From Christiangramia portivictoriae DSM 23547 (lineage in GTDB: Bacteria; Bacteroidota; Bacteroidia; Flavobacteriales; Flavobacteriaceae): a DNA stretch of 64,000 nt. The notes under the pieces were generated by a model that saw nothing but the letters and a program-made list of their open reading frames with translations, was not told the DNA's origin and ran no database searches. Shown in pieces: positions 1 through 64,000 of the stretch. Within the stretch, counting starts at the first letter, position 1; the number at the start of each line of letters is the position of its first letter. Location of the stretch: assembly GCF_000423045.1 (NCBI RefSeq), contig NZ_AUHF01000001.1, forward strand, positions 496,001 through 560,000. The letters are read 5' to 3'. The translations under genes were made by a program, and so were the position numbers.

Positions 1-15
1 AACTGATTAAGCCTG

Positions 16-504
16 TCAATTCTCAAAACCGAATTTAAAATTGAGTCCTCCGTAAACGGAGATCTGGAAAAAATCATAATCTGTTCTCCAGCGGGATTCG
101 CCTCGCAGGTAGACGAAGAACCTGGAAAAATGGAATTCAAGTCGGTTGTTAATGGCTAGCGATGGAAATGATTTCCAGGGTCTTTGAATCACGGAAAGTG
201 ATAGATCTGATACCGGGACCAGTCTTTTGCCAGGTCGGTAAACATAACCTATATTGAAACCAGAGGACGCGTAATTGATCTCCCAGAAGGTTTCGTGATA
301 TAATTCAAAACCTACATGTTCGTTTCTATATCCCAAAGAAAATATCCCGTCGTAAGCTGCTGAATTAACCGTACCTCCAAAGATGGCATTGCGAACATCC
401 AGACCCGAGCCAGCATAAAAATACGTTTCGCTGGTCGTTACCCAGCTTTGAGCGAAGTTTTGCAGCGTTGAACAGAGCAAAATTAAAAAATACCTTTTCC
501 TCAT
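16..504 (-). CDS. Putative outer-membrane beta-barrel protein, function unknown
   Basis: I do not recognise a named family. The 162-residue product begins with a basic, hydrophobic signal peptide ending around AQ-19. The rest alternates polar and hydrophobic/aromatic residues in short stretches (for example FSLGYRNEHVGFELYHET) and ends in strands such as GGLNFKFGFEN, as in small outer-membrane barrels of Bacteroidota. The ATG at 504 is preferred to a TTG one codon upstream. It is transcribed away from the fructan operon across a 305-bp intergenic region and has no visible partner in the window. Confidence 0.6.
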   Translation of the reverse strand: MRKRYFLILLCSTLQNFAQSWVTTSETYFYAGSGLDVRNAIFGGTVNSAAYDGIFSLGYRNEHVGFELYHETFWEINYASSGFNIGYVYRPGKRLVPVSDLSLSVIQRPWKSFPSLAINNRLEFHFSRFFVYLRGESRWRTDYDFFQISVYGGLNFKFGFEN

Positions 505-809
505 CAAATTTAGAAAATAGAAAACCAGTCCAGCCTAACCGGTCTTTCGGGATGTCTCTTTGCCTTTTGATGCTTGGTTAAGGATGAATATAGAGCTTTA
601 TTGCAAATAAATTGATTGAGAAAGCTTAAATGCTAATATTCATAGTTGTAAGTTGAGATTACGCTAAAATATTTAGCGGTAAACTAATAAACTTCTATAG
701 TTTGTTTATTTTATTTATTAATTCTTAAATTCTCCACTTAAATTAAGACTATCCACGCTCCAATGCCAATTTATTGGATAAGTGAAGCGAAACACATTTA
801 ACCAAGATT
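505..809. other. 305-bp divergent intergenic region before the fructan operon
   Basis: No coding sequence is seen. The region separates the leftward barrel gene from the rightward sugar transporter gene. It is AT-rich and holds a 17-bp palindrome at 662-678 and a weaker AAACT/AGTTT inverted repeat at 689-703, followed by the near-consensus -7-like string TATAGTTTG (one base too long for TAnnTTTG). It therefore looks regulatory. Confidence 0.5.
662..678. promoter_or_regulatory. Operator-like 17-bp palindrome upstream of fructan genes
   Basis: CGCTAAA and TTTAGCG form a perfect 7-bp inverted repeat around a 3-bp centre (ATA), 132 bp before the transporter ATG. Size and symmetry fit a dimeric regulator of the LacI or GntR type, which commonly control sugar genes. 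No regulator gene lies in this window, so the binding protein is unknown and the operator role is inference. Confidence 0.4.
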
Positions 810-2144
810 ATGAACAAAATCTTTTTCTACTCCATAAGTGCCGCACTTGCGGGATTTCTCTTTGGATTTGATACCGTGGTAATTTCCGGTGCAGATAAAC
901 AGTTGCAGGCCCTGTGGGGAACTTCAGATGCTTTTCATGGCTCTGTGGTAATGGCAATGGCGCTATGGGGAACTGTAGTTGGGGCGATCTTTGGAGGCAT
1001 ACCTACCAATAGATTTGGCAGAAAAAACACCTTGCTGGTCATTGGTGTTCTGTATTTCGTCTCCGCATTGGGCTCAGCATTAGTGGACGATCCATACAGC
1101 TTCGCATTTTTTAGATTTCTGGGTGGCCTTGGGGTAGGAGCCAGTACTATCACAGCGCCAGCATATGTCTCGGAAATTGCGCCTGCCAACAAGCGAGGAA
1201 AACTGGTCGCATTGTACCAGTTTAATATCGTTCTGGGGATCCTTATTGCATTTCTCTCCAATTACCTATTAAGAAATACAGGAGAGGAACCTTGGAGATG
1301 GATGGTTGGGGTAGAAGCAATTCCCGCCTTCATATATATTCTGTTCGTTTTTGGAATACCAAAGAGTCCGCGTTGGCTGTTTTCCAAAGGGAAAATGGCT
1401 GAAGCCAAACGAATTCTGGAAAAGATTAGTCCAGGTCTGGATGTAAGTACTAAAGTGCAGGAAATCAGGACACAATCTGATGCCGAAGTTACCGGTGAAA
1501 ATATCTTTATGAAAAAGTACCGTTTTCCGCTCATTCTTGCATTTCTAATCGCATTTTTCAACCAGTTATCCGGTATTAACGCTTTCCTGTATTATGCTCC
1601 TAGAATTTTTGAAGCTGCCGGGCTGGGAGAGAGTACAGCCTTGCTAAGTAGTATTGGAATTGGAGTGGTAAACCTGTTATTTACCTTGTTAGGCGTATTT
1701 CTTATTGATAAACTTGGTCGAAAACAACTTCTGTTATATGGATCTATAGGTTATATTATCTCCCTTTCACTGGTTGCGGCCGCATTTTTTCTGAATTGGG
1801 GAGGACTTTGGGTACCCATATTTTTATTCCTTTTCATAGCTTCTCATGCCATAGGACAGGGAGCGGTGATCTGGGTATTTATTTCTGAAATATTTCCGAA
1901 TAGATTACGAGCCTCAGGACAGGCATTTGGAAGTTCGACTCATTGGGTACTTGCTGCCATCATTCCTTCCAGTATTCCGTATCTATTCAGCACAATTGGT
2001 GCCGGCTGGGTTTTCGCCTTCTTTGCATTCATGATGCTGCTACAACTGTTTTTCGTTATTTTTATGATGCCGGAGACCAAAGGGAAGTCCCTCGAGGAAC
2101 TCGCTGAAGAATTATCCATTAAAGAAATTTCAACTAGAACCTAA
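810..2144 (+). CDS. MFS sugar porter family transporter, probably fructose or sucrose:proton symporter
   Basis: This is an inner-membrane sugar importer of the sugar porter branch of the major facilitator superfamily. Its 444 residues carry the family marks in order: GFLFGFDTVVISG in TM1 (about 15-27), NRFGRK after TM2 (about 67), PKSPRWL in the central loop (about 185), QLSGINAFLYYAPRIF in TM7 (about 253), DKLGRK between TM8 and TM9, and PETKGKSLEELAEEL at the C-terminus. The ATG at 810 gives the normal N-terminus. It leads an operon with GH32 (4-bp gap) and fructokinase, so fructose is the likely cargo; the substrate itself cannot be read from the sequence. Confidence 0.93.
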   Translation: MNKIFFYSISAALAGFLFGFDTVVISGADKQLQALWGTSDAFHGSVVMAMALWGTVVGAIFGGIPTNRFGRKNTLLVIGVLYFVSALGSALVDDPYSFAFFRFLGGLGVGASTITAPAYVSEIAPANKRGKLVALYQFNIVLGILIAFLSNYLLRNTGEEPWRWMVGVEAIPAFIYILFVFGIPKSPRWLFSKGKMAEAKRILEKISPGLDVSTKVQEIRTQSDAEVTGENIFMKKYRFPLILAFLIAFFNQLSGINAFLYYAPRIFEAAGLGESTALLSSIGIGVVNLLFTLLGVFLIDKLGRKQLLLYGSIGYIISLSLVAAAFFLNWGGLWVPIFLFLFIASHAIGQGAVIWVFISEIFPNRLRASGQAFGSSTHWVLAAIIPSSIPYLFSTIGAGWVFAFFAFMMLLQLFFVIFMMPETKGKSLEELAEELSIKEISTRT

Positions 2145-2148
2145 TAAT

Positions 2149-3765
2149 ATGAACAAAATCAAATTCGGATTAACCTCACTGGCCGTTTGCTGCCTGTTTT
2201 TTAATTCGTGCAAGGATCAAAATTCTGAAGAAACTTCCGAAGAAATTGCTCAAACAGAAGTCGAGGAAAACAGCGACGAGGCCTATAGACCCAATTATCA
2301 TTTTACTCCAGAAGAGAACTGGATGAACGATCCAAACGGGATGTTCTACCTGGATGGCACGTATCACCTGTATTTCCAGTATTATCCAGACGATAATGTT
2401 TGGGGGCCAATGCACTGGGGGCATGCCACGAGCAAGGATATGATCACCTGGGAAGAACAGGAAATCGCGTTGTTTCCAGATGAAAAAGGATATATATTCT
2501 CAGGAAGCGCCGTAGTGGACAAATATAATACTTCGGGATTTGGAGAGGATGGCCAAATTCCGGTGGTGGCTATTTTCACCTATCATGAACCAAAAGGTGC
2601 TGAAAAAGGTGAGAAAGATTACCAGTCACAGGCGATCGCTTATAGTTTGGATAAAGGAATGACCTGGACGAAATATGAGGGGAATCCTGTATTGCCCAAC
2701 CCGGGAATTGAAAACTTCAGAGATCCAAAAGTAACCTGGGATGAAGAACACCAGCAGTGGCTTATGGCTCTGGCAACTACCGAGAAAACATTATTCTATA
2801 CTTCACAGGATCTGAAAGAATGGAAAAAAGTTTCTGAATTTGGGCAGGGAAATGGTGCTCACGACGGAGTCTGGGAATGTCCGGATTTCTTTCCAATGCA
2901 GGTTGATGGCACAGGTGAAACCAAATGGGTGCTTATTCAAAGTTTAAATCCAGGAGGTTATAATGGTGGATCTGGAACCCAGTATTTTGTAGGTGACTTT
3001 GATGGTACAACCTTTACTCCGGAAGAAAATATGACCAACCTGGAAGAAAAACATGACTACTGGATAGACTTTGGAAGAGACAATTATGCCGGGGTGACCT
3101 GGGCTAATGTGCCAGAGGAAGATGGCCGAAAACTGTTTCTGGGCTGGATGTCTAACTGGTTATATGCACAGGAAGTGCCTACCGAAACCTGGAGAAGCGC
3201 CATGACCATTGCTAGAGAATTGAAGCTTATTAAGGAGAATGGACAATACCTGGTTACTTCACAGCCAGTAGAGGAGTTGCAAAAGTTCAGAGGTAAACCA
3301 GTCAGTAAAAGCGCACTTTCAGCCAGTAAGGATTTGAAGCTTTTAGATACATCAGCCATCGATCTAACAAAAGCTGAGGTGAAATTCAGTATTTCAGGAT
3401 TGGAGGAAGATGGCAATTACCATTTTACACTTTCTAACGAACAGGGAGAACGATTCGTAGTGAATTATGATCATTCAGAACAACAATTCAGTATGGATAG
3501 AAGTGAAGCGGGAACGAATGATTTTTCTGATAAGTTTTCCGGGACACCTTCCACAGCGCCAAGAATAACAAAGTCAGGTACTATGGAAGTCCAGATGCTA
3601 CTTGATAAAACCAGTATGGAATTATTCATTGATAATGGAAAGACCGTTATTACAGAGATCTTCTTTTCTCAGCAGCCATGGGATACATTCTCGGTTGGTT
3701 CCGAAGGAAATGAATTTGTGGTGGATAGTTTTGAAGCTTATGAACTAAATTTTAATAATCAATAA
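2149..3765 (+). CDS. GH32 beta-fructosidase (levanase/inulinase/invertase) lipoprotein
   Basis: This glycoside hydrolase family 32 enzyme cleaves beta-fructosyl linkages in fructans or sucrose. The signal peptide ends in a lipobox, FFNSC, with the lipidated Cys at 21, so it is exported and membrane-anchored. The nucleophile motif WMNDPNG (Asp61), the transition-state stabiliser in FRDPK (Asp192) and the acid/base glutamate in WECPD (Glu243) are all present. Residues after about 375 match the C-terminal beta-sandwich of GH32. At 538 residues it is of normal length. It is tightly linked to a sugar porter (4 bp) and a fructokinase (6 bp), so released fructose is probably imported and phosphorylated. 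Exo versus endo action cannot be decided here. Confidence 0.95.
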   Translation: MNKIKFGLTSLAVCCLFFNSCKDQNSEETSEEIAQTEVEENSDEAYRPNYHFTPEENWMNDPNGMFYLDGTYHLYFQYYPDDNVWGPMHWGHATSKDMITWEEQEIALFPDEKGYIFSGSAVVDKYNTSGFGEDGQIPVVAIFTYHEPKGAEKGEKDYQSQAIAYSLDKGMTWTKYEGNPVLPNPGIENFRDPKVTWDEEHQQWLMALATTEKTLFYTSQDLKEWKKVSEFGQGNGAHDGVWECPDFFPMQVDGTGETKWVLIQSLNPGGYNGGSGTQYFVGDFDGTTFTPEENMTNLEEKHDYWIDFGRDNYAGVTWANVPEEDGRKLFLGWMSNWLYAQEVPTETWRSAMTIARELKLIKENGQYLVTSQPVEELQKFRGKPVSKSALSASKDLKLLDTSAIDLTKAEVKFSISGLEEDGNYHFTLSNEQGERFVVNYDHSEQQFSMDRSEAGTNDFSDKFSGTPSTAPRITKSGTMEVQMLLDKTSMELFIDNGKTVITEIFFSQQPWDTFSVGSEGNEFVVDSFEAYELNFNNQ

Positions 3766-3771
3766 AAGTAT

Positions 3772-4683
3772 ATGTCAAAAAGGATAAAGGCGGTTTGTTT
3801 TGGTGAGGTTTTGTATGACGTGTTCCCAGATATGGAACGAATTGGAGGTGCACCGCTTAATGTCGCAGTAAGGTTAAGCAGTCTTGGTATAGATACTGAA
3901 ATGATCAGCAAGGTTGGAGTTGATTCCAGGGGAGATGAATTGCTAGACTACCTGAGAACTCAGGGTGTAGAAACCGGTAATATCCTAAAGGATCAAAATC
4001 GAGACACCGGAGTGGTTCAGGTGAAGCTATCTGATAGTGGATCTGCCAGCTACACGATTAAATATCCCGCAGCCTGGGACGGTATTGTCGCCACTGAAAC
4101 TATAGAGAAATCGGTTTCCCGCAGCGATGCTTTTATCTTCGGAAGTCTGATCTGCCGTGATGATGTAAGCAGGAAGACTTTGTTTCATCTTATACCAAAG
4201 GCTTCTTACAGGGTTCTGGATTTTAATTTAAGACCACCGCATTATTCCAAAGATCTTTTAGCTGAATTGATCCAACACGCAGAGTTTATAAAATTTAATG
4301 ATGATGAATTGTTCGAGATTGCGAAAATGCTGGGGTCAGAATACAATTCACTGGAACAGAACCTGTTGTTTATGGCGGTAAAATCCAGTGCTGAAACTAT
4401 CTGCGTTACCAAAGGCAGGCATGGCGCTGTTCTAATGCATGACAAAAAATTATATTATAATTCAGGTTACCAGGTGATTGTGAAGGATACCGTAGGTGCA
4501 GGAGATTCCTTCCTGGGGACGTTGCTGGCCAAAATGCTACAGGGTGAAAAACCACAGGTGGCACTGGATACAGCCTGTGCCATGGGAGCTCTGGTAGCGG
4601 CTAAGGAAGGTGCTAACCCGGTAATTTCAGAAGAATTACTACACCGGTTTATGAATCCTATGGACGCGAAGAAAGGCAAATAA
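3772..4683 (+). CDS. PfkB-family fructokinase
   Basis: This cytoplasmic sugar kinase phosphorylates fructose with ATP, probably to fructose 6-phosphate. It has both ribokinase/PfkB signatures: the N-terminal substrate lid GGAPLNVAVRL (about 25) and the C-terminal DTVGAGDSFLG with the catalytic base Asp245. At 303 residues it is full length. It is the third gene of the fructan operon. The family includes other sugar and nucleoside kinases, so the fructose assignment rests mainly on the GH32 and transporter neighbours. Confidence 0.92.
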   Translation: MSKRIKAVCFGEVLYDVFPDMERIGGAPLNVAVRLSSLGIDTEMISKVGVDSRGDELLDYLRTQGVETGNILKDQNRDTGVVQVKLSDSGSASYTIKYPAAWDGIVATETIEKSVSRSDAFIFGSLICRDDVSRKTLFHLIPKASYRVLDFNLRPPHYSKDLLAELIQHAEFIKFNDDELFEIAKMLGSEYNSLEQNLLFMAVKSSAETICVTKGRHGAVLMHDKKLYYNSGYQVIVKDTVGAGDSFLGTLLAKMLQGEKPQVALDTACAMGALVAAKEGANPVISEELLHRFMNPMDAKKGK

Positions 4684-4691
4684 TAGAGAAG

Positions 4692-4931
4692 ATGACTTAT
4701 ATAGACTGGATAGGTTCCGCAGGGGTATTTCTCATTCTGCTGGCGTATGTTCTGAATGCCGCAGGAAAACTGGGAACCAAAGATCTTATCTATATTCTAA
4801 TGAACTTTATCGGGGCGTCGTTAGCCTGTTATGCTTCCGTATTGATGGACTACGTGCCATTTATAATCCTGGAGGCCGTATGGGCTACAGTATCTCTCTT
4901 TAGTCTCATTCGGTACAATATGAAAAACTAA
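4692..4931 (+). CDS. Small CBU_0592-like membrane protein
   Basis: This 79-residue protein appears to have three transmembrane helices (about 5-22, 29-48 and 53-72) and ends in a short basic tail. The pattern DWIGSAGVFLILLAY resembles small CBU_0592-type membrane proteins, whose function is unknown. It starts 8 bp after the fructokinase and stops just before the operon terminator, so it is co-transcribed with the fructan genes. Whether it helps sugar uptake or only shares the transcript is not known. Confidence 0.7.
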   Translation: MTYIDWIGSAGVFLILLAYVLNAAGKLGTKDLIYILMNFIGASLACYASVLMDYVPFIILEAVWATVSLFSLIRYNMKN

Positions 4932-4937
4932 ACCATA

Positions 4938-4970
4938 AAAAAAGCGATCCTGTATAGGATCGCTTTTTTT
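4938..4970. terminator. Bidirectional intrinsic terminator
   Basis: A 9-bp stem (AAGCGATCC / GGATCGCTT) with a 6-base loop is flanked by A-run and T-run, so it can stop both the fructan operon and the converging glycosyltransferase gene. Confidence 0.85.
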
Positions 4971-4992
4971 CTTAGTTGTTGGAGGTAAATAA

Positions 4993-6405
4993 TTATTTTT
5001 TTACACTTAATTCTCTGGTCAGCCATCCACTTCTGCTCGCTGTTGCGATCGCATATGGGGTAATCCAGAACAATCCAAATGTGTGAAGTATACTATATGA
5101 GTAAGCCCATAAAGATTCTGAAAGCTTGTATCTCTTTGCATAGAACAACACCGGGAAGCTCGAGTAAACCATAATTCCCAGAAATGTGGAACTAAGGAAT
5201 AAAACTGGGTGTGAAACCACGAAGAATAACATGATCATGATTAATGGATAGCTCATGATAATTTTTAAAAACTGGTTTATGAATAATAATCTTGAACCTA
5301 GCTTTGAACCTTCTCTAAACTGGGTAAACACATATTTAGACATGGCGATATTCTCACGTACGTTACTTCGTCCCCATCTAATGAACATCTTATAAAGACC
5401 TTTGTACTGCTCCGGTACATTGGTGTAGGCATAAGCATTTCTTTGGAAGAGCACATGCTGTCCCTGCTTCAGGATCATATTAGTCATTGCTCTGTCTTCA
5501 CCAATATCTGAGGGTTTACCCATAAAGGTCTGGTTGATCCATTCGGGCAGGCATTTAAATACTGCACTGGCACGGTAAGCGGCTAACGCTCCCGGAGTAC
5601 ATAGTACAGATTCCAGTGTACTTTCAGCAGAACGCATAAATTCGAAACTTAGCACGAAATTCACATTCAGCATTTTAGGAAGAAGGGCTTTCTCATTATT
5701 CAGCACTCTGATGTTCCCTGCCACAGCACCGCACTTTTCATTTACCACAAATGGGCTTACCAGGTTTCTCAACGTATCTGCATTTACTACAGAATCGCTG
5801 TCTACCGTTACAAAAACTTCCCCGGTACCAAGGTTGAAACCTCTGTAAAGTGCGTGTCTTTTTCCTTTATTTTCAGGTTGTTGATAAATCGCCACATGAT
5901 CGCCAAGAACTTTTTTGGCTTCCTGCATCCAGTCCCAGGTGTCATCCTTGCTACCATCGTCGATGGCCAGCAATTGTAGTTTGGCGGTAGGATAATCACT
6001 TTCGGCCAGGCTCATTAGCGTAGCGTAAACCTGTTTTCCTTCATTGTAAGCGGGTACGATCACCGTAGCGGTTGGCAATTCATCGTTTGTAACAGACTCT
6101 ATTGGTTTATATTTGAAGTACAATACCAGGTTGTAAATAAAAAACGCTCCTCGATATAAGAACAGAACAGAAGCGAGTATAAAGAAAGCATAACCCCAGG
6201 TAGTATTCATTCTGGCGGTATTGATCTCTGTAAAATCACTCTGTAAAAAATAAACAAGATATGCTGATCCTAACATGAGTATAAAAGTGCTAACCAGCAC
6301 AACGATACCCCAGGTATTCAGCGGATTTTTAGTTGGTAAGAATTTATTTATTCCTGAAGCGTGTTCTTCTTCAGCAATAGATTCATAATTCTTTTTAGTA
6401 TTCAT
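4993..6405 (-). CDS. Membrane GT2 glycosyltransferase, hyaluronan/chitin-synthase-like
   Basis: This is a processive-type family 2 glycosyltransferase in the inner membrane. Of 470 residues, two hydrophobic segments (about 33-52 and 69-90) precede a GT-A domain with VIVPAYNEG, AIDDGSKDD, the metal-binding VDSDS, GEDRAMT and a QxxRW-like FIRWGRSN motif. Three or four further membrane helices close the protein. This is the arrangement of NodC, hyaluronan synthase and PgaC proteins, which polymerise and extrude a polysaccharide. It stands alone with no modifying or export genes beside it, so the polymer is unknown. It converges on the fructan operon at a shared terminator. Confidence 0.88.
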   Translation of the reverse strand: MNTKKNYESIAEEEHASGINKFLPTKNPLNTWGIVVLVSTFILMLGSAYLVYFLQSDFTEINTARMNTTWGYAFFILASVLFLYRGAFFIYNLVLYFKYKPIESVTNDELPTATVIVPAYNEGKQVYATLMSLAESDYPTAKLQLLAIDDGSKDDTWDWMQEAKKVLGDHVAIYQQPENKGKRHALYRGFNLGTGEVFVTVDSDSVVNADTLRNLVSPFVVNEKCGAVAGNIRVLNNEKALLPKMLNVNFVLSFEFMRSAESTLESVLCTPGALAAYRASAVFKCLPEWINQTFMGKPSDIGEDRAMTNMILKQGQHVLFQRNAYAYTNVPEQYKGLYKMFIRWGRSNVRENIAMSKYVFTQFREGSKLGSRLLFINQFLKIIMSYPLIMIMLFFVVSHPVLFLSSTFLGIMVYSSFPVLFYAKRYKLSESLWAYSYSILHTFGLFWITPYAIATASRSGWLTRELSVKK

Positions 6406-6461
6406 ATTTCAGATTTTTGTTCGTACTGGTTTCGATATAGGCAACTCTTGTGCCATTAGAA

Positions 6462-6482
6462 AAGCCCTGTTAATCAGGGCTT
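6462..6482 (-). terminator. Intrinsic terminator after the DUF4494 gene
   Basis: An 8-bp stem AAGCCCTG/CAGGGCTT with loop TTAAT is followed, on the minus strand, by a short T-run. It lies 80 bp past the DUF4494 stop codon and upstream of the glycosyltransferase gene. Confidence 0.6.
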
Positions 6483-6561
6483 AATTTGATCTAATTTTAA
6501 AATCATGGGTCACAATTCCACACTTTTGCCGTGTAATCTGAAGTATTCCTCACTTGTGCAC

Positions 6562-7083
6562 TTATTCTGTAGAAACTTCTTCAGTCTCTTTTATATCTTC
6601 AATGTTTTCAGTTTCCGCACTTGCTTCTGAAGCTATAGCTACATCTTCTTCATCTGAAAAATATGGGAAAACATCCAGGATCGGGGATTCAGTAATTGCA
6701 GGAATGCTATAATCACCCATGGTTTCCTGAAGGGCCTGTTCCGTGTTTTCATAAGCCTCTTTTACATCGTTTGCCTGCACAAGCATATATAAGTTTGACT
6801 TTTTCTCTTTTCCGCTTTCGTCATCGTAACTAATCAGCGAAACTTTGGACTTGAACCATCTGTCTGAATTTTCAAATGGATGTACTTCAGAAAGATTTGC
6901 GACTTTAATATTAGTGATCATGAACTCTTCACTGGTGTAAGTCTTCATTTCTTCAGTGATCCTTGCTTCAGCTTCCGTATAAGAAACAGCATCCAGGAGA
7001 TAGGTTTCAGTAGTAACCTTACTTTCTCCGGTTTCATGGGTCTTTCTATACTTTACTTTACACTCGTACCATACTACGCTCAT
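6562..7083 (-). CDS. DUF4494 domain protein
   Basis: The 173-residue product matches my recollection of the Bacteroidota DUF4494 family: a WYECKVKYRKT start, a YLLDAVSYTEAEARI stretch, and a second beta-rich half with SNLYMLVQANDVKEA. It has no signal peptide or membrane segment, so it is cytoplasmic. The last 25 residues are a low-complexity acidic tail rich in Glu. The function of the family is unknown. It appears to be a single-gene unit with its own terminator. Confidence 0.85.
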   Translation of the reverse strand: MSVVWYECKVKYRKTHETGESKVTTETYLLDAVSYTEAEARITEEMKTYTSEEFMITNIKVANLSEVHPFENSDRWFKSKVSLISYDDESGKEKKSNLYMLVQANDVKEAYENTEQALQETMGDYSIPAITESPILDVFPYFSDEEDVAIASEASAETENIEDIKETEEVSTE

Positions 7084-7651
7084 AATGAAATCCTTTTTTT
7101 TGGGTCGGCAAATATAGATTTTAAAAGCAAAGTGATCGCGGCAGGATTGAGAAATTTGAAGAAGTTATGCGTGCTGAAATGGAAGTGATTGAAAACCGGC
7201 TGGTTGCGGTTTAATTTTCCCTGGAGGTAATTCTTTGATCTGTTTTGATCTGTAAGGATTTACAGCAATAGGTACAGGCGATCATGAAAACATCAGCCGG
7301 ATCATGCTGAGCCTGCAGTTCCTGGAAGTCATTGAAAAAGCCAAGCTTGGTCCTGCCAGTCTTCTCGGGTAAAAGATCACAGCTTTTCAGGTGAACCACT
7401 TGCTGGTTACCAAAGCGTTTTCTATTCTCGATATAAAAGCAAAACATTCCCTTCCTTTTGGGTAAAGATAGCGAAAAATCCATCTTCCAAACACTCCACC
7501 TCATACTTCAATTTTGAAGGCAAATGTATGTTTGCGACTGCAGCCATAGGTTCAGAAATTATTAATATCTTTTCTGCAGTATTATCTTATGGTTAAATGA
7601 AATACGGAATATTAGCTAAAGTTATTCATACCTGAAACTCACATTTTAAAC
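7084..7651. other. 568-bp region with decayed genes and no intact gene
   Basis: Between the DUF4494 gene and the small membrane protein at 7652 there is no convincing intact CDS. The region holds a frameshifted minus-strand gene (7211-7547) and, on the plus strand, a 29-codon open stretch at 7125-7214 with a protein-like composition, ending RAEMEVIENRLVAV and a stop but with no start upstream. The latter may be the tail of a lost gene or chance. Confidence 0.45.
7211..7547 (-). pseudogene. Frameshifted small cytoplasmic protein gene
   Basis: Two overlapping frames look like halves of one protein. The first runs from ATG 7547 to a stop at 7422 and gives 41 residues (MAAVANIHLP... YEVECLEDGFFAIF ... 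LLLYRE). The second, in the neighbouring frame, continues to 7211 with RFGNQQVVHLKSCDLLPEKT ... GFFNDF ... ACTYCC. The join lies around 7422-7445, where one extra base (or a +1 slip) would explain the break; nearby runs of four T or four A are plausible sites. Frame B alone could start at 7504 but has a weaker start. The C-terminal His/Cys pattern resembles small Bacteroidota proteins of unknown function. A sequencing error is possible. Confidence 0.5.
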
Positions 7652-8092
7652 ATGCAGAAGAAGAAAGTGTTGTTTCATAAAATACATGGTAGGTCAAGTG
7701 TGATTTTTATCTCTCTGGCAATGGTGTATCTAATTATGTATGGTGTGGATCATTTCAATGATATGTTTGGAAGATTTGATACTACACTATTATTTGGTGC
7801 TCACTTTATACTTTTGATATTCTGGAGCCGAATGCTTTTTTACAGATCGGTAGTTTCCTATAACAAGCTTGGGATCAATATAAAAATGGAAGGCATCTGG
7901 GGCAAACAATTTACATTTGAAAAAATTCGGTCGGTTGAGATGACAGAGAGCGAGCTCATTATTTTCGGGCGCTACGGAAAAACTTCCATCTTTGATATCA
8001 GGCATGTTTCAAAGGAAGATAGAGAACGAATCGCAAAGATCTTTGATCGCTATTGCTCGTCATCTTATTTTGAATTGAAGAAAACCAGCTGA
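7652..8092 (+). CDS. Small membrane protein with PH-like C-terminal half
   Basis: I recognise no named family. The 146 residues have a short basic N-terminus, two transmembrane helices (about 17-34 and 44-61), and then a soluble part of about 80 residues with regular short strands (VSYNKLGINIK, FEKIRSVEMTESELIIFG) followed by a helix. This is the layout of bacterial PH-domain membrane proteins. The 240 bp after it hold no gene that I can support. Confidence 0.6.
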   Translation: MQKKKVLFHKIHGRSSVIFISLAMVYLIMYGVDHFNDMFGRFDTTLLFGAHFILLIFWSRMLFYRSVVSYNKLGINIKMEGIWGKQFTFEKIRSVEMTESELIIFGRYGKTSIFDIRHVSKEDRERIAKIFDRYCSSSYFELKKTS

Positions 8093-8351
8093 TTTTTTGA
8101 GAATTGTGATACCTGTCTTTACTGAAAAAGTGGTGCAGCTGTTTGAATCTTCCAGATATTTTCTGACGGAAGAAACTTTTTAAAGTGCGATAGCGGAACT
8201 TACTTATTTCGAAATCCATTTTTAATCCTCTACTTCTTTGAGCCATGGAATATGAATATATCTTACAGCTAGTAAGTCTAAAGCGATACAATTGGTAATT
8301 GAACCTGAATTCCGATCCATTTATTTAATTTAGTTGTCAGATATTGGAACA

Positions 8352-8966
8352 ATGAACGAAATCATAACTACTATTTTCTTTTTTATTGCCGTGATCGATC
8401 CGCTCGGGTCAGTACCGGTGTATCTGGAAGCAACTAAGAACATCCCTGAAAAGAAAAGAAAGACCGTAGCTATCAGAGCTTCCATCATAGCTTTTCTCAT
8501 ATTACTGTTCTTTATTATAGTTGGACAGCTTCTTCTTGATGGAATGGATGTTTCCCTGGATGCATTTCAGATTTCTGGAGGAGTAATCCTTTTCCTTTTT
8601 GCACTTACGATGATCTTTGGGGATGGTAAACCTGAATCTGAAAAAGGACTTATCAAAGATTACAAGCACGTGGTGATCTTTCCAGTTGCCATCCCATCTA
8701 TTGCTTCTCCAGGGGCAATTATGGCGGTAGTGTTGATGACAGATAATAATCTATATACAATACAGCAGCAGGCTGTGACCACAGCACTGGTCCTCGTAGT
8801 TATTGCCATTACCTGTATATTGTTATTAATGGCCAATCGGGTGAAAGATCATGTGGGTGAATATGGGATCACTGTGGTGAGTAAGATCATGGGATTGATT
8901 CTGGCGGCTTACGCAACCCAATCCATCCTGGCAGGATTAAGAGACTTCTTTGTAATTTTAGAATAG
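8352..8966 (+). CDS. MarC family integral membrane protein
   Basis: This 204-residue protein has six predicted membrane helices and the MarC marks near the start: FIAVIDPLGSVPVYL, later ISGGVILFLFALTMIFG, and FPVAIPSIASPGAIMAVVLM. MarC proteins sit in the inner membrane; despite the name (multiple antibiotic resistance) their function is unsettled. I use the ATG at 8352, which gives the normal MNEI N-terminus, over a TTG six codons upstream. Confidence 0.9.
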   Translation: MNEIITTIFFFIAVIDPLGSVPVYLEATKNIPEKKRKTVAIRASIIAFLILLFFIIVGQLLLDGMDVSLDAFQISGGVILFLFALTMIFGDGKPESEKGLIKDYKHVVIFPVAIPSIASPGAIMAVVLMTDNNLYTIQQQAVTTALVLVVIAITCILLLMANRVKDHVGEYGITVVSKIMGLILAAYATQSILAGLRDFFVILE

Positions 8967-8984
8967 GCTGGTTATCTGAATAAT

Positions 8985-9515
8985 ATGATAAGAAAAATAC
9001 ATACAATCAAGCTGCTTTCGGGAATGGTGTTCCTTTTGCTGATGCTACAGTCCTGTGAAGAACAAAAACAGATCAGTTCCATAGATCCAGTGAACTGGCA
9101 ATCCAGGCAAGTCAAAATTTCGCAGCAGGATTCCCTCACATCTGGAGAAACCTATCTTTCTATTTATTCTGAAATCTATAGCCAGACAGAGCATATTACG
9201 CATGATCTCACTGCTACCATCAGTATGAGGAATACCAGCAGAAGGGATACGATTTATGTTGAAAAAGCGGAGTACTATGCGACCGATGGGAAACTTATCC
9301 GGACCTATTTCGATGCTCCCATTTATATTGCGCCTCTGGAAACCATCGAAATCGTGATCGATGAAACCGATAGATCTGGTGGAACCGGTGCCAATTTTAT
9401 ATTTGACTGGAAGGCAGATCTGGCGGCAACCGAACCGGTATTTGATGCGGTAATGATTTCTACTTCCGGGCAGCAGGGACTATCTTTCACTACGCAGGGA
9501 ATTCGTACAAAATAA
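8985..9515 (+). CDS. DUF3124 lipoprotein
   Basis: The 176-residue product has a lipoprotein signal with lipobox MLQSC (Cys about 24) and then a beta-rich domain matching DUF3124 (SGETYLSIYSEIY, LTATISMRNTSRRDTIYV, APLETIEIVIDE, GGTGANFIFDW). It is expected to be anchored in the envelope. The function is unknown. It lies 18 bp after the marC-family gene on the same strand and is probably co-transcribed. Confidence 0.82.
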   Translation: MIRKIHTIKLLSGMVFLLLMLQSCEEQKQISSIDPVNWQSRQVKISQQDSLTSGETYLSIYSEIYSQTEHITHDLTATISMRNTSRRDTIYVEKAEYYATDGKLIRTYFDAPIYIAPLETIEIVIDETDRSGGTGANFIFDWKADLAATEPVFDAVMISTSGQQGLSFTTQGIRTK

Positions 9516-9692
9516 TAATAATTCCAGAAAAAAAGAGCTTCAACTCTTAACTTGATCGTTGAATACTAGTATTTTAACCAATTTTCTTTTTATTTCTCAG
9601 GATTTAATTCCTAAATTTACCATCCAAATCAGGTCTAAACCTACAAATGCCAGCCCTAATTCGCATTTATTAAGACCATAATAAATCGCGTC

Positions 9693-9899
9693 ATGAATAA
9701 AGTGAGGTTATTGGGACTGGGGATGATCATCCTTGGCATCTCCATAGGCTATCTAAGCACAAGTACAAATTTTCATTTAGTTTCAGGAATCATGCTGGGT
9801 ATCGGGATAGGATGGACTATTACCGGAAGATTTCGTCGCAAGCATGAGCATGCAATATCCGATATTGAAAATTCGAGATCTGAAGAGCAAACCGTTTGA
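9693..9899 (+). CDS. Small two-helix membrane protein, unknown
   Basis: This 68-residue product has two glycine-rich hydrophobic segments (about 4-20 and 28-45), a basic stretch GRFRRKHEH that should face the cytoplasm, and an acidic tail. I recognise no family. The composition and clean start support a real gene, but it is short and unlinked to its neighbours. Confidence 0.5.
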   Translation: MNKVRLLGLGMIILGISIGYLSTSTNFHLVSGIMLGIGIGWTITGRFRRKHEHAISDIENSRSEEQTV

Positions 9900-10076
9900 A
9901 TCCATTTGTTCAGAGAAAAAGCGTAATTCTCTTTCAATCCTTTGCTTATATTAAATATTATTAACCCAGGTCAATCAAACAGGTTAAACTATTTACAAAC
10001 CCACTAGCTAAATTTATACAGCTCTTTATCTCCTCGTATTTTTGTCTCCGAATTAAAGTGAAATCTAAAAATCACA

Positions 10077-10823
10077 ATGATGGAAGATAATATCAAAGGT
10101 AAAGTAGTAATAATAACAGGAGGTAGTAGTGGACTTGGGGAAAATACAGCCCGTCATTTGGCCTCAAAAGGAGCAAAGGTAGTTATTGCCGCTAGACGTA
10201 AAGAAAAGTTGGATGCTATTGCTGAAGATATCAGAAAAGATGGTGGAGAAGCGCTTGTAGTAGAAACTGACGTTACTAAGAGAGACGACCTGAAAAATCT
10301 AATTGAACTTAGTAAAAAAGAATATGGCAAAATTGATGTTCTTATCAATAATGCCGGATTAATGGCTATCGCACCCCTAGCTGAAAATAAAGTGGAGGAG
10401 TGGGATAAAATGATCGATATTAATGTAAAAGGGGTTCTTTACGGGATCTCCGCAGCGCTACCAGTTTTCCAGGAACAGGGATTTGGTCATTTCATAAACC
10501 TGTCTTCAGTTGCCGGAATCAAAGTATTCAGTCCTGGAGGAACCGTTTATAGCGGAACAAAATATGCGGTAAGAGCGATTTCTGATGGTTTACGTCATGA
10601 GGTTGGTGGGAACATAAGAACAACAACCATAGAACCTGGAGCTATAGATTCTGAATTAAAATATGGTTCAAGCCATGATGAAAGTTCAGAAAATGTCAAA
10701 GAATTTTATAAGCAGGCAATTCCTGGGGATTCTATCGCCAGAGCTATAGCGTATGCGATTGAGCAACCAAAAGAGGTAGACGTGAATGAGATCGTAATTA
10801 GACCTACGGTTCAGGAATTTTAG
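10077..10823 (+). CDS. Classical short-chain dehydrogenase/reductase
   Basis: This is a cytoplasmic NAD(P)-dependent oxidoreductase of 248 residues. It shows the cofactor motif TGGSSGLG (14-21), NNAG (91-94), a catalytic Ser at 143/144 (NLSS) and YSGTK with Tyr158 and Lys162. The AARR pair at 38-41 after the second strand suggests NADP rather than NAD. It resembles the YdfG/clavulanate dehydrogenase-like group, but the substrate cannot be read. Two ATG codons in a row (10077, 10080) are possible starts. It is a single gene closed by a terminator shared with the converging reductase. Confidence 0.9.
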   Translation: MMEDNIKGKVVIITGGSSGLGENTARHLASKGAKVVIAARRKEKLDAIAEDIRKDGGEALVVETDVTKRDDLKNLIELSKKEYGKIDVLINNAGLMAIAPLAENKVEEWDKMIDINVKGVLYGISAALPVFQEQGFGHFINLSSVAGIKVFSPGGTVYSGTKYAVRAISDGLRHEVGGNIRTTTIEPGAIDSELKYGSSHDESSENVKEFYKQAIPGDSIARAIAYAIEQPKEVDVNEIVIRPTVQEF

Positions 10824-10845
10824 ATCACCGCTTTATGCCGAATCA

Positions 10846-10882
10846 AAAAAAGTCCTTCAGAAGTTTCTGAAGGACTTTTTTA
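10846..10882. terminator. Bidirectional intrinsic terminator
   Basis: A perfect 10-bp stem (AGTCCTTCAG / CTGAAGGACT, 10851-10876) with loop AAGTTT is flanked by A and T runs, between the converging SDR and old-yellow-enzyme genes. Confidence 0.88.
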
Positions 10883-10903
10883 TAGTGTTAATCTTCAGGT
10901 TTT

Positions 10904-12019
10904 CTACTGAAGCACTGCAGCTCTTTCAGTTTTAACCTCGTAGTCGGTATAGCCTTTGGCTCCTCCCGAGTAAAAAGTATCCTCATCCCAGGCATCTAGT
11001 TCAACGCCCTGTTCGAATCTTTCCGCAAGATCTGGATTCGAAATGAATGGTTTTCCGAAGGCAACAAGATCTGCATCACCATCTTCAATCACCGCATTTC
11101 CTTTTTCCTTATCAAAATTCGTATTGATCATTAATGTTCCCTTGTAAATAGGTCGATAACGTTTCGCGATATCTGTTTCAGCAAAGGAAATATCAGAAAC
11201 GTCTGTAAAAGGTTCTGAAAGGTGAAGGTAAGACAGATCGTATTCGTTCAGCTTCTTGATGATATAATCGAAAGTAGGGATCGTTTCTTCATCCATAGTC
11301 ATCCCGAACAGGCCGTGCATGGAAGGATTTAAGCGAATCCCGATTCGATTTTCCGGCATTACTTCTTTCACCGCATCCAGAACATCAAAAAGAATTCTTG
11401 ATCTTTTTTTTATAGAACCGCCATATTCATCATTTCTGTGATTGGAAGTCGCATTGAAAAACTGGTGAAATAAATATCCGTTGCTGGAATGTATTTCTAC
11501 CCCGTCAAATCCTGCTTCCATAGAGTTTTTAGCGGCTTGCTTAAAATCTGCAATGGTTTGCCTGATATCTTCTGCAGTCATTTCCCTGGGTACAACCGTG
11601 TCCTTAAAACCTTCTGGTGTGAACGATTTTGAATTCGGATTGATGGGCGATGGTGCCAATGGCAACTCACCTCCATGAAAATCTGGATGTGACATTCTAC
11701 CTACATGCCATAACTGAATAAAGATCTTTCCATCAGCATTATGAACTGTTGAGGTCACGTCCTTCCAGGCTTCAACCTGTTCCTTCGTGTGAATTCCGGG
11801 TGTATTAATATATCCAACGGCATCCTTTGAAACCTGTGAACCTTCAGTAATAACTAGACCAGCGCTCGCTCTTTGCCTGTAGTATTCTGAATGGAGTTCA
11901 GGAATAGCTTTCTTTTCTGAATTGTCTGCACGACCACGGGTCATAGGAGCCATGATCACGCGATTTTTTAATTCCAGATCGCCTAATTTATATGTTTTTA
12001 ATAATGCTTGTGTACTCAT
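10904..12019 (-). CDS. Old yellow enzyme family alkene reductase
   Basis: This FMN-dependent NAD(P)H oxidoreductase of 371 residues reduces activated C=C bonds (NemA/OYE-type). The TIM-barrel marks are visible: LKNRVIMAPMTRGRAD near the N-terminus, GFDGVEIHSSNGYLFHQF with the substrate-binding His and Asn, RIGIRLNPSM, and the phosphate-binding AFGKPFISNPDLAERF near the end. The family usually has HGANGY where this has HSSNGY, keeping the two ligand residues. It is cytoplasmic and monocistronic. The physiological substrate is unknown. Confidence 0.93.
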   Translation of the reverse strand: MSTQALLKTYKLGDLELKNRVIMAPMTRGRADNSEKKAIPELHSEYYRQRASAGLVITEGSQVSKDAVGYINTPGIHTKEQVEAWKDVTSTVHNADGKIFIQLWHVGRMSHPDFHGGELPLAPSPINPNSKSFTPEGFKDTVVPREMTAEDIRQTIADFKQAAKNSMEAGFDGVEIHSSNGYLFHQFFNATSNHRNDEYGGSIKKRSRILFDVLDAVKEVMPENRIGIRLNPSMHGLFGMTMDEETIPTFDYIIKKLNEYDLSYLHLSEPFTDVSDISFAETDIAKRYRPIYKGTLMINTNFDKEKGNAVIEDGDADLVAFGKPFISNPDLAERFEQGVELDAWDEDTFYSGGAKGYTDYEVKTERAAVLQ

Positions 12020-12228
12020 AATTTAATTCTTAAAAATTGAATACAAAAGTATGGCCTGGTTGATAGAAAATAATTGACATGGAATAACAGGTTTTGTTAA
12101 AGCATGTTAAGCTGAAGGAGATTTTCTATAAGCAATTGGCGAAATTGATGGACTCAGGAATTCAGGTCAGTTTAAGGACATAATCAGGTTAGGTCTGATC
12201 ATAAAATTTTCTTCGAAAGGTGGAATAA

Positions 12229-12260
12229 AAAAAAGCTTCAGATTTCTCTGAAGCTTTTTC
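12229..12260 (-). terminator. Intrinsic terminator after tRNA-Leu
   Basis: An 8-bp stem AGCTTCAG/CTGAAGCT with a 6-base loop lies just past the 3' end of the minus-strand tRNA. On that strand it is followed by a run of eight T. Confidence 0.85.
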
Positions 12261-12264
12261 GTTG

Positions 12265-12346
12265 TGCGGGCGAGAGGACTCGAACCTCCACACCTTGCGG
12301 CACTAGATCCTAAGTCTAGCGTGTCTACCAATTCCACCACGCCCGC
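12265..12346 (-). tRNA. tRNA-Leu (anticodon TAG)
   Basis: The minus strand folds into an 82-nt class II tRNA. GCGGGCG pairs with CGCCCGC in the acceptor stem, the D-loop has AATTGGTAGAC, the anticodon loop is CTTAGGA within stem CTAGA/TCTAG (anticodon TAG, reading CUN leucine codons), a variable arm TGCCGCAAGGTG follows, and the T-arm is GAGGTTCGAGTCCTC. CCA is not encoded. The discriminator base is A. Confidence 0.97.
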
Positions 12347-12409
12347 ATTTTAAAGTTTCACAACACTTAGGACTCGTTGTGATTCCCTGCTTAATTACTT
12401 AAGCGGGTG

Positions 12410-12439
12410 CAAATATAAAGATAAGTTTCAATATTCAAA
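12410..12439 (-). promoter_or_regulatory. Bacteroidota-type promoter of tRNA-Leu
   Basis: On the minus strand, TTTG (12439-12436) is followed after exactly 18 bases by TATATTTG (12417-12410). This matches the known Bacteroidota -33 TTTG / -7 TAnnTTTG consensus. The predicted transcript starts near 12406 and has a leader of about 60 nt with two inverted repeats: 12389-12404 (GCTTAA/TTAAGC) and 12359-12381 (CACAAC/GTTGTG). Confidence 0.75.
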
Positions 12440-12627
12440 CAATCTTTCAGAAAAAAATCAAAAAAAATTCAGCGTGAATCGGACTCTCAAAACTAAACTT
12501 CTGATTTTCAGTATTGACCGTTTTAAAGATTTTTCTCGAAAATTATATCTTATGAAAACACTAAGAGCTTTGAGTGCATTTTTCCGCAGACTTCTTTATA
12601 ACTTTACCCAAACCTGAAAATTAGAAT

Positions 12628-14019
12628 ATGGATTCTATAAAAACATACCTCGAACAACATAAAGACAGATTTGTCGACGAATTAAAGGATCTACTAAAGA
12701 TCCCTTCGATCTCTGCAGATCCCGAATATAAAAATGCCATGCTAAAAACTGCGGAAGCGGTAAAGCAAAGTCTACTGGATGCTGGTTGTGATACTGCCGA
12801 AGTCGCTCCAACTCCAGGCCATCCTGTGGTTTATGCTGAAAAAATCATTAGCAAAGATCTTCCAACGGTGCTTGTATATGGCCATTATGATGTGCAGCCA
12901 CCAGATCCTCTTGATCTTTGGAATTCACCACCATTTGAGCCCGTAGTTCAAAAAACCGAAATTCATCCGGAAGGGGCAATTTTCGCTCGCGGTGCATGTG
13001 ATGATAAGGGACAAATGTACATGCATGTTAAAGCCATGGAATACATGACCAAAAATGATGAACTGCCTTGTAATGTAAAGTTCATGATTGAAGGTGAGGA
13101 AGAAGTGGGAAGTGAACACCTGGAGTGGTACATCAAGGAAAATAAGGAGAAACTTCAGAATGATGTGATCCTGATCTCAGATACGGGAATGATCTCTAAA
13201 GATACTCCATCAATTACCACCGGGCTACGCGGACTCTCTTACGTGGAAGTGGAGGTGACCGGAGCGAACCGTGACCTGCATTCAGGTCTTTACGGTGGTG
13301 CGGTAGCAAATCCTCTGAACGTTTTAAGTGAAATGATCTCTAAACTTACAGATGAGGATAATCATATTACCATTCCAGGATTTTATGATAACGTGGAAAA
13401 TCTTAGTGATGAGGAACGCTCGAAAATGGCAGAAGCGCCATTCAGTTTAGAGGAATATAAGGAAAAGCTTGATATTAAAGATGTTCATGGTGAAGAAGGC
13501 TACTCTACTTTAGAACGCGGATCCATCAGGCCAACCCTTGACGTAAATGGAATGTGGGGTGGTTATATTGGTGAAGGAGCGAAAACTGTGCTTCCATCGA
13601 AAGCTTATGCAAAAATATCCATGCGACTGGTCCCTAACCAGGATCATAAGGAAATTACCGAATTGTTTACAAAGCACTTTGAAAGTCTGGCGCCAGACAG
13701 TGTTAGAGTGAAAGTGAAACCTCACCATGGCGGCTATCCATATGTCACTCCAATAGACACGATAGGTTACCAGGCGGCCAGTGCTGCGTACGAGGAGACT
13801 TTTGGCAAAACTCCAATCCCGCAAAGAAGCGGGGGAAGTATCCCAATTGTATCCCTGTTTGAAAAGGAGCTGGATAGTAAGATAATCCTGATGGGCTTTG
13901 GACTGGATACCGACGCGATCCATTCCCCTAATGAGCACTTTGGAATATGGAATTATCTAAAAGGTATTGAAACCATCCCATGGTTTTACAAACATTTTAC
14001 TGAAATGAGTAAAAAGTAA
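12628..14019 (+). CDS. M20 family dipeptidase
   Basis: This 463-residue, probably cytoplasmic, zinc peptidase belongs to the M20 family (carnosinase/PepV-like dipeptidases). Metal and catalytic residues appear in order: GHYDVQPPD (His86, Asp88), RGACDDKG (Asp125 or 126), EGEEEVGS (catalytic and ligand Glu 158/159), ISDTGM (ligand Asp), and AIHSPNEHF near the C-terminus (ligand His). The dimerisation (lid) domain lies between, around 205-340. There is no signal peptide. It is followed 91 bp later by a dipeptidyl-peptidase III gene with its own promoter, which suggests a shared role in peptide use. Confidence 0.93.
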   Translation: MDSIKTYLEQHKDRFVDELKDLLKIPSISADPEYKNAMLKTAEAVKQSLLDAGCDTAEVAPTPGHPVVYAEKIISKDLPTVLVYGHYDVQPPDPLDLWNSPPFEPVVQKTEIHPEGAIFARGACDDKGQMYMHVKAMEYMTKNDELPCNVKFMIEGEEEVGSEHLEWYIKENKEKLQNDVILISDTGMISKDTPSITTGLRGLSYVEVEVTGANRDLHSGLYGGAVANPLNVLSEMISKLTDEDNHITIPGFYDNVENLSDEERSKMAEAPFSLEEYKEKLDIKDVHGEEGYSTLERGSIRPTLDVNGMWGGYIGEGAKTVLPSKAYAKISMRLVPNQDHKEITELFTKHFESLAPDSVRVKVKPHHGGYPYVTPIDTIGYQAASAAYEETFGKTPIPQRSGGSIPIVSLFEKELDSKIILMGFGLDTDAIHSPNEHFGIWNYLKGIETIPWFYKHFTEMSKK

Positions 14020-14083
14020 AGAATATATCAATATTTCTATATTACGGGGGATCAGGTTCGCAGAATTTGATTCCCCATTTTAG

Positions 14084-14091
14084 TATATTTG
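14084..14091 (+). promoter_or_regulatory. -7 promoter element of the dipeptidyl-peptidase III gene
   Basis: TATATTTG matches TAnnTTTG exactly and predicts a start about 16 nt before the ATG. A TTTG lies upstream at 14066-14069, but the 14-base spacing is short, so the -33 element is uncertain. Confidence 0.45.
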
Positions 14092-14110
14092 CCGCACTAA
14101 AATTATTTTC

Positions 14111-16189
14111 ATGAATAAAATATTAAGTACCTGCCTTCTTGCATCAGCTTTGACTTTTGTTTCCTGTAATGAGGACAAGAAAAATGCAGATAAGGATGAG
14201 CAGCAGGAGATCGCGATGAACTCAGATTTTGAGGTAAACGTAGATGAATTTGCAGATATTAAAGTACTGCGCTACCAGATCCCGGGTTGGGAAAATTTAA
14301 GTCTGAAAGAGCAGAAGTTAGTGTATTATCTTACCCAGGCAGGTCTTGCCGGTAGAGATATTATGTGGGATCAGAATTACCGCCATAACCTGGAAATTCG
14401 TGAAGCCCTGGAAAATATTTATACCAATTATGAAGGCGACCAGTCTTCAGAGGAATGGAACTCGTTTGAAACTTACCTAAAAAGAGTATGGTTCTCGAAC
14501 GGGATTCACCATCATTATTCCAACGCGAAGATCAAGCCTGAATTCAGCAAAGAGTATTTCGATACGCTATTGAAGGAAACAAATACTGAACTTACCGGGG
14601 AAGCTTATGACGTGATCTTTAATGATAAGGATGCGAAAAAGGTCAACCTAAATGAAGCTGAAGGTTTGCTGGAAGGTTCTGCCATCAATTTTTATGGTCC
14701 AGATGTAACTGCTGCAGAAGTGGATGCCTTCTACGCGAAAAAGAAATCTCCAAATCCTGATAGACCACTTTCTTACGGACTTAACTCCAAGCTTGTAAAG
14801 GAGAATGGACAGCTGGTTGAAAAAGTTTATAAAAGTGGCGGTCTTTACGGCGAAGCGATCGACGAAATCATCAAATGGCTGGAAAAAGCCAAAGGTGTTG
14901 CTGAAAACGAGAAGCAGGCAAACGCTTTGGGTCTTTTGATCGACTACTATACTACCGGAGATCTTAAAACCTGGGATGATTATAATGTTGCCTGGGTTGA
15001 AGCTACTGAAGGTAACATTGACTACATCAACAGTTTTATTGAAGTGTATAATGATCCAAAAGGTTACAGAGGATCTTATGAGAACATCGTGCAGATCAAG
15101 GATTTTGATATGTCCAAAAAGATGAGCGTTCTTGAGAAAGATGTGCAGTGGTTCGAGGACAACTCGCCAATCATGGATGAGCATAAAAAGGATTCTGTTG
15201 TAGGAGTAACTTATAAAACAGTGATCGTTGCTGGTGAAGCCGGGGATGCATCTCCAAGTACGCCAATAGGTGTAAACCTTCCCAATGCGAACTGGATTCG
15301 CAAAGAGCATGGAAGCAAATCTGTTTCTTTAGGGAACATCATTTCTGCTTATGAAAGCGCCGGTGGATCAGACAAACTGAAGGAATTTGCACATGATGAA
15401 GAAGAGGTGCAACTTTCTGAACAATACGGGAAAGAGGCTGATAAGCTGCATACTGCATTGCATGAAGTAGTGGGTCATGCTTCAGGACAAATGAATGCGG
15501 GTGTTGGCGAAACCAAGGAAACGTTGAAAAACTATGCATCCACACTTGAAGAAGGTCGTGCAGATCTTGTTGGATTGTATTACCTGATGGATCCAAAACT
15601 GGAAGAACTTGGACTTACAGATGATTCTGAAAAATTGGGGAAAGCTGCTTACAACGATTATATTCGTAATGGATTGATGACGCAGTTGGTTAGAATCGAG
15701 CCAGGTCAGGATATCGAAGAAGCTCATATGCGTAACAGGCAATGGGTGAGTAAATGGGTTTACGAAAAAGGTAAGGAAGATGGAGTTATTGAAAAAGTTG
15801 AAAAAGATGGTAAGATCTATTTCGATATCAAGGACTACCAGAAGCTGCGTTCTCTGTTCGGAGATCTGCTGAAGGAAACTCAGAGAATCAAGTCTGAAGG
15901 TGATTTCCAGGCGGCAAAAGACCTCGTGGAAAACTACGGTGTAAAAGTAGACCAGGATATTCACAAACAGGTACTGGACAGAAATTCAAAATTTAAGTCG
16001 GCTCCATATAGCGGATTTGTAAATCCTGTTTTGGTTGCTGAAATGGATGAGAATGATGAAATCGTTTCCATCAAAGTAACCCAGCCAAGATCTTTTGAAG
16101 AGCAGATGCTGGACTATTCTGAAAACTATAGTTTTCTGACTGAAAAGAAAGTGAAGAAAGAAAAAGAAGCTGCTAAAACTGAAGAATAG
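14111..16189 (+). CDS. M49 dipeptidyl-peptidase III family lipoprotein
   Basis: This zinc peptidase of the M49 family removes dipeptides from peptide N-termini. Its 692 residues contain the family-specific HEVVGH (451-456, an HExxGH rather than HExxH motif) and EEGRAD (480-485), which supply His451, His456 and Glu480 as zinc ligands. The N-terminus is a lipoprotein signal with lipobox TFVSC (Cys about 20), so the enzyme is exported, unlike the cytosolic eukaryotic enzymes. Length agrees with bacterial M49 members. Some databases mislabel relatives as dihydrofolate reductase. It follows an M20 dipeptidase and has a terminator just after it. Confidence 0.93.
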   Translation: MNKILSTCLLASALTFVSCNEDKKNADKDEQQEIAMNSDFEVNVDEFADIKVLRYQIPGWENLSLKEQKLVYYLTQAGLAGRDIMWDQNYRHNLEIREALENIYTNYEGDQSSEEWNSFETYLKRVWFSNGIHHHYSNAKIKPEFSKEYFDTLLKETNTELTGEAYDVIFNDKDAKKVNLNEAEGLLEGSAINFYGPDVTAAEVDAFYAKKKSPNPDRPLSYGLNSKLVKENGQLVEKVYKSGGLYGEAIDEIIKWLEKAKGVAENEKQANALGLLIDYYTTGDLKTWDDYNVAWVEATEGNIDYINSFIEVYNDPKGYRGSYENIVQIKDFDMSKKMSVLEKDVQWFEDNSPIMDEHKKDSVVGVTYKTVIVAGEAGDASPSTPIGVNLPNANWIRKEHGSKSVSLGNIISAYESAGGSDKLKEFAHDEEEVQLSEQYGKEADKLHTALHEVVGHASGQMNAGVGETKETLKNYASTLEEGRADLVGLYYLMDPKLEELGLTDDSEKLGKAAYNDYIRNGLMTQLVRIEPGQDIEEAHMRNRQWVSKWVYEKGKEDGVIEKVEKDGKIYFDIKDYQKLRSLFGDLLKETQRIKSEGDFQAAKDLVENYGVKVDQDIHKQVLDRNSKFKSAPYSGFVNPVLVAEMDENDEIVSIKVTQPRSFEEQMLDYSENYSFLTEKKVKKEKEAAKTEE

Positions 16190-16208
16190 TTAGTAGCAGA
16201 ATTATAGA

Positions 16209-16239
16209 AAAAAAAGCGGCCAGATGGCCGCTTTTTTTT
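16209..16239. terminator. Bidirectional intrinsic terminator
   Basis: A GC-rich stem AAGCGGCC/GGCCGCTT with loop AGAT is flanked by runs of eight or more A and T, between the converging peptidase and VF530 genes. Confidence 0.9.
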
Positions 16240-16251
16240 GTGAGTCTATTT

Positions 16252-16482
16252 TTATTTGAAGTTTGTCTTAAGGTACAAACGCTCCACTTTTTCTCTTGCC
16301 CAGAGTTCTTTCCGAAGAAATTTTAAACTGGACTTTTTGGTAGGATTGGATTTGAAGCAATTGATGTTAATCCTTTCTGCAAGCCCATCCCAACCGTAGT
16401 GATCATGCAGGTCATCTAAGATATCTGCAAGTTTGATCCCGTGTAAAGGATTGTTGGGCTGTGTGTTCTTTTTATTTTCCAT
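16252..16482 (-). CDS. VF530 family DNA-binding protein
   Basis: This small cytoplasmic protein of 76 residues closely matches the VF530 (DUF2132) family: [36 protein letters not shown] and [18 protein letters not shown]. Family members are reported to bind DNA; a precise role is not known. It lies 5 bp downstream of the PhnA-like gene and is probably translated from the same mRNA. Confidence 0.92.
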
Positions 16483-16487
16483 GTAGA

Positions 16488-17063
16488 TCAGGTTTTCTTT
16501 ACGAACTTGGTTAGCAAAACGATTTGCTGTCCTTCCACTTTACCTTCAATTTGCTCGGCATTATCATGCACAAGAGAAATTCTTCGAACCGCAGTTCCTC
16601 TTTTCGCCGTAAGACTGCTACCCTTTACGTTTAGATCCTTGATAAGTACAACACTGTCACCTGCTTCCAGAATCACCCCGTTACTATCCTTATGAACCAG
16701 CTGAGGTTCGGCATCTGTACTAGTAACACCTGCCTTGGCCCAGTTTTTCAACTCATCATCCATATACATCATATCGAGCAGGTCCTGTGGCCAGCCTTCA
16801 GACTTCAGCCTGTTCAGCATTCTCCACGAAATAACCTGTACGGCTGGTATCGTACTCCACATACTGTCGTTAAGACAACGCCAGTGATTTGGTTCTACTT
16901 TTTCAGGATCTTCTATCTGCGATGTACAGTTCTGGCAGATCAGGATCTCTGCTTCCTGGTCTTCTGGAGCTTCAGAAACTGTATATACATTCAGGTGTTC
17001 AGTTTGACCACACAACTCACAGGTAGCATCACTGCGTTCTCTTAATTTATCTTCAGAAATCAT
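16488..17063 (-). CDS. PhnA domain protein
   Basis: The 191-residue protein has an N-terminal zinc ribbon (CELC at 15-18, CQNC at 43-46) and a C-terminal PhnA domain ([29 protein letters not shown]). Despite its name, PhnA/YjdM is not needed for phosphonate breakdown and its role is unclear. I chose the ATG at 17063, directly preceded by AAGGAA, because the longer frame begins with TTG and adds eight atypical residues. It precedes the VF530 gene with a 5-bp gap. Confidence 0.88.
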
Positions 17064-17142
17064 TTCCTTGCATTTTTTGAGATGCAAAGGTAGTTCAAAG
17101 CTTTGCTTTTTTACGACTTTCCGGCTTTTTCAATAAATAGAT

Positions 17143-18147
17143 TCAATTGCCAAGGATTCTGCTCCACAATTCAGGCAATAGATTTTCTGCATCTTTCATG
17201 GACCGTTCGGATTCAGTGGCCGTCAACTCTCCATGCTCTTTCTGCAATAAAAAGCTGAAAATAAATGGCGCTTCGGGATCATTCATATCCATTTTTCCGA
17301 AGCGAAGATCATTAAAATAAAGCTGCCCGTTCTTCTCGCTGAAAGTATACCAGCCTTCACTTATGTCTATCAAACGCTTGAGGTTAGGATCACCAGCAAG
17401 GCTGTCGGCAAACTCAAGATTCTTCGGTACTTCCTGGAAATTAATAGGTTTGGTATCGAAGATGGAATAGTCGGCAATTAAAAAATGGTCTTTGGCTTCT
17501 ATATTCGCACTCCATAAAATACTATTCATAGGCGCTGGTCGCGTATCCATTCTTATATAGGAAACCAACTGTTCTTCCAGCGCATTTTCGAACTTATTGT
17601 AAGTGATCCATTTGAGTGCAGGAGTGATCAACAGCAGGTAAATGCTGCTAATGATCAAACCAAGCCGATTGTATTTGCTTCGTTTTGGATCATTCCTTTT
17701 TAGTCGCATCGCCATGATGAGCAGAACTAAAAACGGCAAGGTATAAAGTGGATCAATAACGAAGATATTCTTATATGCCAGCCTGAGATCGAATGGCCAG
17801 AAGAGTTGTGTGCCCCAGGTGGTATGTGCATCGAGCAGGGGATGAGTGAGAAGTCCCCAGAACATGAGCCATGACCAGTTCTTCCAGGTTGCTGCAGATT
17901 TTGACTCTACCTTTGAGATAAGCCAGCCAAAGACCGGTGCAAACAGCACAGCAAATACTATAGAATGGGAAAAACCACGGTGGATCTCGGTGGCAGTGAT
18001 CGTATCATAAGCATAGCCTACAAAAGTGTCCAGATCTGGAATGGTGCCGGCGATCGCACCGTACAACATCGCTTTATTACCCACTTTCTTACCCAGAACA
18101 GCTTCCCCAACGGCTGCACCCAATACAATTTGCGTCAATGAATCCAT
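17143..18147 (-). CDS. YdjM/DUF457-type membrane-bound metal-dependent hydrolase family protein
   Basis: The 334-residue protein has the family start MDSLTQIVLGAAVGEAVLG, then IPDLDTF, HRGFSHSIVFA and HPLLDAHTTWG, which hold conserved Asp and His residues able to bind metal. Five or so transmembrane helices occupy the first 190 residues, and the last 140 form a soluble domain. It belongs to the YdjM (DUF457) family of inner-membrane proteins, called metal-dependent hydrolases by homology; the reaction is not established. Confidence 0.88.
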   Translation of the reverse strand: MDSLTQIVLGAAVGEAVLGKKVGNKAMLYGAIAGTIPDLDTFVGYAYDTITATEIHRGFSHSIVFAVLFAPVFGWLISKVESKSAATWKNWSWLMFWGLLTHPLLDAHTTWGTQLFWPFDLRLAYKNIFVIDPLYTLPFLVLLIMAMRLKRNDPKRSKYNRLGLIISSIYLLLITPALKWITYNKFENALEEQLVSYIRMDTRPAPMNSILWSANIEAKDHFLIADYSIFDTKPINFQEVPKNLEFADSLAGDPNLKRLIDISEGWYTFSEKNGQLYFNDLRFGKMDMNDPEAPFIFSFLLQKEHGELTATESERSMKDAENLLPELWSRILGN

Positions 18148-18189
18148 AAGTGGTGTAGTCTAATAGTCATTTGAAAACTTACCTGAAAT

Positions 18190-19968
18190 TTAGTCTTCCA
18201 CGATCTGCATTTTTCTAAGTAAGAACGAAGCGTTCATATTCTGGCAAATTCCTTTTTTAAATCGGTAGTCAAAATGAAGTTCATTATTCTCAATTTCGGC
18301 ATCGAAATAGTAATTCTTTACCTGCTCGAACTGGTTAGCAGTTTCGCAAAGACTAAGGTCGTGCGTCGCAATAATACCAGTTGAATTGGATTTTACGAGG
18401 CGTTCAATAAATTTTTTAGAACCAATCGCCTTGTCTGTACTATTGGTGCCTTTGAGGATCTCATCCAGAATGATAAAGTATTTCTCTGTCTGAATTTTAT
18501 CCACGATATACTTTAGTCTTTTCAATTCAGAAAAGAAATAGGATTCATCATCACCTAACGAGTCACTGGTACGCATACTGCTTATCAATTTTATCGGGGA
18601 GTAGGTACAGGAATTGGCACAAACCGGAAGTCCCATGTTGGACATGACGATTTGTAGCGCGACCGTTCTTAAAAATGTACTTTTTCCGGCCATATTCGCA
18701 CCGGTAATGATAAAAAACTGGTCATTTTCTATTCTGAAATCGTTATCTACCCGTTTGGTTTGCTTTAAAAGCGGGTGGCTAAGCTCTTTTGCTTCTATGC
18801 CTGTGGCAGCTTCAGAGATCTTCGGAAATGTATATTGCTGGTGATTAAATGCGAAATTACCAAGACTGTTGTATGCGTCGAAGTTTTCTACGGCCTTAAA
18901 CCAGTTACTAACTTCAGTTCTATGCTGAAGTATCCATTTTTCGAGTCGGTAAGATTGTTTTAGATCCCAAAGCATAAATCCATTCGCAAGAAATCCAAAC
19001 AAAAAATTATTCCGTTGATCCAGCGCATCAATACCTTTACTGAATTCCTTCAATATTGCTGAAGCTTTGCGTTTTTCCGAAGCAATGGAAGTCTGGAGAT
19101 CATGGAGAATAACCGACTCAAATTTTTCGTCTTCAATAAAGCCGAGTAGCTGGTAATATTGCTGAAAAGTATCCTGCACCTTTCTAATTGCAGAAGATAG
19201 TTTATTGATCCTGCCAACGTAGATGGCAGTGATCATGATTCCTATAAGCAGCCACAATAACAGCTGATAAAATCCAATAAAACTGAAATAATAGGCGAGT
19301 ATGACTCCCACTGAAATGATCGTAAAAACTATAGGCAACCAGCGCATTAGTGCTGGAACAAAAGCCTGGTAATTCGCTATCCATTTCAGGATGGTCTTCG
19401 AAGAATTCTCGGTTCTTACCAGGGTAGCGGTAGCACTAAACTGCTGCCGCCAGTCGGCTTTGTTCGCGAGTTCCTTGATTGCTTCCTGTTTTTCTGTGAT
19501 TCTGGTCGTATCATTGCTAAGCAGAAAAGATGCTAGTTTGCTGGCTCCTTCAGCTAAAGCGGTTCTATTGAGATATTGAAAAAAGCTTTTTCTTCCGAAG
19601 AGATCGATATCACGGCTAAAATCATGATCTTCAACATCAAATTCTTTTCCTTCTGGTAAATTCAGAAAATCTCCGGTTTCGAGAATGTGGATCTCGGTTT
19701 CGTTTATGGAGATCAAAGCTTCTGTTTTATCTCTATCACGTTTAAGTCCGGAATGTCTGGTGATTAGAAAAATAAACAGCGCGAGACAACCTATGACTGC
19801 AGGAACAACGATTTGCACCCGATCGTAAAAAAAATATACAGCTGCACATAGCGCGAGAAATACCAGCAATCTCAAAATACTGGAAACCGCAAGTTTTCCT
19901 GATAACTTTTTTTTCTCCTGCTCGTATTTCTTCTTTCTATCCTTGTAAAAAGCTAAAGGTTCTTTCAT
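18190..19968 (-). CDS. Membrane-anchored MutS-like ATPase
   Basis: The C-terminal 200 residues are a MutS-type ATPase domain: Walker A GANMAGKST (about 426), a signature loop with RTSDSLGDDESYFFSELKR, Walker B YFIILDEILKGTNS, and IATHDLSL. The rest lacks the mismatch-recognition domain and instead has two pairs of membrane helices (about 26-70 and 208-250). At 592 residues it is much shorter than true MutS (about 850). It is a known but poorly studied Bacteroidota family; a role in mismatch repair is doubtful. It overlaps the upstream YjbR gene by 4 bp (ATGA), so the two are translationally coupled. Confidence 0.9.
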   Translation of the reverse strand: MKEPLAFYKDRKKKYEQEKKKLSGKLAVSSILRLLVFLALCAAVYFFYDRVQIVVPAVIGCLALFIFLITRHSGLKRDRDKTEALISINETEIHILETGDFLNLPEGKEFDVEDHDFSRDIDLFGRKSFFQYLNRTALAEGASKLASFLLSNDTTRITEKQEAIKELANKADWRQQFSATATLVRTENSSKTILKWIANYQAFVPALMRWLPIVFTIISVGVILAYYFSFIGFYQLLLWLLIGIMITAIYVGRINKLSSAIRKVQDTFQQYYQLLGFIEDEKFESVILHDLQTSIASEKRKASAILKEFSKGIDALDQRNNFLFGFLANGFMLWDLKQSYRLEKWILQHRTEVSNWFKAVENFDAYNSLGNFAFNHQQYTFPKISEAATGIEAKELSHPLLKQTKRVDNDFRIENDQFFIITGANMAGKSTFLRTVALQIVMSNMGLPVCANSCTYSPIKLISSMRTSDSLGDDESYFFSELKRLKYIVDKIQTEKYFIILDEILKGTNSTDKAIGSKKFIERLVKSNSTGIIATHDLSLCETANQFEQVKNYYFDAEIENNELHFDYRFKKGICQNMNASFLLRKMQIVED

Positions 19969-20327
19969 TCTAAACTATCTAATTCCTGCTTAAGTTTTCT
20001 GGTCAATCCGGCCACCACCAGTTCGTAGCTGTGATCTATAAGTTTCCTGGTTAATTCTGGGTCTGCTCCACCATTCATAATTAACGTATTCCAGTGACGT
20101 TTGTTCATGTGATAACCCGGTAATATGTTCTCAGGATATTCTTCTCTTAGCTGCACAGCCCATTCGGGATCACATTTTAGATTTACTCTGAGTGGAATTT
20201 CATCGAGGCTGGCGATGCTGAACATTTTTCCCATCACTTTAAATACGAGGTTATCTGGTCCAAAAGGCAAATGTTCAGAAACACCTCTTTTTAATAAGCA
20301 ATAATCCCTGAACTGGTCTATATTCAT
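19965..20327 (-). CDS. MmcQ/YjbR family protein
   Basis: This cytoplasmic protein of 120 residues matches the MmcQ/YjbR fold: an N-terminal helix (DQFRDYCLLKRGVSEHLPFG), a curved sheet (VFKVMGKMFSIASL, VNLKCDPEWAVQLREEYP) and NKRHWNTLIMNG before a terminal helix pair. Members are CyaY-like double-wing proteins proposed to bind DNA, without a settled role. Its stop overlaps the start of the MutS-like gene by 4 bp. Confidence 0.9.
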   Translation of the reverse strand: MNIDQFRDYCLLKRGVSEHLPFGPDNLVFKVMGKMFSIASLDEIPLRVNLKCDPEWAVQLREEYPENILPGYHMNKRHWNTLIMNGGADPELTRKLIDHSYELVVAGLTRKLKQELDSLE

Positions 20328-20354
20328 AAAATTAGTGTTTAAATAAAGTAGCCC

Positions 20355-20969
20355 TTATTTTTCCAGTTTCGGAGCTTCCGAATTTTCGATGGTAAGTGCA
20401 GAGTAATCCAATTTCCAGCCTATGGTTTCCACAATCTTCTCCATAAGCGCGATCGTACCCAAAGCTTCTTTTTTTGCCTGCTCCATGAGTCCGCTTTGAG
20501 GAATCTTGTCTACGATGGTCTTTTTGGCGTCACGATTAATGTCTGTAAGGTCTGAGGTTGTAAAAGGATTTGCCCAGCCTTCCCGCTTATCGTAATATTT
20601 AAAATCTGTTTCGATGGTTAATAATTCCGGTTGTGGGAAATTGGTAAGTATGATCTTTTTGTTTTCATTATCGCTGTGCATGCTCACTTTACTGAGGTCA
20701 AAACCTACGTGTGCCTTCGCCTGCACCAGGACAATTGCTTTCTTCTTTCCGAAGACCAGGCTTATATATTTCTCTTTCAAATTCTCATAATGGTAGATTT
20801 CAGAGAAATCACCTTCCACGGTGATAAATTTGCAAACGCTTCGAATTTTATCCATAAGAACGACTGATTGTTCTTGGGTCTTCTCCTGGGAACGATTCTT
20901 ATTGAAGATCGAAAAAATAAAATATGCAGCAACCGCGCCTGCGGCGAGTCCTATAAATAGTAATTCCAT
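20355..20969 (-). CDS. DUF4230 membrane-anchored protein
   Basis: The 204-residue product has one N-terminal membrane helix (about 2-21) and a soluble DUF4230 domain with SVCKFITVEGDFSEIYHY, AKAHVGFDLSKV and DKIPQSGLMEQAKKEA. The orientation is probably N-in with the domain outside the cytoplasm. The function is unknown. It lies between YjbR and DUF4260 genes on the same strand with short gaps (27 bp and 1 bp). Confidence 0.85.
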   Translation of the reverse strand: MELLFIGLAAGAVAAYFIFSIFNKNRSQEKTQEQSVVLMDKIRSVCKFITVEGDFSEIYHYENLKEKYISLVFGKKKAIVLVQAKAHVGFDLSKVSMHSDNENKKIILTNFPQPELLTIETDFKYYDKREGWANPFTTSDLTDINRDAKKTIVDKIPQSGLMEQAKKEALGTIALMEKIVETIGWKLDYSALTIENSEAPKLEK

Positions 20970-20970
20970 A

Positions 20971-21321
20971 TTATGTACCTATTTCACCTAAATGAGTGAA
21001 TTTAAATCCTTTTTCATATTTGAGTCCGTATCCAAAACAACGATCAAAGCTGGAATGTGCAAAAAGCATGATTCCTGCAAGCTGTAAATATGCATTTTCG
21101 AGCGTGATTCCCGCCAGGTAAATTGCAATCGCGATACCTTTGTGATGAAAAATGTTGTAGGTGCATGCACCAATTTTATTATTGGCAAGATAACCTATCA
21201 TGCCAATATCGGGAACTAAAAACAAGCCTGCAAACCACCACCAGCTGATGTCCAGTTGTGAAAATAGGAAAACTGCTAGAATGAGCATGGCCAGTTCTTC
21301 GATTTTCAGGCTCAGCTTCAT
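20971..21321 (-). CDS. DUF4260 membrane protein
   Basis: The 116 residues form about four membrane helices and fit the DUF4260 family, with LDISWWWFAGLFLVPDIGMI, YLANNKIGA, YNIFHHKG and AHSSFDRCFGYGLKY. The conserved His and Asp residues near helix ends are typical, but the function is unknown. The start overlaps the end of the upstream cyclase gene by 4 bp, so translation is likely coupled. Confidence 0.85.
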   Translation of the reverse strand: MKLSLKIEELAMLILAVFLFSQLDISWWWFAGLFLVPDIGMIGYLANNKIGACTYNIFHHKGIAIAIYLAGITLENAYLQLAGIMLFAHSSFDRCFGYGLKYEKGFKFTHLGEIGT

Positions 21322-22070
21322 TTGTCAATAATTTTATATAAGACTGGTTTGGATGGAGCTGCGTCATTCTCAAAAGATGCCGGTTGCAGGCTTAAAAAGT
21401 AAGCACCGTCCTCAATCTTATTGGGAACATAGATCAATTCGGTGATCGTGGCATGATAGCGGATTTCCTTGGGGTAATTCCAGAATGCTTTGTGCGCCAG
21501 AAGTTTCCCTTCGTCCTTTTCCTTATCTACGGAAGGCTGATCTGTAAGCAGGTGATCGATTCCCCGATCCCGTAAAAAAATGGCTGCAGCTTCCTCGAGA
21601 TATGGCCAGTTCGTATGAGAATGATGCCTGGAGATCTTGCCAATATAATTTGGCAGTGTCCTGATAATGATGGCTTCCGCAGTAGAATCCTTTAAAGCGT
21701 TTTCGAATTGCGCCTTTCTGAAAATACGATCTTTGCCAGCAATTTCCGGTTCCAGAGAGATCACTTCCGCCTTAAAAAAGAAACGTTTTAAGTGCTGCTG
21801 AATATAGTTTGGTTCTTTGGTGATATGGCCCACACACTCGGTATGAGTTGCATGAGCGTGAGGATTAAAGCTAATGTTATTAAAATTCACTGAAGCGCCC
21901 GCACTAACTTTGCCAATAAAATCACCATCTACTACCGGCTTGATCACGGGATGTTCGAGATACCAGGCGATGGGATTTTTTTCATCACCACGCAGACTAA
22001 TGGAAATATCCAGAGGTTTGGAAAGATCCACACGAAAATCTGAATTCTGGTATTGTATGCTGGCGATCAT
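21318..22070 (-). CDS. Cyclase family protein (kynurenine formamidase-like fold)
   Basis: This 250-residue cytoplasmic protein belongs to the metal-dependent cyclase/arylformamidase family. The metal motif, usually HxGTHxDxxxH, appears here as HAHATHTECVGH (about 67-78), with the spacing kept but Glu in place of Asp. Further family features are RTLPNY, HHSHTNWPYLEE and a terminal sheet, LSLQPASFENDAAPS. The substrate is unknown; the changed motif is as in many flavobacterial members that I recall, so I would not name it KynB. Confidence 0.82.
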   Translation of the reverse strand: MIASIQYQNSDFRVDLSKPLDISISLRGDEKNPIAWYLEHPVIKPVVDGDFIGKVSAGASVNFNNISFNPHAHATHTECVGHITKEPNYIQQHLKRFFFKAEVISLEPEIAGKDRIFRKAQFENALKDSTAEAIIIRTLPNYIGKISRHHSHTNWPYLEEAAAIFLRDRGIDHLLTDQPSVDKEKDEGKLLAHKAFWNYPKEIRYHATITELIYVPNKIEDGAYFLSLQPASFENDAAPSKPVLYKIIDK

Positions 22071-22157
22071 GATGAATGAATATGCTCAACAAATGTAAGA
22101 TTGTAAACCGATAATAGGCTAGCAGTGAAGTTTATATTTTTAGGACTCCTTATAAAT

Positions 22158-23285
22158 TTAGTCATCCACGTAAAAAAGTTCTGCAGCAATCCCATCACTT
22201 AAAAATTTCCCTTTTTTAGAAATATGAAATCCGGTATCACGCTTTTCCAGTTGTCCGATTTCAAGAAAAACCTGTGCTTCCTTTATAAAGTGTTGTTCGT
22301 AGAGCTGTCCAAACTTGCGGTAAATATCTTCTGAATTTACGCCGAATTTTGTGCGTAATCTTGTCATTATATATTCGTTATAAGAATCTGTGAGCGATAA
22401 AACTTCCTGCTGTTGCGGAATTTTATTTTCTGCCAATGCTGAGATATATAATGAATTGTTCGCCACGTTCCAGCTTCTGGTCTTGCCGTCATAAGAATGG
22501 GCAGAAGGACCAATTCCCAGGTAAGATTTGCCCAGCCAGTAAGCCATATTGTTTTCTGAATGAAAACCTGGTTTTCCATAATTTGAAAACTCGTAATGTT
22601 CAAATCCGGCATTTGTAAGCTTGCTTACCAGAATATCGAAATGATTTCTGAATTTTTCGTCAGTAACCGGTTGGATCTTTCCTTTTTTAATAAAAGTTTC
22701 CAGTGCTGTTTTTGGTTCTACGGTAAGTGCATAACTGGAAATATGAGGAATGTCCAATTCCAGAGCGATCTCCAGGTTCTCGATCCATTGCACGTCAGAC
22801 TGTCCCGGGATTCCGTAGATAAGATCTATACTGATATTGTTGAAATATCGCTTCGCAAGTTTGAGGCTTTCTAATGCTTCCGTTGCGTTGTGTGCGCGAT
22901 TCATCAATTTCAGATCTGCTTCAAAAAATGATTGTACTCCAATGCTTAGTCGATTAACTGGAGAATCATTCAGCATTTCTAAAATAGCTTCTGAAAGATC
23001 ATCGGGATTTGCTTCCAGGGTGACTTCAGCACTATCTAAAACCTCAAAATTCTGGTAGATATTTTGAAAGATTGATTCAAGTTCTTCCGAAGAAAGCAGA
23101 GAAGGAGTTCCGCCTCCAAAGTAGATGGTTTGTATAGGTCCGGGAATCTCATTTTTTCGTAATTCCAGTTCCCTGCCGAGCATTTTAACAAGTTGGCCCT
23201 TCTTCTTTGTAGAGGTGGAAAAGTGGAAATCACAGTAGTGACATGCCTGTTTGCAAAAAGGAATATGAACATAAATTCCGCTCAT
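22158..23285 (-). CDS. hemW: Radical SAM family heme chaperone HemW
   Basis: The 375-residue protein has the radical-SAM cluster CKQACHYCDF (Cys11, 15, 18) right after IYVHIPF, followed by YFGGGTPSLL, EANPDDL, RLSIGVQSF, SIDLIYGIPGQ and the HemW-type C-terminal domain with YEFSNYGKPGFHSENN and GIGPSAHSY. HemW binds heme and delivers it to respiratory proteins; it is often mislabelled coproporphyrinogen oxidase HemN, which has an N-terminal extension not seen here. It follows ruvC by 3 bp and shares its transcript. Confidence 0.94.
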   Translation of the reverse strand: MSGIYVHIPFCKQACHYCDFHFSTSTKKKGQLVKMLGRELELRKNEIPGPIQTIYFGGGTPSLLSSEELESIFQNIYQNFEVLDSAEVTLEANPDDLSEAILEMLNDSPVNRLSIGVQSFFEADLKLMNRAHNATEALESLKLAKRYFNNISIDLIYGIPGQSDVQWIENLEIALELDIPHISSYALTVEPKTALETFIKKGKIQPVTDEKFRNHFDILVSKLTNAGFEHYEFSNYGKPGFHSENNMAYWLGKSYLGIGPSAHSYDGKTRSWNVANNSLYISALAENKIPQQQEVLSLTDSYNEYIMTRLRTKFGVNSEDIYRKFGQLYEQHFIKEAQVFLEIGQLEKRDTGFHISKKGKFLSDGIAAELFYVDD

Positions 23286-23288
23286 GAT

Positions 23289-23867
23289 CTATTTGATCTT
23301 ACCCGGGTTTTGTTTGACAAAGGCACTCCAGCCTGTGTAGCTTTTGCCAATTTCGGTTTTACCCGAATTATAAAAATGACAAACCGCTGCAGCCAGCCCA
23401 TCGGTTGCATCCAGGTTTTTAGGAAGTTTACCAATCTTTAACATGCTTTGCAGCATTTTAGCCACCTGTTCCTTGCTAGCGTTTCCATTCCCGGTAATGG
23501 CCATTTTGATTTTCTTCGGAAGGTATTCTGTAATAGGAATTTCGCGTGATAACCCGGCAGCCATGGCCACTCCCTGTGCCCGACCCAGTTTTAGCATTGA
23601 CTGTACATTTTTCCCAAAGAACGGTGCTTCAATGGCGATTTCATCGGGATGATAGGTGTCTATCAGCTCAATGGTTCTCTCAAAAATAAGCTTCAATTTT
23701 ACGTAGTGATCGCTGTATTTATTGAGTTGTAGCTCATTCATTTGAATAAAGCTCATACTCTTATTCACCACCTTGATCAAACCAAAACCCATGATCGTGG
23801 TTCCGGGGTCAATTCCCAGGATGATCCTTTCCCCTTGTATAGTTTTTTTATCTGTCGCGCTACTCAC
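23289..23867 (-). CDS. ruvC: Holliday junction resolvase RuvC
   Basis: RuvC is the endonuclease that cuts Holliday junctions with RuvAB. The RNase H-like catalytic residues are visible: GIDPGTT (Asp20), IAIEAPFFGKN (Glu), and the C-terminal DATDGLAAAVCHFY (Asp pair). Length is 192 residues, as usual. The start appears to be GTG at 23867, since no ATG lies before the first strand. A -7 element TAGTTTTG on the minus strand (23900-23893) would start transcription about 22 nt upstream of it. It leads a two-gene unit with hemW. Confidence 0.94.
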   Translation of the reverse strand: MSSATDKKTIQGERIILGIDPGTTIMGFGLIKVVNKSMSFIQMNELQLNKYSDHYVKLKLIFERTIELIDTYHPDEIAIEAPFFGKNVQSMLKLGRAQGVAMAAGLSREIPITEYLPKKIKMAITGNGNASKEQVAKMLQSMLKIGKLPKNLDATDGLAAAVCHFYNSGKTEIGKSYTGWSAFVKQNPGKIK

Positions 23868-23928
23868 TAAAATTGCCTAATTTGGACTTCTGCAAAACTA
23901 ATCATTTAAAATCTGGCGACCACTATTT

Positions 23929-25074
23929 ATGGCCCTGCTTCCTGTCCTTATCCTAGTCGGCATTTCCCTGTGTTATATAATTTTGCTCCTTTGTCTGCTA
24001 TATGGCTGGAACAAAATGAAAGACCTGGATTCATCTGTTGGTTCTGCTGAAACTGGTTTTTCCATCATCATTCCATTTAGAAATGAGCAGTTCCATTTGC
24101 CCGCATTATTTGACTCTTTGGAGCATTTGAAGTATCCGAGAAACAAGTTTGAGATCCTGATGATCAATGATTCTTCTGAAGATGAATCTGAAAAACTGGT
24201 GCAGGAATTTGGCGAAATGCATCCTGAACTCTCGATAGATCTCTTGCAAAACCAGAGAGCATCCATTTCAGCAAAAAAGGATGCTATAAAGGTCGGGATT
24301 GAACATTCCAGATTTGAGTATATAGTCACTACAGATGCCGATTGTAAAGTTCCTGAATTTTGGTTGCAGGGCTTTGATACTTATATTAAAACCGATAATT
24401 CAGACCTTATTGCAGCCCCGGTAATACTGGACGAAGTTCATCCCGAAGCTCCATTATATCGAAAATTCGATCTCATTGACTTGATGAGTCTGCAGGCCAC
24501 TACTATTGGGGCCTTTGGCCTGGGCAGACCATTTATATGCAATGCAGCCAATCTATGTTTTAATAAAAATTCCTTTCAGGAAATTGGAGGTTATAAGCAG
24601 TCCAGCAACTATGCAGGTGGTGATGATGTTTTTTTGCTTCAGCAATTCAAAGAAAACGAAAGAAAGATCGATTTTATTAGAAGCACTAGCATGATCGTCA
24701 CAACCGCAGCGCAGAAAGATCTTGGAAGCTTTATACAGCAACGTTTACGCTGGGCAGCGAAATCTGCCGGCTACAAAAATCATTTTGCCAGGTTCGTAGC
24801 TTTGACCGTGTTTCTAATGAATGCCGCTATCATCATAGGATTGGTGCTTTGCCTGTTCAATCCCAGCTATCTTCAGTGGCTTATGATTGCGTTTCTTGTC
24901 AAGTTTAACCTGGATTTTATGCTGATATATCAAGCTGCAGTTTTTTTTAACAGGAAGGCAAGCATGCGAAGTTATGCGTGGAGTAGTATTGCCTATCCTT
25001 TTTTTGCTTCAGGAATTGCACTGACTTCCCTGTTCGTTGGTTTTAAGTGGAAAGGAAGAGATTACCGAAAATAG
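23929..25074 (+). CDS. Membrane GT2 glycosyltransferase
   Basis: This 381-residue inner-membrane enzyme has an N-terminal helix (about 3-25), a GT-A domain with SIIIPFRNEQ, LMINDSSED, TTDADC (DxD-like), GGDDVFLL and QQRLRWAAKS (QxxRW), and three C-terminal helices. This architecture is of processive or lipid-linked transferases; the sugar is not predictable. It is divergent from ruvC with a 61-bp intergenic region and stands alone. Confidence 0.88.
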   Translation: MALLPVLILVGISLCYIILLLCLLYGWNKMKDLDSSVGSAETGFSIIIPFRNEQFHLPALFDSLEHLKYPRNKFEILMINDSSEDESEKLVQEFGEMHPELSIDLLQNQRASISAKKDAIKVGIEHSRFEYIVTTDADCKVPEFWLQGFDTYIKTDNSDLIAAPVILDEVHPEAPLYRKFDLIDLMSLQATTIGAFGLGRPFICNAANLCFNKNSFQEIGGYKQSSNYAGGDDVFLLQQFKENERKIDFIRSTSMIVTTAAQKDLGSFIQQRLRWAAKSAGYKNHFARFVALTVFLMNAAIIIGLVLCLFNPSYLQWLMIAFLVKFNLDFMLIYQAAVFFNRKASMRSYAWSSIAYPFFASGIALTSLFVGFKWKGRDYRK

Positions 25075-25076
25075 AG

Positions 25077-25550
25077 TTATTCGGCTTTTACAACTACCGG
25101 CATTTTAAACACCGTAGATACAGGGATTCCTCTTTTACTGGCCGGGTAGATTTTGGGCAAGGAATCTATACTTTGTTTGATCCAGCTCTTAATATCTGGT
25201 AATTGGTTGGTCACCGTTGTGTCAACTTCTATGGATTCAACTAGCGGTTTCCCGTTCTTGTCAATTTCCAGGTAAATAAAAAGTGTATCGTCAATACTTT
25301 TGGTTACTACAGGTTGCTGACTCGCCAGATGACTGTAAATTGTGGTAGAGACCTGCCTTGCGAAGCAATTTTTAGCTTCGGAAAGGTTGGTGAGATTCTG
25401 GCAATCCTCGAAAGCGGGGTATTCATCCACTTCTTTCCAATTTAACGTGCGTGATTCCTGCTCCAGAACCTCTTCAGAAGAAATTTTCCTGGTTTCGAAA
25501 TTACAGGAGCACAGAACTAGAATGGCCACTGCGAATAATATTTTCTTCAT
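25077..25550 (-). CDS. Lipoprotein related to TonB C-terminal-like domain
   Basis: The 157-residue product has a lipobox LCSC (Cys about 16). The mature part has a YPAFEDCQNL...AKNCFARQV stretch and then LFIYLEIDKNGKPLVESIEV, matching in order (but weakly) the Cys-pair and TonB-like strand motifs of the proteins at 26771-27241 and at the end of 27261-28775. I infer a diverged paralogue of that domain. It ends 2 bp from the stop of the converging GT2 gene. Function unknown. Confidence 0.7.
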   Translation of the reverse strand: MKKILFAVAILVLCSCNFETRKISSEEVLEQESRTLNWKEVDEYPAFEDCQNLTNLSEAKNCFARQVSTTIYSHLASQQPVVTKSIDDTLFIYLEIDKNGKPLVESIEVDTTVTNQLPDIKSWIKQSIDSLPKIYPASKRGIPVSTVFKMPVVVKAE

Positions 25551-25610
25551 TAAAAGTTAGCTTTCGGATTTCAAAAATAGTGAAATCTAGCAGGTTAGGA
25601 AAATTATCTG

Positions 25611-26759
25611 CTAACCCGAAAAATGCACCTCTTTTTTAAGCTCACTCAACCTGTATTTTGCTATTTCGATCATATTGGAATTACCATTGCCCGAGTACTT
25701 ATCAAGATAACGCTCATAATGTTCGATGACAGATTTTTTATCTTTAAAATATCTGTCGGCAGTAAGTGCCAGTTCCAGTAACGCCCTTTCGTTTTCCTCA
25801 TTTTCTTCGATCGCGAATTTGAAAAATCGGTAGGCCTCTTTAAAATCTTCGAGTTCTTTAGAAGCAAGTCCAAGATTCAGAAATTCTTTGTCGACTCTGG
25901 GATTTTTTATAAAAAGCGCGTTGTAAAAATGTTCTCTCGCTTCTTTGTGCCTGTTCATTTCCATTAGAATTACACCAATATTAGAATGCGCGGCGCTATT
26001 CATATCATTGATATCGAGCATCTTCCTGTAGGTTTCCAGCGCTTCTGCCAGCTGGTTGGTCATTCGATAGGCTCTCGCGAGATTTTCCAGCACAAATTCT
26101 GAAGCTTCACCTTCTTCCACGATTGTTTTAAACGCCGGGATAGCCTTGTCAAACTGAAAAGTAGACATATAGGCCTGGCCCAGAATGGATAAAAGGCTTA
26201 CATTTTTTGGACGTTTTTTTAAACCCGACTTTGCTAGTTCGATCGCTTCATGTTTTCTACCACGAGCTAATTGATATTTACTTGTTTTATATAATGCACC
26301 TTGATGTGAAAAATCATAACTAACGGTTTCAAAAAACAAGCGATTGGCCAGGGTGTCCAGTTTGCGCTTTTCTTTAACAAGTCCTAATCTATAGGTAAAG
26401 CCAGCATTTTCAGGATATCTTTCTTTTAAATTACTGAAGATGCTATCTGCCAGCTCAAGCTTTCCATTCTCAAGTAACAGTTCTCCATAGTCCTGCATCG
26501 TTAAAACCTTCTCAGGATGTTTTTGAGTTACCTGCTTGTAATTCTCAAGTGCGGATTTGATATTTCCTTCCGACTGCTGAAATTTTGCCAGTTTCAATAG
26601 AATTTTGGCATCTTTATCAGGCAGGTCTGTAAGTAGTTTAATGGCTTCTTCACGATTGCCAACCGCTGCAAGACTATCAGCATTATTTAAAATGTCCTGC
26701 TGCGCATAGGCGGGCAGCAGGACAATTACAGTTAAAGTAAGGGTTAGCAAAAATCTCAA
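25611..26759 (-). CDS. Secreted TPR-repeat protein
   Basis: This 382-residue protein has a signal peptide ending at AYAQ and then a chain of about nine tetratricopeptide repeats of 34 residues (visible units include KALENYKQVTQKHPEK-like and NSAAHSNIGVILMEMNRHKEA). It probably acts as a protein-protein scaffold in the periplasm. The only sensible start is a TTG at 26759, 9 bp after the upstream stop, since the next in-frame ATG would delete the signal peptide. It follows the BlaI/M56/TonB-like genes and may belong to that unit. Confidence 0.82.
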   Translation of the reverse strand: MRFLLTLTLTVIVLLPAYAQQDILNNADSLAAVGNREEAIKLLTDLPDKDAKILLKLAKFQQSEGNIKSALENYKQVTQKHPEKVLTMQDYGELLLENGKLELADSIFSNLKERYPENAGFTYRLGLVKEKRKLDTLANRLFFETVSYDFSHQGALYKTSKYQLARGRKHEAIELAKSGLKKRPKNVSLLSILGQAYMSTFQFDKAIPAFKTIVEEGEASEFVLENLARAYRMTNQLAEALETYRKMLDINDMNSAAHSNIGVILMEMNRHKEAREHFYNALFIKNPRVDKEFLNLGLASKELEDFKEAYRFFKFAIEENEENERALLELALTADRYFKDKKSVIEHYERYLDKYSGNGNSNMIEIAKYRLSELKKEVHFSG

Positions 26760-26770
26760 ATCACTAAGTT

Positions 26771-27241
26771 TTATCCGTTCTTATTTTCTTTTTCAGGTGT
26801 AGCGAATTCTATGGGCAAGGCATAGGCGATTGCGACTTTTTTTCCTTCAAATTCTCCCGCCTGCATTTTTGGTAATGATTTGATCACGCGAGTAGCTTCG
26901 GCTTGCAGGCTTGCTCTTACTTCGGCCTCTTTTGCCAGTGATCTTGATTCAACATCTCTAATTTTCCCGTCTTTCCCTATTACAAATTTTACAACGATAC
27001 GTTGGCGACCGCTAAGATTCAATTCCTTGCCCAGAGCGGTGTTGAAATTTTTATTCACATGATTGGTAATTCGTTCCACCGTGCAATCTTTCTGATCATT
27101 GCCTGTTAGCGATTCACATCCAGGATAAACAGGTGTTTTGTCTGCCACCGCAAAGGGTGTAGCCAACTCCTGGCTGAAACCTGAAAGAGAAATCAGGAAT
27201 GCAAAAAGGCTCAGCAAAGTTTTAAATTTTTTGTTTTTCAT
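26771..27241 (-). CDS. Secreted TonB C-terminal-like domain protein
   Basis: The 156-residue product has a signal peptide (MKNKKFKTLLSLFAFLIS...GFSQ) followed by one domain with YPGCESLTGNDQKDCTVERI, VNKNFNTALGKELNLSG, VVKFVIGKDGKIRDVES and a terminal IAYALPIEF. This is the TonB/energy-transducer C-terminal fold as found in many Bacteroidota M56-associated proteins. It has no membrane anchor or proline-rich linker, so it is not a normal TonB. A longer frame adds 20 residues lacking signal-peptide character; the ATG at 27241 is preferred. It is clearly paralogous to the C-terminal domain of the M56 protein 20 bp upstream. Confidence 0.85.
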   Translation of the reverse strand: MKNKKFKTLLSLFAFLISLSGFSQELATPFAVADKTPVYPGCESLTGNDQKDCTVERITNHVNKNFNTALGKELNLSGRQRIVVKFVIGKDGKIRDVESRSLAKEAEVRASLQAEATRVIKSLPKMQAGEFEGKKVAIAYALPIEFATPEKENKNG

Positions 27242-27260
27242 AATCTTGTTTTTGAATTTA

Positions 27261-28775
27261 TTATTGAACCTGAAATGCGATTGGTAAACTATACATGACA
27301 CTTACGGCACGACCATTCTGTTCTCCTGGAATAAATGATGGAAGCTCAGAAATGACTCTTTTCGCTTCCTCTTCCAATTCAGGACGAGCAGCTCTTGATT
27401 TAATATCCTGAACCTGTCCGTTTTCATCAATTCTGAATTGAACGATAACACGATTTACACCTACAAGTCCCAATTCTTTTCCCAATGAAGTATTGAAATT
27501 CTTGTTGACGAAATCAGAAATTTCTGAAGAAGTACAGTTTTTTCTAGCGTCATCCACCCACTGATCACATTCCTGGAAAGCAGGAACTTTATCGATCACA
27601 GCAAATGGTACTTCGGTAGCATTGTCATATTCGCTATTGTCTGCACGATTCTGAATATCCTCTAAAGAACCTGGCGCAGGTGGCGGTGGAGGTAATATTT
27701 GTTCTTCTACTACTTCTATAATCTCTGTTCCATTCGCCTTAGCTTCTTTCAATAATAGCTCTTCTCTAAGTTTGATTATTTCAAGAAATTGATCTTTTTC
27801 ATCATCGGTAAGAGAATCCTTGTTTTGTAAATAAGTTTTCAAATCCGCTAAAATTTCTGACCTGGATTGAGGTTTATCCTCAGGAATTTCCGCATAATTA
27901 TCATCGGAGCATGCTACATAAGTAAGCATTAGCATTAGCATGGGAATAATGAGTAAAAACTTGAATTTTGAAATGTTTGATGATTGATTTTTCTGTAACA
28001 TAATGATTCGTTTTTTGATTAATGAATGACTGAAAAATTGATTGGTGAATGAAAAGTTTTCTGTTCCAAAGGCGGTGTTTAGCAACTGTTCGAAATATTG
28101 CTTCTTTCCCGATTTCTTGACGGTGGTACTATCAGCAATATATTCGTGAAGCGTGGCCAGCCTTGACTGGAAAATATAGATTAGCGGATTGAACCAGAAC
28201 AGGATCCTTAAAATTTCAAAAATCATTAGATCAAAACCGTGATGATCGTGTAAATGCACCAGTTCATGGGTAATCACATGATTTTTATCCTTTTCTGATA
28301 TTTGATCTCCTATATATAAGGTGTCAAAATATGTGAATGCCGTATTAGAATCTGGAACTTCCCTAAGCTTAAAAAACCTGTTCTCCAGCTTTCTGCTATT
28401 CCCGGTGATCTTTTGGATCTTAAGAATTTTGACTATGAAAATGCTCAAACTCAAAACCACACCGGCTAGGTAGATCCATAGAAGCCAGTTAGTAGAAGCA
28501 GATTCTGCCGTTACAATGGAAGAATTTGCGGTTTTGTTACCTATAAATACTTCCGGCATCAGGATCATTTGATCACTAAATTGCTGCATGGCCCGAGCAG
28601 GAGCCATTTGCTGTAAGCTACCTATTTTGATAAAAGGGATCAAAAATGCCAGGATAGGAGTGGCAATCAAGTACGCACGGTTAAGTTTGAAAAAGGTTTC
28701 TTTTTCCAGTAACACCTCGTAGATCACGAAAAACCCAAGCTGGAATAAAATTACCTGAATGATATAATGTTCCAT
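27261..28775 (-). CDS. BlaR1-like M56 peptidase fused to TonB-like C-terminal domain
   Basis: This 504-residue inner-membrane protein is a regulatory metallopeptidase of family M56. Four membrane helices surround the zinc site HELVHLHDHH (about 168), with EILRILFWFNPLIYIF after it. A last helix (about 275-290, LLIIPMLMLMLTYVAC) leads into an exported part with a charged coil, a proline run (LPPPPPAPG) and a TonB-like domain (FQECDQW, VNKNFNTSLGKELGLVG, VIVQFRIDENGQVQDI). The beta-lactam sensor domain of BlaR1 is absent. Its ATG overlaps the blaI stop by 1 bp (TGATG). Presumably it senses an envelope signal and inactivates BlaI. Confidence 0.9.
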   Translation of the reverse strand: MEHYIIQVILFQLGFFVIYEVLLEKETFFKLNRAYLIATPILAFLIPFIKIGSLQQMAPARAMQQFSDQMILMPEVFIGNKTANSSIVTAESASTNWLLWIYLAGVVLSLSIFIVKILKIQKITGNSRKLENRFFKLREVPDSNTAFTYFDTLYIGDQISEKDKNHVITHELVHLHDHHGFDLMIFEILRILFWFNPLIYIFQSRLATLHEYIADSTTVKKSGKKQYFEQLLNTAFGTENFSFTNQFFSHSLIKKRIIMLQKNQSSNISKFKFLLIIPMLMLMLTYVACSDDNYAEIPEDKPQSRSEILADLKTYLQNKDSLTDDEKDQFLEIIKLREELLLKEAKANGTEIIEVVEEQILPPPPPAPGSLEDIQNRADNSEYDNATEVPFAVIDKVPAFQECDQWVDDARKNCTSSEISDFVNKNFNTSLGKELGLVGVNRVIVQFRIDENGQVQDIKSRAARPELEEEAKRVISELPSFIPGEQNGRAVSVMYSLPIAFQVQ

Positions 28776-29137
28776 CACTTATTGTCTTTATTGATTTCTT
28801 TTAAAATTGCTTCGAGATCTGTTGATTTCATCTCGTTCTTTTTCATAAAAAAGCTTACCATGCTTTGAAAAGAACCATTGAAATAGTTGTTCATCAACTG
28901 GTTAATACTTTGGTGGCTATAGGTTTCTTTTTCAACTTTCGGAAAATAGATATAACCTTTCCCTTTCTTTTTATGGTCTACAAACTCTTTGTTTTCCAGA
29001 ATTCTTACGATCGTGGAAACGGTATTATAAGCAGGCTTGGGTTCTGGCATTTCATCTATAATGCCATTAACATTAGATTCTTTTAAACGCCAGAGAATTT
29101 GCATGATCTCTTCTTCTGCCTTGGTTAATTGTTTCAT
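28775..29137 (-). CDS. BlaI/MecI/CopY-family transcriptional repressor
   Basis: The 120-residue cytoplasmic repressor has an N-terminal winged helix-turn-helix (TKAEEEIMQILWRLKESNVN, PAYNTVSTIVRILENKEFV, HKKKGKGYIYFP) and a C-terminal dimerisation part (INQLMNNYFNGSFQSMVSFF). BlaI proteins bind palindromes and are released when the partner M56 protease triggers their cleavage. It overlaps that partner gene by 1 bp. Two near-identical palindromes just upstream of its ATG suggest that it represses its own operon. Confidence 0.93.
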   Translation of the reverse strand: MKQLTKAEEEIMQILWRLKESNVNGIIDEMPEPKPAYNTVSTIVRILENKEFVDHKKKGKGYIYFPKVEKETYSHQSINQLMNNYFNGSFQSMVSFFMKKNEMKSTDLEAILKEINKDNK

Positions 29138-29167
29138 GGTTAATGAATAAGTTAATGCTAATATAGA

Positions 29168-29199
29168 ACTAATCTTTTAGTTTAAACTAATTATTTAGT
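29168..29199. promoter_or_regulatory. Twin BlaI-type operators
   Basis: Two 14-bp palindromes lie in the blaI promoter region: ACTAATCTTTTAGT (29168-29181) and ACTAATTATTTAGT (29186-29199). Each has ACTAA/TTAGT arms with a 4-bp centre, and they are 18 bp apart centre to centre. The symmetry and tandem arrangement are as expected for a dimeric repressor controlling its own promoter, and they also sit upstream of the divergent DUF456 gene. Confidence 0.72.
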
Positions 29200-29246
29200 T
29201 AAAAAATGAATTGAAGTTGATTATCTTCGTTTAAAAAAGTTAGCGT

Positions 29247-29744
29247 ATGGAATTAGTGTTATTGAGCGTAGCTGGAATTTTTATGATCCTGGGAATACTG
29301 GGGAGTTTTCTACCCGTCTTGCCTGGAGTACCTTTGAGCTGGATTGGCCTGCTTATATTTTTTCTCATTCCCGGAGTAGGAGTGAATTACGTGTTTCTTG
29401 GAATTACACTTTTTGTAGCCATCCTTTTCTATATTCTCAATTTCGCCATTCCCGCCATGGGAACAAAAAAATTTGGAGGAAGCCGTAAAGGAATGATCGG
29501 TGCGACCATAGGTTTGATCATTGGGATCTTTGCGCCATTTCCTTTTGCAATTCTTATTTGTCCGTTTATAGGTGCATTTATTGGAGAGATATTCAATAAA
29601 TCTGATTCAAGAACAGCGGGAAAGGCCGCTTTTGGCTCTTTCCTTGGTTTGCTCGCGTCCAGTTTCATGGAATTCATTGTAACATTCGCATTTCTTATTC
29701 TGTTTCTTTACCAGTTCTGGAGCTATAAAGAGATCATCTTCTGA
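29247..29744 (+). CDS. DUF456 membrane protein
   Basis: The 165 residues form about five glycine-rich membrane helices and match DUF456: GILGSFLPVLPGVPLSWIG near the start, then GTKKFGGSRKGMIGA and GAFIGEIF...AGKAAFGSFLG, with conserved glycines thought to form re-entrant elements. It is an inner-membrane protein of unknown function. It diverges from blaI, and the twin palindromes sit in the shared 109-bp gap, so it may be co-regulated. Confidence 0.88.
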   Translation: MELVLLSVAGIFMILGILGSFLPVLPGVPLSWIGLLIFFLIPGVGVNYVFLGITLFVAILFYILNFAIPAMGTKKFGGSRKGMIGATIGLIIGIFAPFPFAILICPFIGAFIGEIFNKSDSRTAGKAAFGSFLGLLASSFMEFIVTFAFLILFLYQFWSYKEIIF

Positions 29745-29800
29745 AAGATCTGATTTTCAGAAACCTTTAAATAAGCGTACTTTTGCAAAAAAGTTAAGAG

Positions 29801-30853
29801 ATGCTGGATTTTATAGTGGTAGGAGCGGCGCAGGCAGGTTTGGCCATGGCATATTATCTTAAACAACAAGACCATAACTTCCTGGTTGTGGATAAGGAAA
29901 GCGAAATTGGTGCTTCCTGGATGAATCGCTGGGATTCTCTTACTTTATTTACTCCTTCTGAATTTAATAATATGCCCGGGATGGAATTCCCGGCGAAAAA
30001 AGGACATTATCCATCTAAGACTGAAGTAGCTGGCTATTTCAAAAAATATGCGCAGCGTTTTGATATTCCGGTTCAGTTGGAGACATATATAGAAAAGATC
30101 ACGAAAGTGAATGATCATTTTCTGCTGAAGTCTCCGCAGGGTGATCTGAAAGCGAGAAATGTAGTGATCGCTACCGGGCCGTTCCATATTCCCTATACAC
30201 CGGCTTTCTCTAAAAAAATATCTTCTGAAATTTTTCAGATCCACAGCAATTATTATAAAAATCCAGAGCAATTACAGGCAGGTCCTGCCATGGTGGTAGG
30301 AGCAGGAGATAGTGGCTTCCAGATCCTCGATGAAATCTCAGGTAATAATCGCAAAACGTATTTTTCAGGAGCTACAGATGTAAAAGTACTTCCGCAGGAA
30401 ATATTGGGTAAAACCTTATGGTGGTGGTTTACGAAATCTGGTTTTTTAAGCTTCAGCAGAGATACATGGCTGGGAAAAAAGATCAGTAATTCGCGACAAC
30501 CCGTAATTGGCACAGATGTAAAGGGGATTCTGGCCAGGAAAAATGTAACCACTGTAGGAAAAACCAAAGATGCTGAAAACGAGCGTATACTCACCGAGAA
30601 GGAAGAACTTCGGGATATAAAGAATATCGTCTGGGCTACTGGTTACCGACCAAACTTTGAATGGATCGAAGGACTGGAACTGGCAAAAAACGGCTACCCT
30701 CAACATTACCGTGGAGTAAGCGATATGGAAGGTCTTTACTTTATTGGTCTTCCCTGGTTACACACAAGAGGTTCGGCAACCCTTGGCGGTATTAAGAAGG
30801 ATGCAGAATACCTTGCCGGGAAGATCGCTGAAAGGCTTTCAGTTGCTGTGTAA
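29801..30853 (+). CDS. Flavin-dependent monooxygenase-like oxidoreductase (two-Rossmann type)
   Basis: The 350-residue enzyme has an N-terminal FAD-binding motif FIVVGAAQAGLAMAYYL (GxxxxG variant), a second nucleotide motif MVVGAGDSGFQIL (about 165) for NAD(P)H, and ATGYRPNFEWIEG toward the end. This is the group of YUCCA/CzcO-like flavoproteins. The substrate is unknown. The -7 element TACTTTTG (29778-29785) would start its mRNA about 11 nt before the ATG. It is separated from tatD by 67 bp. Confidence 0.88.
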   Translation: MLDFIVVGAAQAGLAMAYYLKQQDHNFLVVDKESEIGASWMNRWDSLTLFTPSEFNNMPGMEFPAKKGHYPSKTEVAGYFKKYAQRFDIPVQLETYIEKITKVNDHFLLKSPQGDLKARNVVIATGPFHIPYTPAFSKKISSEIFQIHSNYYKNPEQLQAGPAMVVGAGDSGFQILDEISGNNRKTYFSGATDVKVLPQEILGKTLWWWFTKSGFLSFSRDTWLGKKISNSRQPVIGTDVKGILARKNVTTVGKTKDAENERILTEKEELRDIKNIVWATGYRPNFEWIEGLELAKNGYPQHYRGVSDMEGLYFIGLPWLHTRGSATLGGIKKDAEYLAGKIAERLSVAV

Positions 30854-30908
30854 ACTTTCAGTAGAAACAACTTCAGCTAATTTGGTTTCAGGATTGTATC
30901 GCAAACCT

Positions 30909-30916
30909 TATTTTTG
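30909..30916 (+). promoter_or_regulatory. -7 promoter element predicting a leaderless tatD mRNA
   Basis: TATTTTTG matches TAnnTTTG and ends only 4 bases before the tatD ATG at 30921. With the usual spacing, transcription would begin at or within a base or two of the start codon. A TTTC lies 19 bases upstream (30886-30889) as a weak -33 element. Confidence 0.4.
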
Positions 30917-30920
30917 CGGA

Positions 30921-31688
30921 ATGACAATCACAGATACGCACACTCATTTATATAGTAATTCATTTGATGACGACCGGCAGCAGCTTATAAAGGATGCCAT
31001 TGCTCAAAATGTCACCCGTTTTTTCATTCCGGCAATAGATTCAGAAACCACCCAGAGCATGTATGAACTGGAAAAAGCATTTCCAGAGAACATTTTTTTG
31101 ATGATGGGTTTGCATCCCACTCATGTCCAGGAGAATTATGAAGATGAACTAAAGCATGTGGAACAGGAACTTGCAAAACGCAAATTTTACGCGGTGGGAG
31201 AAATTGGGATCGATCTGTATTGGGATAAATCTACATTGCAAATTCAGCAGGACGCTTTCAGAAGACAGATACAGCTTGCGAAAAAATATAAACTTCCAAT
31301 TGTTATTCATTGTCGTAATGCTTTTGACGAGTTATTTTCAGTATTAGAAGAAGAAAAAGGAGATGATCTTTTTGGGATCTTTCACTGTTTTACAGGAAAT
31401 CTTGAACAGGCACAACAGGCCTTGTCTTATAATATGAAATTGGGTATTGGCGGAGTGGTCACTTTCAAAAATGGAGGGATAGATAAATTCATGGCCAAGA
31501 TTCCGCTGGAGCAAATCGTTCTCGAGACAGATGCTCCTTACCTGGCTCCTAAGCCTTTCCGCGGAAAAAGAAATGATCCTGTCTATATTATTAAGGTTGC
31601 CGAGAAATTAGCTGAATTATATGAGCTCCCATTGGAGGAGATTGCTGAGGTAACCACCAAAAACTCGAAGGAAGTCTTTGGAATCTAA
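30921..31688 (+). CDS. TatD family metal-dependent DNase
   Basis: The 255-residue cytoplasmic protein has the TatD metal motifs: DTHTHLY at the N-terminus, GEIGIDLYWDKS, IVIHCRNA, FHCFTGN and LETDAPYLAP. TatD proteins are Mg-dependent 3'-5' exonucleases or hydrolases in DNA quality control. I use the ATG at 30921, since the longer frame overlaps the upstream oxidoreductase by 110 bp and its extra N-terminus is not family-like. Confidence 0.94.
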   Translation: MTITDTHTHLYSNSFDDDRQQLIKDAIAQNVTRFFIPAIDSETTQSMYELEKAFPENIFLMMGLHPTHVQENYEDELKHVEQELAKRKFYAVGEIGIDLYWDKSTLQIQQDAFRRQIQLAKKYKLPIVIHCRNAFDELFSVLEEEKGDDLFGIFHCFTGNLEQAQQALSYNMKLGIGGVVTFKNGGIDKFMAKIPLEQIVLETDAPYLAPKPFRGKRNDPVYIIKVAEKLAELYELPLEEIAEVTTKNSKEVFGI

Positions 31689-31738
31689 AGCTGTTAAACA
31701 TAAATTTTGTTCATTTGTTGAAATAATAAGAGATATAG

Positions 31739-32872
31739 GTGCAAAATTTTGACGATATACGTTTTTACGACGATGAAGAAGTAAATCCTGCTTTACAGCA
31801 GTATGTAAAACATCCCATGGTAAAGGCGCTTCTGCAATTTACCTTTCCCGATCTTGAATATGAAGAGATCAAAACGATCGTGGCAGATTGTTACTCCATA
31901 AGGGATTTCCAGAGTAAGGTCATCTATTACAGTGTTGAAAAAGTTCTGGAAAAATCCAGTGAAGGGCTAAGCGACCGCGGTTTTGATAAACTGGATGAAG
32001 ACGAATCATACTTTTATATATCCAATCACAGGGACATTCTTCTAGATACTTCGCTGCTAAATTATACGCTCTATAACCATGATCTGGTGATGACTGCTTC
32101 GGCCATTGGCGATAATCTGGTTCAGAAGCCTTTCCTTGCTGCACTGGCAAAATTGAATCGCAATTTCCTTGTTCTAAGAAATCAGAGTCCGCGTGAGATG
32201 CTGAAAAGTTCCATGCGACTTTCAGAGTATACCAGAGGACTACTGGAAGATTCAAGATCGATCTGGATGGCGCAAAGAGAAGGTCGTACCAAGGATGGCA
32301 ATGATGTGACCCAGCAGGGCGTTCTCAAAATGATCGGGATGGCCAAAGGTGACCTGGATCTTCTTGATTACCTGGCGAAGATCAAGATCGTACCAGTTTC
32401 CATTTCTTATGAATTTGATCCTACAGATATGCTGAAAATGCCGGAAGTACTGGCAAAAAGAATGCAGGAGGAGTATAAGAAAAGCGCTAATGAAGACTTT
32501 AATAGTATCATGCAGGGCGCAATGGGTCAAAAAGGCAGAATTAGGCTGAGTGCGGGGGATGTTATTACTGCTGAAGATCTGGATAAAATTCGTGAGCAGA
32601 ATCTTTCAGTAAATGATCAGCTACAGGCAGTTTCGAGGCTCATCGATAAGGCGATCCATAAAAATTATAAGTTGTGGCCATCAAATTATATAGCCTGTGA
32701 CCTGTTAAGAAATGAAGAGCGATTTACAGATAAATATACTGAAAAGGAGAAGCGGCAGTTTGACCGCCGGATTAGCAGAAGGGTGGATATTAAAAATCCA
32801 CTGGCATTGAACAGCTATTTATTGATGTACGCAAATCCAGTAATCAATAAACTGGGTCTTGATGAAGGATAG
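31739..32872 (+). CDS. Glycerol-3-phosphate/lysophosphatidate acyltransferase family protein
   Basis: This 377-residue protein is an acyltransferase of the PlsB/PlsC superfamily and transfers acyl chains in phospholipid synthesis. It carries a catalytic-type block, YISNHRDILLDTSLL, with His and Asp one residue further apart than the usual HxxxxD, and a later REGRTKDGND block in the place of the EGTR motif. No stop-free ATG exists upstream of the conserved N-terminus; an in-frame TAG abuts the GTG at 31739, preceded by AAGAGATATAG, so GTG is the start. It overlaps the asparaginase gene by 11 bp. Confidence 0.85.
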   Translation: MQNFDDIRFYDDEEVNPALQQYVKHPMVKALLQFTFPDLEYEEIKTIVADCYSIRDFQSKVIYYSVEKVLEKSSEGLSDRGFDKLDEDESYFYISNHRDILLDTSLLNYTLYNHDLVMTASAIGDNLVQKPFLAALAKLNRNFLVLRNQSPREMLKSSMRLSEYTRGLLEDSRSIWMAQREGRTKDGNDVTQQGVLKMIGMAKGDLDLLDYLAKIKIVPVSISYEFDPTDMLKMPEVLAKRMQEEYKKSANEDFNSIMQGAMGQKGRIRLSAGDVITAEDLDKIREQNLSVNDQLQAVSRLIDKAIHKNYKLWPSNYIACDLLRNEERFTDKYTEKEKRQFDRRISRRVDIKNPLALNSYLLMYANPVINKLGLDEG

Positions 32873-33890
32873 TTCCAAAATACTACTAGTTTACACCGGT
32901 GGTACGATTGGGATGATCAAGGACTATGAAACCGGTGCGTTAAAAGCTTTCAATTTTGATGAGTTGTTGCATAACATCCCCGAATTGAAGATCCTTGAAC
33001 ACGAGATTGATACGATGACCTTTGGTGATCCTATCGATTCCTCCAATATGAACCCGGACTACTGGGTCAAGATCGCCAATGTGATCCATGAACGATTTGA
33101 TGATTACGATGGATTTGTGGTTTTGCATGGAAGTGATACCATGTCATATACTGCTTCTGCGCTTAGTTTTATGTTCGAGAATTTAACCAAGCCTATCATT
33201 TTTACCGGTTCGCAGCTGCCTATTGGAGATTTACGCACAGATGCCAAGGAAAATTTAATTACCAGTATTCAGGTGGCCGGTTTAAGAAAAAATGGTAAAC
33301 CGGTGATTTCTGAAGTCGGACTCTATTTTGAATATAAATTGTACCGGGCAAATAGGACGACCAAGATCAATGCAGAGCATTTTCAGGCTTTTTCTTCGAT
33401 GAATCATCCTGCACTGGCTGAATCTGGGGTGTATCTTTCGGTAAATTATAAAGCGCTTTGGGCACCCAATAGGAAGCAGAAAACGAAGCTTCATACAGGT
33501 TTTGACGATAATATTCTAGTGTTAAAGATGTTTCCCGGAATTAGCGAAAGCACGGTAGAACATATGTTATCCAGGCCAGGGCTAAAGGGGGTAGTACTAG
33601 AAACTTACGGTAGCGGGAACGCGCCAAATGTTCCCTGGTTCCTGGAATTACTGCGGAAGAAGATCAAAGCAGGCCTGTTTGTGGTGAATGTTACTCAATG
33701 TGTGGCGGGAAGCGTGAACATGGGACAGTATGAAACCAGTGTTGGTTTAAAGAAGGTTGGGGTGGTTTCCGGTAAGGATATCACCACTGAAGCTGCAGTA
33801 AGCAAACTAATGTACCTGATTGGTAAAGACTTATCTCCAAAAGTTTTTAAGACCATCTTCGAAACATCACTTCGAGGTGAAATGTCTTAA
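32862..33890 (+). CDS. ansA: Type I L-asparaginase
   Basis: This cytoplasmic enzyme hydrolyses asparagine to aspartate and ammonia. Both catalytic threonine motifs are present: LLVYTGGTIGMI near residue 12 and VVLHGSDTMSYTASAL near 90, with a conserved lysine region (AKENLITS) at about 130. There is no signal peptide, consistent with the type I form. It is 342 residues from the ATG at 32862, which overlaps the acyltransferase stop by 11 bp, so translation is coupled. A TTG one codon upstream is a less likely start. Confidence 0.94.
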   Translation: MKDSSKILLVYTGGTIGMIKDYETGALKAFNFDELLHNIPELKILEHEIDTMTFGDPIDSSNMNPDYWVKIANVIHERFDDYDGFVVLHGSDTMSYTASALSFMFENLTKPIIFTGSQLPIGDLRTDAKENLITSIQVAGLRKNGKPVISEVGLYFEYKLYRANRTTKINAEHFQAFSSMNHPALAESGVYLSVNYKALWAPNRKQKTKLHTGFDDNILVLKMFPGISESTVEHMLSRPGLKGVVLETYGSGNAPNVPWFLELLRKKIKAGLFVVNVTQCVAGSVNMGQYETSVGLKKVGVVSGKDITTEAAVSKLMYLIGKDLSPKVFKTIFETSLRGEMS

Positions 33891-33907
33891 ATTTAATGGC
33901 GGGTTTC

Positions 33908-33937
33908 TTGACGGGTAATTATTTTTTTCGTTATTTG
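33908..33937 (+). promoter_or_regulatory. Promoter of tRNA-Ser
   Basis: TTG at 33908-33910 is followed after 19 bases by GTTATTTG (33930-33937), a variant of TAnnTTTG. Transcription would begin about 14 nt before the tRNA. Confidence 0.45.
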
Positions 33938-33954
33938 CCGAGCCTAACAAATAC

Positions 33955-34042
33955 AGAGAGGTGGCCGAGTGGTCGAAGGCGCACGCCTGGAAAGTGTGTA
34001 TACGTCACAAGCGTATCGAGGGTTCGAATCCCTTCCTCTCTG
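33955..34042 (+). tRNA. tRNA-Ser (anticodon GGA)
   Basis: The 88-nt sequence folds as a class II tRNA. AGAGAGG pairs with CCTCTCT, the D-loop contains CCGAGTGGTCGAAGG, the anticodon loop CTGGAAA (anticodon GGA, reading UCC/UCU) lies in stem CACGC/GTGTG, a long variable arm follows, and the T-arm is GAGGGTTCGAATCCCTT. CCA is not encoded; the discriminator is G, as in serine tRNAs. Confidence 0.97.
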
Positions 34043-34107
34043 CTAAGTGTTTATTAAAAATAATTTATATCTTTAACCTTTAACTAATTAAATTAAGACA
34101 AACAGTA

Positions 34108-34911
34108 ATGAAAAGATTATTTTCTATTTTGGTAATCGCCGCGATTACGGTTCTTGGGACCTATAATCTACAGGCGGCTAACGGTACGAATAATTTGCCA
34201 GGAACGATTGTGAGCTTTGTACAGGATGACGAAGAAGCAATGGCCGGTGATGATCTGGAAGAAGAAGAGCTTGGTTTTCACCAGGAGCTTAAGAAACGTT
34301 TCATCGAAGGTGGTCCAGGTTTTATGGGGATCGTACTTTTGTGTTTAATTCTTGGTCTGGCTATTGCCATTGAGAGAATTATCTTTTTAAACCTATCTAC
34401 TACGAATACTAAGAAATTAGCTCAGAACGTTGAGGATGCTCTACATAGTGGTGGAGTAGAAGCTGCTAAGGAAGTTTGTAGAAATACAAAGGGACCTGTT
34501 GCATCTATTTATTACCAGGGTCTTGACAGAGCAGATGAAAGCATCGAAGCTGCAGAGAAAGCGGTTGTTGCTTACGGTGGTGTTCAAATGGGGCAACTTG
34601 AGAAGAACGTATCATGGGTGTCTTTATTTATTGCACTTGCACCAATGCTTGGTTTCATGGGTACTGTAATCGGGATGATTCAGGCATTTGACCGTATCGA
34701 AGCGGCTGGAGATATGCAGCCTTCACTTGTAGCTGGTGGTATTAAAGTAGCACTTCTTACAACTGTATTTGGTTTGATCGTTGCGATTATTCTTCAGATT
34801 TTCTACAACTATATCATTGCTAAGATTGATAGCATTGTAAACGACATGGAAGATGCATCTATTCTTCTTATCGATATGTTGGTAGCTTACAAGAATAAAA
34901 AACGAATCTAA
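34108..34911 (+). CDS. exbB: ExbB/TolQ-type proton channel protein
   Basis: This is the inner-membrane proton channel subunit that uses the proton gradient to drive TonB or a related system. Its 267 residues have an N-terminal hydrophobic segment, a linker rich in Glu and Asp, and three membrane helices (about 71-92, 170-192, 206-230) with VSLFIALAPMLGFMGTVIGMI, the MotA/TolQ/ExbB signature. It is the first gene of a four-gene unit (13 bp to the next). The N-terminal extension to about 65 is common in Bacteroidota ExbB. Confidence 0.93.
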   Translation: MKRLFSILVIAAITVLGTYNLQAANGTNNLPGTIVSFVQDDEEAMAGDDLEEEELGFHQELKKRFIEGGPGFMGIVLLCLILGLAIAIERIIFLNLSTTNTKKLAQNVEDALHSGGVEAAKEVCRNTKGPVASIYYQGLDRADESIEAAEKAVVAYGGVQMGQLEKNVSWVSLFIALAPMLGFMGTVIGMIQAFDRIEAAGDMQPSLVAGGIKVALLTTVFGLIVAIILQIFYNYIIAKIDSIVNDMEDASILLIDMLVAYKNKKRI

Positions 34912-34924
34912 GACAACGTAAATT

Positions 34925-35362
34925 ATGACCTTACATAAAGTATTAAAATATCTGGCACTCGTGATCGGTGTGATTGGGTTAATTCTTCTGGGAAGAATTA
35001 TCGCCACCGGTGACGATGCTATAAAAGCCTCGGCTGACCTACAGGGGAGTCATTTAGACCCTTTTATGTGGATCGCATACATTGTTCTTGCAGCAGTTGT
35101 AGTATTGGTTGCTATCTTTGTGATCGTAGGTTTATTCAGAGGAAATATTAAGAACACCATTATTGCCGTTGGATCCTTTGCAGTGATCATTATTATCGCT
35201 TACGTATTAAGTGACGGTGAGGCAACTCAATTAAAAGATGGTACTATGCTGTCTGCATCTGCAGATCATTGGGTAGGCGCAGGATTAATTACCTTCTATA
35301 TACTTGCAGCAGTTGCGATTGCAGCAATGGTATTCTCTGGAATAAAAAAATTAGCTAAATAA
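34925..35362 (+). CDS. Small membrane protein in the ExbB/ExbD operon
   Basis: I recognise no named domain. The 145 residues show four membrane helices (about 5-25, 47-72, 78-94, 115-138). It sits between exbB (13 bp) and the first exbD (1 bp), which strongly ties its function to the energy-transduction complex. I recall similar small proteins in this position in other Flavobacteriaceae. Confidence 0.75.
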   Translation: MTLHKVLKYLALVIGVIGLILLGRIIATGDDAIKASADLQGSHLDPFMWIAYIVLAAVVVLVAIFVIVGLFRGNIKNTIIAVGSFAVIIIIAYVLSDGEATQLKDGTMLSASADHWVGAGLITFYILAAVAIAAMVFSGIKKLAK

Positions 35363-35363
35363 T

Positions 35364-35972
35364 ATGGCAAAGAGATCAGCACCGGAAGTGAATGCCGGGT
35401 CTATGGCAGACATTGCCTTCTTACTTCTTATCTTCTTCCTGGTTACAACGACCATTGAGACAGATAGTGGGATAAGCAGGAAATTACCGCCATGGCAACC
35501 TGAAGAGCAGGAGCCTCCGGTTATTAAACAACGAAACATCTTTACGGTGCTTGTGAACAGTAATAACGAGCTGCTGGTTGAAGATGAGAGCATGGAGATT
35601 GGAGAACTGCGAGAAGCAGCTGTCGAATTTCTTGACAATGGTGGAGGACAAGGCGATGAAGCCTGTAGTTTCTGCCAGGGAGCTAAAGATCCTGGATCTT
35701 CAGTGAATCCACAGAAAGCCATTATTTCACTGGTAAATAACCGTGGGACAGAGTATGGAACTTATATTGCTGTACAAAACGAACTTGTTGCTGCATATAA
35801 TCAGTTAAGAGATCGTGAAGCACAGAGAATGTATGGTACTACTTTCACAAAAATGGAAAGTGATTATAACGATCCAAGATATACTGGTGATAAGGACGCT
35901 TTAAAGGAGAAGATCGATGTTATATCTGATATGATTCCTCAGAAGTTATCTGAAGCTGAACCAACGAGTTAG
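35364..35972 (+). CDS. exbD: ExbD/TolR-type protein with CxxC insert
   Basis: ExbD proteins anchor the proton channel to its periplasmic partner. The single N-terminal membrane helix follows the cytoplasmic EVNAGSMADIAFLLLIFFLV, with the conserved aspartate in SMADIAF that carries protons. The periplasmic part is larger than in classical ExbD (202 versus about 140 residues) and has ACSFCQGAKD (Cys pair) near 95 and a helical tail. It is 1 bp from the upstream gene and 28 bp from a second ExbD. Confidence 0.9.
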   Translation: MAKRSAPEVNAGSMADIAFLLLIFFLVTTTIETDSGISRKLPPWQPEEQEPPVIKQRNIFTVLVNSNNELLVEDESMEIGELREAAVEFLDNGGGQGDEACSFCQGAKDPGSSVNPQKAIISLVNNRGTEYGTYIAVQNELVAAYNQLRDREAQRMYGTTFTKMESDYNDPRYTGDKDALKEKIDVISDMIPQKLSEAEPTS

Positions 35973-36000
35973 AACTAGAAACGAAAAAACGACTTAAATT

Positions 36001-36483
36001 ATGTCAAAATTTAAAAAGAAAAAGTCTGGAGATTTGCCTGCGATTAGTACGGCATCTTTACCTGATATCGTTTTTATGCTATTGTTCTTCTTTATGGTGG
36101 CTACGGTAATGCGTGACAATACATTGATGATCCAGAACAATTTACCATTTGCAGACCAGGTGGAGAAATTGGACAAGAAGGATTTGATTATGTATATTTA
36201 CGCTGGTAAACCTAGCCAGAGATACCAGGCTAAATATGGAACTGAAGCCAGAATTCAGTTAAACGATAAATTTGCAAGTGTTGAAGAGGTACAGCAGTTT
36301 ATCTATGCCGAAAGAGAATCCAAGCGAGAAGAACTTGTTCCTTATCTTACAACTGCTTTAAAAGTGGATGAAGAAACCAATATGGGACTAGTATCCGATA
36401 TCAAACAGGAACTTAGAAAAGCTGAAGCGTTGAAAATCAACTATACTACCAAAAAGGGAGAAGCTGGTAATAATATCGACTAA
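36001..36483 (+). CDS. Second ExbD/TolR-type protein
   Basis: The 160-residue product also has the ExbD layout: a basic N-terminus, ISTASLPDIVFMLLFFFMVAT with the conserved aspartate in the membrane helix, and a periplasmic domain. Two different ExbDs beside one ExbB are typical in Bacteroidota, where they may form a mixed complex. A terminator follows, so it ends the operon. Confidence 0.9.
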   Translation: MSKFKKKKSGDLPAISTASLPDIVFMLLFFFMVATVMRDNTLMIQNNLPFADQVEKLDKKDLIMYIYAGKPSQRYQAKYGTEARIQLNDKFASVEEVQQFIYAERESKREELVPYLTTALKVDEETNMGLVSDIKQELRKAEALKINYTTKKGEAGNNID

Positions 36484-36508
36484 AATCTTTTCAATTTAAT
36501 TATAGAAA

Positions 36509-36546
36509 GCATCCTGTCCGGTTCAAACCAGGCAGGATGTTTTTTA
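36509..36546 (+). terminator. Intrinsic terminator of the exb operon
   Basis: A hairpin with CATCCTG/CAGGATG as its outer stem and an inner CC/GG pair (one bulged base) is followed by a run of six T. Confidence 0.72.
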
Positions 36547-36568
36547 TATTTATAGCTTATTTGCTTTC

Positions 36569-37285
36569 ATGAAAATCTTACTTCTTAGCCTTTGTGTGTT
36601 TTTGCTTGCTCCTACGTTCCTATGCGCTCAGGAAGATGAAAGGCAATATAAAATTCCCGATTCTGTGCCCTTTACAATCGACAGTCTTTACCGGGAGGAT
36701 CAATTCTATGTTGGTTTCAGCTTCAACCTTATAACAAACAAGCCGGATGCAATTTCACAGGAAAGCTTTTCCGGTGGTGTAAATCTTGGATTCATTCGGG
36801 ACATGCCTTTGAACGAACGTAGAAACGTGGCCATTGGTATTGGACTTGGTTGGGGAATCGATAGCTATGGCCAGAACCTTCGCATTACTAAAACCGCTTC
36901 AGGAGCAACAGATTTTCAGGCGTTGCAAGATATCGATTATGATACCAATCGCTATACAACCCAGCAATTCGAATTGCCATTGGAATTCAGGTGGCGTACC
37001 TCAACCCCACAATCCTACAAGTTCTGGCGAATTTATTCAGGAGTACGCCTGGGCTACATTTATAACTTCAGAAGTAATTATAAAGAAGACTTAGATCGAA
37101 TTATTATCAACGATGTTTCAGAGTTAAATAAATTTAGAGCAGGGGCCACTTTTACCTTTGGCTATAATACCTTCAACTTTCATTTTTATTATTCCCTAAT
37201 CCCATTTTTTAAAGACGCTTCCCTTCAGAATGAAGCCTTGGAAGTTTCTACCTTAAAAATAGGTCTAACATTTTATATTCTGTAA
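36569..37285 (+). CDS. PorT-family outer-membrane beta-barrel protein
   Basis: The 238-residue product has a signal peptide ending LCAQ and a chain of amphipathic strands (FYVGFSFNLITN, NVAIGIGLGWGID, FELPLEFRWRT, IYSGVRLGYIYNF, FHFYYSLIPFF, LKIGLTFYIL) fitting the PorT/OmpW-like eight-stranded barrel. In some Bacteroidota PorT is part of type IX secretion; here the resemblance is only at family level, and it sits after the exb operon. Its 3' end overlaps the converging membrane protein gene by 38 bp. Confidence 0.8.
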   Translation: MKILLLSLCVFLLAPTFLCAQEDERQYKIPDSVPFTIDSLYREDQFYVGFSFNLITNKPDAISQESFSGGVNLGFIRDMPLNERRNVAIGIGLGWGIDSYGQNLRITKTASGATDFQALQDIDYDTNRYTTQQFELPLEFRWRTSTPQSYKFWRIYSGVRLGYIYNFRSNYKEDLDRIIINDVSELNKFRAGATFTFGYNTFNFHFYYSLIPFFKDASLQNEALEVSTLKIGLTFYIL

Positions 37286-37886
37286 ACCACAGCTTAAACA
37301 TGAGCAATTGTGGGGCTAGTCCTAACAGGCTTCCCAGCCAAAGTTCAGAGCTTGTATGTGCTTTAAAATAAAGTCTTGAAGATGCAGTTAATCCGCACGC
37401 AACAATGAGGAAAGCAACCGAATATATATAGTAGAGCTGAAAATAGATACAAAAGCCTGTAACGAACATAAGCAGTCCTGTGATTCCCATCATATGTAGA
37501 CTGGCTTTAAGTTTAAACCAGCTTAGTACGTAAGCTAAGAGGGTTGAAATTAATATACCGGCGAAGTAGTAATAGAGTCCTGGATAATTATAGTAATTCA
37601 AGATCTGGTGTAATACCATTAGCACTAATAAGGAGAAGAAGAATAACGGCCAGCGTCTTTCTTCTACTTTCTCTAAAAAAACCGATTCCGCTTTGCCCAG
37701 ATTTTTCAGCAAAAAATAAAAAACTACCGGGATAAAGACTGTTATGATCGCTATAGCCATTAATTTAGCCTTTACGATCTCCTCAGGAAAATACCTGGGA
37801 ATAAGTAGAAAATAAAATAGGCTCCCAAAAAATGGCATCCATAAGGGGTGGAGAATATAGGAAGAGAGCCTGAGCAGAATTTTCAT
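37248..37886 (-). CDS. Polytopic membrane protein, PAP2-like tail
   Basis: The 212-residue product is almost entirely membrane helices (about six). A block near the end, SSRLYFKAHTSSELWLGSLLG, resembles part of the PAP2 phosphatase signature (R...HT...G), but the other active-site blocks are missing, so I do not call it a phosphatase. Its ATG overlaps the rpoN stop by 1 bp (TAATG), which indicates translational coupling with sigma-54. Its 3' end overlaps the PorT-like gene by 38 bp. Confidence 0.7.
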   Translation of the reverse strand: MKILLRLSSYILHPLWMPFFGSLFYFLLIPRYFPEEIVKAKLMAIAIITVFIPVVFYFLLKNLGKAESVFLEKVEERRWPLFFFSLLVLMVLHQILNYYNYPGLYYYFAGILISTLLAYVLSWFKLKASLHMMGITGLLMFVTGFCIYFQLYYIYSVAFLIVACGLTASSRLYFKAHTSSELWLGSLLGLAPQLLMFKLWFTEYKMLDLFLR

Positions 37887-39349
37887 TAAATCTCTTTTCG
37901 CAATCTTGCTACCGGGATATCCAGCTGTTCGCGATATTTCGCTACCGTTCTTCTGGCAATCGGATAACCTTTTCCTTTTAGAACCTTGGCGAGTTTCTCA
38001 TCTGTAAGAGGTTTTTTCTTGTCTTCCTCTTCGATAGACATTTCCAAAATCTTCTTTATTTCCCTGGTCGATACCTCTTCACCCTGGTCATTGGTCATGG
38101 ATTCAGAAAAGAATTCTTTGATAAGCTTGGTCCCGTATGGGGTATCCACATATTTGGAATTTGCAACTCTCGAGACTGTAGAGACATCCATCTCAATCTC
38201 ATCTGCTATGTCCTTAAGAATCATTGGTCTTAAGTTTCGTTCATCACCGGTAAGAAAATATTCTTTCTGGTAATTCATGATAGAACTCATGGTTACCATC
38301 AAGGTTTGTTGCCTTTGCTTGATGGCTTCAATAAACCATTTAGCGGCATCCAGCTTCTGCTTGATGAACATCACAGCATCCTTCTGTGCTTTTGTTTTTT
38401 CCTTAGACTCCTTGTAACCTTTCAGCATGTTGCTGTAGTCCCTGGAGATATGCATTTCTGGCGCATTTCTTCCATTAAGGCTTAGCTGTAATTCACCGTC
38501 TTCGATCTTGATCGTAAAATCGGGGATCACATGCTCAACAATTCTCGTGTTACCGGAATATGCACCGCCAGGTTTAGGGTTTAAATGTTCAATAACATCA
38601 ATAGCCTCACGCAATTCGTCTTCACTTATATCATGGCGGCTAAGTAATTTGGTGTAATGCTTTTTGCTGAAATGGTCGAAGGAACGTTCCAGTAGATCCT
38701 TGGCGAGTTCTACCTGTTTTGTAGGTTCTTTCCGATTTAGCTGAATAATAAGACACTCTTCGAGACTCCTGGCGCCAACTCCGGCTGGATCCAGCCGTTG
38801 TACCTTTTTAAGTACTTTTTCAACAGTTTCCTCGTCTGTATAAATGTTCTGGGTAAACGCCAGGTCATCAACAATATCTTGAATATTCCTTCTTATATAT
38901 CCACTTTCATCTACACTTCCAACAAGAAATTCGGCAATATCCTGTTCGACATCATCAAGTCTTATCGTGCTTAGCTGAGTTTTTAAGTGCTGGGTAAAAG
39001 AAGTTCCAGCAGCGTATGGTACCTGCTTGTCTTCATCGTCTGCACTATAATTGTTAGCGTTGAGACGATAACTTGGAATTTCATCATCGCTTAAATATTC
39101 ATCAACATCAATTTCTGTTTCAATACTTTCGCTATCAGTATCATATTCATCATCATTGCGATCGTTACCTATATCGTCATATTCGTCTATTCGATCTTCC
39201 TTTCCATCCTCAAGGGCCGGATTCTCTTCCATTTCCTGTTTGATGCGCTGCTCAAAAGCCTGAGTGGGCAATTGAATAAGCTTCATCAACTGGATTTGTT
39301 GCGGAGAGAGCTTTTGGGAAAGTTTAAAATTTAATTGTTGCTTTAGCAT
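37886..39349 (-). CDS. rpoN: RNA polymerase sigma-54 factor RpoN
   Basis: Sigma-54 recruits RNA polymerase to -24/-12 promoters that need an enhancer-binding ATPase. Region I is visible in LKQQLNFKLSQKLSPQQIQL; an acidic low-complexity part (about 55-115, very rich in Asp and Glu) corresponds to region II; the C-terminus has the HTH (DIADEIEMDVSTVSRVANSK) and the exact RpoN box ARRTVAKYRE. I chose the ATG at 39349 (487 residues) because a -7 element TATTTTTG lies at 39368-39375, inside the longer frame. It is translationally coupled to the downstream membrane protein. Confidence 0.95.
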   Translation of the reverse strand: MLKQQLNFKLSQKLSPQQIQLMKLIQLPTQAFEQRIKQEMEENPALEDGKEDRIDEYDDIGNDRNDDEYDTDSESIETEIDVDEYLSDDEIPSYRLNANNYSADDEDKQVPYAAGTSFTQHLKTQLSTIRLDDVEQDIAEFLVGSVDESGYIRRNIQDIVDDLAFTQNIYTDEETVEKVLKKVQRLDPAGVGARSLEECLIIQLNRKEPTKQVELAKDLLERSFDHFSKKHYTKLLSRHDISEDELREAIDVIEHLNPKPGGAYSGNTRIVEHVIPDFTIKIEDGELQLSLNGRNAPEMHISRDYSNMLKGYKESKEKTKAQKDAVMFIKQKLDAAKWFIEAIKQRQQTLMVTMSSIMNYQKEYFLTGDERNLRPMILKDIADEIEMDVSTVSRVANSKYVDTPYGTKLIKEFFSESMTNDQGEEVSTREIKKILEMSIEEEDKKKPLTDEKLAKVLKGKGYPIARRTVAKYREQLDIPVARLRKEI

Positions 39350-39367
39350 AAATAAGTGCTTGTCTAA

Positions 39368-39375
39368 CAAAAATA
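39368..39375 (-). promoter_or_regulatory. -7 promoter element of rpoN
   Basis: On the minus strand TATTTTTG matches TAnnTTTG and predicts transcription starting about 15 nt before the ATG at 39349, which decides that start. No well-spaced -33 element is seen. Confidence 0.5.
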
Positions 39376-39431
39376 AGGAAAAATCGATCCAAGTTGGCTT
39401 TGGCACGAAGCATGTTCGTGGTAAATTTTTG

Positions 39432-40298
39432 TTAAGACAATCTGTATAAGGAGAGGTTTCTAAACCTCTTCGGAAGCTTTAGCTCAAATGTCATTTCTTC
39501 TGAATTGACCGGGTGTTTAAAACAAATTCCGGAGCTAAAAAGATAAAGATTCTTATTCCTGAAAAATTCTTCTTCGGTCCCATAAAGCAGATCACCAACT
39601 ATAGGCAACTGCATATTGCTTAAATGAATCCTGATCTGGTGCGTACGGCCTGTTATGGGTTTCGCCTTTACAAGTGAAAAATTTTCATTCTTAATCTTAT
39701 AGCGGGATACTGGTTCGAGGATGGTTGCAGCAGCTTTTCCGTCCACTCTGCTGTTTTCTGTTATCGCGTTGGAAAGGTGGCCATGAGTTAGCGCATGATA
39801 AGTTTTTTGAATTCGTTTATTTTCGAATGCACTGTACAGACTTTGCTGCACTCCACGGGTTTTAGCTACGAGAATAATACCGGCGGTTGGATTGTCCAGA
39901 CGGTGAACGGGAATGGGATACTTTAAGGCGTCCTCAGCCTTAGATACTGTTAGATTATAAGGAAGAGCGTTTTCGAGTGTCCGAAAGTAATTGCCATTGG
40001 TGGGAATTCCTGAAGGTTTTACAACTACTGCGAGATTTTCATCTTCAAAAAGTACCTTGAGTACAAATTCAAAAATCTTTCTTTCCCGCACTTCATCCTC
40101 TAGCAACTGGATCGTTTGTCCTGGCTGTATCCAGTCTCCAGTATTGGCAATGACACCATCCAGAAGAACGAGTTCTTTTGCAATAGCTTTTTTGAGCGCA
40201 GAACGACTGCTTATCTGAGGGAAAATTGAAATCGCATACTCCTGCAACCTGATTTTATATTCGATTGCAGGAACTGTATGCGTTGCTATGCTATTCAA
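39432..40298 (-). CDS. RluA-family pseudouridine synthase
   Basis: The 288-residue enzyme isomerises uridines to pseudouridine in RNA. An S4-like RNA-binding part (about 20-70, SSRSALKKAIAKELVLLDG) is followed by the catalytic domain with HRLDNPTAGIILVAKT (catalytic Asp; family consensus HRLDxxTSG), GRTHQIRIHLS and a late GDLLYG. The start is probably TTG at 40298, 2 bp after asnS: no ATG occurs before the conserved THTVPAIE... N-terminus. It is co-transcribed with asnS. Target RNA unknown. Confidence 0.9.
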   Translation of the reverse strand: MNSIATHTVPAIEYKIRLQEYAISIFPQISSRSALKKAIAKELVLLDGVIANTGDWIQPGQTIQLLEDEVRERKIFEFVLKVLFEDENLAVVVKPSGIPTNGNYFRTLENALPYNLTVSKAEDALKYPIPVHRLDNPTAGIILVAKTRGVQQSLYSAFENKRIQKTYHALTHGHLSNAITENSRVDGKAAATILEPVSRYKIKNENFSLVKAKPITGRTHQIRIHLSNMQLPIVGDLLYGTEEEFFRNKNLYLFSSGICFKHPVNSEEMTFELKLPKRFRNLSLYRLS

Positions 40299-40300
40299 TC

Positions 40301-41743
40301 TTAAAATTCGGCGTTTTGCGGAGTCCTTGGGAAAGGGATCACATCTCTGATGTTGCCCATGCCGGTGGTGAACTGCACCAGTCTTTCAAAACCAAGTCCA
40401 AATCCACTATGAACACAGGTTCCAAACTTCCTGGTGTCAAGATACCACCAGAGTTCTTCTTCCGGGATGTTCAATTCTGCCATTTTCTCCTTAAGAACAT
40501 CAAGACGTTCCTCACGCTGACTTCCTCCCACGATCTCTCCAATTCCCGGGAACAGAATGTCCATTGCTCTTACAGTTTTCCCATCTTCATTCAAGCGCAT
40601 GTAAAATGCTTTGATATTTGCCGGGTAATCAAAAAGAATGACCGGAGTTTTAAAATGTTTCTCCACAAGGTAACGTTCGTGCTCACTTTGCAGATCTGCA
40701 CCCCATTCCTCAATGATATAGTTGAATTTTTTCTTCTTATTGGGCTTTGAATTCTTCAGGATTTCGATCGCTTCGGTATAGCTAACTCTCTTAAAATTGT
40801 TATCCAGAACAAAGTTGAGTTTTTCCATGAGACCCATGTCGCTTCTTTCTGCTTTTGGCTTCAGCTGGTCCTCTTTTTCCTGTCGTTCCGCCAGAAATTC
40901 CAGGTCGTCTTTTGAGTGTTCCATCACGTACTTTAGTACGTATTTAATGAAATCTTCAGCAAGGTCCATGTTTTGATCCAGATCGCAGAATGCCACTTCC
41001 GGCTCGATCATCCAGAATTCTGCCAGATGTCGGGAAGTATTGGAGTTTTCAGCTCTAAATGTAGGGCCGAAAGTATAAACCTGTCCCAGTCCAAGGGCAA
41101 AGGTCTCAGCCTCTAATTGTCCTGATACGGTTAAATTTGTCTCTTTTCCGAAGAAATCTTCCTTATAGTTAATGCTGCCATCCTCATTTTTTGGAGGATT
41201 TTTCATGTCCAGCGAAGAGACACGAAACATTTCCCCGGCCCCTTCAGCATCACTACCCGTAATAATTGGGGTGTGTACATGGTAAAAGTTCTTTTCCTGA
41301 AAATATTTGTGTACGGCAAAAGACAGCTTGCTGCGCACTCGCATAATAGCTCCAAAAGTATTAGTACGCACTCGTAAATGCGCCTGTTCGCGAAGCTTTT
41401 CCATACTATGCTTTTTAGGCGACAGGATGGTAAGTTTTACCTCTTCAGGATTCGCATCACCCAGGATTTCAATTTCTGAAACTTCAATTTCAACACGTTG
41501 CTGACTTCCAACACTCTCCTTCAAAGTTCCTTTGACAGATATCGCTGCTCCTACGTTGATGCGCTTGATGATTTCCTCACTGGTATTTTCAAAGTCGATA
41601 ACGCATTGCAGATTTTTTAAAGTAGAACCATCGTTTAAAGCGATAAAACGATTGCTTCGGAAGGAGCGTACCCATCCCTTGATGTGATGTTCCTGTAAAA
41701 ACTGATCGCTTTCAAGTATTTCAGCGACTTTTGCTTGTATCAT
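40301..41743 (-). CDS. asnS: Asparaginyl-tRNA synthetase
   Basis: This class IIb aminoacyl-tRNA synthetase of 480 residues charges tRNA-Asn. It has an N-terminal OB-fold (VKGWVRSFRSNRFIALNDGS), motif 2 in TFRAENSNTSRHLAEFWMIEPE, and motif 3 in GFGLGFERLVQFTTGMGNIRD, with PFPRTP near the end. A strong promoter (TTG-20-TATCTTTG) lies just upstream, and the RluA-type gene follows after 2 bp. Confidence 0.97.
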   Translation of the reverse strand: MIQAKVAEILESDQFLQEHHIKGWVRSFRSNRFIALNDGSTLKNLQCVIDFENTSEEIIKRINVGAAISVKGTLKESVGSQQRVEIEVSEIEILGDANPEEVKLTILSPKKHSMEKLREQAHLRVRTNTFGAIMRVRSKLSFAVHKYFQEKNFYHVHTPIITGSDAEGAGEMFRVSSLDMKNPPKNEDGSINYKEDFFGKETNLTVSGQLEAETFALGLGQVYTFGPTFRAENSNTSRHLAEFWMIEPEVAFCDLDQNMDLAEDFIKYVLKYVMEHSKDDLEFLAERQEKEDQLKPKAERSDMGLMEKLNFVLDNNFKRVSYTEAIEILKNSKPNKKKKFNYIIEEWGADLQSEHERYLVEKHFKTPVILFDYPANIKAFYMRLNEDGKTVRAMDILFPGIGEIVGGSQREERLDVLKEKMAELNIPEEELWWYLDTRKFGTCVHSGFGLGFERLVQFTTGMGNIRDVIPFPRTPQNAEF

Positions 41744-41764
41744 TTAGTTGAAATTTAGTAAAAA

Positions 41765-41795
41765 CAAAGATAGTTTTTAGCCTGAAGCTTAGCAA
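41765..41795 (-). promoter_or_regulatory. Promoter of asnS
   Basis: On the minus strand TTG (41795-41793) is followed after 20 bases by TATCTTTG (41772-41765). This fits the Bacteroidota -33/-7 consensus and predicts a leader of about 18 nt before the asnS ATG. Confidence 0.65.
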
Positions 41796-41817
41796 GCAGG
41801 CTATTTTTTATATTTAT

Positions 41818-44226
41818 TTAATTGTCATGCTGCTCGCGATTTGCTTCCTCTTCTTCGGTCTCGAAGATTCGCATCGCCGGTTCCTTCAGGGTTTTTTTAT
41901 TGGCAATACTTCTTTCCAGAGAAAGCAACAGGGAAGGTAGCAATAGCAGGTTGGCCAGCATGGCAAACAATAAGGTGGCAGAAACCAGTCCGCCCAGAGC
42001 CACCGTCCCTCCAAAGCTACTAATCATAAATACTGAAAATCCAAAGAACAGCACAATAGAAGTATAGAACATGCTTACTCCCGTTTCTCTCAGCGCTGCA
42101 TAAACCGAGCGTTTGATCTTCCAGTTATTGGCTTTTAATTCCTGCCGGTATTTTGCCAGGAAGTGAATAGTATCATCTACTGAAATTCCAAAGGCTATAC
42201 TAAATACCAGGATCGTTGATGGTTTAATAGGAACTCCGAGAAAGCCCATCACTCCGGCAGTAACGATCAAAGGCAGCAGGTTTGGCACCAATGAAATCAG
42301 GATCATCCTGAAACTTCTAAACATCCAGGCCATCAATCCTGCAATCAGGAGGATAGCGAGTCCTAAGGAAATGATCAAATTCCGAACCAGGTAACTCGTT
42401 CCTTTCTGAAATAGCAGCGCTTTTCCGGTTAGCGATACGTCGTATCTTTCAGATGGAAAGATTTTTTCAATTTCCGGTAAAAGATCATTTTCAATCTCTT
42501 CCATTTTCTCGGTCCCAACATCCTTCATAAAAGTGGTAATCCGAGCATACTGCCCAGTAGAATCCACGTAGCTCTGCATAATTCCTTCCGAAGAAGAAAG
42601 ACCTTTAGCATAGGGCATGATAAAATTTTGCTCCTGTGACGTTGGTAACTGGTAATATTTTGGATTTCCATTGTAATAAGCCTGCTTACTGTATTTTACG
42701 AGTCGGTTGATCGACAGTGGCTTGCTCAATTCGGGAATTTCTTCGATCTTACTCTCAAGATCATTCATCCTTTTTAAAGTAGAAAGTTTCAATACACCTT
42801 TGGGTCTTTTAGTGTCTATCATGATTTCCAAAGGCATCACCCCGTCAAATTCCCGTTCGAAGAATTTCACATCTTTATAAAACTGAGTTTCCTGTGGCAT
42901 GTCTTCCAGAATACTTCCTGAAACCTTAATGGTGTAAATTCCGATAATACTTAGAATTAACAGTACAAGCGATGAAATATAGATGGCAATTCTGTGATTT
43001 CTCACCATATTTTCCATCCAGTCCACAAAACCACCAATCCATCGTGTATTTAAGTGTTTCAAATGCCTGTCCCGTGGTGGCTTCAAATAAGAATAGATGA
43101 CCGGAATGATCAATAAGCTCAAGATGAAAATTGCCAGAATATTGATAGATGCCACTACACCAAACTCTCGTAAAAGCTGACTGTCGGTTAAGATGAAAGT
43201 TGCAAAACCAGAAGCTGTGGTAACATTGGTCATCAACGTAGCATTCCCCACCTTAGTGATCACCCGCTGCAAGGATTTCGCCTGGTTTCCATGCTTTTTG
43301 ATCTCCTGTTGATATTTATTGATTAAGAAAATGCAATTAGGAATCCCAATAACGATAATAAGTGGCGGAATAAGCGCGGTAAGAATCGTGATCTCATAAT
43401 GCAGCAACCCAATAAAACCAAAGGCCCACATCACCCCGATACAAACGGTAACCATGGAAATAATGGTGGCGCGTATGGATCTAAAGAAAAAGAAGAAAAT
43501 AAGGGAGGTAACCAGTAAAGCAGCAACTATAAAAAGACCTATTTCGTCGACAATGTTCTGCGCATTCAAGGTACGTATATATGGCATCCCGGAAACCCGG
43601 ATGTCGATACCCTGCTGCTCCTCAAACTCAGCAATAAGCGGTTCCAGTTCCTCGAGCACAAAGATTTTTCTGGCTTTTGTGTTGACCAGTTCCTTATTGA
43701 GATAAAGGGCAGATTGTATGGTGTTGGAATGAGAGCTATAAACAAGGTTCTCATAGAAAGGAAGGGCCGTAAATAATTTATTCTCAAAAGAAGCAAGAAC
43801 ATCGCTGTTAGGATCTTCTTCCGGCAGCACCGGAACCATTTCAAATCTTTTGGGGTCTTCAAACTTCTTAAGTTCCTGCAGACTAGCCGGAGAAATGATC
43901 TGGTCTACTTCAGGATAGGTGAGTAGTGTATCTGTAAGTTTATTCCATGCTTTAAACTTTTCAGGAGTGAACAATGCAGAATCCTGTACTCCCAGTAAAA
44001 TTAAATTTCCCTCTTCACCAAACTTTTCAAGAAAGTCATTATAACTCACATTTACCTCATGATCATCTGGCATTAAATTAGCCTCCGTATACGAGAACTG
44101 CATGTTTTTCCATTGCGTGGAAAGCAGATAGGTTGCGACCAGTATAAGAACAATGATCAGAATTCGGTTTCGTAAAATAAGGCGTGCGATGGAATTCCAG
44201 AATCCAAAGCTAAAGATCTTTTGCAT
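41818..44226 (-). CDS. RND superfamily MMPL-type exporter
   Basis: The 802-residue inner-membrane protein has the two-fold repeat of RND proteins: a helix at about 20-37, a large periplasmic loop, five helices, then again a helix, a loop and five helices. Each half has an MMPL/SSD block; GISVDDTIHFLAKYRQE and FGFSVFMISSFGG mark the second. Such proteins export lipids or hopanoids or drugs by proton antiport; the cargo is unknown. It has its own -7 element TACCTTTG (44252-44245). No membrane-fusion or outer-membrane partner is adjacent, as expected for MMPL-type proteins. Confidence 0.9.
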   Translation of the reverse strand: MQKIFSFGFWNSIARLILRNRILIIVLILVATYLLSTQWKNMQFSYTEANLMPDDHEVNVSYNDFLEKFGEEGNLILLGVQDSALFTPEKFKAWNKLTDTLLTYPEVDQIISPASLQELKKFEDPKRFEMVPVLPEEDPNSDVLASFENKLFTALPFYENLVYSSHSNTIQSALYLNKELVNTKARKIFVLEELEPLIAEFEEQQGIDIRVSGMPYIRTLNAQNIVDEIGLFIVAALLVTSLIFFFFFRSIRATIISMVTVCIGVMWAFGFIGLLHYEITILTALIPPLIIVIGIPNCIFLINKYQQEIKKHGNQAKSLQRVITKVGNATLMTNVTTASGFATFILTDSQLLREFGVVASINILAIFILSLLIIPVIYSYLKPPRDRHLKHLNTRWIGGFVDWMENMVRNHRIAIYISSLVLLILSIIGIYTIKVSGSILEDMPQETQFYKDVKFFEREFDGVMPLEIMIDTKRPKGVLKLSTLKRMNDLESKIEEIPELSKPLSINRLVKYSKQAYYNGNPKYYQLPTSQEQNFIMPYAKGLSSSEGIMQSYVDSTGQYARITTFMKDVGTEKMEEIENDLLPEIEKIFPSERYDVSLTGKALLFQKGTSYLVRNLIISLGLAILLIAGLMAWMFRSFRMILISLVPNLLPLIVTAGVMGFLGVPIKPSTILVFSIAFGISVDDTIHFLAKYRQELKANNWKIKRSVYAALRETGVSMFYTSIVLFFGFSVFMISSFGGTVALGGLVSATLLFAMLANLLLLPSLLLSLERSIANKKTLKEPAMRIFETEEEEANREQHDN

Positions 44227-44303
44227 GGCTTTCTATTAGCGGCGCAAAGGTAAAAAAACCCTATTTAAAACCTTTGCTATTAATGCATTAATCGAGCTTC
44301 AGG

Positions 44304-46757
44304 CTATAACTGTACCTGTAAGGTGAATTTGAGAGAGAAGTTTTCCTTGAACGTAGGCAGGTGGTAGGCGCCATATCGATAGGCGGTGCTTAGACCAAAG
44401 CCTCCTAATAATTTGTTTAACTCCAGTCCTGCTTCTGAAAATCCTTTTTCCAAAGTATTAAAAGTTATGCCTTCATGCCTGGCGATATCGGTAAAATCAC
44501 CAATGGCGTGCCTGGAGATAAAAACAAGTTCTGGCCTGAAAGTTCTGGTGATCTTAAATGGGCGCAACTGGTGTCGCATATGTAGCATGAGCTGCCGGTC
44601 TGAATAGAATTCGTTGAAGTACATGGTTTCAAAACTGTTGCGACCTGCAACCGAAATTCTCTGAGATATCTTCGACCTGTTTGGATTGTTCGGGTAAGAG
44701 TGGAAAGCATGAGTTAGAGGGAGGTCTCCAATGGCGTAATTGGCCTCCAGAATAAATTCGGTTCTGGATTGGTCGAGACGCTGGATTTCATGCTCTGCCT
44801 TAACTCCAATTCTGGTAAAATTAAAGTCGGCACCCATAACTTCCAATGCTTGCTCAAATTCTCCGGTAAACTGTGGGAACTTTTTTTCAAGAAGTACATC
44901 GCCTTCCGGAGTTCTTAGATATTTTGAGAACGGCTGCCAGAGAAAAGCAGCTTTTACAAAGTGAAGATCGTAATCGCTGTATAACCGGTTACCATCATTA
45001 TAACTGTAATTTTTGATCTGCCATATTTCTTCTCTGGACAAACGCAGCTGCGTATCAAGCCTGGGTGTAATCTTGTGTTCAAGGCCTGCCGCGAATGTTC
45101 TGATGTTGTAATAATTGTTGGTATTTACAAACCTGGGCTCGAGAATAGAAAAAGTATTGCGGCCTTTTAGATACTCCACGGAAGCAATTTCATCGATATC
45201 CCGGTAAAAACTTAAGTTCAGATTCGTATGATTTCTTTTATTCAGATAGAACTGGGTTCCTAAACCATATTTAAAAACCTCGTCCTTGAAACCATAAGTG
45301 ATGTAAGAGTTCAGGCTGAAATCTTCTGAAAACAGATCGTTGGTTTTTCCTCCAAATCCTAGCCTGATGCCCTCGTAATTGCTAAACTTGAAGATCTTAC
45401 CAAGATCCATATCCCAGAAGCCTATGGGATAAGAACCGGAAGCGATCGCTTTCTTTACCTGTATCTTTCGTTCAATATTTTGAAATTTGATGAGGCTGTC
45501 TACTTTCTGTTCTGTTGCTGCATCACGTTCGTTAAATTTTACTTTACGGTTCGATTCCCAGAAATCGCTTGTCCTGTCGATCGCCCTGGGATTTATCTGT
45601 ATTTCCGCAGCACCAATGCTCACTTTGGCCTGTGGCTGCAGGTCAAAATCATAATGAATCACTGTTGAGTTCAGGTAAAGGTTACTGCTTATACTATCAC
45701 TCCCCAGGATTTTCCCTACGATACCCGGATTTTGCTGAACAGTTCCAATGCCAACGGTTCCTCCAAAAACAGCGATTTCCCTGCCTCCCGAACCTGGTTT
45801 TATCGTGGTCTTTTGTTGCTTTGGGAACCAGACATTCTGCTTCGGGAAATATTGATATTCATATTCAACTTCCAGCTTTACAGAGCCCAGAAGCTGTGCT
45901 TTGGCCTTTTGAATCGCCAGGGTTTTCGTGTCTAAATACAATATTCCTTCCAGGCCAGTGACGACCTCCTCGCGCTTGGGACTAAAGTAGATCACATAAG
46001 CAGGTCTTGAGGATTGGGTGGTGTCCAGGATTTTATATTCGTAGTTCCTGAAAGCTGCTTTTCCAAGCGGTCCCGCATAATCAGTTTTATAAATACTGTA
46101 ATTGTTTTTGTATAGGCTGAAAGGGTTCACATCCATCGCAAGGACATTGTAAACCGGCTCCTCAAATCCCGCCGTTCGTACGCCCAGTACTTCTTCTGAA
46201 GTATCACCGTTCCCGTCGTTTCTATGACTGGCCACTTTTTCTGAAAGATAACCCCGCCCCTGATTGACGATGGTCTTCATGGCTGCTGAAGTGCTATCGG
46301 CATAAAGCTGTATACCGCCTCCTTCATTATCCACAATGAATTTGGTATAACTTTTATAGCTAAAGCCTGGTAAAACCGCTTCCGGATCATTCTGTTCTTT
46401 AAGAGAAATGGCTTTGGAAATAAGGCTGTCTACAGGGTTGGGAGCGTTCGAAAGCTCTACCGTTTGCAGTCTTTCTCTAACCGGGTCCAATTTGATCTGA
46501 AGATAACTGGTGTCCTGGTTTACCTTTGTGCTAAGTGTCTTGTACCCTACATAGCTAAACTTTATTTCGACGATTTCCTTGGCCAGCCGTAATTGAAAGC
46601 CACCGTCGATATTGGTCAGTAGAGTGTCGTTTTCGTAGATGATCCTGGCGTAGGCGAGGGGTTCATTGGTTTGGGAGTCGATAACGCGGCCTTTTACCTC
46701 AGACTGCGCGAAGCCAAAAGTAGTGATCAGCAAAAATACCCACACCAGCTTCGACAT
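44304..46757 (-). CDS. DUF5686 outer-membrane protein with carboxypeptidase-regulatory-like domain
   Basis: The 817-residue product has a signal peptide (TTFGFAQ), an N-terminal beta-sandwich like that of TonB-dependent receptors (VKGRVIDSQTNEPLAYARII, FSYVGYKTL, about 20-95), and a long DUF5686 region that looks like an outer-membrane barrel toward its C-terminus, ending FSLKFTLQVQL. Proteins of this type lack a plug domain, so they are not normal receptors; their function is unknown. The ATG at 46757 is used; a GTG precedes it. It lies downstream of the frr terminator on the same strand. Confidence 0.85.
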   Translation of the reverse strand: MSKLVWVFLLITTFGFAQSEVKGRVIDSQTNEPLAYARIIYENDTLLTNIDGGFQLRLAKEIVEIKFSYVGYKTLSTKVNQDTSYLQIKLDPVRERLQTVELSNAPNPVDSLISKAISLKEQNDPEAVLPGFSYKSYTKFIVDNEGGGIQLYADSTSAAMKTIVNQGRGYLSEKVASHRNDGNGDTSEEVLGVRTAGFEEPVYNVLAMDVNPFSLYKNNYSIYKTDYAGPLGKAAFRNYEYKILDTTQSSRPAYVIYFSPKREEVVTGLEGILYLDTKTLAIQKAKAQLLGSVKLEVEYEYQYFPKQNVWFPKQQKTTIKPGSGGREIAVFGGTVGIGTVQQNPGIVGKILGSDSISSNLYLNSTVIHYDFDLQPQAKVSIGAAEIQINPRAIDRTSDFWESNRKVKFNERDAATEQKVDSLIKFQNIERKIQVKKAIASGSYPIGFWDMDLGKIFKFSNYEGIRLGFGGKTNDLFSEDFSLNSYITYGFKDEVFKYGLGTQFYLNKRNHTNLNLSFYRDIDEIASVEYLKGRNTFSILEPRFVNTNNYYNIRTFAAGLEHKITPRLDTQLRLSREEIWQIKNYSYNDGNRLYSDYDLHFVKAAFLWQPFSKYLRTPEGDVLLEKKFPQFTGEFEQALEVMGADFNFTRIGVKAEHEIQRLDQSRTEFILEANYAIGDLPLTHAFHSYPNNPNRSKISQRISVAGRNSFETMYFNEFYSDRQLMLHMRHQLRPFKITRTFRPELVFISRHAIGDFTDIARHEGITFNTLEKGFSEAGLELNKLLGGFGLSTAYRYGAYHLPTFKENFSLKFTLQVQL

Positions 46758-46774
46758 CACTTTGAACGGAATTT

Positions 46775-46830
46775 TTTTAAAAATAAAAATGCCGGTTCAA
46801 ATCTGTTTTTCTTCAGACCTAAACCGGCAT
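46775..46830 (-). terminator. Intrinsic terminator of pyrH-frr
   Basis: ATGCCGGTT (46789-46797) and AACCGGCAT (46822-46830) form a 9-bp stem closing a loop that holds a smaller TCTG/CAGA pair. On the minus strand it is followed by a T-rich run. Confidence 0.78.
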
Positions 46831-46851
46831 AAAATTGTGAAACCGTGATCA

Positions 46852-47403
46852 TTAAACGGTCATGATCTCTTTTTCCTTCACTACCAGGATGCTGTCGATC
46901 TTGGCTATATATTCGTTCGTTAGTTCCTGAACTTCATCTTCAGAAGCTTTTAATGCATCTTCAGAAATGTCAAGTTTTTTAAGTTCCTGCATGGCGTGCT
47001 TGCGATCATTTCTAACTCCAATTTTAGAGTCTTCAGCTTCAGATTTTGCCTGCTTGGATAATTGTATACGGCGCTCTTCAGTAAGAGGTGGTACATTGAT
47101 GATGACACTCTCACCATTATTCATAGGGTTAAAACCAAGATTCGCAACCATGATCCCTTTTTCAATTTCCTGGATCATGCTCTTTTCGAAAGGTTGAATA
47201 GATAGTGTTCGCGCATCGGGTGTATTTACATTGGCTACCTGCTGTAAAGGTGTTTTGGAGCCATAATAATCAACCATCACACTACCAAGCATGCTAGGAG
47301 TAGCTTTACCGGCACGTATATTTGAAAGTTGCTTTTTAAGATGCACTATGGCATTTTCCATAGCTTCTTTTGCTTCTTCTAAAATAAATTCAACCTCGTC
47401 CAT
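46852..47403 (-). CDS. frr: Ribosome recycling factor
   Basis: This cytoplasmic protein splits post-termination ribosomes with EF-G. The 183 residues are normal length and have the family marks: LKKQLSNIRAGKATPSML near the start, YGSKTPLQQVANV, ARTLSIQPFEKSMI, and PLTEERRIQLSKQAKSEAED in the hinge and second helix. It follows pyrH by 23 bp, an order conserved across many bacteria, and ends at a terminator. Confidence 0.97.
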   Translation of the reverse strand: MDEVEFILEEAKEAMENAIVHLKKQLSNIRAGKATPSMLGSVMVDYYGSKTPLQQVANVNTPDARTLSIQPFEKSMIQEIEKGIMVANLGFNPMNNGESVIINVPPLTEERRIQLSKQAKSEAEDSKIGVRNDRKHAMQELKKLDISEDALKASEDEVQELTNEYIAKIDSILVVKEKEIMTV

Positions 47404-47426
47404 TTCTAATTTCGTTTTCTATATAA

Positions 47427-48266
<840 letters not shown>

Positions 48267-48329
48267 TCAATTCTGCTGGCGGGGTTTTTGATATCTTTGA
48301 ATCATTACTAAATCTAAAGATTAGGACCT

Positions 48330-49022
48330 ATGATGGGATATTATATAATTGCAGGGCTTATTTTTCTGGTAAGCATGTTTGTAAGCAACAAACTGAAGAG
48401 CAAATTCAAAGAGTACTCGAAAGTACACCTGCAGAATGGGATGAGCGGGAAGGAGATCGCTGAAAAAATGCTACGTGATCACGGGATACATGACGTAAAA
48501 GTTATTTCTACACCTGGAATGCTTTCAGATCATTACAATCCATCCAAAAAGACTGTTAATTTAAGTGAAGGGGTATATTCCCAGCGAAATGCGGCCGCAG
48601 CGGCTGTTGCTGCTCACGAGTGTGGTCATGCAGTGCAACACGCCAAAGCATATAGCTGGCTGCAAATGAGAAGTAAACTGGTGCCTGTAGTAAGTATCGC
48701 TTCTAAATTTTCCCAATGGGCAATTTTCGGCGGACTTATATTAATGAGTATGGTAAGCGTAGGGGTAGGACAAACCGTCTTGCTAATTGGGATCATCATG
48801 TTCGCAATGGGAACCCTGTTCAGTTTTATAACTTTGCCGGTAGAATATGACGCCAGCAAAAGAGCACTGGTTTGGCTAGAGACCGAAAATATGCTGACTC
48901 CTGCTGAACATGATGCAGCTGAAGATTCATTAAAATGGGCGGCCAGAACTTATGTGGTAGCTGCCGTGGGATCATTGGCAACACTCTTATATTTTGTTGG
49001 AATCTTTATGGGAAGAGATTAA
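48330..49022 (+). CDS. YugP-like membrane zinc metallopeptidase
   Basis: The 230-residue protein has one N-terminal helix, a cytoplasmic or periplasmic part with the zinc motif AAHECGHAVQHA (HExxH, about 97), and two or three C-terminal helices. The pattern MSGKEIAEKMLRDHGI, then STPGMLSDHYNPSKKTVNLS identifies the YugP (zinc-dependent peptidase) family. The substrate is unknown. A -7 element TATCTTTG (48292-48299) precedes it. Two ATGs in a row (48330, 48333) are possible starts. It ends at a bidirectional terminator. Confidence 0.92.
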   Translation: MMGYYIIAGLIFLVSMFVSNKLKSKFKEYSKVHLQNGMSGKEIAEKMLRDHGIHDVKVISTPGMLSDHYNPSKKTVNLSEGVYSQRNAAAAAVAAHECGHAVQHAKAYSWLQMRSKLVPVVSIASKFSQWAIFGGLILMSMVSVGVGQTVLLIGIIMFAMGTLFSFITLPVEYDASKRALVWLETENMLTPAEHDAAEDSLKWAARTYVVAAVGSLATLLYFVGIFMGRD

Positions 49023-49044
49023 AGTAAACTTCAGAAATATAGAA

Positions 49045-49075
49045 AAGGCTGTTAGAAATCTAACAGCCTTTTTTT
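49045..49075. terminator. Bidirectional intrinsic terminator
   Basis: A perfect 12-bp stem AAGGCTGTTAGA/TCTAACAGCCTT with a 2-base centre is flanked by A and T runs. Its right edge overlaps the stop codon of the converging Lrp-family gene. Confidence 0.85.
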
Positions 49076-49544
49076 ATATTTTAATTTGTCGGTCTATTTG
49101 TTGGTTCAGGCTTATAAAGGTTTCTGTACGGGATACTCCATCAATTGCCTGGATGTTCTTATTAAGGACCACCATTAAATGCTCATTATCACGACATAAT
49201 ATTTTCAGAAATATAGACCAGTTCCCGGTCGTGTAATGACATTCAATAACTTCCGGAATTTCACTAAGTTGCTTAACGGCCTGTGGATTGCTTACAGCCT
49301 TGTCAAGATAAACCCCTACAAAGGCCATGGTTTTGTAACCAAGCAGCCTGGCATCCAGCATCATCTTAGAACCTTCGATCAAACCAGACTTTTCAAGTTT
49401 CCTTAAACGCTGGTGAACCGCTGCACCGGTAATTCCAATGTTTTTTGCAATCTCCAGGATGGGTTTTTTAGCATCTTTCATGAGGTAATTGAGAATGGTT
49501 TTGTCTATCCCATCCAGCTCAACGCTATCGTTTACAATTTTCAT
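49074..49544 (-). CDS. Lrp/AsnC family transcriptional regulator
   Basis: The 156-residue regulator has an N-terminal HTH (LDGIDKTILNYLMKDAKKPI, IAKNIGITGAAVHQRLRKLEKSGLI) and a C-terminal RAM ligand-binding domain (MAFVGVYLDKAVSNPQAVKQL, IECHYTTGNWSIFLKI). Members sense amino acids and act as octamers. It is separated by 50 bp from, and is downstream of, a saccharopine-dehydrogenase-family gene, which suggests that it responds to lysine or a related amino acid. Confidence 0.94.
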   Translation of the reverse strand: MKIVNDSVELDGIDKTILNYLMKDAKKPILEIAKNIGITGAAVHQRLRKLEKSGLIEGSKMMLDARLLGYKTMAFVGVYLDKAVSNPQAVKQLSEIPEVIECHYTTGNWSIFLKILCRDNEHLMVVLNKNIQAIDGVSRTETFISLNQQIDRQIKI

Positions 49545-49594
49545 ATTGCTAATTTTTGGTCGTTAAGCTAAAATAAAGAAAATGCTTTCTATTT

Positions 49595-50968
49595 TCAATT
49601 GCCAACTGCACCGAATGGATTATATCCAAGATATTCAATCTCTTTTTCTTTAAATATGATATCGTGAGCTTCCAGTTCTTTTAAAATGGGCTCATAGACT
49701 TCCTTTCGAATTGGTAACTGGACACCGGGTGTTTTAATCTGCCCGTTCAGGATCATTAATGCTGAAATTGCTACGGGTAATCCCACGGTTTTGGACATGG
49801 CTGTTTTAGACTGGTCCTCGCCAATATGAACCATGGTAGAATCAATTTGCTTCTTTTCACCATCTAGTTCGTAACCGAATTTATGATACATCACGATCAT
49901 ATCCTTGTCATCTTCAGCTAAGGTCCATTTATCCATTAAGATCTTCTGAAGCGCCTGTGCAGGAGTAGCATTTTTTATCCCTATCTTTTTTTCTGAATTA
50001 AATAGATCGAGTTCTATAAGTTTATCCCACATGATATCATCCTGATCGATTTTCAGGCTATGTCTGGTTTTGAGTTCTACAGAGTCGCTAGGTGAGTAGG
50101 GCAGAAAGGAATTGATGAAGTCGCGGTAACTCATCTCTTCTGAATTGGTCATCTCAAAACTATCATCGGTCATTCCAAGTTGTACGAACATGTTCCATGC
50201 TCTACTGAAGCCTACTTTTCTAATAGTTCCTCTATATAAGGTAAAGGCATTTTCGAGTCCGTACACACTTTGGTATTTCAGGGAGTTCCGGTTAGCGTAA
50301 CCTTCAAATTTACCATAACCTTCTACCTCAAGAAATTCAGTCCTACGAAACAACCGGTGATATGGAATGTACTTATACTTTCCTTCCTGGATAAATTCAG
50401 CGACACCACCCTGTCCCGCAACAACAACATTTCTTGGGTTCCAGGTAAATTTGTAGTTCCATAGGTTGTTATCACTTTCAGGAGCTACGAGTCCACCAGT
50501 GAAAGATTCAAAAAGTAAGATCTTTCCACCTTTGTCTCTTATTCTGTCTATGACCTGCATGGCGCTCATATGATCAATTCCTGGATCTACGCCAATCTCA
50601 TTCATAAACACCAGGTTTTTCTTTCTAACCTCCTCATCCAGAGCGCGCATCTCGTCACTTATATAGGAAGCCGTTACCATATGTTTTCCAAATTTCACGC
50701 AATCACGGGCAACCTCAATATGGAATCTTGCAGGCAACATGGAAATGACCAGGTCTGCCTGCTTAATTGCGGGTTCCCTGCTTTCCTTGTCGAATACATC
50801 TAATTCTATGGCTTCACAATTTTCCCGACCACGACAGGCATTCCGGGCACTTTTCAATTCTTTATCGCCAATTCTTAAAGTTAGTTGTTCTTCTACCGCA
50901 CGGTCGAGCAGGTAGTCTATAAGTGCAGCGGTAGATTTTCCTGCACCTACGATTAATATTTCTCGCAT
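49595..50968 (-). CDS. Saccharopine dehydrogenase family protein
   Basis: The 457-residue cytoplasmic enzyme has an N-terminal NAD(P)-binding motif EILIVGAGKSTAALIDYLL and the family blocks DLVISMLPARFHIEVA, GKHMVTASYISDEM, NEIGVDPGIDHMSAM and the C-terminal domain with GVQLPIRKEVYEPIL. In this family such proteins make or break saccharopine in lysine metabolism; here the direction is not known. An Lrp/AsnC regulator follows in the same direction. It diverges from the DUF423 gene. Confidence 0.9.
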   Translation of the reverse strand: MREILIVGAGKSTAALIDYLLDRAVEEQLTLRIGDKELKSARNACRGRENCEAIELDVFDKESREPAIKQADLVISMLPARFHIEVARDCVKFGKHMVTASYISDEMRALDEEVRKKNLVFMNEIGVDPGIDHMSAMQVIDRIRDKGGKILLFESFTGGLVAPESDNNLWNYKFTWNPRNVVVAGQGGVAEFIQEGKYKYIPYHRLFRRTEFLEVEGYGKFEGYANRNSLKYQSVYGLENAFTLYRGTIRKVGFSRAWNMFVQLGMTDDSFEMTNSEEMSYRDFINSFLPYSPSDSVELKTRHSLKIDQDDIMWDKLIELDLFNSEKKIGIKNATPAQALQKILMDKWTLAEDDKDMIVMYHKFGYELDGEKKQIDSTMVHIGEDQSKTAMSKTVGLPVAISALMILNGQIKTPGVQLPIRKEVYEPILKELEAHDIIFKEKEIEYLGYNPFGAVGN

Positions 50969-51029
50969 AAATTAAGTTAGTTTTGTGTAGTGTAAACGAA
51001 TGTATTAAAAAGCTGACTCATAAAAAATT

Positions 51030-51419
51030 ATGCAGACAAACAGGAAATTCTTAGTAGCAGGGGCCGTTTTTGGTTTATTGGCAGTGATTTTAGGAGCATT
51101 TGCAGCACATGGATTAAAAGAGATACTTTCAGAAGCTTCCCTAAATAGTTTTGAAACAGGTGTTAGATTCCAGATGTATCATGCATTATTGATGCTGATT
51201 CTAGGAATCATTCTAACAGAAAATGATCATAAGTGGTTGTTTTACATTTTCCTTACCGGCACTATATTATTTTCAGGATCTATCTATTTACTTACAACCT
51301 CTGCGGCTACCGGAGCAGACTTTTCAGCAATAGCATTAGTTACCTCAATTGGCGGGGCACTTTTAATTATAGGCTGGTTCTTATTAGTGCTGAAATTCAT
51401 AAAGTTAAAAAACAAATAA
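51030..51419 (+). CDS. DUF423 membrane protein
   Basis: The 129-residue protein has four membrane helices and the DUF423 pattern GAFAAHGLKEILSEASLNSFETGVRFQMYHAL at the start, which includes the conserved Ala-His and His residues, then LTGTILFSGSIYLLT and ITSIGGALLIIGW-like helices. Function unknown. A -7 element TAGTTTTG (50978-50985) lies about 45 bp before the ATG. Confidence 0.9.
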   Translation: MQTNRKFLVAGAVFGLLAVILGAFAAHGLKEILSEASLNSFETGVRFQMYHALLMLILGIILTENDHKWLFYIFLTGTILFSGSIYLLTTSAATGADFSAIALVTSIGGALLIIGWFLLVLKFIKLKNK

Positions 51420-51497
51420 ATTGATTGACGATATCGTTATATCTGCATAAGATTTTTACTTTTGTACGCCTAAACAAACAACAGAATTGATTTTTTT

Positions 51498-53096
51498 ATG
51501 GTCGATAACACCCAAATTACGAAAACGATTTCGTTAGAGGATTACGGGATCAAAAATGCCAGAGTACATTATCAACTTACTCCAGAGGAACTTCAAAAGA
51601 AAACCATCGCGTTGGGACAGGGAGTGGAAAGCTCCTTTGGAGCACTTGCGGTGAATACTGGTGAGTTTACAGGAAGGTCTCCAAAGGACAGATTCATTGT
51701 AAAAGATGAGATTACCGAAGATAAAGTATGGTGGGGAGATATTAATATCCCGTTTGATCCAGATAAATTTGATTCTCTTTATAAAAAGGTGACGAATTAC
51801 CTGGGAGATAAAGAGATCTTTGCTCGCGATGCCTACGCTTGTGCAGACGATAATTATCGTTTAAACATTAGGGTGATTAATGAATATCCATGGTCAAACC
51901 AGTTTGCTTTCAATATGTTCCTGAGAGTAGATGATTCAGAACTTGAAGATTTTCAGGAAGACTGGCTGGTGGTAAACGCGCCTGGGTTTAAAGCAGATCC
52001 TGCGCTGGATGGAACGAGACAGGAAAATTTTGCCATTCTCAATTTCAAGAAAAAGATCGCTTTAATAGGAGGAACCGGCTATACCGGCGAGATCAAAAAA
52101 GGTATATTTTCTGCGCTTAACTTTGTGTTGCCAGTTTACCACAATACCCTACCAATGCATTGCTCTGCCAATGTTGGGGAAGACGGTGATACCGCGATTT
52201 TCTTTGGACTTTCAGGAACCGGGAAAACTACACTCTCAGCAGATCCGGAAAGAAAATTAATTGGAGATGATGAGCATGGCTGGACCAAGGAAAATACCAT
52301 ATTCAATTTTGAAGGTGGATGCTATGCGAAGGTGATCAATCTTTCCGAAGAAAATGAACCTGATATTTACCATGCGATCAAACCGGGAGCAATCCTGGAG
52401 AATGTGATCCTTGATAATGAAGGTGATGTTGATTTTAGCGATACTTCCATTACCCAGAATACCCGCGTTAGTTATCCTATTTATCATATTGACAATATCC
52501 AGGAACCTTCTATTGGACAAAATCCAACGAATATATTCTTCCTTACTGCAGATGCTTTTGGGGTTTTGCCTCCAATCAGCAAACTTACTCCGGGACAGGC
52601 CGCTTACCATTTCATAAGCGGGTATACAGCAAAGGTCGCTGGAACCGAAGCTGGGGTAGATAAGCCGGTACCAAGTTTTTCTGCCTGTTTTGGCGCTCCT
52701 TTCATGCCGTTACATCCCACAAAATATGCAGAAATGCTAAGTCGTAAGATGAAAGATGCAGGGGTTAATGTCTGGCTGGTAAATACCGGATGGACCGGTG
52801 GACCTTACGGAGTAGGAAATAGGATGAAATTAAAATATACTCGTGAAATGATTAGTGCCGCCCTTGAAGGAAAACTCGAAGGTGTGGAATACGAAAACCA
52901 CGAGATTTTTGGCTTGAGCATGCCTAAAACATGTGAGGGAGTTCCAGCTGAGGTTCTTAATCCAAAAAATACCTGGGCAGATAAAGAGGCCTACGATAAA
53001 AAAGCGAAAGAGCTTTCAAATTTCTTTAAGCAGAATTTCTCAAAGTTTGAGAAATACGCCAACGAAGAAATCATGAAGGGAGCTCCTGTAGATTAG
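51498..53096 (+). CDS. pckA: ATP-dependent phosphoenolpyruvate carboxykinase
   Basis: This gluconeogenic enzyme converts oxaloacetate and ATP to PEP and CO2. The 532 residues contain the kinase P-loop GLSGTGKTTLSADPER (about 238-252), the metal/substrate block LIGDDEHGW that follows it, and RSPKDRFIVKDE near the start. The length matches the ATP-dependent family rather than the GTP-dependent one (about 600). A -7 element TACTTTTG (51457-51464) lies 33 bp before the ATG and a hairpin terminator follows. Confidence 0.97.
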   Translation: MVDNTQITKTISLEDYGIKNARVHYQLTPEELQKKTIALGQGVESSFGALAVNTGEFTGRSPKDRFIVKDEITEDKVWWGDINIPFDPDKFDSLYKKVTNYLGDKEIFARDAYACADDNYRLNIRVINEYPWSNQFAFNMFLRVDDSELEDFQEDWLVVNAPGFKADPALDGTRQENFAILNFKKKIALIGGTGYTGEIKKGIFSALNFVLPVYHNTLPMHCSANVGEDGDTAIFFGLSGTGKTTLSADPERKLIGDDEHGWTKENTIFNFEGGCYAKVINLSEENEPDIYHAIKPGAILENVILDNEGDVDFSDTSITQNTRVSYPIYHIDNIQEPSIGQNPTNIFFLTADAFGVLPPISKLTPGQAAYHFISGYTAKVAGTEAGVDKPVPSFSACFGAPFMPLHPTKYAEMLSRKMKDAGVNVWLVNTGWTGGPYGVGNRMKLKYTREMISAALEGKLEGVEYENHEIFGLSMPKTCEGVPAEVLNPKNTWADKEAYDKKAKELSNFFKQNFSKFEKYANEEIMKGAPVD

Positions 53097-53120
53097 TTTT
53101 AAATTGTTAGTTGAAATCAA

Positions 53121-53148
53121 AAAATCCGGTCGAAAGACCGGATTTTTT
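53121..53148. terminator. Bidirectional intrinsic terminator with GAAA loop
   Basis: AAATCCGGTC and GACCGGATTT form a 10-bp stem closed by a GAAA tetraloop and flanked by A and T runs, between converging pckA and hemD. Confidence 0.9.
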
Positions 53149-53174
53149 ATATTTATAAAAGGAAATAAAGAAAG

Positions 53175-53921
53175 CTACTTCTTATTCACTTCACTAATGT
53201 ATTTACTTATAGCCATGGTCATACTCGGAGTTTCCGGAGTAGGAGCTTTAATATCTGCTGTTAGACCATGTTCTTTTGCTGCTTTGATAGTAGTATTTCC
53301 GAATACAGCGATTCTCGTATTGTTCTGTTTAAAATCTGGAAAGTTCTCGAATAGCGACTTGATTCCGCTTGGGCTGAAGAATACAAGAATGTCGTAGGTT
53401 ACATGTTTGAGGTCTGAAAGGTCGCTCACTACGGTTCTGTAAAAAACTGCTTTTTTCCATTCTACTCCCAGTTTATTCAATGTTTTTGGTACATCTGGCT
53501 TCAGCATATCTGATGAAGGAAGTAAGAATTTTTCATTCTTATATTTCTTAATAAGGGGTGCAAGCTCTGCAAAAGTTCTCTTACCCACATAAATCTTACG
53601 TTTACGATAGACTACATATTTTTGGAGGTAGTAAGCAACAGCTTCACTAAGACAAAAATATTTTAAGGAGTCTGGTACTTTGAATCTCATTTCCTCGGCG
53701 ATCCTGAAGAAGTGATCAACCGCATTACGACTGGTTAAAATGATCGCGGTGTAATTTGCAAGATCAATCTTTTGTTGTCTAACTTCCTTACTGGGAACGC
53801 CTTCAACATGAATAAAGGGTATGAAATCAATTTTAACTTTCTGTTTTTCTTCCAGCTCAAAATAAGGAGAATTTTCTACCTTAGGTTCAGGCTGGGAAAC
53901 CAAAATTGTTTTCACTTTCAT
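53175..53921 (-). CDS. hemD: Uroporphyrinogen-III synthase
   Basis: This enzyme closes hydroxymethylbilane into uroporphyrinogen III in heme synthesis. The fold has low sequence identity, but the 248-residue protein has the two-domain alternating pattern (VKTILVSQPEP, YTAIILTSRNAVDHFF, KRKIYVGKRTFAEL, FLLPSSDM, DILVFFSPSGIKSLFENF, RIAVFGNTTIKAAKEHGL), as in Bacteroidota HemD. I use the ATG at 53921 rather than the TTG two codons upstream. It follows the DUF4271 gene by 22 bp and is probably co-transcribed. Confidence 0.86.
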   Translation of the reverse strand: MKVKTILVSQPEPKVENSPYFELEEKQKVKIDFIPFIHVEGVPSKEVRQQKIDLANYTAIILTSRNAVDHFFRIAEEMRFKVPDSLKYFCLSEAVAYYLQKYVVYRKRKIYVGKRTFAELAPLIKKYKNEKFLLPSSDMLKPDVPKTLNKLGVEWKKAVFYRTVVSDLSDLKHVTYDILVFFSPSGIKSLFENFPDFKQNNTRIAVFGNTTIKAAKEHGLTADIKAPTPETPSMTMAISKYISEVNKK

Positions 53922-53943
53922 ATGCAATTCTTTAAAGTTCCTT

Positions 53944-54597
53944 TTAAATTGTAATTAACTTGTACAAAATAATATAAGGGGCGATTTCGAGAGCGCAAAT
54001 GTACAAAATAAAATAGAACCAATTAACGCTAAGCGCACTTTGATTTCTCCTATAGATAAGAAACATGGAAAATGCATTGGCTAGTATCGCGACAAACGCG
54101 ATGATCCTAAGGCTGAGACCGGTAACTTCCATACTGTATACGAGAAAGAGACAGCCAAATAGTAGAAATATGGAAATAAAATTACGATAGCTTAGTTTCT
54201 GAAAAATGTAATAATCTATCTTCTCATCAATGTCGAAAATATTCCCAATGATCTTTTCAATTGCTGCTTTTAACAAGATCAAACATGTGTACCCGGTAAG
54301 CAAGCGAATGAATAAAACAATGTCCTGTAGCTCTGTTTCAAAAAAATACCTGTAACCCAAGAAAATGAAGAGCGAAACTACAATAGCCTGCATCGCAAAC
54401 ATTATAATGTTAAAAGGATGAAAAGCCTTATTCTCCTTTCCTTTAAAGGATATAAATTTACCAGAGTTTAGAAGCGAGATGAATTCTTCAAAACGTTGAG
54501 GGAAGGCAACACGTGCAAAGACCAGCAAACCAAAGCATAGAAGGAAAGTGATCGTGATCCAATCCTGATATTCACTTAATCTTGGCGTCGCCTGCAT
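53944..54597 (-). CDS. DUF4271 membrane protein
   Basis: The 217-residue protein has six or seven membrane helices and fits DUF4271, a Bacteroidota family commonly next to hemD. After a short polar N-terminus, a TFLLCFGLLVFARVAFPQRF segment is the family mark, and a cytoplasmic loop (SLLNSGKFISFKGKENK) follows. The role is unknown; the conserved neighbour suggests a link with heme metabolism. The minus-strand -7 element TACATTTG (54617-54610) would give a leader of about 9 nt. Confidence 0.87.
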   Translation of the reverse strand: MQATPRLSEYQDWITITFLLCFGLLVFARVAFPQRFEEFISLLNSGKFISFKGKENKAFHPFNIIMFAMQAIVVSLFIFLGYRYFFETELQDIVLFIRLLTGYTCLILLKAAIEKIIGNIFDIDEKIDYYIFQKLSYRNFISIFLLFGCLFLVYSMEVTGLSLRIIAFVAILANAFSMFLIYRRNQSALSVNWFYFILYICALEIAPYIILYKLITI

Positions 54598-54609
54598 TTT
54601 AATTTTTTA

Positions 54610-54681
54610 CAAATGTAAAATTTTGACCCTATTTGCAGTTGCTTTCCATGAAGATTTGATGTTTTAATTTGCATACATTTG
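54610..54681. promoter_or_regulatory. Back-to-back promoter elements
   Basis: The 100-bp divergent gap holds two identical -7 elements, TACATTTG on the minus strand at 54617-54610 for DUF4271-hemD, and TACATTTG on the plus strand at 54674-54681 for the mannosyltransferase. The plus-strand one has TTTG upstream at 54655-54658 with a short 15-base spacing. The two would be partly overlapping in their -33 zones. Confidence 0.5.
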
Positions 54682-54697
54682 TGCAAAAGTTTTGGGA

Positions 54698-55429
54698 ATG
54701 GGAAATGGGATAATTATTATACCCACCTTTAATGAAATTGAGAATATTGAACGTATTGTGAGAAATGTTTTTTCACAAAGACGAAAATTTCACATTCTCA
54801 TTGTGGATGATAATTCCCCAGATGGCACAGCAACCAGGGTTCGTACTTTGATGGCTGAATTTCCTGAAACTTTGTTTCTTGAAGAAAGGTTAGGTAAGCA
54901 GGGATTAGGAACTGCATACATTCATGGATTCAAATGGGCTTTGAAGAAGAATTACGATTTCATTTTTGAAATGGATGCCGATTTCTCTCATAATCCCAAT
55001 GATCTTATACGATTGTATAACGCCTGTAAGAGGGATGGAAACGATGTCGCCATCGGGTCGCGCTATATAACAGGTGTCAACGTCATTAACTGGCCCATGA
55101 ATCGTGTGTTAATGTCCTGGCTGGCCTCAAGGTATGTGCGATTTATAACGGGCATGGATATACAGGATACAACCGCTGGTTATGTGTGTTATAAAAGTGA
55201 AGTTCTAAAAGCAATAAACCTGGATCGTATACAGTTTGTAGGTTATGCTTTCCAGATAGAAATGAAATTCAAATCCTATTTAAAAGGATTTAAGATTATA
55301 GAGGTTCCGGTGATCTTTACAGATAGAACACGCGGGACTTCAAAAATGAGCGGCTCCATTATTTCTGAAGCCGTTTTTGGGGTAATAAAAATGAAGCTGA
55401 AAAGTCTGTTTAACAGGAAAAAATTCTGA
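54698..55429 (+). CDS. Polyprenol-phosphate mannosyltransferase-like GT2
   Basis: The 243-residue protein resembles dolichol/polyprenol monophosphomannose synthases (DPM1-type GT2). Motifs are IIIPTFNEIENIE, LIVDDNSPDGTA, FEMDADFSHNP (DxD) and GSRYITG, with no membrane helix at the C-terminus. It would transfer mannose or another sugar from a nucleotide sugar to a polyprenyl phosphate. The ATG at 54698 is preferred to the TTG two codons upstream. It overlaps pyrC by 1 bp (TGATG). Confidence 0.92.
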   Translation: MGNGIIIIPTFNEIENIERIVRNVFSQRRKFHILIVDDNSPDGTATRVRTLMAEFPETLFLEERLGKQGLGTAYIHGFKWALKKNYDFIFEMDADFSHNPNDLIRLYNACKRDGNDVAIGSRYITGVNVINWPMNRVLMSWLASRYVRFITGMDIQDTTAGYVCYKSEVLKAINLDRIQFVGYAFQIEMKFKSYLKGFKIIEVPVIFTDRTRGTSKMSGSIISEAVFGVIKMKLKSLFNRKKF

Positions 55430-56772
55430 TGAAAAAGGTTTTAATCAAGAACGCTAAGATTGTAAACGAAAATAAGATCACTGAAGGGGATGTGTTCATC
55501 GAGAATGGAATCATCGTTGAGATTGCAGAAAGTATTAGTGCAAAATCTCCTGATGTGAATATTTATGATGCTGAAGGCACCTATTTGATACCAGGACTTA
55601 TCGATGACCAGGTACATTTTAGAGAGCCAGGTCTTACTCACAAAGAAAATATCGAAACCGGTTCAAGAGCGGCAGTAGCCGGTGGTATCACTACCTTTAT
55701 AGAGATGCCAAATACCTTACCGCAGGCGACCACAGAAGAACTTCTGGAAGAAAAATTCAGCATTGCTGAAGAGACTTCCTATGCGAACTATTCGTTCATG
55801 TTTGGCGGAACAAATGATAACCTTGCGGAAATAGAAAAGATAGACCCTAAAAAAGTGGCTGCCTTGAAGCTGTTCCTTGGTTCTTCTACAGGAAATATGC
55901 TTGTGGATAATGAAGAGGTGCTGGAACAGATTTTCAAAAAATCACCGGTTCTTATTGCTGTACACTGCGAGGACGAAGCAACCATTCAGAAGAACCTGGA
56001 GGAAGCCAAAGCAAAATTTGGAGATGACATTCCTATTGAAATGCATCCGAAAATTAGAAGCGAGGAAGCCTGCTATAAGTCGTCTTCAAAGGCTGTGGCT
56101 CTTGCGAAAAAAACCGGTGCCAGGTTACACGTATTTCACGTGTCCACCGCAAAGGAATTATCGCTTTTTAACAGTAAAAAGCAGCTAAAAGATAAAAAGA
56201 TCACGGCCGAGGTCTGTATCCACCACTTATGGTTTAACGACCAGGATTACGCCACCAAGGGGACATTGATCAAATGGAACCCGGCAGTTAAAACCAAGAA
56301 AGATCAGGAAGCTTTACTGGAGGGACTTCTGGACAATCACCTCGATGTGCTGGCGACAGATCATGCGCCACATACCAAGGAAGAAAAGAAAAATGTATAT
56401 ACCAAAGCGCCAAGTGGAGGACCATTAGTTCAACATGCTTTACCAGCTTTGCTTCAAATGCACCACCAGGGAAAGATTTCTCTTGAAAAAATTGTGGAAA
56501 AAGCCTGTCATAATCCTGCTATTCTTTTTCAGATTGAAAAAAGAGGTTTTATTCGTGAAGGATACAAGGCAGATCTTGTCCTGGTAGACCTTAATTCACC
56601 ATGGGCGGTACAACCAGATAATATCTTTTCAAAATGCCAGTGGTCGCCATTTGAAGGAACAACCTTTAAATCACGTATCACGCATACTTTTGTGAATGGG
56701 AACCTTGTGTATAAAAATTTTAAACATCAACCATTTGCCAAGGTCGCTGAAAGACTAACCTTTGATCGCTAG
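55429..56772 (+). CDS. pyrC: Dihydroorotase
   Basis: This metal-dependent enzyme makes dihydroorotate in pyrimidine synthesis. The 447 residues match class I dihydroorotases: IDDQVHFREPGLTHKEN (Gln61, His63, Arg65), GTNDN, KLFLGSSTGNM, VHCEDE (about His179), HVSTAKE (about His237) and LATDHAPHT (about Asp310). The first His of the usual HxH metal pair is Gln, which I recall as common in Bacteroidota enzymes. It is coupled to the GT2 gene by a 1-bp overlap and overlaps the DUF4296 start by 11 bp. Confidence 0.92.
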   Translation: MKKVLIKNAKIVNENKITEGDVFIENGIIVEIAESISAKSPDVNIYDAEGTYLIPGLIDDQVHFREPGLTHKENIETGSRAAVAGGITTFIEMPNTLPQATTEELLEEKFSIAEETSYANYSFMFGGTNDNLAEIEKIDPKKVAALKLFLGSSTGNMLVDNEEVLEQIFKKSPVLIAVHCEDEATIQKNLEEAKAKFGDDIPIEMHPKIRSEEACYKSSSKAVALAKKTGARLHVFHVSTAKELSLFNSKKQLKDKKITAEVCIHHLWFNDQDYATKGTLIKWNPAVKTKKDQEALLEGLLDNHLDVLATDHAPHTKEEKKNVYTKAPSGGPLVQHALPALLQMHHQGKISLEKIVEKACHNPAILFQIEKRGFIREGYKADLVLVDLNSPWAVQPDNIFSKCQWSPFEGTTFKSRITHTFVNGNLVYKNFKHQPFAKVAERLTFDR

Positions 56773-57295
56773 GAAATCATACATACTGCTAACTTTCTTC
56801 TCTTTGATTCTGATCTCCTGTCAGGATCTTGATAAGACCGAAAAGCCGGATAATCTTATCCCGGAGGAAAAAATGGTCGATGTGCTTACCGAGCTCTCGC
56901 TTGTCCATGCAGCGAAGAATTATAACAAATATAAGCTTGAGCAAACTGGTATAAAACCAGACAGGTTTGTGTTCGAAAAATATGATATTGATAGTATTCA
57001 GTTTGAACAGAGCAGCAACTACTATTCAGATCAATACGTGGTATATGAGCGAATTTATGATTCTGTAAGAGGTAGAATTAAGATACTTAAATCAAAATAT
57101 GATGCTTTACGCGAGGTAGAGATCAAGAAAGAAGATAGTCTTAAGCGCCTGCAAAAAGATTCACTACAAATGATGGACTCCATTATGGCTATTCCAAGGT
57201 TAAGAGACAGTGTCCAGCGTAGTAAATTAAAACTGAAGCAAGACGCACCCGATAGTCTGATTGCTCCCGTAAGCATCGAAGAAGATCGAAGTTAG
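56762..57295 (+). CDS. DUF4296 lipoprotein
   Basis: The 177-residue product has a lipoprotein signal (SYILLTFFSLILISC, Cys about 20) and a helical DUF4296 domain (IPEEKMVDVLTELSLVHAAK, then YVVYERIYDSVRGRIKILK), with a charged C-terminal tail. No ATG lies before the signal peptide; the start is TTG at 56762, overlapping the pyrC stop by 11 bp. It ends in a 4-bp overlap with the converging epimerase gene. Function unknown. Confidence 0.86.
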   Translation: MIARKSYILLTFFSLILISCQDLDKTEKPDNLIPEEKMVDVLTELSLVHAAKNYNKYKLEQTGIKPDRFVFEKYDIDSIQFEQSSNYYSDQYVVYERIYDSVRGRIKILKSKYDALREVEIKKEDSLKRLQKDSLQMMDSIMAIPRLRDSVQRSKLKLKQDAPDSLIAPVSIEEDRS

Positions 57296-58296
57296 TTCCT
57301 GTAATATCCAGCAGTTCGTTTTACGACTTTTTCCATAGGTTCGAATTTGTAATTCATTTCCTTTGTAATTTTGGAATTATCGTAGAAGGTTTCTTCGTGC
57401 AGACTTTTAATGCTTTGGTAAGTAAGAGATCTTTCAAATCCGAACAAACTTCCTGTCTTCTGAAAGAACCATCCTAGCGCGATCATCCATTTTTGAAGTT
57501 TCCGACTGGGTTTGGGTTTTTTAAAAGCTTCGGCGGTCCAGTCAAAAACTGTTTTAAACGAGATATTTTCTGAAACCAGGATATATTGTTCATTTACCTT
57601 TTCAGAAGTCATCAGCAACATCATAGATTTTACCACATCCTGTACACCAACGAATCCGGTGATTTTAGGAACATAATAAGATAGGCCGGAGTCCACCTTT
57701 TTAAAAATTTTTCCAGATCCTGAATTCCAGAATCCGGGGCCTATGATCACACCGGGATTTACGATAATAGCATTGACACCTTCCTGAGTTCCGCGCCATA
57801 CTTCTATTTCTGCACCATATTTGGAGATAGCATAGTCATTATGTTTGCCTTCAGGATTCCATTTGCCGGTTTCGTCTATTTTATCAGCATTCGTCATGTT
57901 GCCCAATGCAGCGATACTGCTTACGAAACACAACTTTTCGATGTTAGCTGAGATGCACAGGTTGACGATATTTGCCGTTCCTTCGATATTTACTTTACGC
58001 AGCTCCTGCTCCTGGGCAGGATCAAAGGATACCAGGGCTGCCGAGTGATATACTTGGGTAACACCTTCAAATGCTTCAGTTAGCTCTGGAATATTATTGA
58101 GATCTGCAACCTTCCATTCGATTTGATAAAATAATTGCTTTGCTTCTTTAGCTTCAGTATAAAAAGAAAATACCTGAAGAACCTTCTTTAAATCGCTATT
58201 GCTGCGATGGATGGCGCGAACTTTTTGACCGTTACGTAACAGCTCATAGAGTAAATGAGCGCCTACCAATCCAGTACCACCTGTAACAAGTATCAT
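57292..58296 (-). CDS. NAD-dependent epimerase/dehydratase family protein
   Basis: This extended short-chain dehydrogenase of 334 residues has the cofactor motif VTGGTGLVGAHLLYELL at residue 4, VYHSAALVSF, VSSIAALGN and the catalytic YAISKYGAE (YxxxK). The C-terminal part resembles 3-beta-HSD/dihydroflavonol reductase-like members. Substrate unknown. It is divergent from tyrS with an 80-bp gap; a -7-like TATATTTA (58308-58301) lies so close to the ATG that the mRNA may have almost no leader. Confidence 0.88.
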   Translation of the reverse strand: MILVTGGTGLVGAHLLYELLRNGQKVRAIHRSNSDLKKVLQVFSFYTEAKEAKQLFYQIEWKVADLNNIPELTEAFEGVTQVYHSAALVSFDPAQEQELRKVNIEGTANIVNLCISANIEKLCFVSSIAALGNMTNADKIDETGKWNPEGKHNDYAISKYGAEIEVWRGTQEGVNAIIVNPGVIIGPGFWNSGSGKIFKKVDSGLSYYVPKITGFVGVQDVVKSMMLLMTSEKVNEQYILVSENISFKTVFDWTAEAFKKPKPSRKLQKWMIALGWFFQKTGSLFGFERSLTYQSIKSLHEETFYDNSKITKEMNYKFEPMEKVVKRTAGYYRN

Positions 58297-58376
58297 AGGG
58301 TAAATATAGCTATTGCACTTAGGAAAAATAAGAGTAAATGGTATCTTTACGGCTATTTTATCTGAATTAGCATAAC

Positions 58377-59672
58377 ATGGAGAAGAATTTCGTAAAAGAA
58401 CTTACCTGGAGAGGGATGTTGCATGACACCATGCCTGGTACCGAAGAACATTTAATGGAAGAAATGCGTGCAGCTTACGTGGGGATAGATCCAACAGCAG
58501 ATTCACTGCATATTGGTCACCTGGTAGGCGTCATGATGTTACGTCATTTTCAACTTGCGGGCCATAAGCCTTATGCCCTGGTAGGTGGAGCAACTGGAAT
58601 GATTGGTGATCCATCGGGGAAGTCGGCTGAGCGTAATTTGCTGGATGAAAAGACTTTGCGTCACAACCAGGACTCTCTGAAAGAACAACTCTCGCGATTT
58701 CTTGATTTTGATTCAGATCATGAGAACGCGGCGGTTCTGGTAAATAATTATGACTGGATGAAAGACTTCTCTTTCCTTGAGTTTATAAGAGATGTAGGGA
58801 AGCATATTACTGTAAATTATATGATGTCTAAAGATTCAGTCAAGAAAAGACTGTCTTCTGAATCTTCTGTGGGAATGTCTTTTACAGAATTCACTTACCA
58901 GCTGGTTCAGGGTTATGATTTTCTGCATCTATACAGGGAAAATAACTGTACACTACAAATGGGTGGTAGTGACCAGTGGGGGAATATTACCACGGGAACT
59001 GAGCTTATTCGTCGAATAGGAGATGGAAAAGGATATGCCTTGACCTGTCCTTTGATCACTAAGGCTGATGGCACTAAATTCGGAAAAACCGAAGGTGGAA
59101 ACATCTGGCTGGATAAGGAGAGAACATCGCCATATAAGTTTTACCAGTACTGGTTGAACACCAGTGATGAAGATGCTGAAAAATACATTAAGATCTTCAC
59201 ATTTTTGTCTAAGGAGGAGATCGATACTTTAATTGCTGAACATAAGGAAGCGCCGCACAAACGTGAGCTGCAGAAGGAACTTGGAAAACAGGTGACCACC
59301 ATGGTACATTCTGAAGAAGATTATAATAATGCGCTTGCTGCTTCTGAAGTTCTCTTCGGAAAAAGCACGGCTGCCGACTTCAGGAAGCTGGATGAAGCGA
59401 CCTTTCTGGATATTTTCGAAGGCGTGCCGCAAGCTGATATCGCGATGACTGAAATCGAGAACGGACTCGACATGATCGCCGCACTAGCTGCTCAAACCAA
59501 TTTTTTAAAATCGAATGGAGAAGCCAGGCGTGCACTCAAAGAAAATTCGGTAGCAGTGAATAAAGAGAAAGTAAAGGAAGATTATACGATCACCAAAGAT
59601 GATCTAATCAATAACAAGTATGTTATTTTAAATAAAGGAAAGAAGAATACCTATATCATTAGAGCGATCTAA
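58377..59672 (+). CDS. tyrS: Tyrosyl-tRNA synthetase
   Basis: This class I aminoacyl-tRNA synthetase of 431 residues charges tRNA-Tyr. The HIGH motif is HIGHLVG (about 42-45), the tyrosine-binding block is [12 protein letters not shown], and the KMSKS-like motif is [11 protein letters not shown]-terminal S4 domain is visible at [21 protein letters not shown]. It stands alone, divergent from the epimerase, with two tiny ORFs and a terminator after it. Confidence 0.97.
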
Positions 59673-59707
59673 AACCTTTGAATGCCCAACTTCGTATATT
59701 GAAGTAT

Positions 59708-59797
59708 ATGGGTGAATTCAAACAGGAAGATATCATAAGAGCGATCATTTTCATCATTTCAATGGGAATGATCGTTTTTCTGGCATTCTACAGCTAA
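59708..59797 (+). CDS. Tiny single-helix membrane protein (29 aa)
   Basis: An ATG-started frame of 29 residues encodes a short polar N-terminus (MGEFKQEDIIR) followed by one clear membrane helix (AIIFIISMGMIVFLAFYS), then TAA. It lies 35 bp after tyrS and before a terminator, so it would be on the tyrS transcript. I cannot name a family; the polar-then-hydrophobic design is characteristic of real micropeptides, but chance is possible at this length. Confidence 0.45.
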   Translation: MGEFKQEDIIRAIIFIISMGMIVFLAFYS

Positions 59798-59820
59798 TGA
59801 ATTTGAGAAAGTTAAAATAC

Positions 59821-59852
59821 AAAAGCCTTCAGGATCTCTCCTGAAGGCTTTG
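59821..59852. terminator. Intrinsic terminator after tyrS
   Basis: AAAGCCTTCAGGA and TCCTGAAGGCTTT form a 13-bp stem with a TCTC loop. It is flanked by A and a short T-run, and follows the 29-aa ORF. Confidence 0.82.
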
Positions 59853-59873
59853 TAACTAACTAACCAATCTAAT

Positions 59874-59972
59874 ATGAAAATTCACTTAGCGCAAAATGGA
59901 GTTATGAACCCTCTCCATCTTACAACTATTGAGTCGTACTCAACTTCAGTAAATTACAGCTGGAAAAGTTAA
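59874..59972 (+). CDS. Candidate 32-aa ORF with conserved-looking leader
   Basis: An ATG-started frame of 32 residues (MKIHLAQNGVMNPL..., ending NYSWKS) follows the leader TAACTAACTAACCAATCTAAT, which resembles AT-rich leaders before expressed genes in Flavobacteriaceae. The frame has no membrane segment and converges on the LuxE-like gene, with 8 bp between stops. It starts after the tyrS terminator. I see no family, and a non-coding leader remnant is an alternative. Confidence 0.22.
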   Translation: MKIHLAQNGVMNPLHLTTIESYSTSVNYSWKS

Positions 59973-59980
59973 AATTTTGA

Positions 59981-60955
59981 CTATAGAACGAGAAGGTTGC
60001 AACCTCTAATATCGCTATTGTCAAAACGTCCCATGATCTCTATTTGGCTTCCTGAGATTTTTCCAAGATCCTGAGTGGCAATAAATGAGCAGGAGTTTGC
60101 ATTTGCGAGGTCTATGACGTTAATACCACCGGTTTTGCCGTCCTGCACATAACTCAGGGCGTCTTCAGGATCGCGTATTAGTATGTGCATCCAGCGAGGA
60201 GTTTCGAATATTCCATTGCCACTGGAATATGCCTGTGATAAAAGTTCGGTCATCCCATATTCACTATGAATCATGGGAACCCCGAAGCCGGAACTCAAGA
60301 TCTGGTGCAGTTCTTTGCGAATCATTTCCTTTCTTCTGCCTTTCATTCCCCCGGTTTCCATGACGATGGTGTGCTGTAGCTCAAAAGTTTCTTTTTCAAT
60401 AAGGTCAAGCAAGGCGAACGAAACCCCAATCAAAAATACCTTATTTCCTGCTTCATCCAGCTTCCTTAGCTTTCCCGAAAGCTCTTTCAGATTATCCAGG
60501 TAGAAACCACTATCAGGCTTTTTTGATTTTTTGATGAGGGCATCTGCCATATAGATTAGCGAACTTCCTGTGCGTTCCAGGTAACTTGGCAGAAGGGCAA
60601 GAAAAGTGTAGTCCTCTGGAGAACCATAAAATGCTTCGAAGGCTTTTAGAAAACTTTCTTCATAGATGCGAAGATCGGCGACATGATGCTTGCTGGTCAC
60701 AGTTCCTGTAGTTCCACTGCTGGTAAAGGTGATCGCTGCTTTCTGGTCTTCAGTAACAATCTTTTCCTTTTTGAAAAATTCTATGGGTAGAAACGGAATC
60801 TCCCTGATGTTAGAAACATTCTCAGGTGTTTTCTTCAGTAGCTTGCTGAACTTTTGGTAAACCGGATTATGCTGATACTGGTAATTATAAACCTCGAGGC
60901 TTAGCTTTTCAAATTCTTCCGAAGAGGAAATATTGAAGATTTTATTTTTCAGCAT
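59981..60955 (-). CDS. LuxE/acyl-protein synthetase-like adenylate-forming protein
   Basis: The 324-residue protein resembles LuxE-type acyl-protein synthetases and the phenylacetate-CoA ligase branch of adenylate-forming enzymes, which activate carboxylic acids. The P-loop-like FTSSGTTGTVTSKH (about 83-96), VMETGGMKGRR and MIHSEYGMTELLSQAY are the recognisable blocks. LuxE partners LuxC and LuxD are not in the window, so the substrate is unknown. The ATG at 60955 is chosen because a -7 element TAATTTTG (60981-60974) lies inside the longer frame. Confidence 0.85.
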   Translation of the reverse strand: MLKNKIFNISSSEEFEKLSLEVYNYQYQHNPVYQKFSKLLKKTPENVSNIREIPFLPIEFFKKEKIVTEDQKAAITFTSSGTTGTVTSKHHVADLRIYEESFLKAFEAFYGSPEDYTFLALLPSYLERTGSSLIYMADALIKKSKKPDSGFYLDNLKELSGKLRKLDEAGNKVFLIGVSFALLDLIEKETFELQHTIVMETGGMKGRRKEMIRKELHQILSSGFGVPMIHSEYGMTELLSQAYSSGNGIFETPRWMHILIRDPEDALSYVQDGKTGGINVIDLANANSCSFIATQDLGKISGSQIEIMGRFDNSDIRGCNLLVL

Positions 60956-60973
60956 AAATAAACATTGGAGCTT

Positions 60974-60981
60974 CAAAATTA
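60974..60981 (-). promoter_or_regulatory. -7 promoter element of the LuxE-like gene
   Basis: On the minus strand TAATTTTG matches TAnnTTTG and predicts transcription starting about 15 nt before the ATG at 60955, which decides that start. Confidence 0.45.
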
Positions 60982-61034
60982 AGCATTAAAAAAGCCTCTT
61001 AAAAAGAAGCTTGCAAATTGAGACTTGAAATTTT

Positions 61035-61373
61035 TTATTTTACCACTATTTTTCGGGTAGCTTTGGATCTTCCTTCTTCGATTTTAATAATATAAATTCC
61101 AGGAGTAAGGCTTGATACATCCAGTTCTCTTCCTCTTAGTCTGGTCTTGAGAACTGGTTTACCCAAAACATTATAGATCTCGATCTTCTTCTCCTGGTTT
61201 TTAGTGGAAGAAATAAAAACTCTTCCACCTGTAATCGGGTTAGGATAAATGGATAAACCATCGATAGAAATTTCTGTTCGAGCTGAAGCAGAGATAGAGT
61301 CCTGAGCGTTCGCAGGGATTGCCAACATCAGGAAACTAAACAATAAAAAGCTAAATAGGTACTTTTGCTTCAT
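61035..61373 (-). CDS. Minimal secreted protein with type IX (type A) sorting domain
   Basis: The 112-residue product is a signal peptide (1-24, ending ANAQ), about 12 linker residues, and then a complete type A T9SS C-terminal domain: LSIYPNPITGGRVFI, KKIEIYNVLGKPVLKT, LDVSSLTPGIYIIKIEEG and a terminal KATRKIVVK. The type A domain normally directs a large cargo through the type IX secretion system to the surface; here no cargo domain remains. It follows the repeat lipoprotein and receptor on the same strand. It may be a true tiny surface protein or a remnant of a longer gene. Confidence 0.88.
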   Translation of the reverse strand: MKQKYLFSFLLFSFLMLAIPANAQDSISASARTEISIDGLSIYPNPITGGRVFISSTKNQEKKIEIYNVLGKPVLKTRLRGRELDVSSLTPGIYIIKIEEGRSKATRKIVVK

Positions 61374-61463
61374 TCTATATGGTACAGATAAGACAAACTT
61401 ACAAATAAAATTTCAAAAATCCTGCCACAAAATACTGAGTCGGTGTAATTTATATCATATAAA

Positions 61464-61490
61464 AAAAGGGCTGCCTTCTGGCAACCCTTA
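61464..61490 (-). terminator. Intrinsic terminator after the repeat lipoprotein
   Basis: On the minus strand AAGGGTTGCC and GGCAGCCCTT pair over 10 bp (one G-U) around an AGAA loop and are followed by a run of seven T. It separates the lipoprotein from the sorting-domain stub. Confidence 0.85.
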
Positions 61491-61535
61491 ATTTGGCTAA
61501 TTATTGACTTTCAATATTTTAATTGAATATTGCTT

Positions 61536-63533
61536 TTAGTCAACCCAATCGAAATCTGCTGCATCTACAGTAGCGTCTGCATCGTAAGCTGCTTCAACAT
61601 CTGCATCCTCACCATCGATCTGGATTCCTGAAAGATCTGTTCTGGTATCATCTGCAATATCGATATTGGTTTCAAAACCTGATAAGGACAGACCATTGAT
61701 CGTTGCTCCAGAAAGTTTTTTGAATTGTAAGGCTGTTCCTCCGGCAGTGGAAACTGCAGTGATCTGGTCAAGCGTTGGCATATTATTTTCTCCATCTGCC
61801 TCTACAACAGTCGAGAAATTATCAATACTCAAGTTGATGTAGGCGTTGGTAACCGAACCATTCCAACCTTCAGTCCAGTCGATCTGGTCATCTTCGTTAT
61901 TTTCAAAGTAAGCATTGGTTACTGCAACTGAACCTCCAAAGAATTCAACTCCGTCATCTGCTCCATTGATAATAGCAATATTATCGATCGTAGTTCCAGA
62001 TCCAACAGCATAAAGAGATAGTCCGTTATACTGAGATTCAGAGTTGATCTGTGCTCCGGCATCCTTCAGAATTAAATAAGAGATAGAACCTGAATTGTCT
62101 TCAGCTTCAGAACCTCCGTAAACGATTCCACCAACTTCAGCGGTAGCGTTTACACCTTCAGTAGTTGCTGCGTTACCAGCGATCACAAGACCACCCCAGC
62201 TTCCTGCCTGACCTGAGGTCGAAGCCATCACTACCGGGCTGGATGCTGTTCCCTGGATATCGATCATAGCTCCTTGTTGTACTACGATATAAATACTGGT
62301 AGCATCGGTATCTGCGTCACTTCTCGCAGTTATTTTTGTTCCGGCTGGTATGGTAAGAGTTGCACCTGCGTTTACAGATACTACATCACTAATCACATAT
62401 TCGCTGCCACCATCCAAAGTAAGATCACTATCGATATTATTTGGAAGTACAGATACCTGTCCACGATTGGAGATCCAGTCGAAAGTAGATTCCATCACAG
62501 TAGGAGTTAAAGAATACGCATTATTAATATCAGCATCTTCACCATTCAACTGGATGTTAGAAAGATCTGTTCTGGTATCATCTGGAATATCAACTGAATT
62601 GTCATAACCATTTAAAGAAAGGCCGTTGATGATCGCTCCAGAGTTCTTCTTGAACTGTAATGCAGTTCCACCAGTGGTAGAAACCGCTGTAAAATTATTG
62701 ATAGTAGGTTGTTTGTCCTCACCATCTGCCTCAATTGCAGTAGAGAAATTTCCAATGGTATGAAGAACGTATACGTTATCGATAGTTCCATTCCAGCCTT
62801 CAGTCCAGTCTACAGCATCATCCTCATTATTCTCTAGGTAAAGGTTGGTAGCATTGGCAGAACCTCCGAAGAATTCAACACCATCATCGGCTCCATTAAG
62901 AAGTGCCACGTTCATGATTGAAGTTTCAGAACCAACTGCGTAAAGAGAAAGTCCGTTAAACTGTGATTCAGCATTGATCTGTGCACCAGCATCAGATAAT
63001 ACAAGGTAGTTGATAGAACCAGAATCATCTGCAGCGTCTGTTCCACCATAAAGAATTCCTCCTACTTCAGCAGTAGCATCGGTACCTTCGGTAGTAGCAG
63101 CATTACCTGCGATGATTAATCCTCCCCAGCTTCCTGCCTGTCCATTTGATGAACGCATGATCACAGGGGCAGAAGCGGTACCATTAATTTCGATATCACC
63201 GCCTTTTTGAACAACGATGTATACATTGGTAGCATCGCTATCATCCAGATCGGGATCTGCTACGATCTCTGTTCCGGCAGGAATTGTAAGAGTAACTCCA
63301 CTTTCCACGGAAAGAATTCCTGATAACTGGTAGGTGGTGTTTGCATCCAGCGTCATATCTTCATCAATGCTTCCGTTCAATACATTATCTGAAGGGTTTG
63401 GGTTCGGTGTACCAGCGTCGTCATCTGTAGGATTGATGATATCGATATCATTATCATCACTGCTACAACTGGTGATAAGCAGTCCGCCAAAAAGCGCGCT
63501 CATTAACAAAAAGTGTCTTGCTGTTTTTTTCAT
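61536..63533 (-). CDS. Surface lipoprotein with two ~295-residue beta-helix-like repeats
   Basis: The 665-residue product has lipobox LLITSC (Cys23) followed by SSDDND, an acidic stretch that in Bacteroidota promotes surface display of lipoproteins. A low-complexity linker (to about 55) leads into two long copies of one domain (about 58-354 and 369-665), both with TLTIPAGT, YIVVQ, GQAGSWGGL, AGNAATTEG, NGADDGVEFFGG, DWTEGWNG and an FDW end. The Gly/Asn-rich repeating strands suggest a right-handed beta-helix. Very acidic, possibly calcium-binding. It lies 51 bp after a TonB-dependent receptor gene, where SusD-type lipoproteins normally lie. No named function. Confidence 0.85.
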   Translation of the reverse strand: MKKTARHFLLMSALFGGLLITSCSSDDNDIDIINPTDDDAGTPNPNPSDNVLNGSIDEDMTLDANTTYQLSGILSVESGVTLTIPAGTEIVADPDLDDSDATNVYIVVQKGGDIEINGTASAPVIMRSSNGQAGSWGGLIIAGNAATTEGTDATAEVGGILYGGTDAADDSGSINYLVLSDAGAQINAESQFNGLSLYAVGSETSIMNVALLNGADDGVEFFGGSANATNLYLENNEDDAVDWTEGWNGTIDNVYVLHTIGNFSTAIEADGEDKQPTINNFTAVSTTGGTALQFKKNSGAIINGLSLNGYDNSVDIPDDTRTDLSNIQLNGEDADINNAYSLTPTVMESTFDWISNRGQVSVLPNNIDSDLTLDGGSEYVISDVVSVNAGATLTIPAGTKITARSDADTDATSIYIVVQQGAMIDIQGTASSPVVMASTSGQAGSWGGLVIAGNAATTEGVNATAEVGGIVYGGSEAEDNSGSISYLILKDAGAQINSESQYNGLSLYAVGSGTTIDNIAIINGADDGVEFFGGSVAVTNAYFENNEDDQIDWTEGWNGSVTNAYINLSIDNFSTVVEADGENNMPTLDQITAVSTAGGTALQFKKLSGATINGLSLSGFETNIDIADDTRTDLSGIQIDGEDADVEAAYDADATVDAADFDWVD
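61539..63362 (-). repeat. Internal tandem duplication inside the surface lipoprotein gene
   Basis: The 62472-63362 half and the 61539-62429 half encode two copies of a ~297-residue unit separated by about 14 residues. Long blocks agree nearly exactly at protein level (for example SWGGL, AGNAATTEG, NGADDGVEFFGGS, NNEDD, DWTEGWNG) and DNA similarity is visible in the same blocks, so the duplication is rather recent or kept similar by selection. Confidence 0.85.
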
Positions 63534-63584
63534 AATCTAAGGTTTGAATCTAAGTGGTTGTGTATATAAATTGTGGTTAAAAAA

Positions 63585-64000
63585 TTAGAAATTATAGCTT
63601 AGTCCCAGACTTAGTACCGCGCCTCTGGTGTAAGATCTTACGGTTTGCTCCGCTTCTACCGCATTACCCGATAAAGGTCTGATGGACTGATATCTTTCGA
63701 TCTCTGGATTTAAGAGGTTTTGTCCTTTGAATTCCAGTTCAAAGTTGTTTCCGAATTCCTTGGAAAGGATCAGATCAAGCGTTACAAAACCTTTTTCTAT
63801 GATTTCATCGTTGTACTGGATGTCTATAAAATCGAGGTTTTGAGTATCTGGTGAACCAAGCGCGTAAATTTTATCTGAAGCATAGTTCGCCACGATCGTT
63901 CCGCGGAACGGGTTTTCAGATTCTGTGCTGAAGTTGGCAGAGGCATTAAGGATCCAGTCTGATGCTCCCTGAAGTCCAATTTCATCGTTTCCATTATATC
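63585..64000 (-). CDS. C-terminal part of a TonB-dependent receptor (runs off the window)
   Basis: Only the last ~138 residues are present; the gene continues beyond position 64000. The visible part is outer-membrane barrel: SDWILNASANFST, NPFRGTIVANYASDK, IEKGFVTLDLILSKEFGNNFELEFKGQNLLNPEIE, and a final strand VLSLGLSYNF with the terminal Phe used by the BAM machinery. NLLNPEI is a frequent turn near the end of Bacteroidota receptors. It would take up a large ligand across the outer membrane using the TonB system and is followed 51 bp later by the repeat lipoprotein. Confidence 0.88.
   Translation of the reverse strand, partial: YNGNDEIGLQGASDWILNASANFSTESENPFRGTIVANYASDKIYALGSPDTQNLDFIDIQYNDEIIEKGFVTLDLILSKEFGNNFELEFKGQNLLNPEIERYQSIRPLSGNAVEAEQTVRSYTRGAVLSLGLSYNF

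Follow-up and report, generated by a model that had tools for sequence, protein, structure and literature searches.

The window, by which we mean the whole stretch of 64,000 nucleotides that was analysed, ends inside a gene for a TonB-dependent receptor, and the ORF listing places this gene, then a lipoprotein gene beginning 51 bp past the receptor stop, then a gene for a T9SS-tail protein, all on the minus strand and in the order given by a preliminary description of this DNA. Extension of the sequence upstream, which that description had proposed, recovered the full receptor gene, divergent from a PhoB/PhoR-like pair and with no other partner upstream that would contradict the pairing. The features are as follows.

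61035..61373, minus strand: T9SS-tail protein, 112 aa, with signal peptide and Por_Secre_tail and no cargo domain (PF18962 E 7e-16 in Pfam, TIGR04183 E 7e-17 in NCBIfam)
61466..61489, minus strand: intrinsic-terminator-like hairpin between the lipoprotein and T9SS genes (scan: 10 pairs, then a T-run)
61536..63533, minus strand: putative surface lipoprotein of 665 aa and candidate receptor partner (ORF)
61539..62462, minus strand: predicted beta-helix domain R2 of the lipoprotein, residues 358-665 (AlphaFold, identity to R1, profile match)
62499..63398, minus strand: predicted beta-helix domain R1 of the lipoprotein, residues 46-345 (AlphaFold, fold neighbours)
63585..64000, minus strand: C-terminal 137 residues of the TonB-dependent receptor (ORF; the gene runs on past the window)
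L002:4585-7416 in the extended locus (genome G000:C1:559585-562416): complete receptor gene, 943 aa (ORF)
L002:7563-8246, beyond the window: phoB-like gene, divergent from the receptor
L002:8247-9326, beyond the window: phoR-like gene, beside the phoB-like gene

The lipobox of the lipoprotein lies at Cys23 and the mature protein begins CSSDDN; compared with the surface lipoprotein export signal (LES) of Flavobacterium johnsoniae, whose consensus is SDDFE (PMC5080379), the stretch after the lipidated cysteine is polar and then acidic, shifted by one. The protein had been described as repeated, beta-helix-like and free of SusD features, and all of this holds. Its two halves R1 and R2 are 66% identical (profile match of R2: E 8e-80), and the AlphaFold model of the whole lipoprotein consists of two right-handed beta-helix domains (pLDDT 84.6), which together with the silence of Pfam and NCBIfam on any SusD family at E up to 1 rules out a SusD identity. 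Since the two-domain model superposed poorly in Foldseek, R1 was folded alone, giving a right-handed beta-helix (pLDDT 91.0, pTM 0.91) with Z up to 21.5 against right-handed beta-helix proteins. Many of the fold neighbours are polysaccharide lyases, epimerases, polygalacturonases and tailspike depolymerases, with NosD and adhesins also among them; no GH28 or PL family was matched in Pfam by the window lipoprotein (E up to 1) or by the Flavobacterium limi copy (0.001), and a predicted fold held in common with enzymes says nothing of function. The PDB search for sequence relatives turned up two designed repeat proteins, whose E-values (0.0043 and 0.086) are weak enough to be put down to chance. 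Across 28 sequences, the acidic residues D171, D172 and E175, D193, D194 and D197, and E223 (R1 numbering) are invariant, the first two groups standing 22 residues apart, which matches the rung spacing; such a ladder would fit metal or ligand binding as well.

In the family-wide tree, R1 and R2 come out as sisters (99/95). Within the genus, R1s group with R1s and R2s with R2s (FastTree), which counters recent or continuing gene conversion between the two and indicates that the duplication, or its homogenisation, predates most of the genus. Multi-domain lipoproteins make up 18 of 90 homologues, which is no population estimate because these come from the best 80 of 568 loci obtained with a single-domain query. 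A phage collection also contained three unannotated records with distant matches.

The receptor carries the Pfam domains PF13715 (CarbopepD_reg_2), PF07715 (Plug) and PF14905 (OMP_b-brl_3). At E up to 0.001 NCBIfam gives it three matches, none of them a SusC/RagA model; the best is TIGR01782, below its cut-off. For the regulators, TIGR02154 is the best family of the PhoB-like protein (E 2e-64; its 217 bits are below the NCBIfam equivalog cut-off of 296), and phoR_proteo is second best for the PhoR-like protein at 234 bits, below the cut-off of 334. A search of the genome of the marine host gave no match to PstS or PstC and two Pit genes, one of which bears the double repeat TAAC-N7-TAAC. Given the phoB/phoR-like genes just beyond the window, a phosphorus-bearing substrate is more likely for the pair than the polymer or ion-rich ligand guessed at earlier.

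The Pho-box-like 11-bp repeat TAAC-N7-TAAC lies within 250 bp upstream of 61 of 86 receptors (21/25 phoB-linked and 40/61 unlinked) as against 60 of 924 other genes; the 86 promoters are those of the window and of 88 receptors from the best 80 of 568 loci, less three receptors too near a contig start. The background of 924 genes is itself enriched at N7 spacing (65 pairs, against at most 26 at other tested spacings), perhaps through Pho-regulated genes near the loci, in which case the contrast with the receptors is conservative. Genome-wide, the double repeat has 78 matches in the host versus 177 for a reversed control pattern, so a Pho regulon read from it alone was dropped, and because the repeat is too common only its position at receptor promoters and a lone triple repeat were used. 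The host genome has a single triple repeat, which lies at the promoter of the window receptor; across the loci, a triple repeat precedes 3/25 phoB-linked receptors, 0/61 unlinked receptors and 2/924 background genes.

Lipoprotein homologues are present in 133 of the 149 genomes of the family. Among the best 80 of 568 loci, 88 of 90 homologues directly follow a receptor gene of the same orientation (counting plus-strand homologues of >250 aa and receptor ORFs of >400 aa that end within 600 bp); of the two exceptions, one is the second copy of a tandem and the other lies at a contig edge. Such pairing, set against only 29 Plug-domain matches in the host's own genome, excludes chance adjacency, and disposes of the possibility raised beforehand that homologues of the lipoprotein are never next to receptors. 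In a phylum-wide sample with the own genome included, a receptor adjoins the lipoprotein homologue in 26 of 30 loci; two of the other four (L235 and L238) have an open frame running to the locus start, which hides the upstream side, and at L223 and L237 there is no receptor within the 1.5-kb flank. These 30 loci and another set of 29 overlap in some species with the best-80 set. In Pseudomonadota the pair occurs in reversed order, lipoprotein then receptor. Five of 21 matching plasmid records from this phylum were inspected and the receptor adjoins in four, while a Marinobacter record has no receptor nearby; an Alteromonas plasmid reads phoB, phoR, phosphate-binding protein, oxygenase, lipoprotein, receptor, and two Alphaproteobacterial plasmids carry lipoprotein and receptor followed by T2SS genes.

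Within the genus, the slot on the phoB side holds a pair of the window's kind in 19 of 24 genomes and neither gene in two (G163 and G168), the other states being a one-domain version, a divergent pair and a reversed-order pair. Both empty-slot genomes keep the T9SS gene, which the 11-bp repeat now precedes. Comparison of these states supports exchange and loss of receptor and lipoprotein as a unit. The distances point the same way: over 23 of the 24 phoB-linked loci plus the window (L068 was left out for excessive overlap of its phoR call with phoB, and each lipoprotein was represented by its first domain alone), receptor and lipoprotein are correlated at r 0.826, receptor and PhoB at r 0.465, and lipoprotein and PhoB at r 0.121. 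The partial Mantel value for receptor and lipoprotein given PhoB is 0.875 (p 0.0002); with the lipoprotein held fixed, the receptor still tracks PhoB (0.652, p 0.0002). These correlations support a joint divergence of receptor and lipoprotein beyond that of the neighbouring phoB/phoR. The view of the two as one system, put forward from gene order in the preliminary description, is thus backed by adjacency, correlated divergence, joint exchange and loss, and the reversed-order pair in Pseudomonadota.

Joint inheritance of neighbours can, in principle, stem from block recombination with no contact between the products. TonB-dependent receptors are known phage receptors, and the several divergent alleles and the empty state at one genus slot do resemble exchange of surface antigens, so that the pair might be a mere neighbourhood in a block recombining under pressure from phages or competitors on surface proteins, the lipoprotein having a separate role such as adhesion. 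However, phoB is about as close to the receptor as the lipoprotein gene is (110-225 bp from phoB end to receptor start, and 21-222 bp to the lipoprotein gene, in the same loci) yet tracks the pair much less, and the pairing persists across two phyla, whichever gene comes first; we regard this explanation as very improbable. We give still less credence, close to none, to a three-gene uptake system that would include the T9SS-tail protein, which is the part of the original proposal that fell while the receptor-lipoprotein pair stood. The gene order is as described, a T9SS-tail protein follows within 600 bp of the lipoprotein gene for 18 of the 90 homologues from the best 80 of 568 loci (the one at L090 has 608 aa and is not tail-only), one lies downstream in all 17 genus loci L114-L130, and the 11-bp repeat precedes the T9SS gene in the two genomes that lack the pair. 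Against this, a terminator-like hairpin separates the genes (61489-61466, the longest stem of the region's terminator-like hairpins, which as a class are at chance level with 3 found and 2.3 expected, sd 1.9), and the gap upstream of the T9SS gene has a Pho-box-like repeat neither in the window nor in any of 18 other loci, though three of these gaps span a mere 36-38 bp, the ORF having been taken from its longest start. In the best 80 of 568 loci, moreover, the neighbour occurs at 15 of 24 phoB-linked sites and 3 of 66 others, and thus tracks the phoB-linked chromosomal site, not the pair; it stays where both other genes are gone. We therefore judge the T9SS gene to be a syntenic neighbour outside the module.

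The reading that we consider probable is a two-gene outer-membrane module of the FII/ElpS kind, made up of receptor and lipoprotein and controlled by PhoB, which scavenges phosphorus under phosphate starvation and in which the lipoprotein presents ligand to the receptor. The lipoprotein would be carried to the cell surface, the pair would be under the control of PhoB in the host, and the beta-helix would bind a phosphorus-bearing ligand and pass it, in a physical complex, to the TonB-dependent receptor; the receptor would then draw it into the periplasm for phosphatases and Pit carriers to complete the uptake. A broader proposal, which we offer tentatively and with less than even confidence, is that the beta-helix, in one to several tandem copies, is the ligand-capturing lid of a phosphate-starvation receptor and thereby a third lipoprotein-assisted TonB-dependent architecture beside SusCD and BtuBG. 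It would be an exchangeable two-gene cassette common to Bacteroidota and Pseudomonadota and a main high-affinity outer-membrane phosphorus route in Bacteroidota that lack PstS/PstC, perhaps with Ca2+ on the acidic ladder bridging an anionic phosphorus ligand.

The chief competitor is that the lipoprotein is a surface enzyme, which acts as a phosphodiesterase or else attacks a phosphorus-rich glycan as a lyase or hydrolase, or that it activates or anchors secreted phosphatases, with the receptor merely importing the product and no lid-like complex formed. The catalytic acids of polygalacturonases may have a spacing similar to the rung-like 22 residues of the invariant acids here, and the many enzymes among the fold neighbours could be read in the same sense, but NosD and adhesins match too, likeness of fold is no proof of function, and the acidic ladder suits metal or ligand binding equally. 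This explanation can also draw on the raised extracellular alkaline phosphatase activity on ElpS overproduction in Caulobacter (PMC2996285), and on the binding or hydrolysis of plant glycans proposed from homology modelling (PMC8115612). An enzyme would nevertheless not need to co-diversify so tightly with one receptor, and we think it unlikely, though deserving of serious attention.

With one receptor and one cassette in two phyla, the question on starvation lipoproteins comes down to a pair that can be tested. Should the lipoprotein prove to be a ligand-presenting lid, this would go some way towards explaining phosphorus scavenging at sea and in soil by Bacteroidota without PstS and PstC, and would give lipoprotein-assisted uptake at the outer membrane a new fold.

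Among such systems, the lid of BtuG is a beta-propeller. For BtuB-BtuG of Bacteroides the complex is demonstrated and the ligand is vitamin B12; should the module reading hold, our pair would resemble it as a surface lipoprotein lid partnering a TonB-dependent receptor, with no relation claimed (PMC10404256). SusCD and PusCD share the order of receptor then surface lipoprotein, and PusCD is also phosphate-regulated (PMC8115612), but unlike in SusCD the lipoprotein here has no SusD domain and the receptor is unmatched by the SusC model. The locus is closest to PUSIV, the phosphate-starvation locus of F. johnsoniae, where receptor Fjoh_0545 and lipoprotein FII Fjoh_0546 lie beside PhoBR (PMC8115612); their transcript changes under Pi depletion are 8.02 and 9.91, listed as FC in Table 1 and called log2FC in the text (PMC8115612). 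Lipoproteins of the FII kind are a major exoproteome fraction in phosphate-starved F. johnsoniae, and FI-FIII are 31-36% identical to ElpS (PMC8115612); loss of Fjoh_0546 had no effect on colony spreading, the sole phenotype examined. The window locus shares with PUSIV the phoB and phoR genes beside a receptor with the same three Pfam domains, a homologous pectin-lyase-fold lipoprotein directly downstream, and a glycosyltransferase (PF04101) beyond phoR; unlike PUSIV, it lacks a Porin_O_P gene in the interval from phoR to the glycosyltransferase. F. limi (L065) has the synteny of PUSIV, Porin_O_P included, and its copies are 34% (receptor) and 39% (lipoprotein) identical to those of the window; lipoprotein homology was judged against these and other Flavobacterium copies. 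Caulobacter crescentus ElpS (CC0170) is another phosphate-starvation lipoprotein beside a TonB-dependent receptor, CC0171, a co-occurrence from which its authors suggest a functional interaction (PMC2996285). CC0171 is expressed alike in rich and poor media, unlike elpS, and intracellular phosphate showed no significant change on a rich-to-poor shift (PMC2996285). ElpS is released via a type II secretion system, in place of which a lipoprotein export signal is expected in a Bacteroidota host. Within the openly accessible literature, a search found no structural or functional study of the pair beyond the cited papers. The locus type is thus already published through its F. johnsoniae and Caulobacter counterparts, and the idea is not new in kind; what sets the window locus apart within this known type is the doubled lipoprotein domain, two predicted beta-helices where the Flavobacterium loci examined have one.

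At the end of the window, three open reading frames on the minus strand keep the order receptor, lipoprotein, T9SS protein that the preliminary description had read there:

window end, minus strand: TonB-dependent receptor, last 137 codons
51 bp past the receptor, minus strand: lipoprotein, 665 aa
61035-61373, after the lipoprotein gene, minus strand: T9SS-tail protein, 112 aa

Extension upstream into the neighbouring DNA of this 3.27-Mb genome, in which the window occupies G000:C1:496001-560000, as that description had advised, gave the complete receptor of 943 aa (Pfam domains pf07715, pf13715 and pf14905) and, divergent from it, genes for a response regulator and a histidine kinase. The top NCBIfam model of the former is PhoB and the second-best of the latter PhoR, each scoring under the equivalog cut-off; we term them PhoB-like and PhoR-like. 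A PF04101 glycosyltransferase gene also lies in the adjoining DNA; it shares about 60 bp (L002:9264-9326) with the 3′ end of the phoR-like gene, which runs on the other strand, an overlap present in loci L047 and L209 too.

A Pfam search of the lipoprotein with E up to 1 returned nothing but one sub-threshold DUF. AlphaFold predicts two right-handed beta-helices, R1 and R2 (whole protein pLDDT 84.6, pTM 0.57), that are 66% identical to each other, which bears out the first impression of a repeated beta-helix-like protein. Folded alone, R1 reached pLDDT 91.0 and pTM 0.91, and the 50 structure matches listed for it gave Z-scores of 18.7 to 21.5 with rmsd of 2.8-3.7 Å over 237-259 aligned residues, including tailspikes, AlgG and AlgE epimerases, NosD, lyases and polygalacturonases. 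The number of domains varies among 90 homologues (one in 72, two in 17, three in one). D171, D172, E175, D193, D194, D197 and E223 (R1 numbering) are among the columns invariant in 28 sequences. The way they are spaced points to a possible acidic ladder running along consecutive rungs, which might serve metal or ligand binding or catalysis.

At E up to 0.001, 133 of the family's 149 genomes contain a match to the lipoprotein; across the phylum, at E up to 1e-10, 101 of 148 do. Both figures include paralogues. The adjacency that was to be sought in other genomes is widespread: across 80 named loci, a receptor gene in the same orientation directly precedes 88 of 90 homologues at no more than 600 bp, and the receptor lies on the same side in all 29 family loci L005-L033, a set sharing some species with the 80. 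Chance adjacency would be rare, because the host genome holds just 29 Plug-domain matches. Four of the five Pseudomonadota plasmid records inspected show the opposite order, the lipoprotein gene preceding the receptor gene; a profile built on the Bacteroidota partner receptors matches these receptors with E of 5e-103 to 1e-127, or 1e-89 for one that the end of the locus truncates. An Alteromonas plasmid carries phoB, phoR, phosphate-binding protein and oxygenase genes upstream of the reversed pair, and type II secretion genes lie downstream of it in two plasmid records. This order, otherwise seen in Pseudomonadota, also appears in locus L147 (G156:C1:1755000-1767000), where the slot beside phoB holds the lipoprotein gene first and the receptor second. 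Small ORFs of about 130 aa (L034:6256-6642 and similar) share 34-44% identity with a portion of the receptor, probably its N-terminal CarboxypepD_reg-like region; 14 of the 80 loci have one immediately before the receptor gene, and five have one after the lipoprotein gene. Distant lipoprotein homologues also occur in the phage-labelled, unannotated records MT837092.1, LR745206.1 and MT838075.1, which may be misassigned bacterial contigs.

Log-identity distances were compared over the window and 23 loci in which phoB, phoR, the receptor gene and the lipoprotein gene are all present. Receptor and lipoprotein distances correlate at r 0.826, PhoB and PhoR at 0.935, receptor and PhoB at 0.465, and lipoprotein and PhoB at 0.121. 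Partial Mantel values are 0.875 for receptor-lipoprotein given PhoB (p 0.0002), -0.53 for lipoprotein-PhoB given the receptor (p 1.0), and 0.65 for receptor-PhoB given the lipoprotein (p 0.0002); the receptor therefore retains some independent association with PhoB. Compared with Christiangramia aestuarii, the window locus shows 91% identity in PhoB and 88% in PhoR, but only 43% in the receptor and 40% in the lipoprotein. Within the genus, phoB is present in each of the 24 genomes and the lipoprotein in 22. The slot holds a double-domain pair in 19 (the window, the 17 loci L114-L130, and G160, where the pair is divided between two contigs), a one-domain version in G152, a divergent pair in G149 and, in G156, the reversed pair with the lipoprotein adjoining phoB. 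Both genes are missing from the slots of G163 and G168; the latter assembly is only 67% complete, yet its contig runs across the slot and retains the T9SS and phoB genes. Receptor and lipoprotein therefore come, change and go together, which fits a functional pair; a possible alternative is that the block recombines as one although the two proteins never touch.

The 11-bp-period direct repeat TAAC-N7-TAAC precedes the receptor in 21 of 25 phoB-linked and 40 of 61 unlinked cases, against 60 of 924 other upstream regions of the same loci (antisense: 1/25, 4/61 and 23/924); three consecutive units precede 3/25, 0/61 and 2/924. The host genome has exactly one triple repeat, before the window receptor, and zero of its control pattern; the double repeat shows no genome-wide enrichment there (78 vs 177 for the reversed pattern). 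Pho boxes of E. coli have the same 11-bp period. The Riemerella PhoP regulator is described as binding a motif with core TTTAACA (PMC9603813), which resembles the repeat unit. In the 99.85%-complete host genome there was no match to PstS (PF12849; control positive in 13 of 14 genomes) or PstC (TIGR02138; control positive in 14 of 14, 12 above cut-off), and two PHO4-type Pit genes are present, one preceded by the double repeat. Such a host still keeps its PhoB/PhoR-like regulators.

The T9SS protein, which has hardly anything beyond its signal peptide and sorting tail, had been counted with the receptor and lipoprotein, a grouping we abandon. A terminator-like hairpin separates its gene from the lipoprotein gene, the 11-bp repeat is absent from the gap before it in the window and in all 18 other loci compared, and it persists where the pair is gone, there with the repeat upstream. 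It accompanies the phoB-linked site in 15 of 24 cases vs 3 of 66 for pairs elsewhere; the simplest view is that it is a neighbour, part of a chromosomal block that has been conserved. T9SS-tail, LuxE-like and tyrosyl-tRNA synthetase genes stand together in a block both in the fully read loci of the genus and in Flavobacterium limi, where, as in the window, they lie beyond the lipoprotein gene. Some loci (L058, L100, L112) have two T9SS-tail genes in tandem; such small proteins are T9SS tails without cargo.

Most likely, the lipoprotein would sit on the cell surface, capture a phosphorus-bearing ligand and hand it to the TonB-dependent receptor in a complex, as BtuG is described to do for BtuB (PMC10404256). 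Its mature N-terminus, CSSDDN, is similar, not identical, to the export consensus SDDFE given for F. johnsoniae (PMC5080379). The main rival is that it is an enzyme or a phosphatase helper: in Caulobacter, where elpS adjoins the receptor gene cc0171, overproduction of the lipoprotein ElpS is reported to raise extracellular alkaline phosphatase activity (PMC2996285), a result that favours capture as much. Capture with hand-over to the receptor remains our preferred reading.

The window locus is a known locus type, already published with expression data. In Flavobacterium johnsoniae, Fjoh_0541-0546 are reported as a glycosyltransferase (pf04101), OprP, PhoR, PhoB, a TBDT with the same three Pfam domains as the window receptor (pf07715, pf13715, pf14905) and the lipoprotein FII (IPR011050); under phosphate depletion the transcripts of the last two changed by FC 8.02 and 9.91 (log2FC in the paper's text), and FI-FIII share 31-36% identity with ElpS (PMC8115612). 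F. limi has the same gene order, Porin_O_P gene included. As far as literature searches show, what is new beside these relatives is a host without PstS/PstC matches, the 11-bp repeats before most sampled receptors, the doubled beta-helix with its varying domain number, and the joint exchange and joint loss of the pair at one slot.
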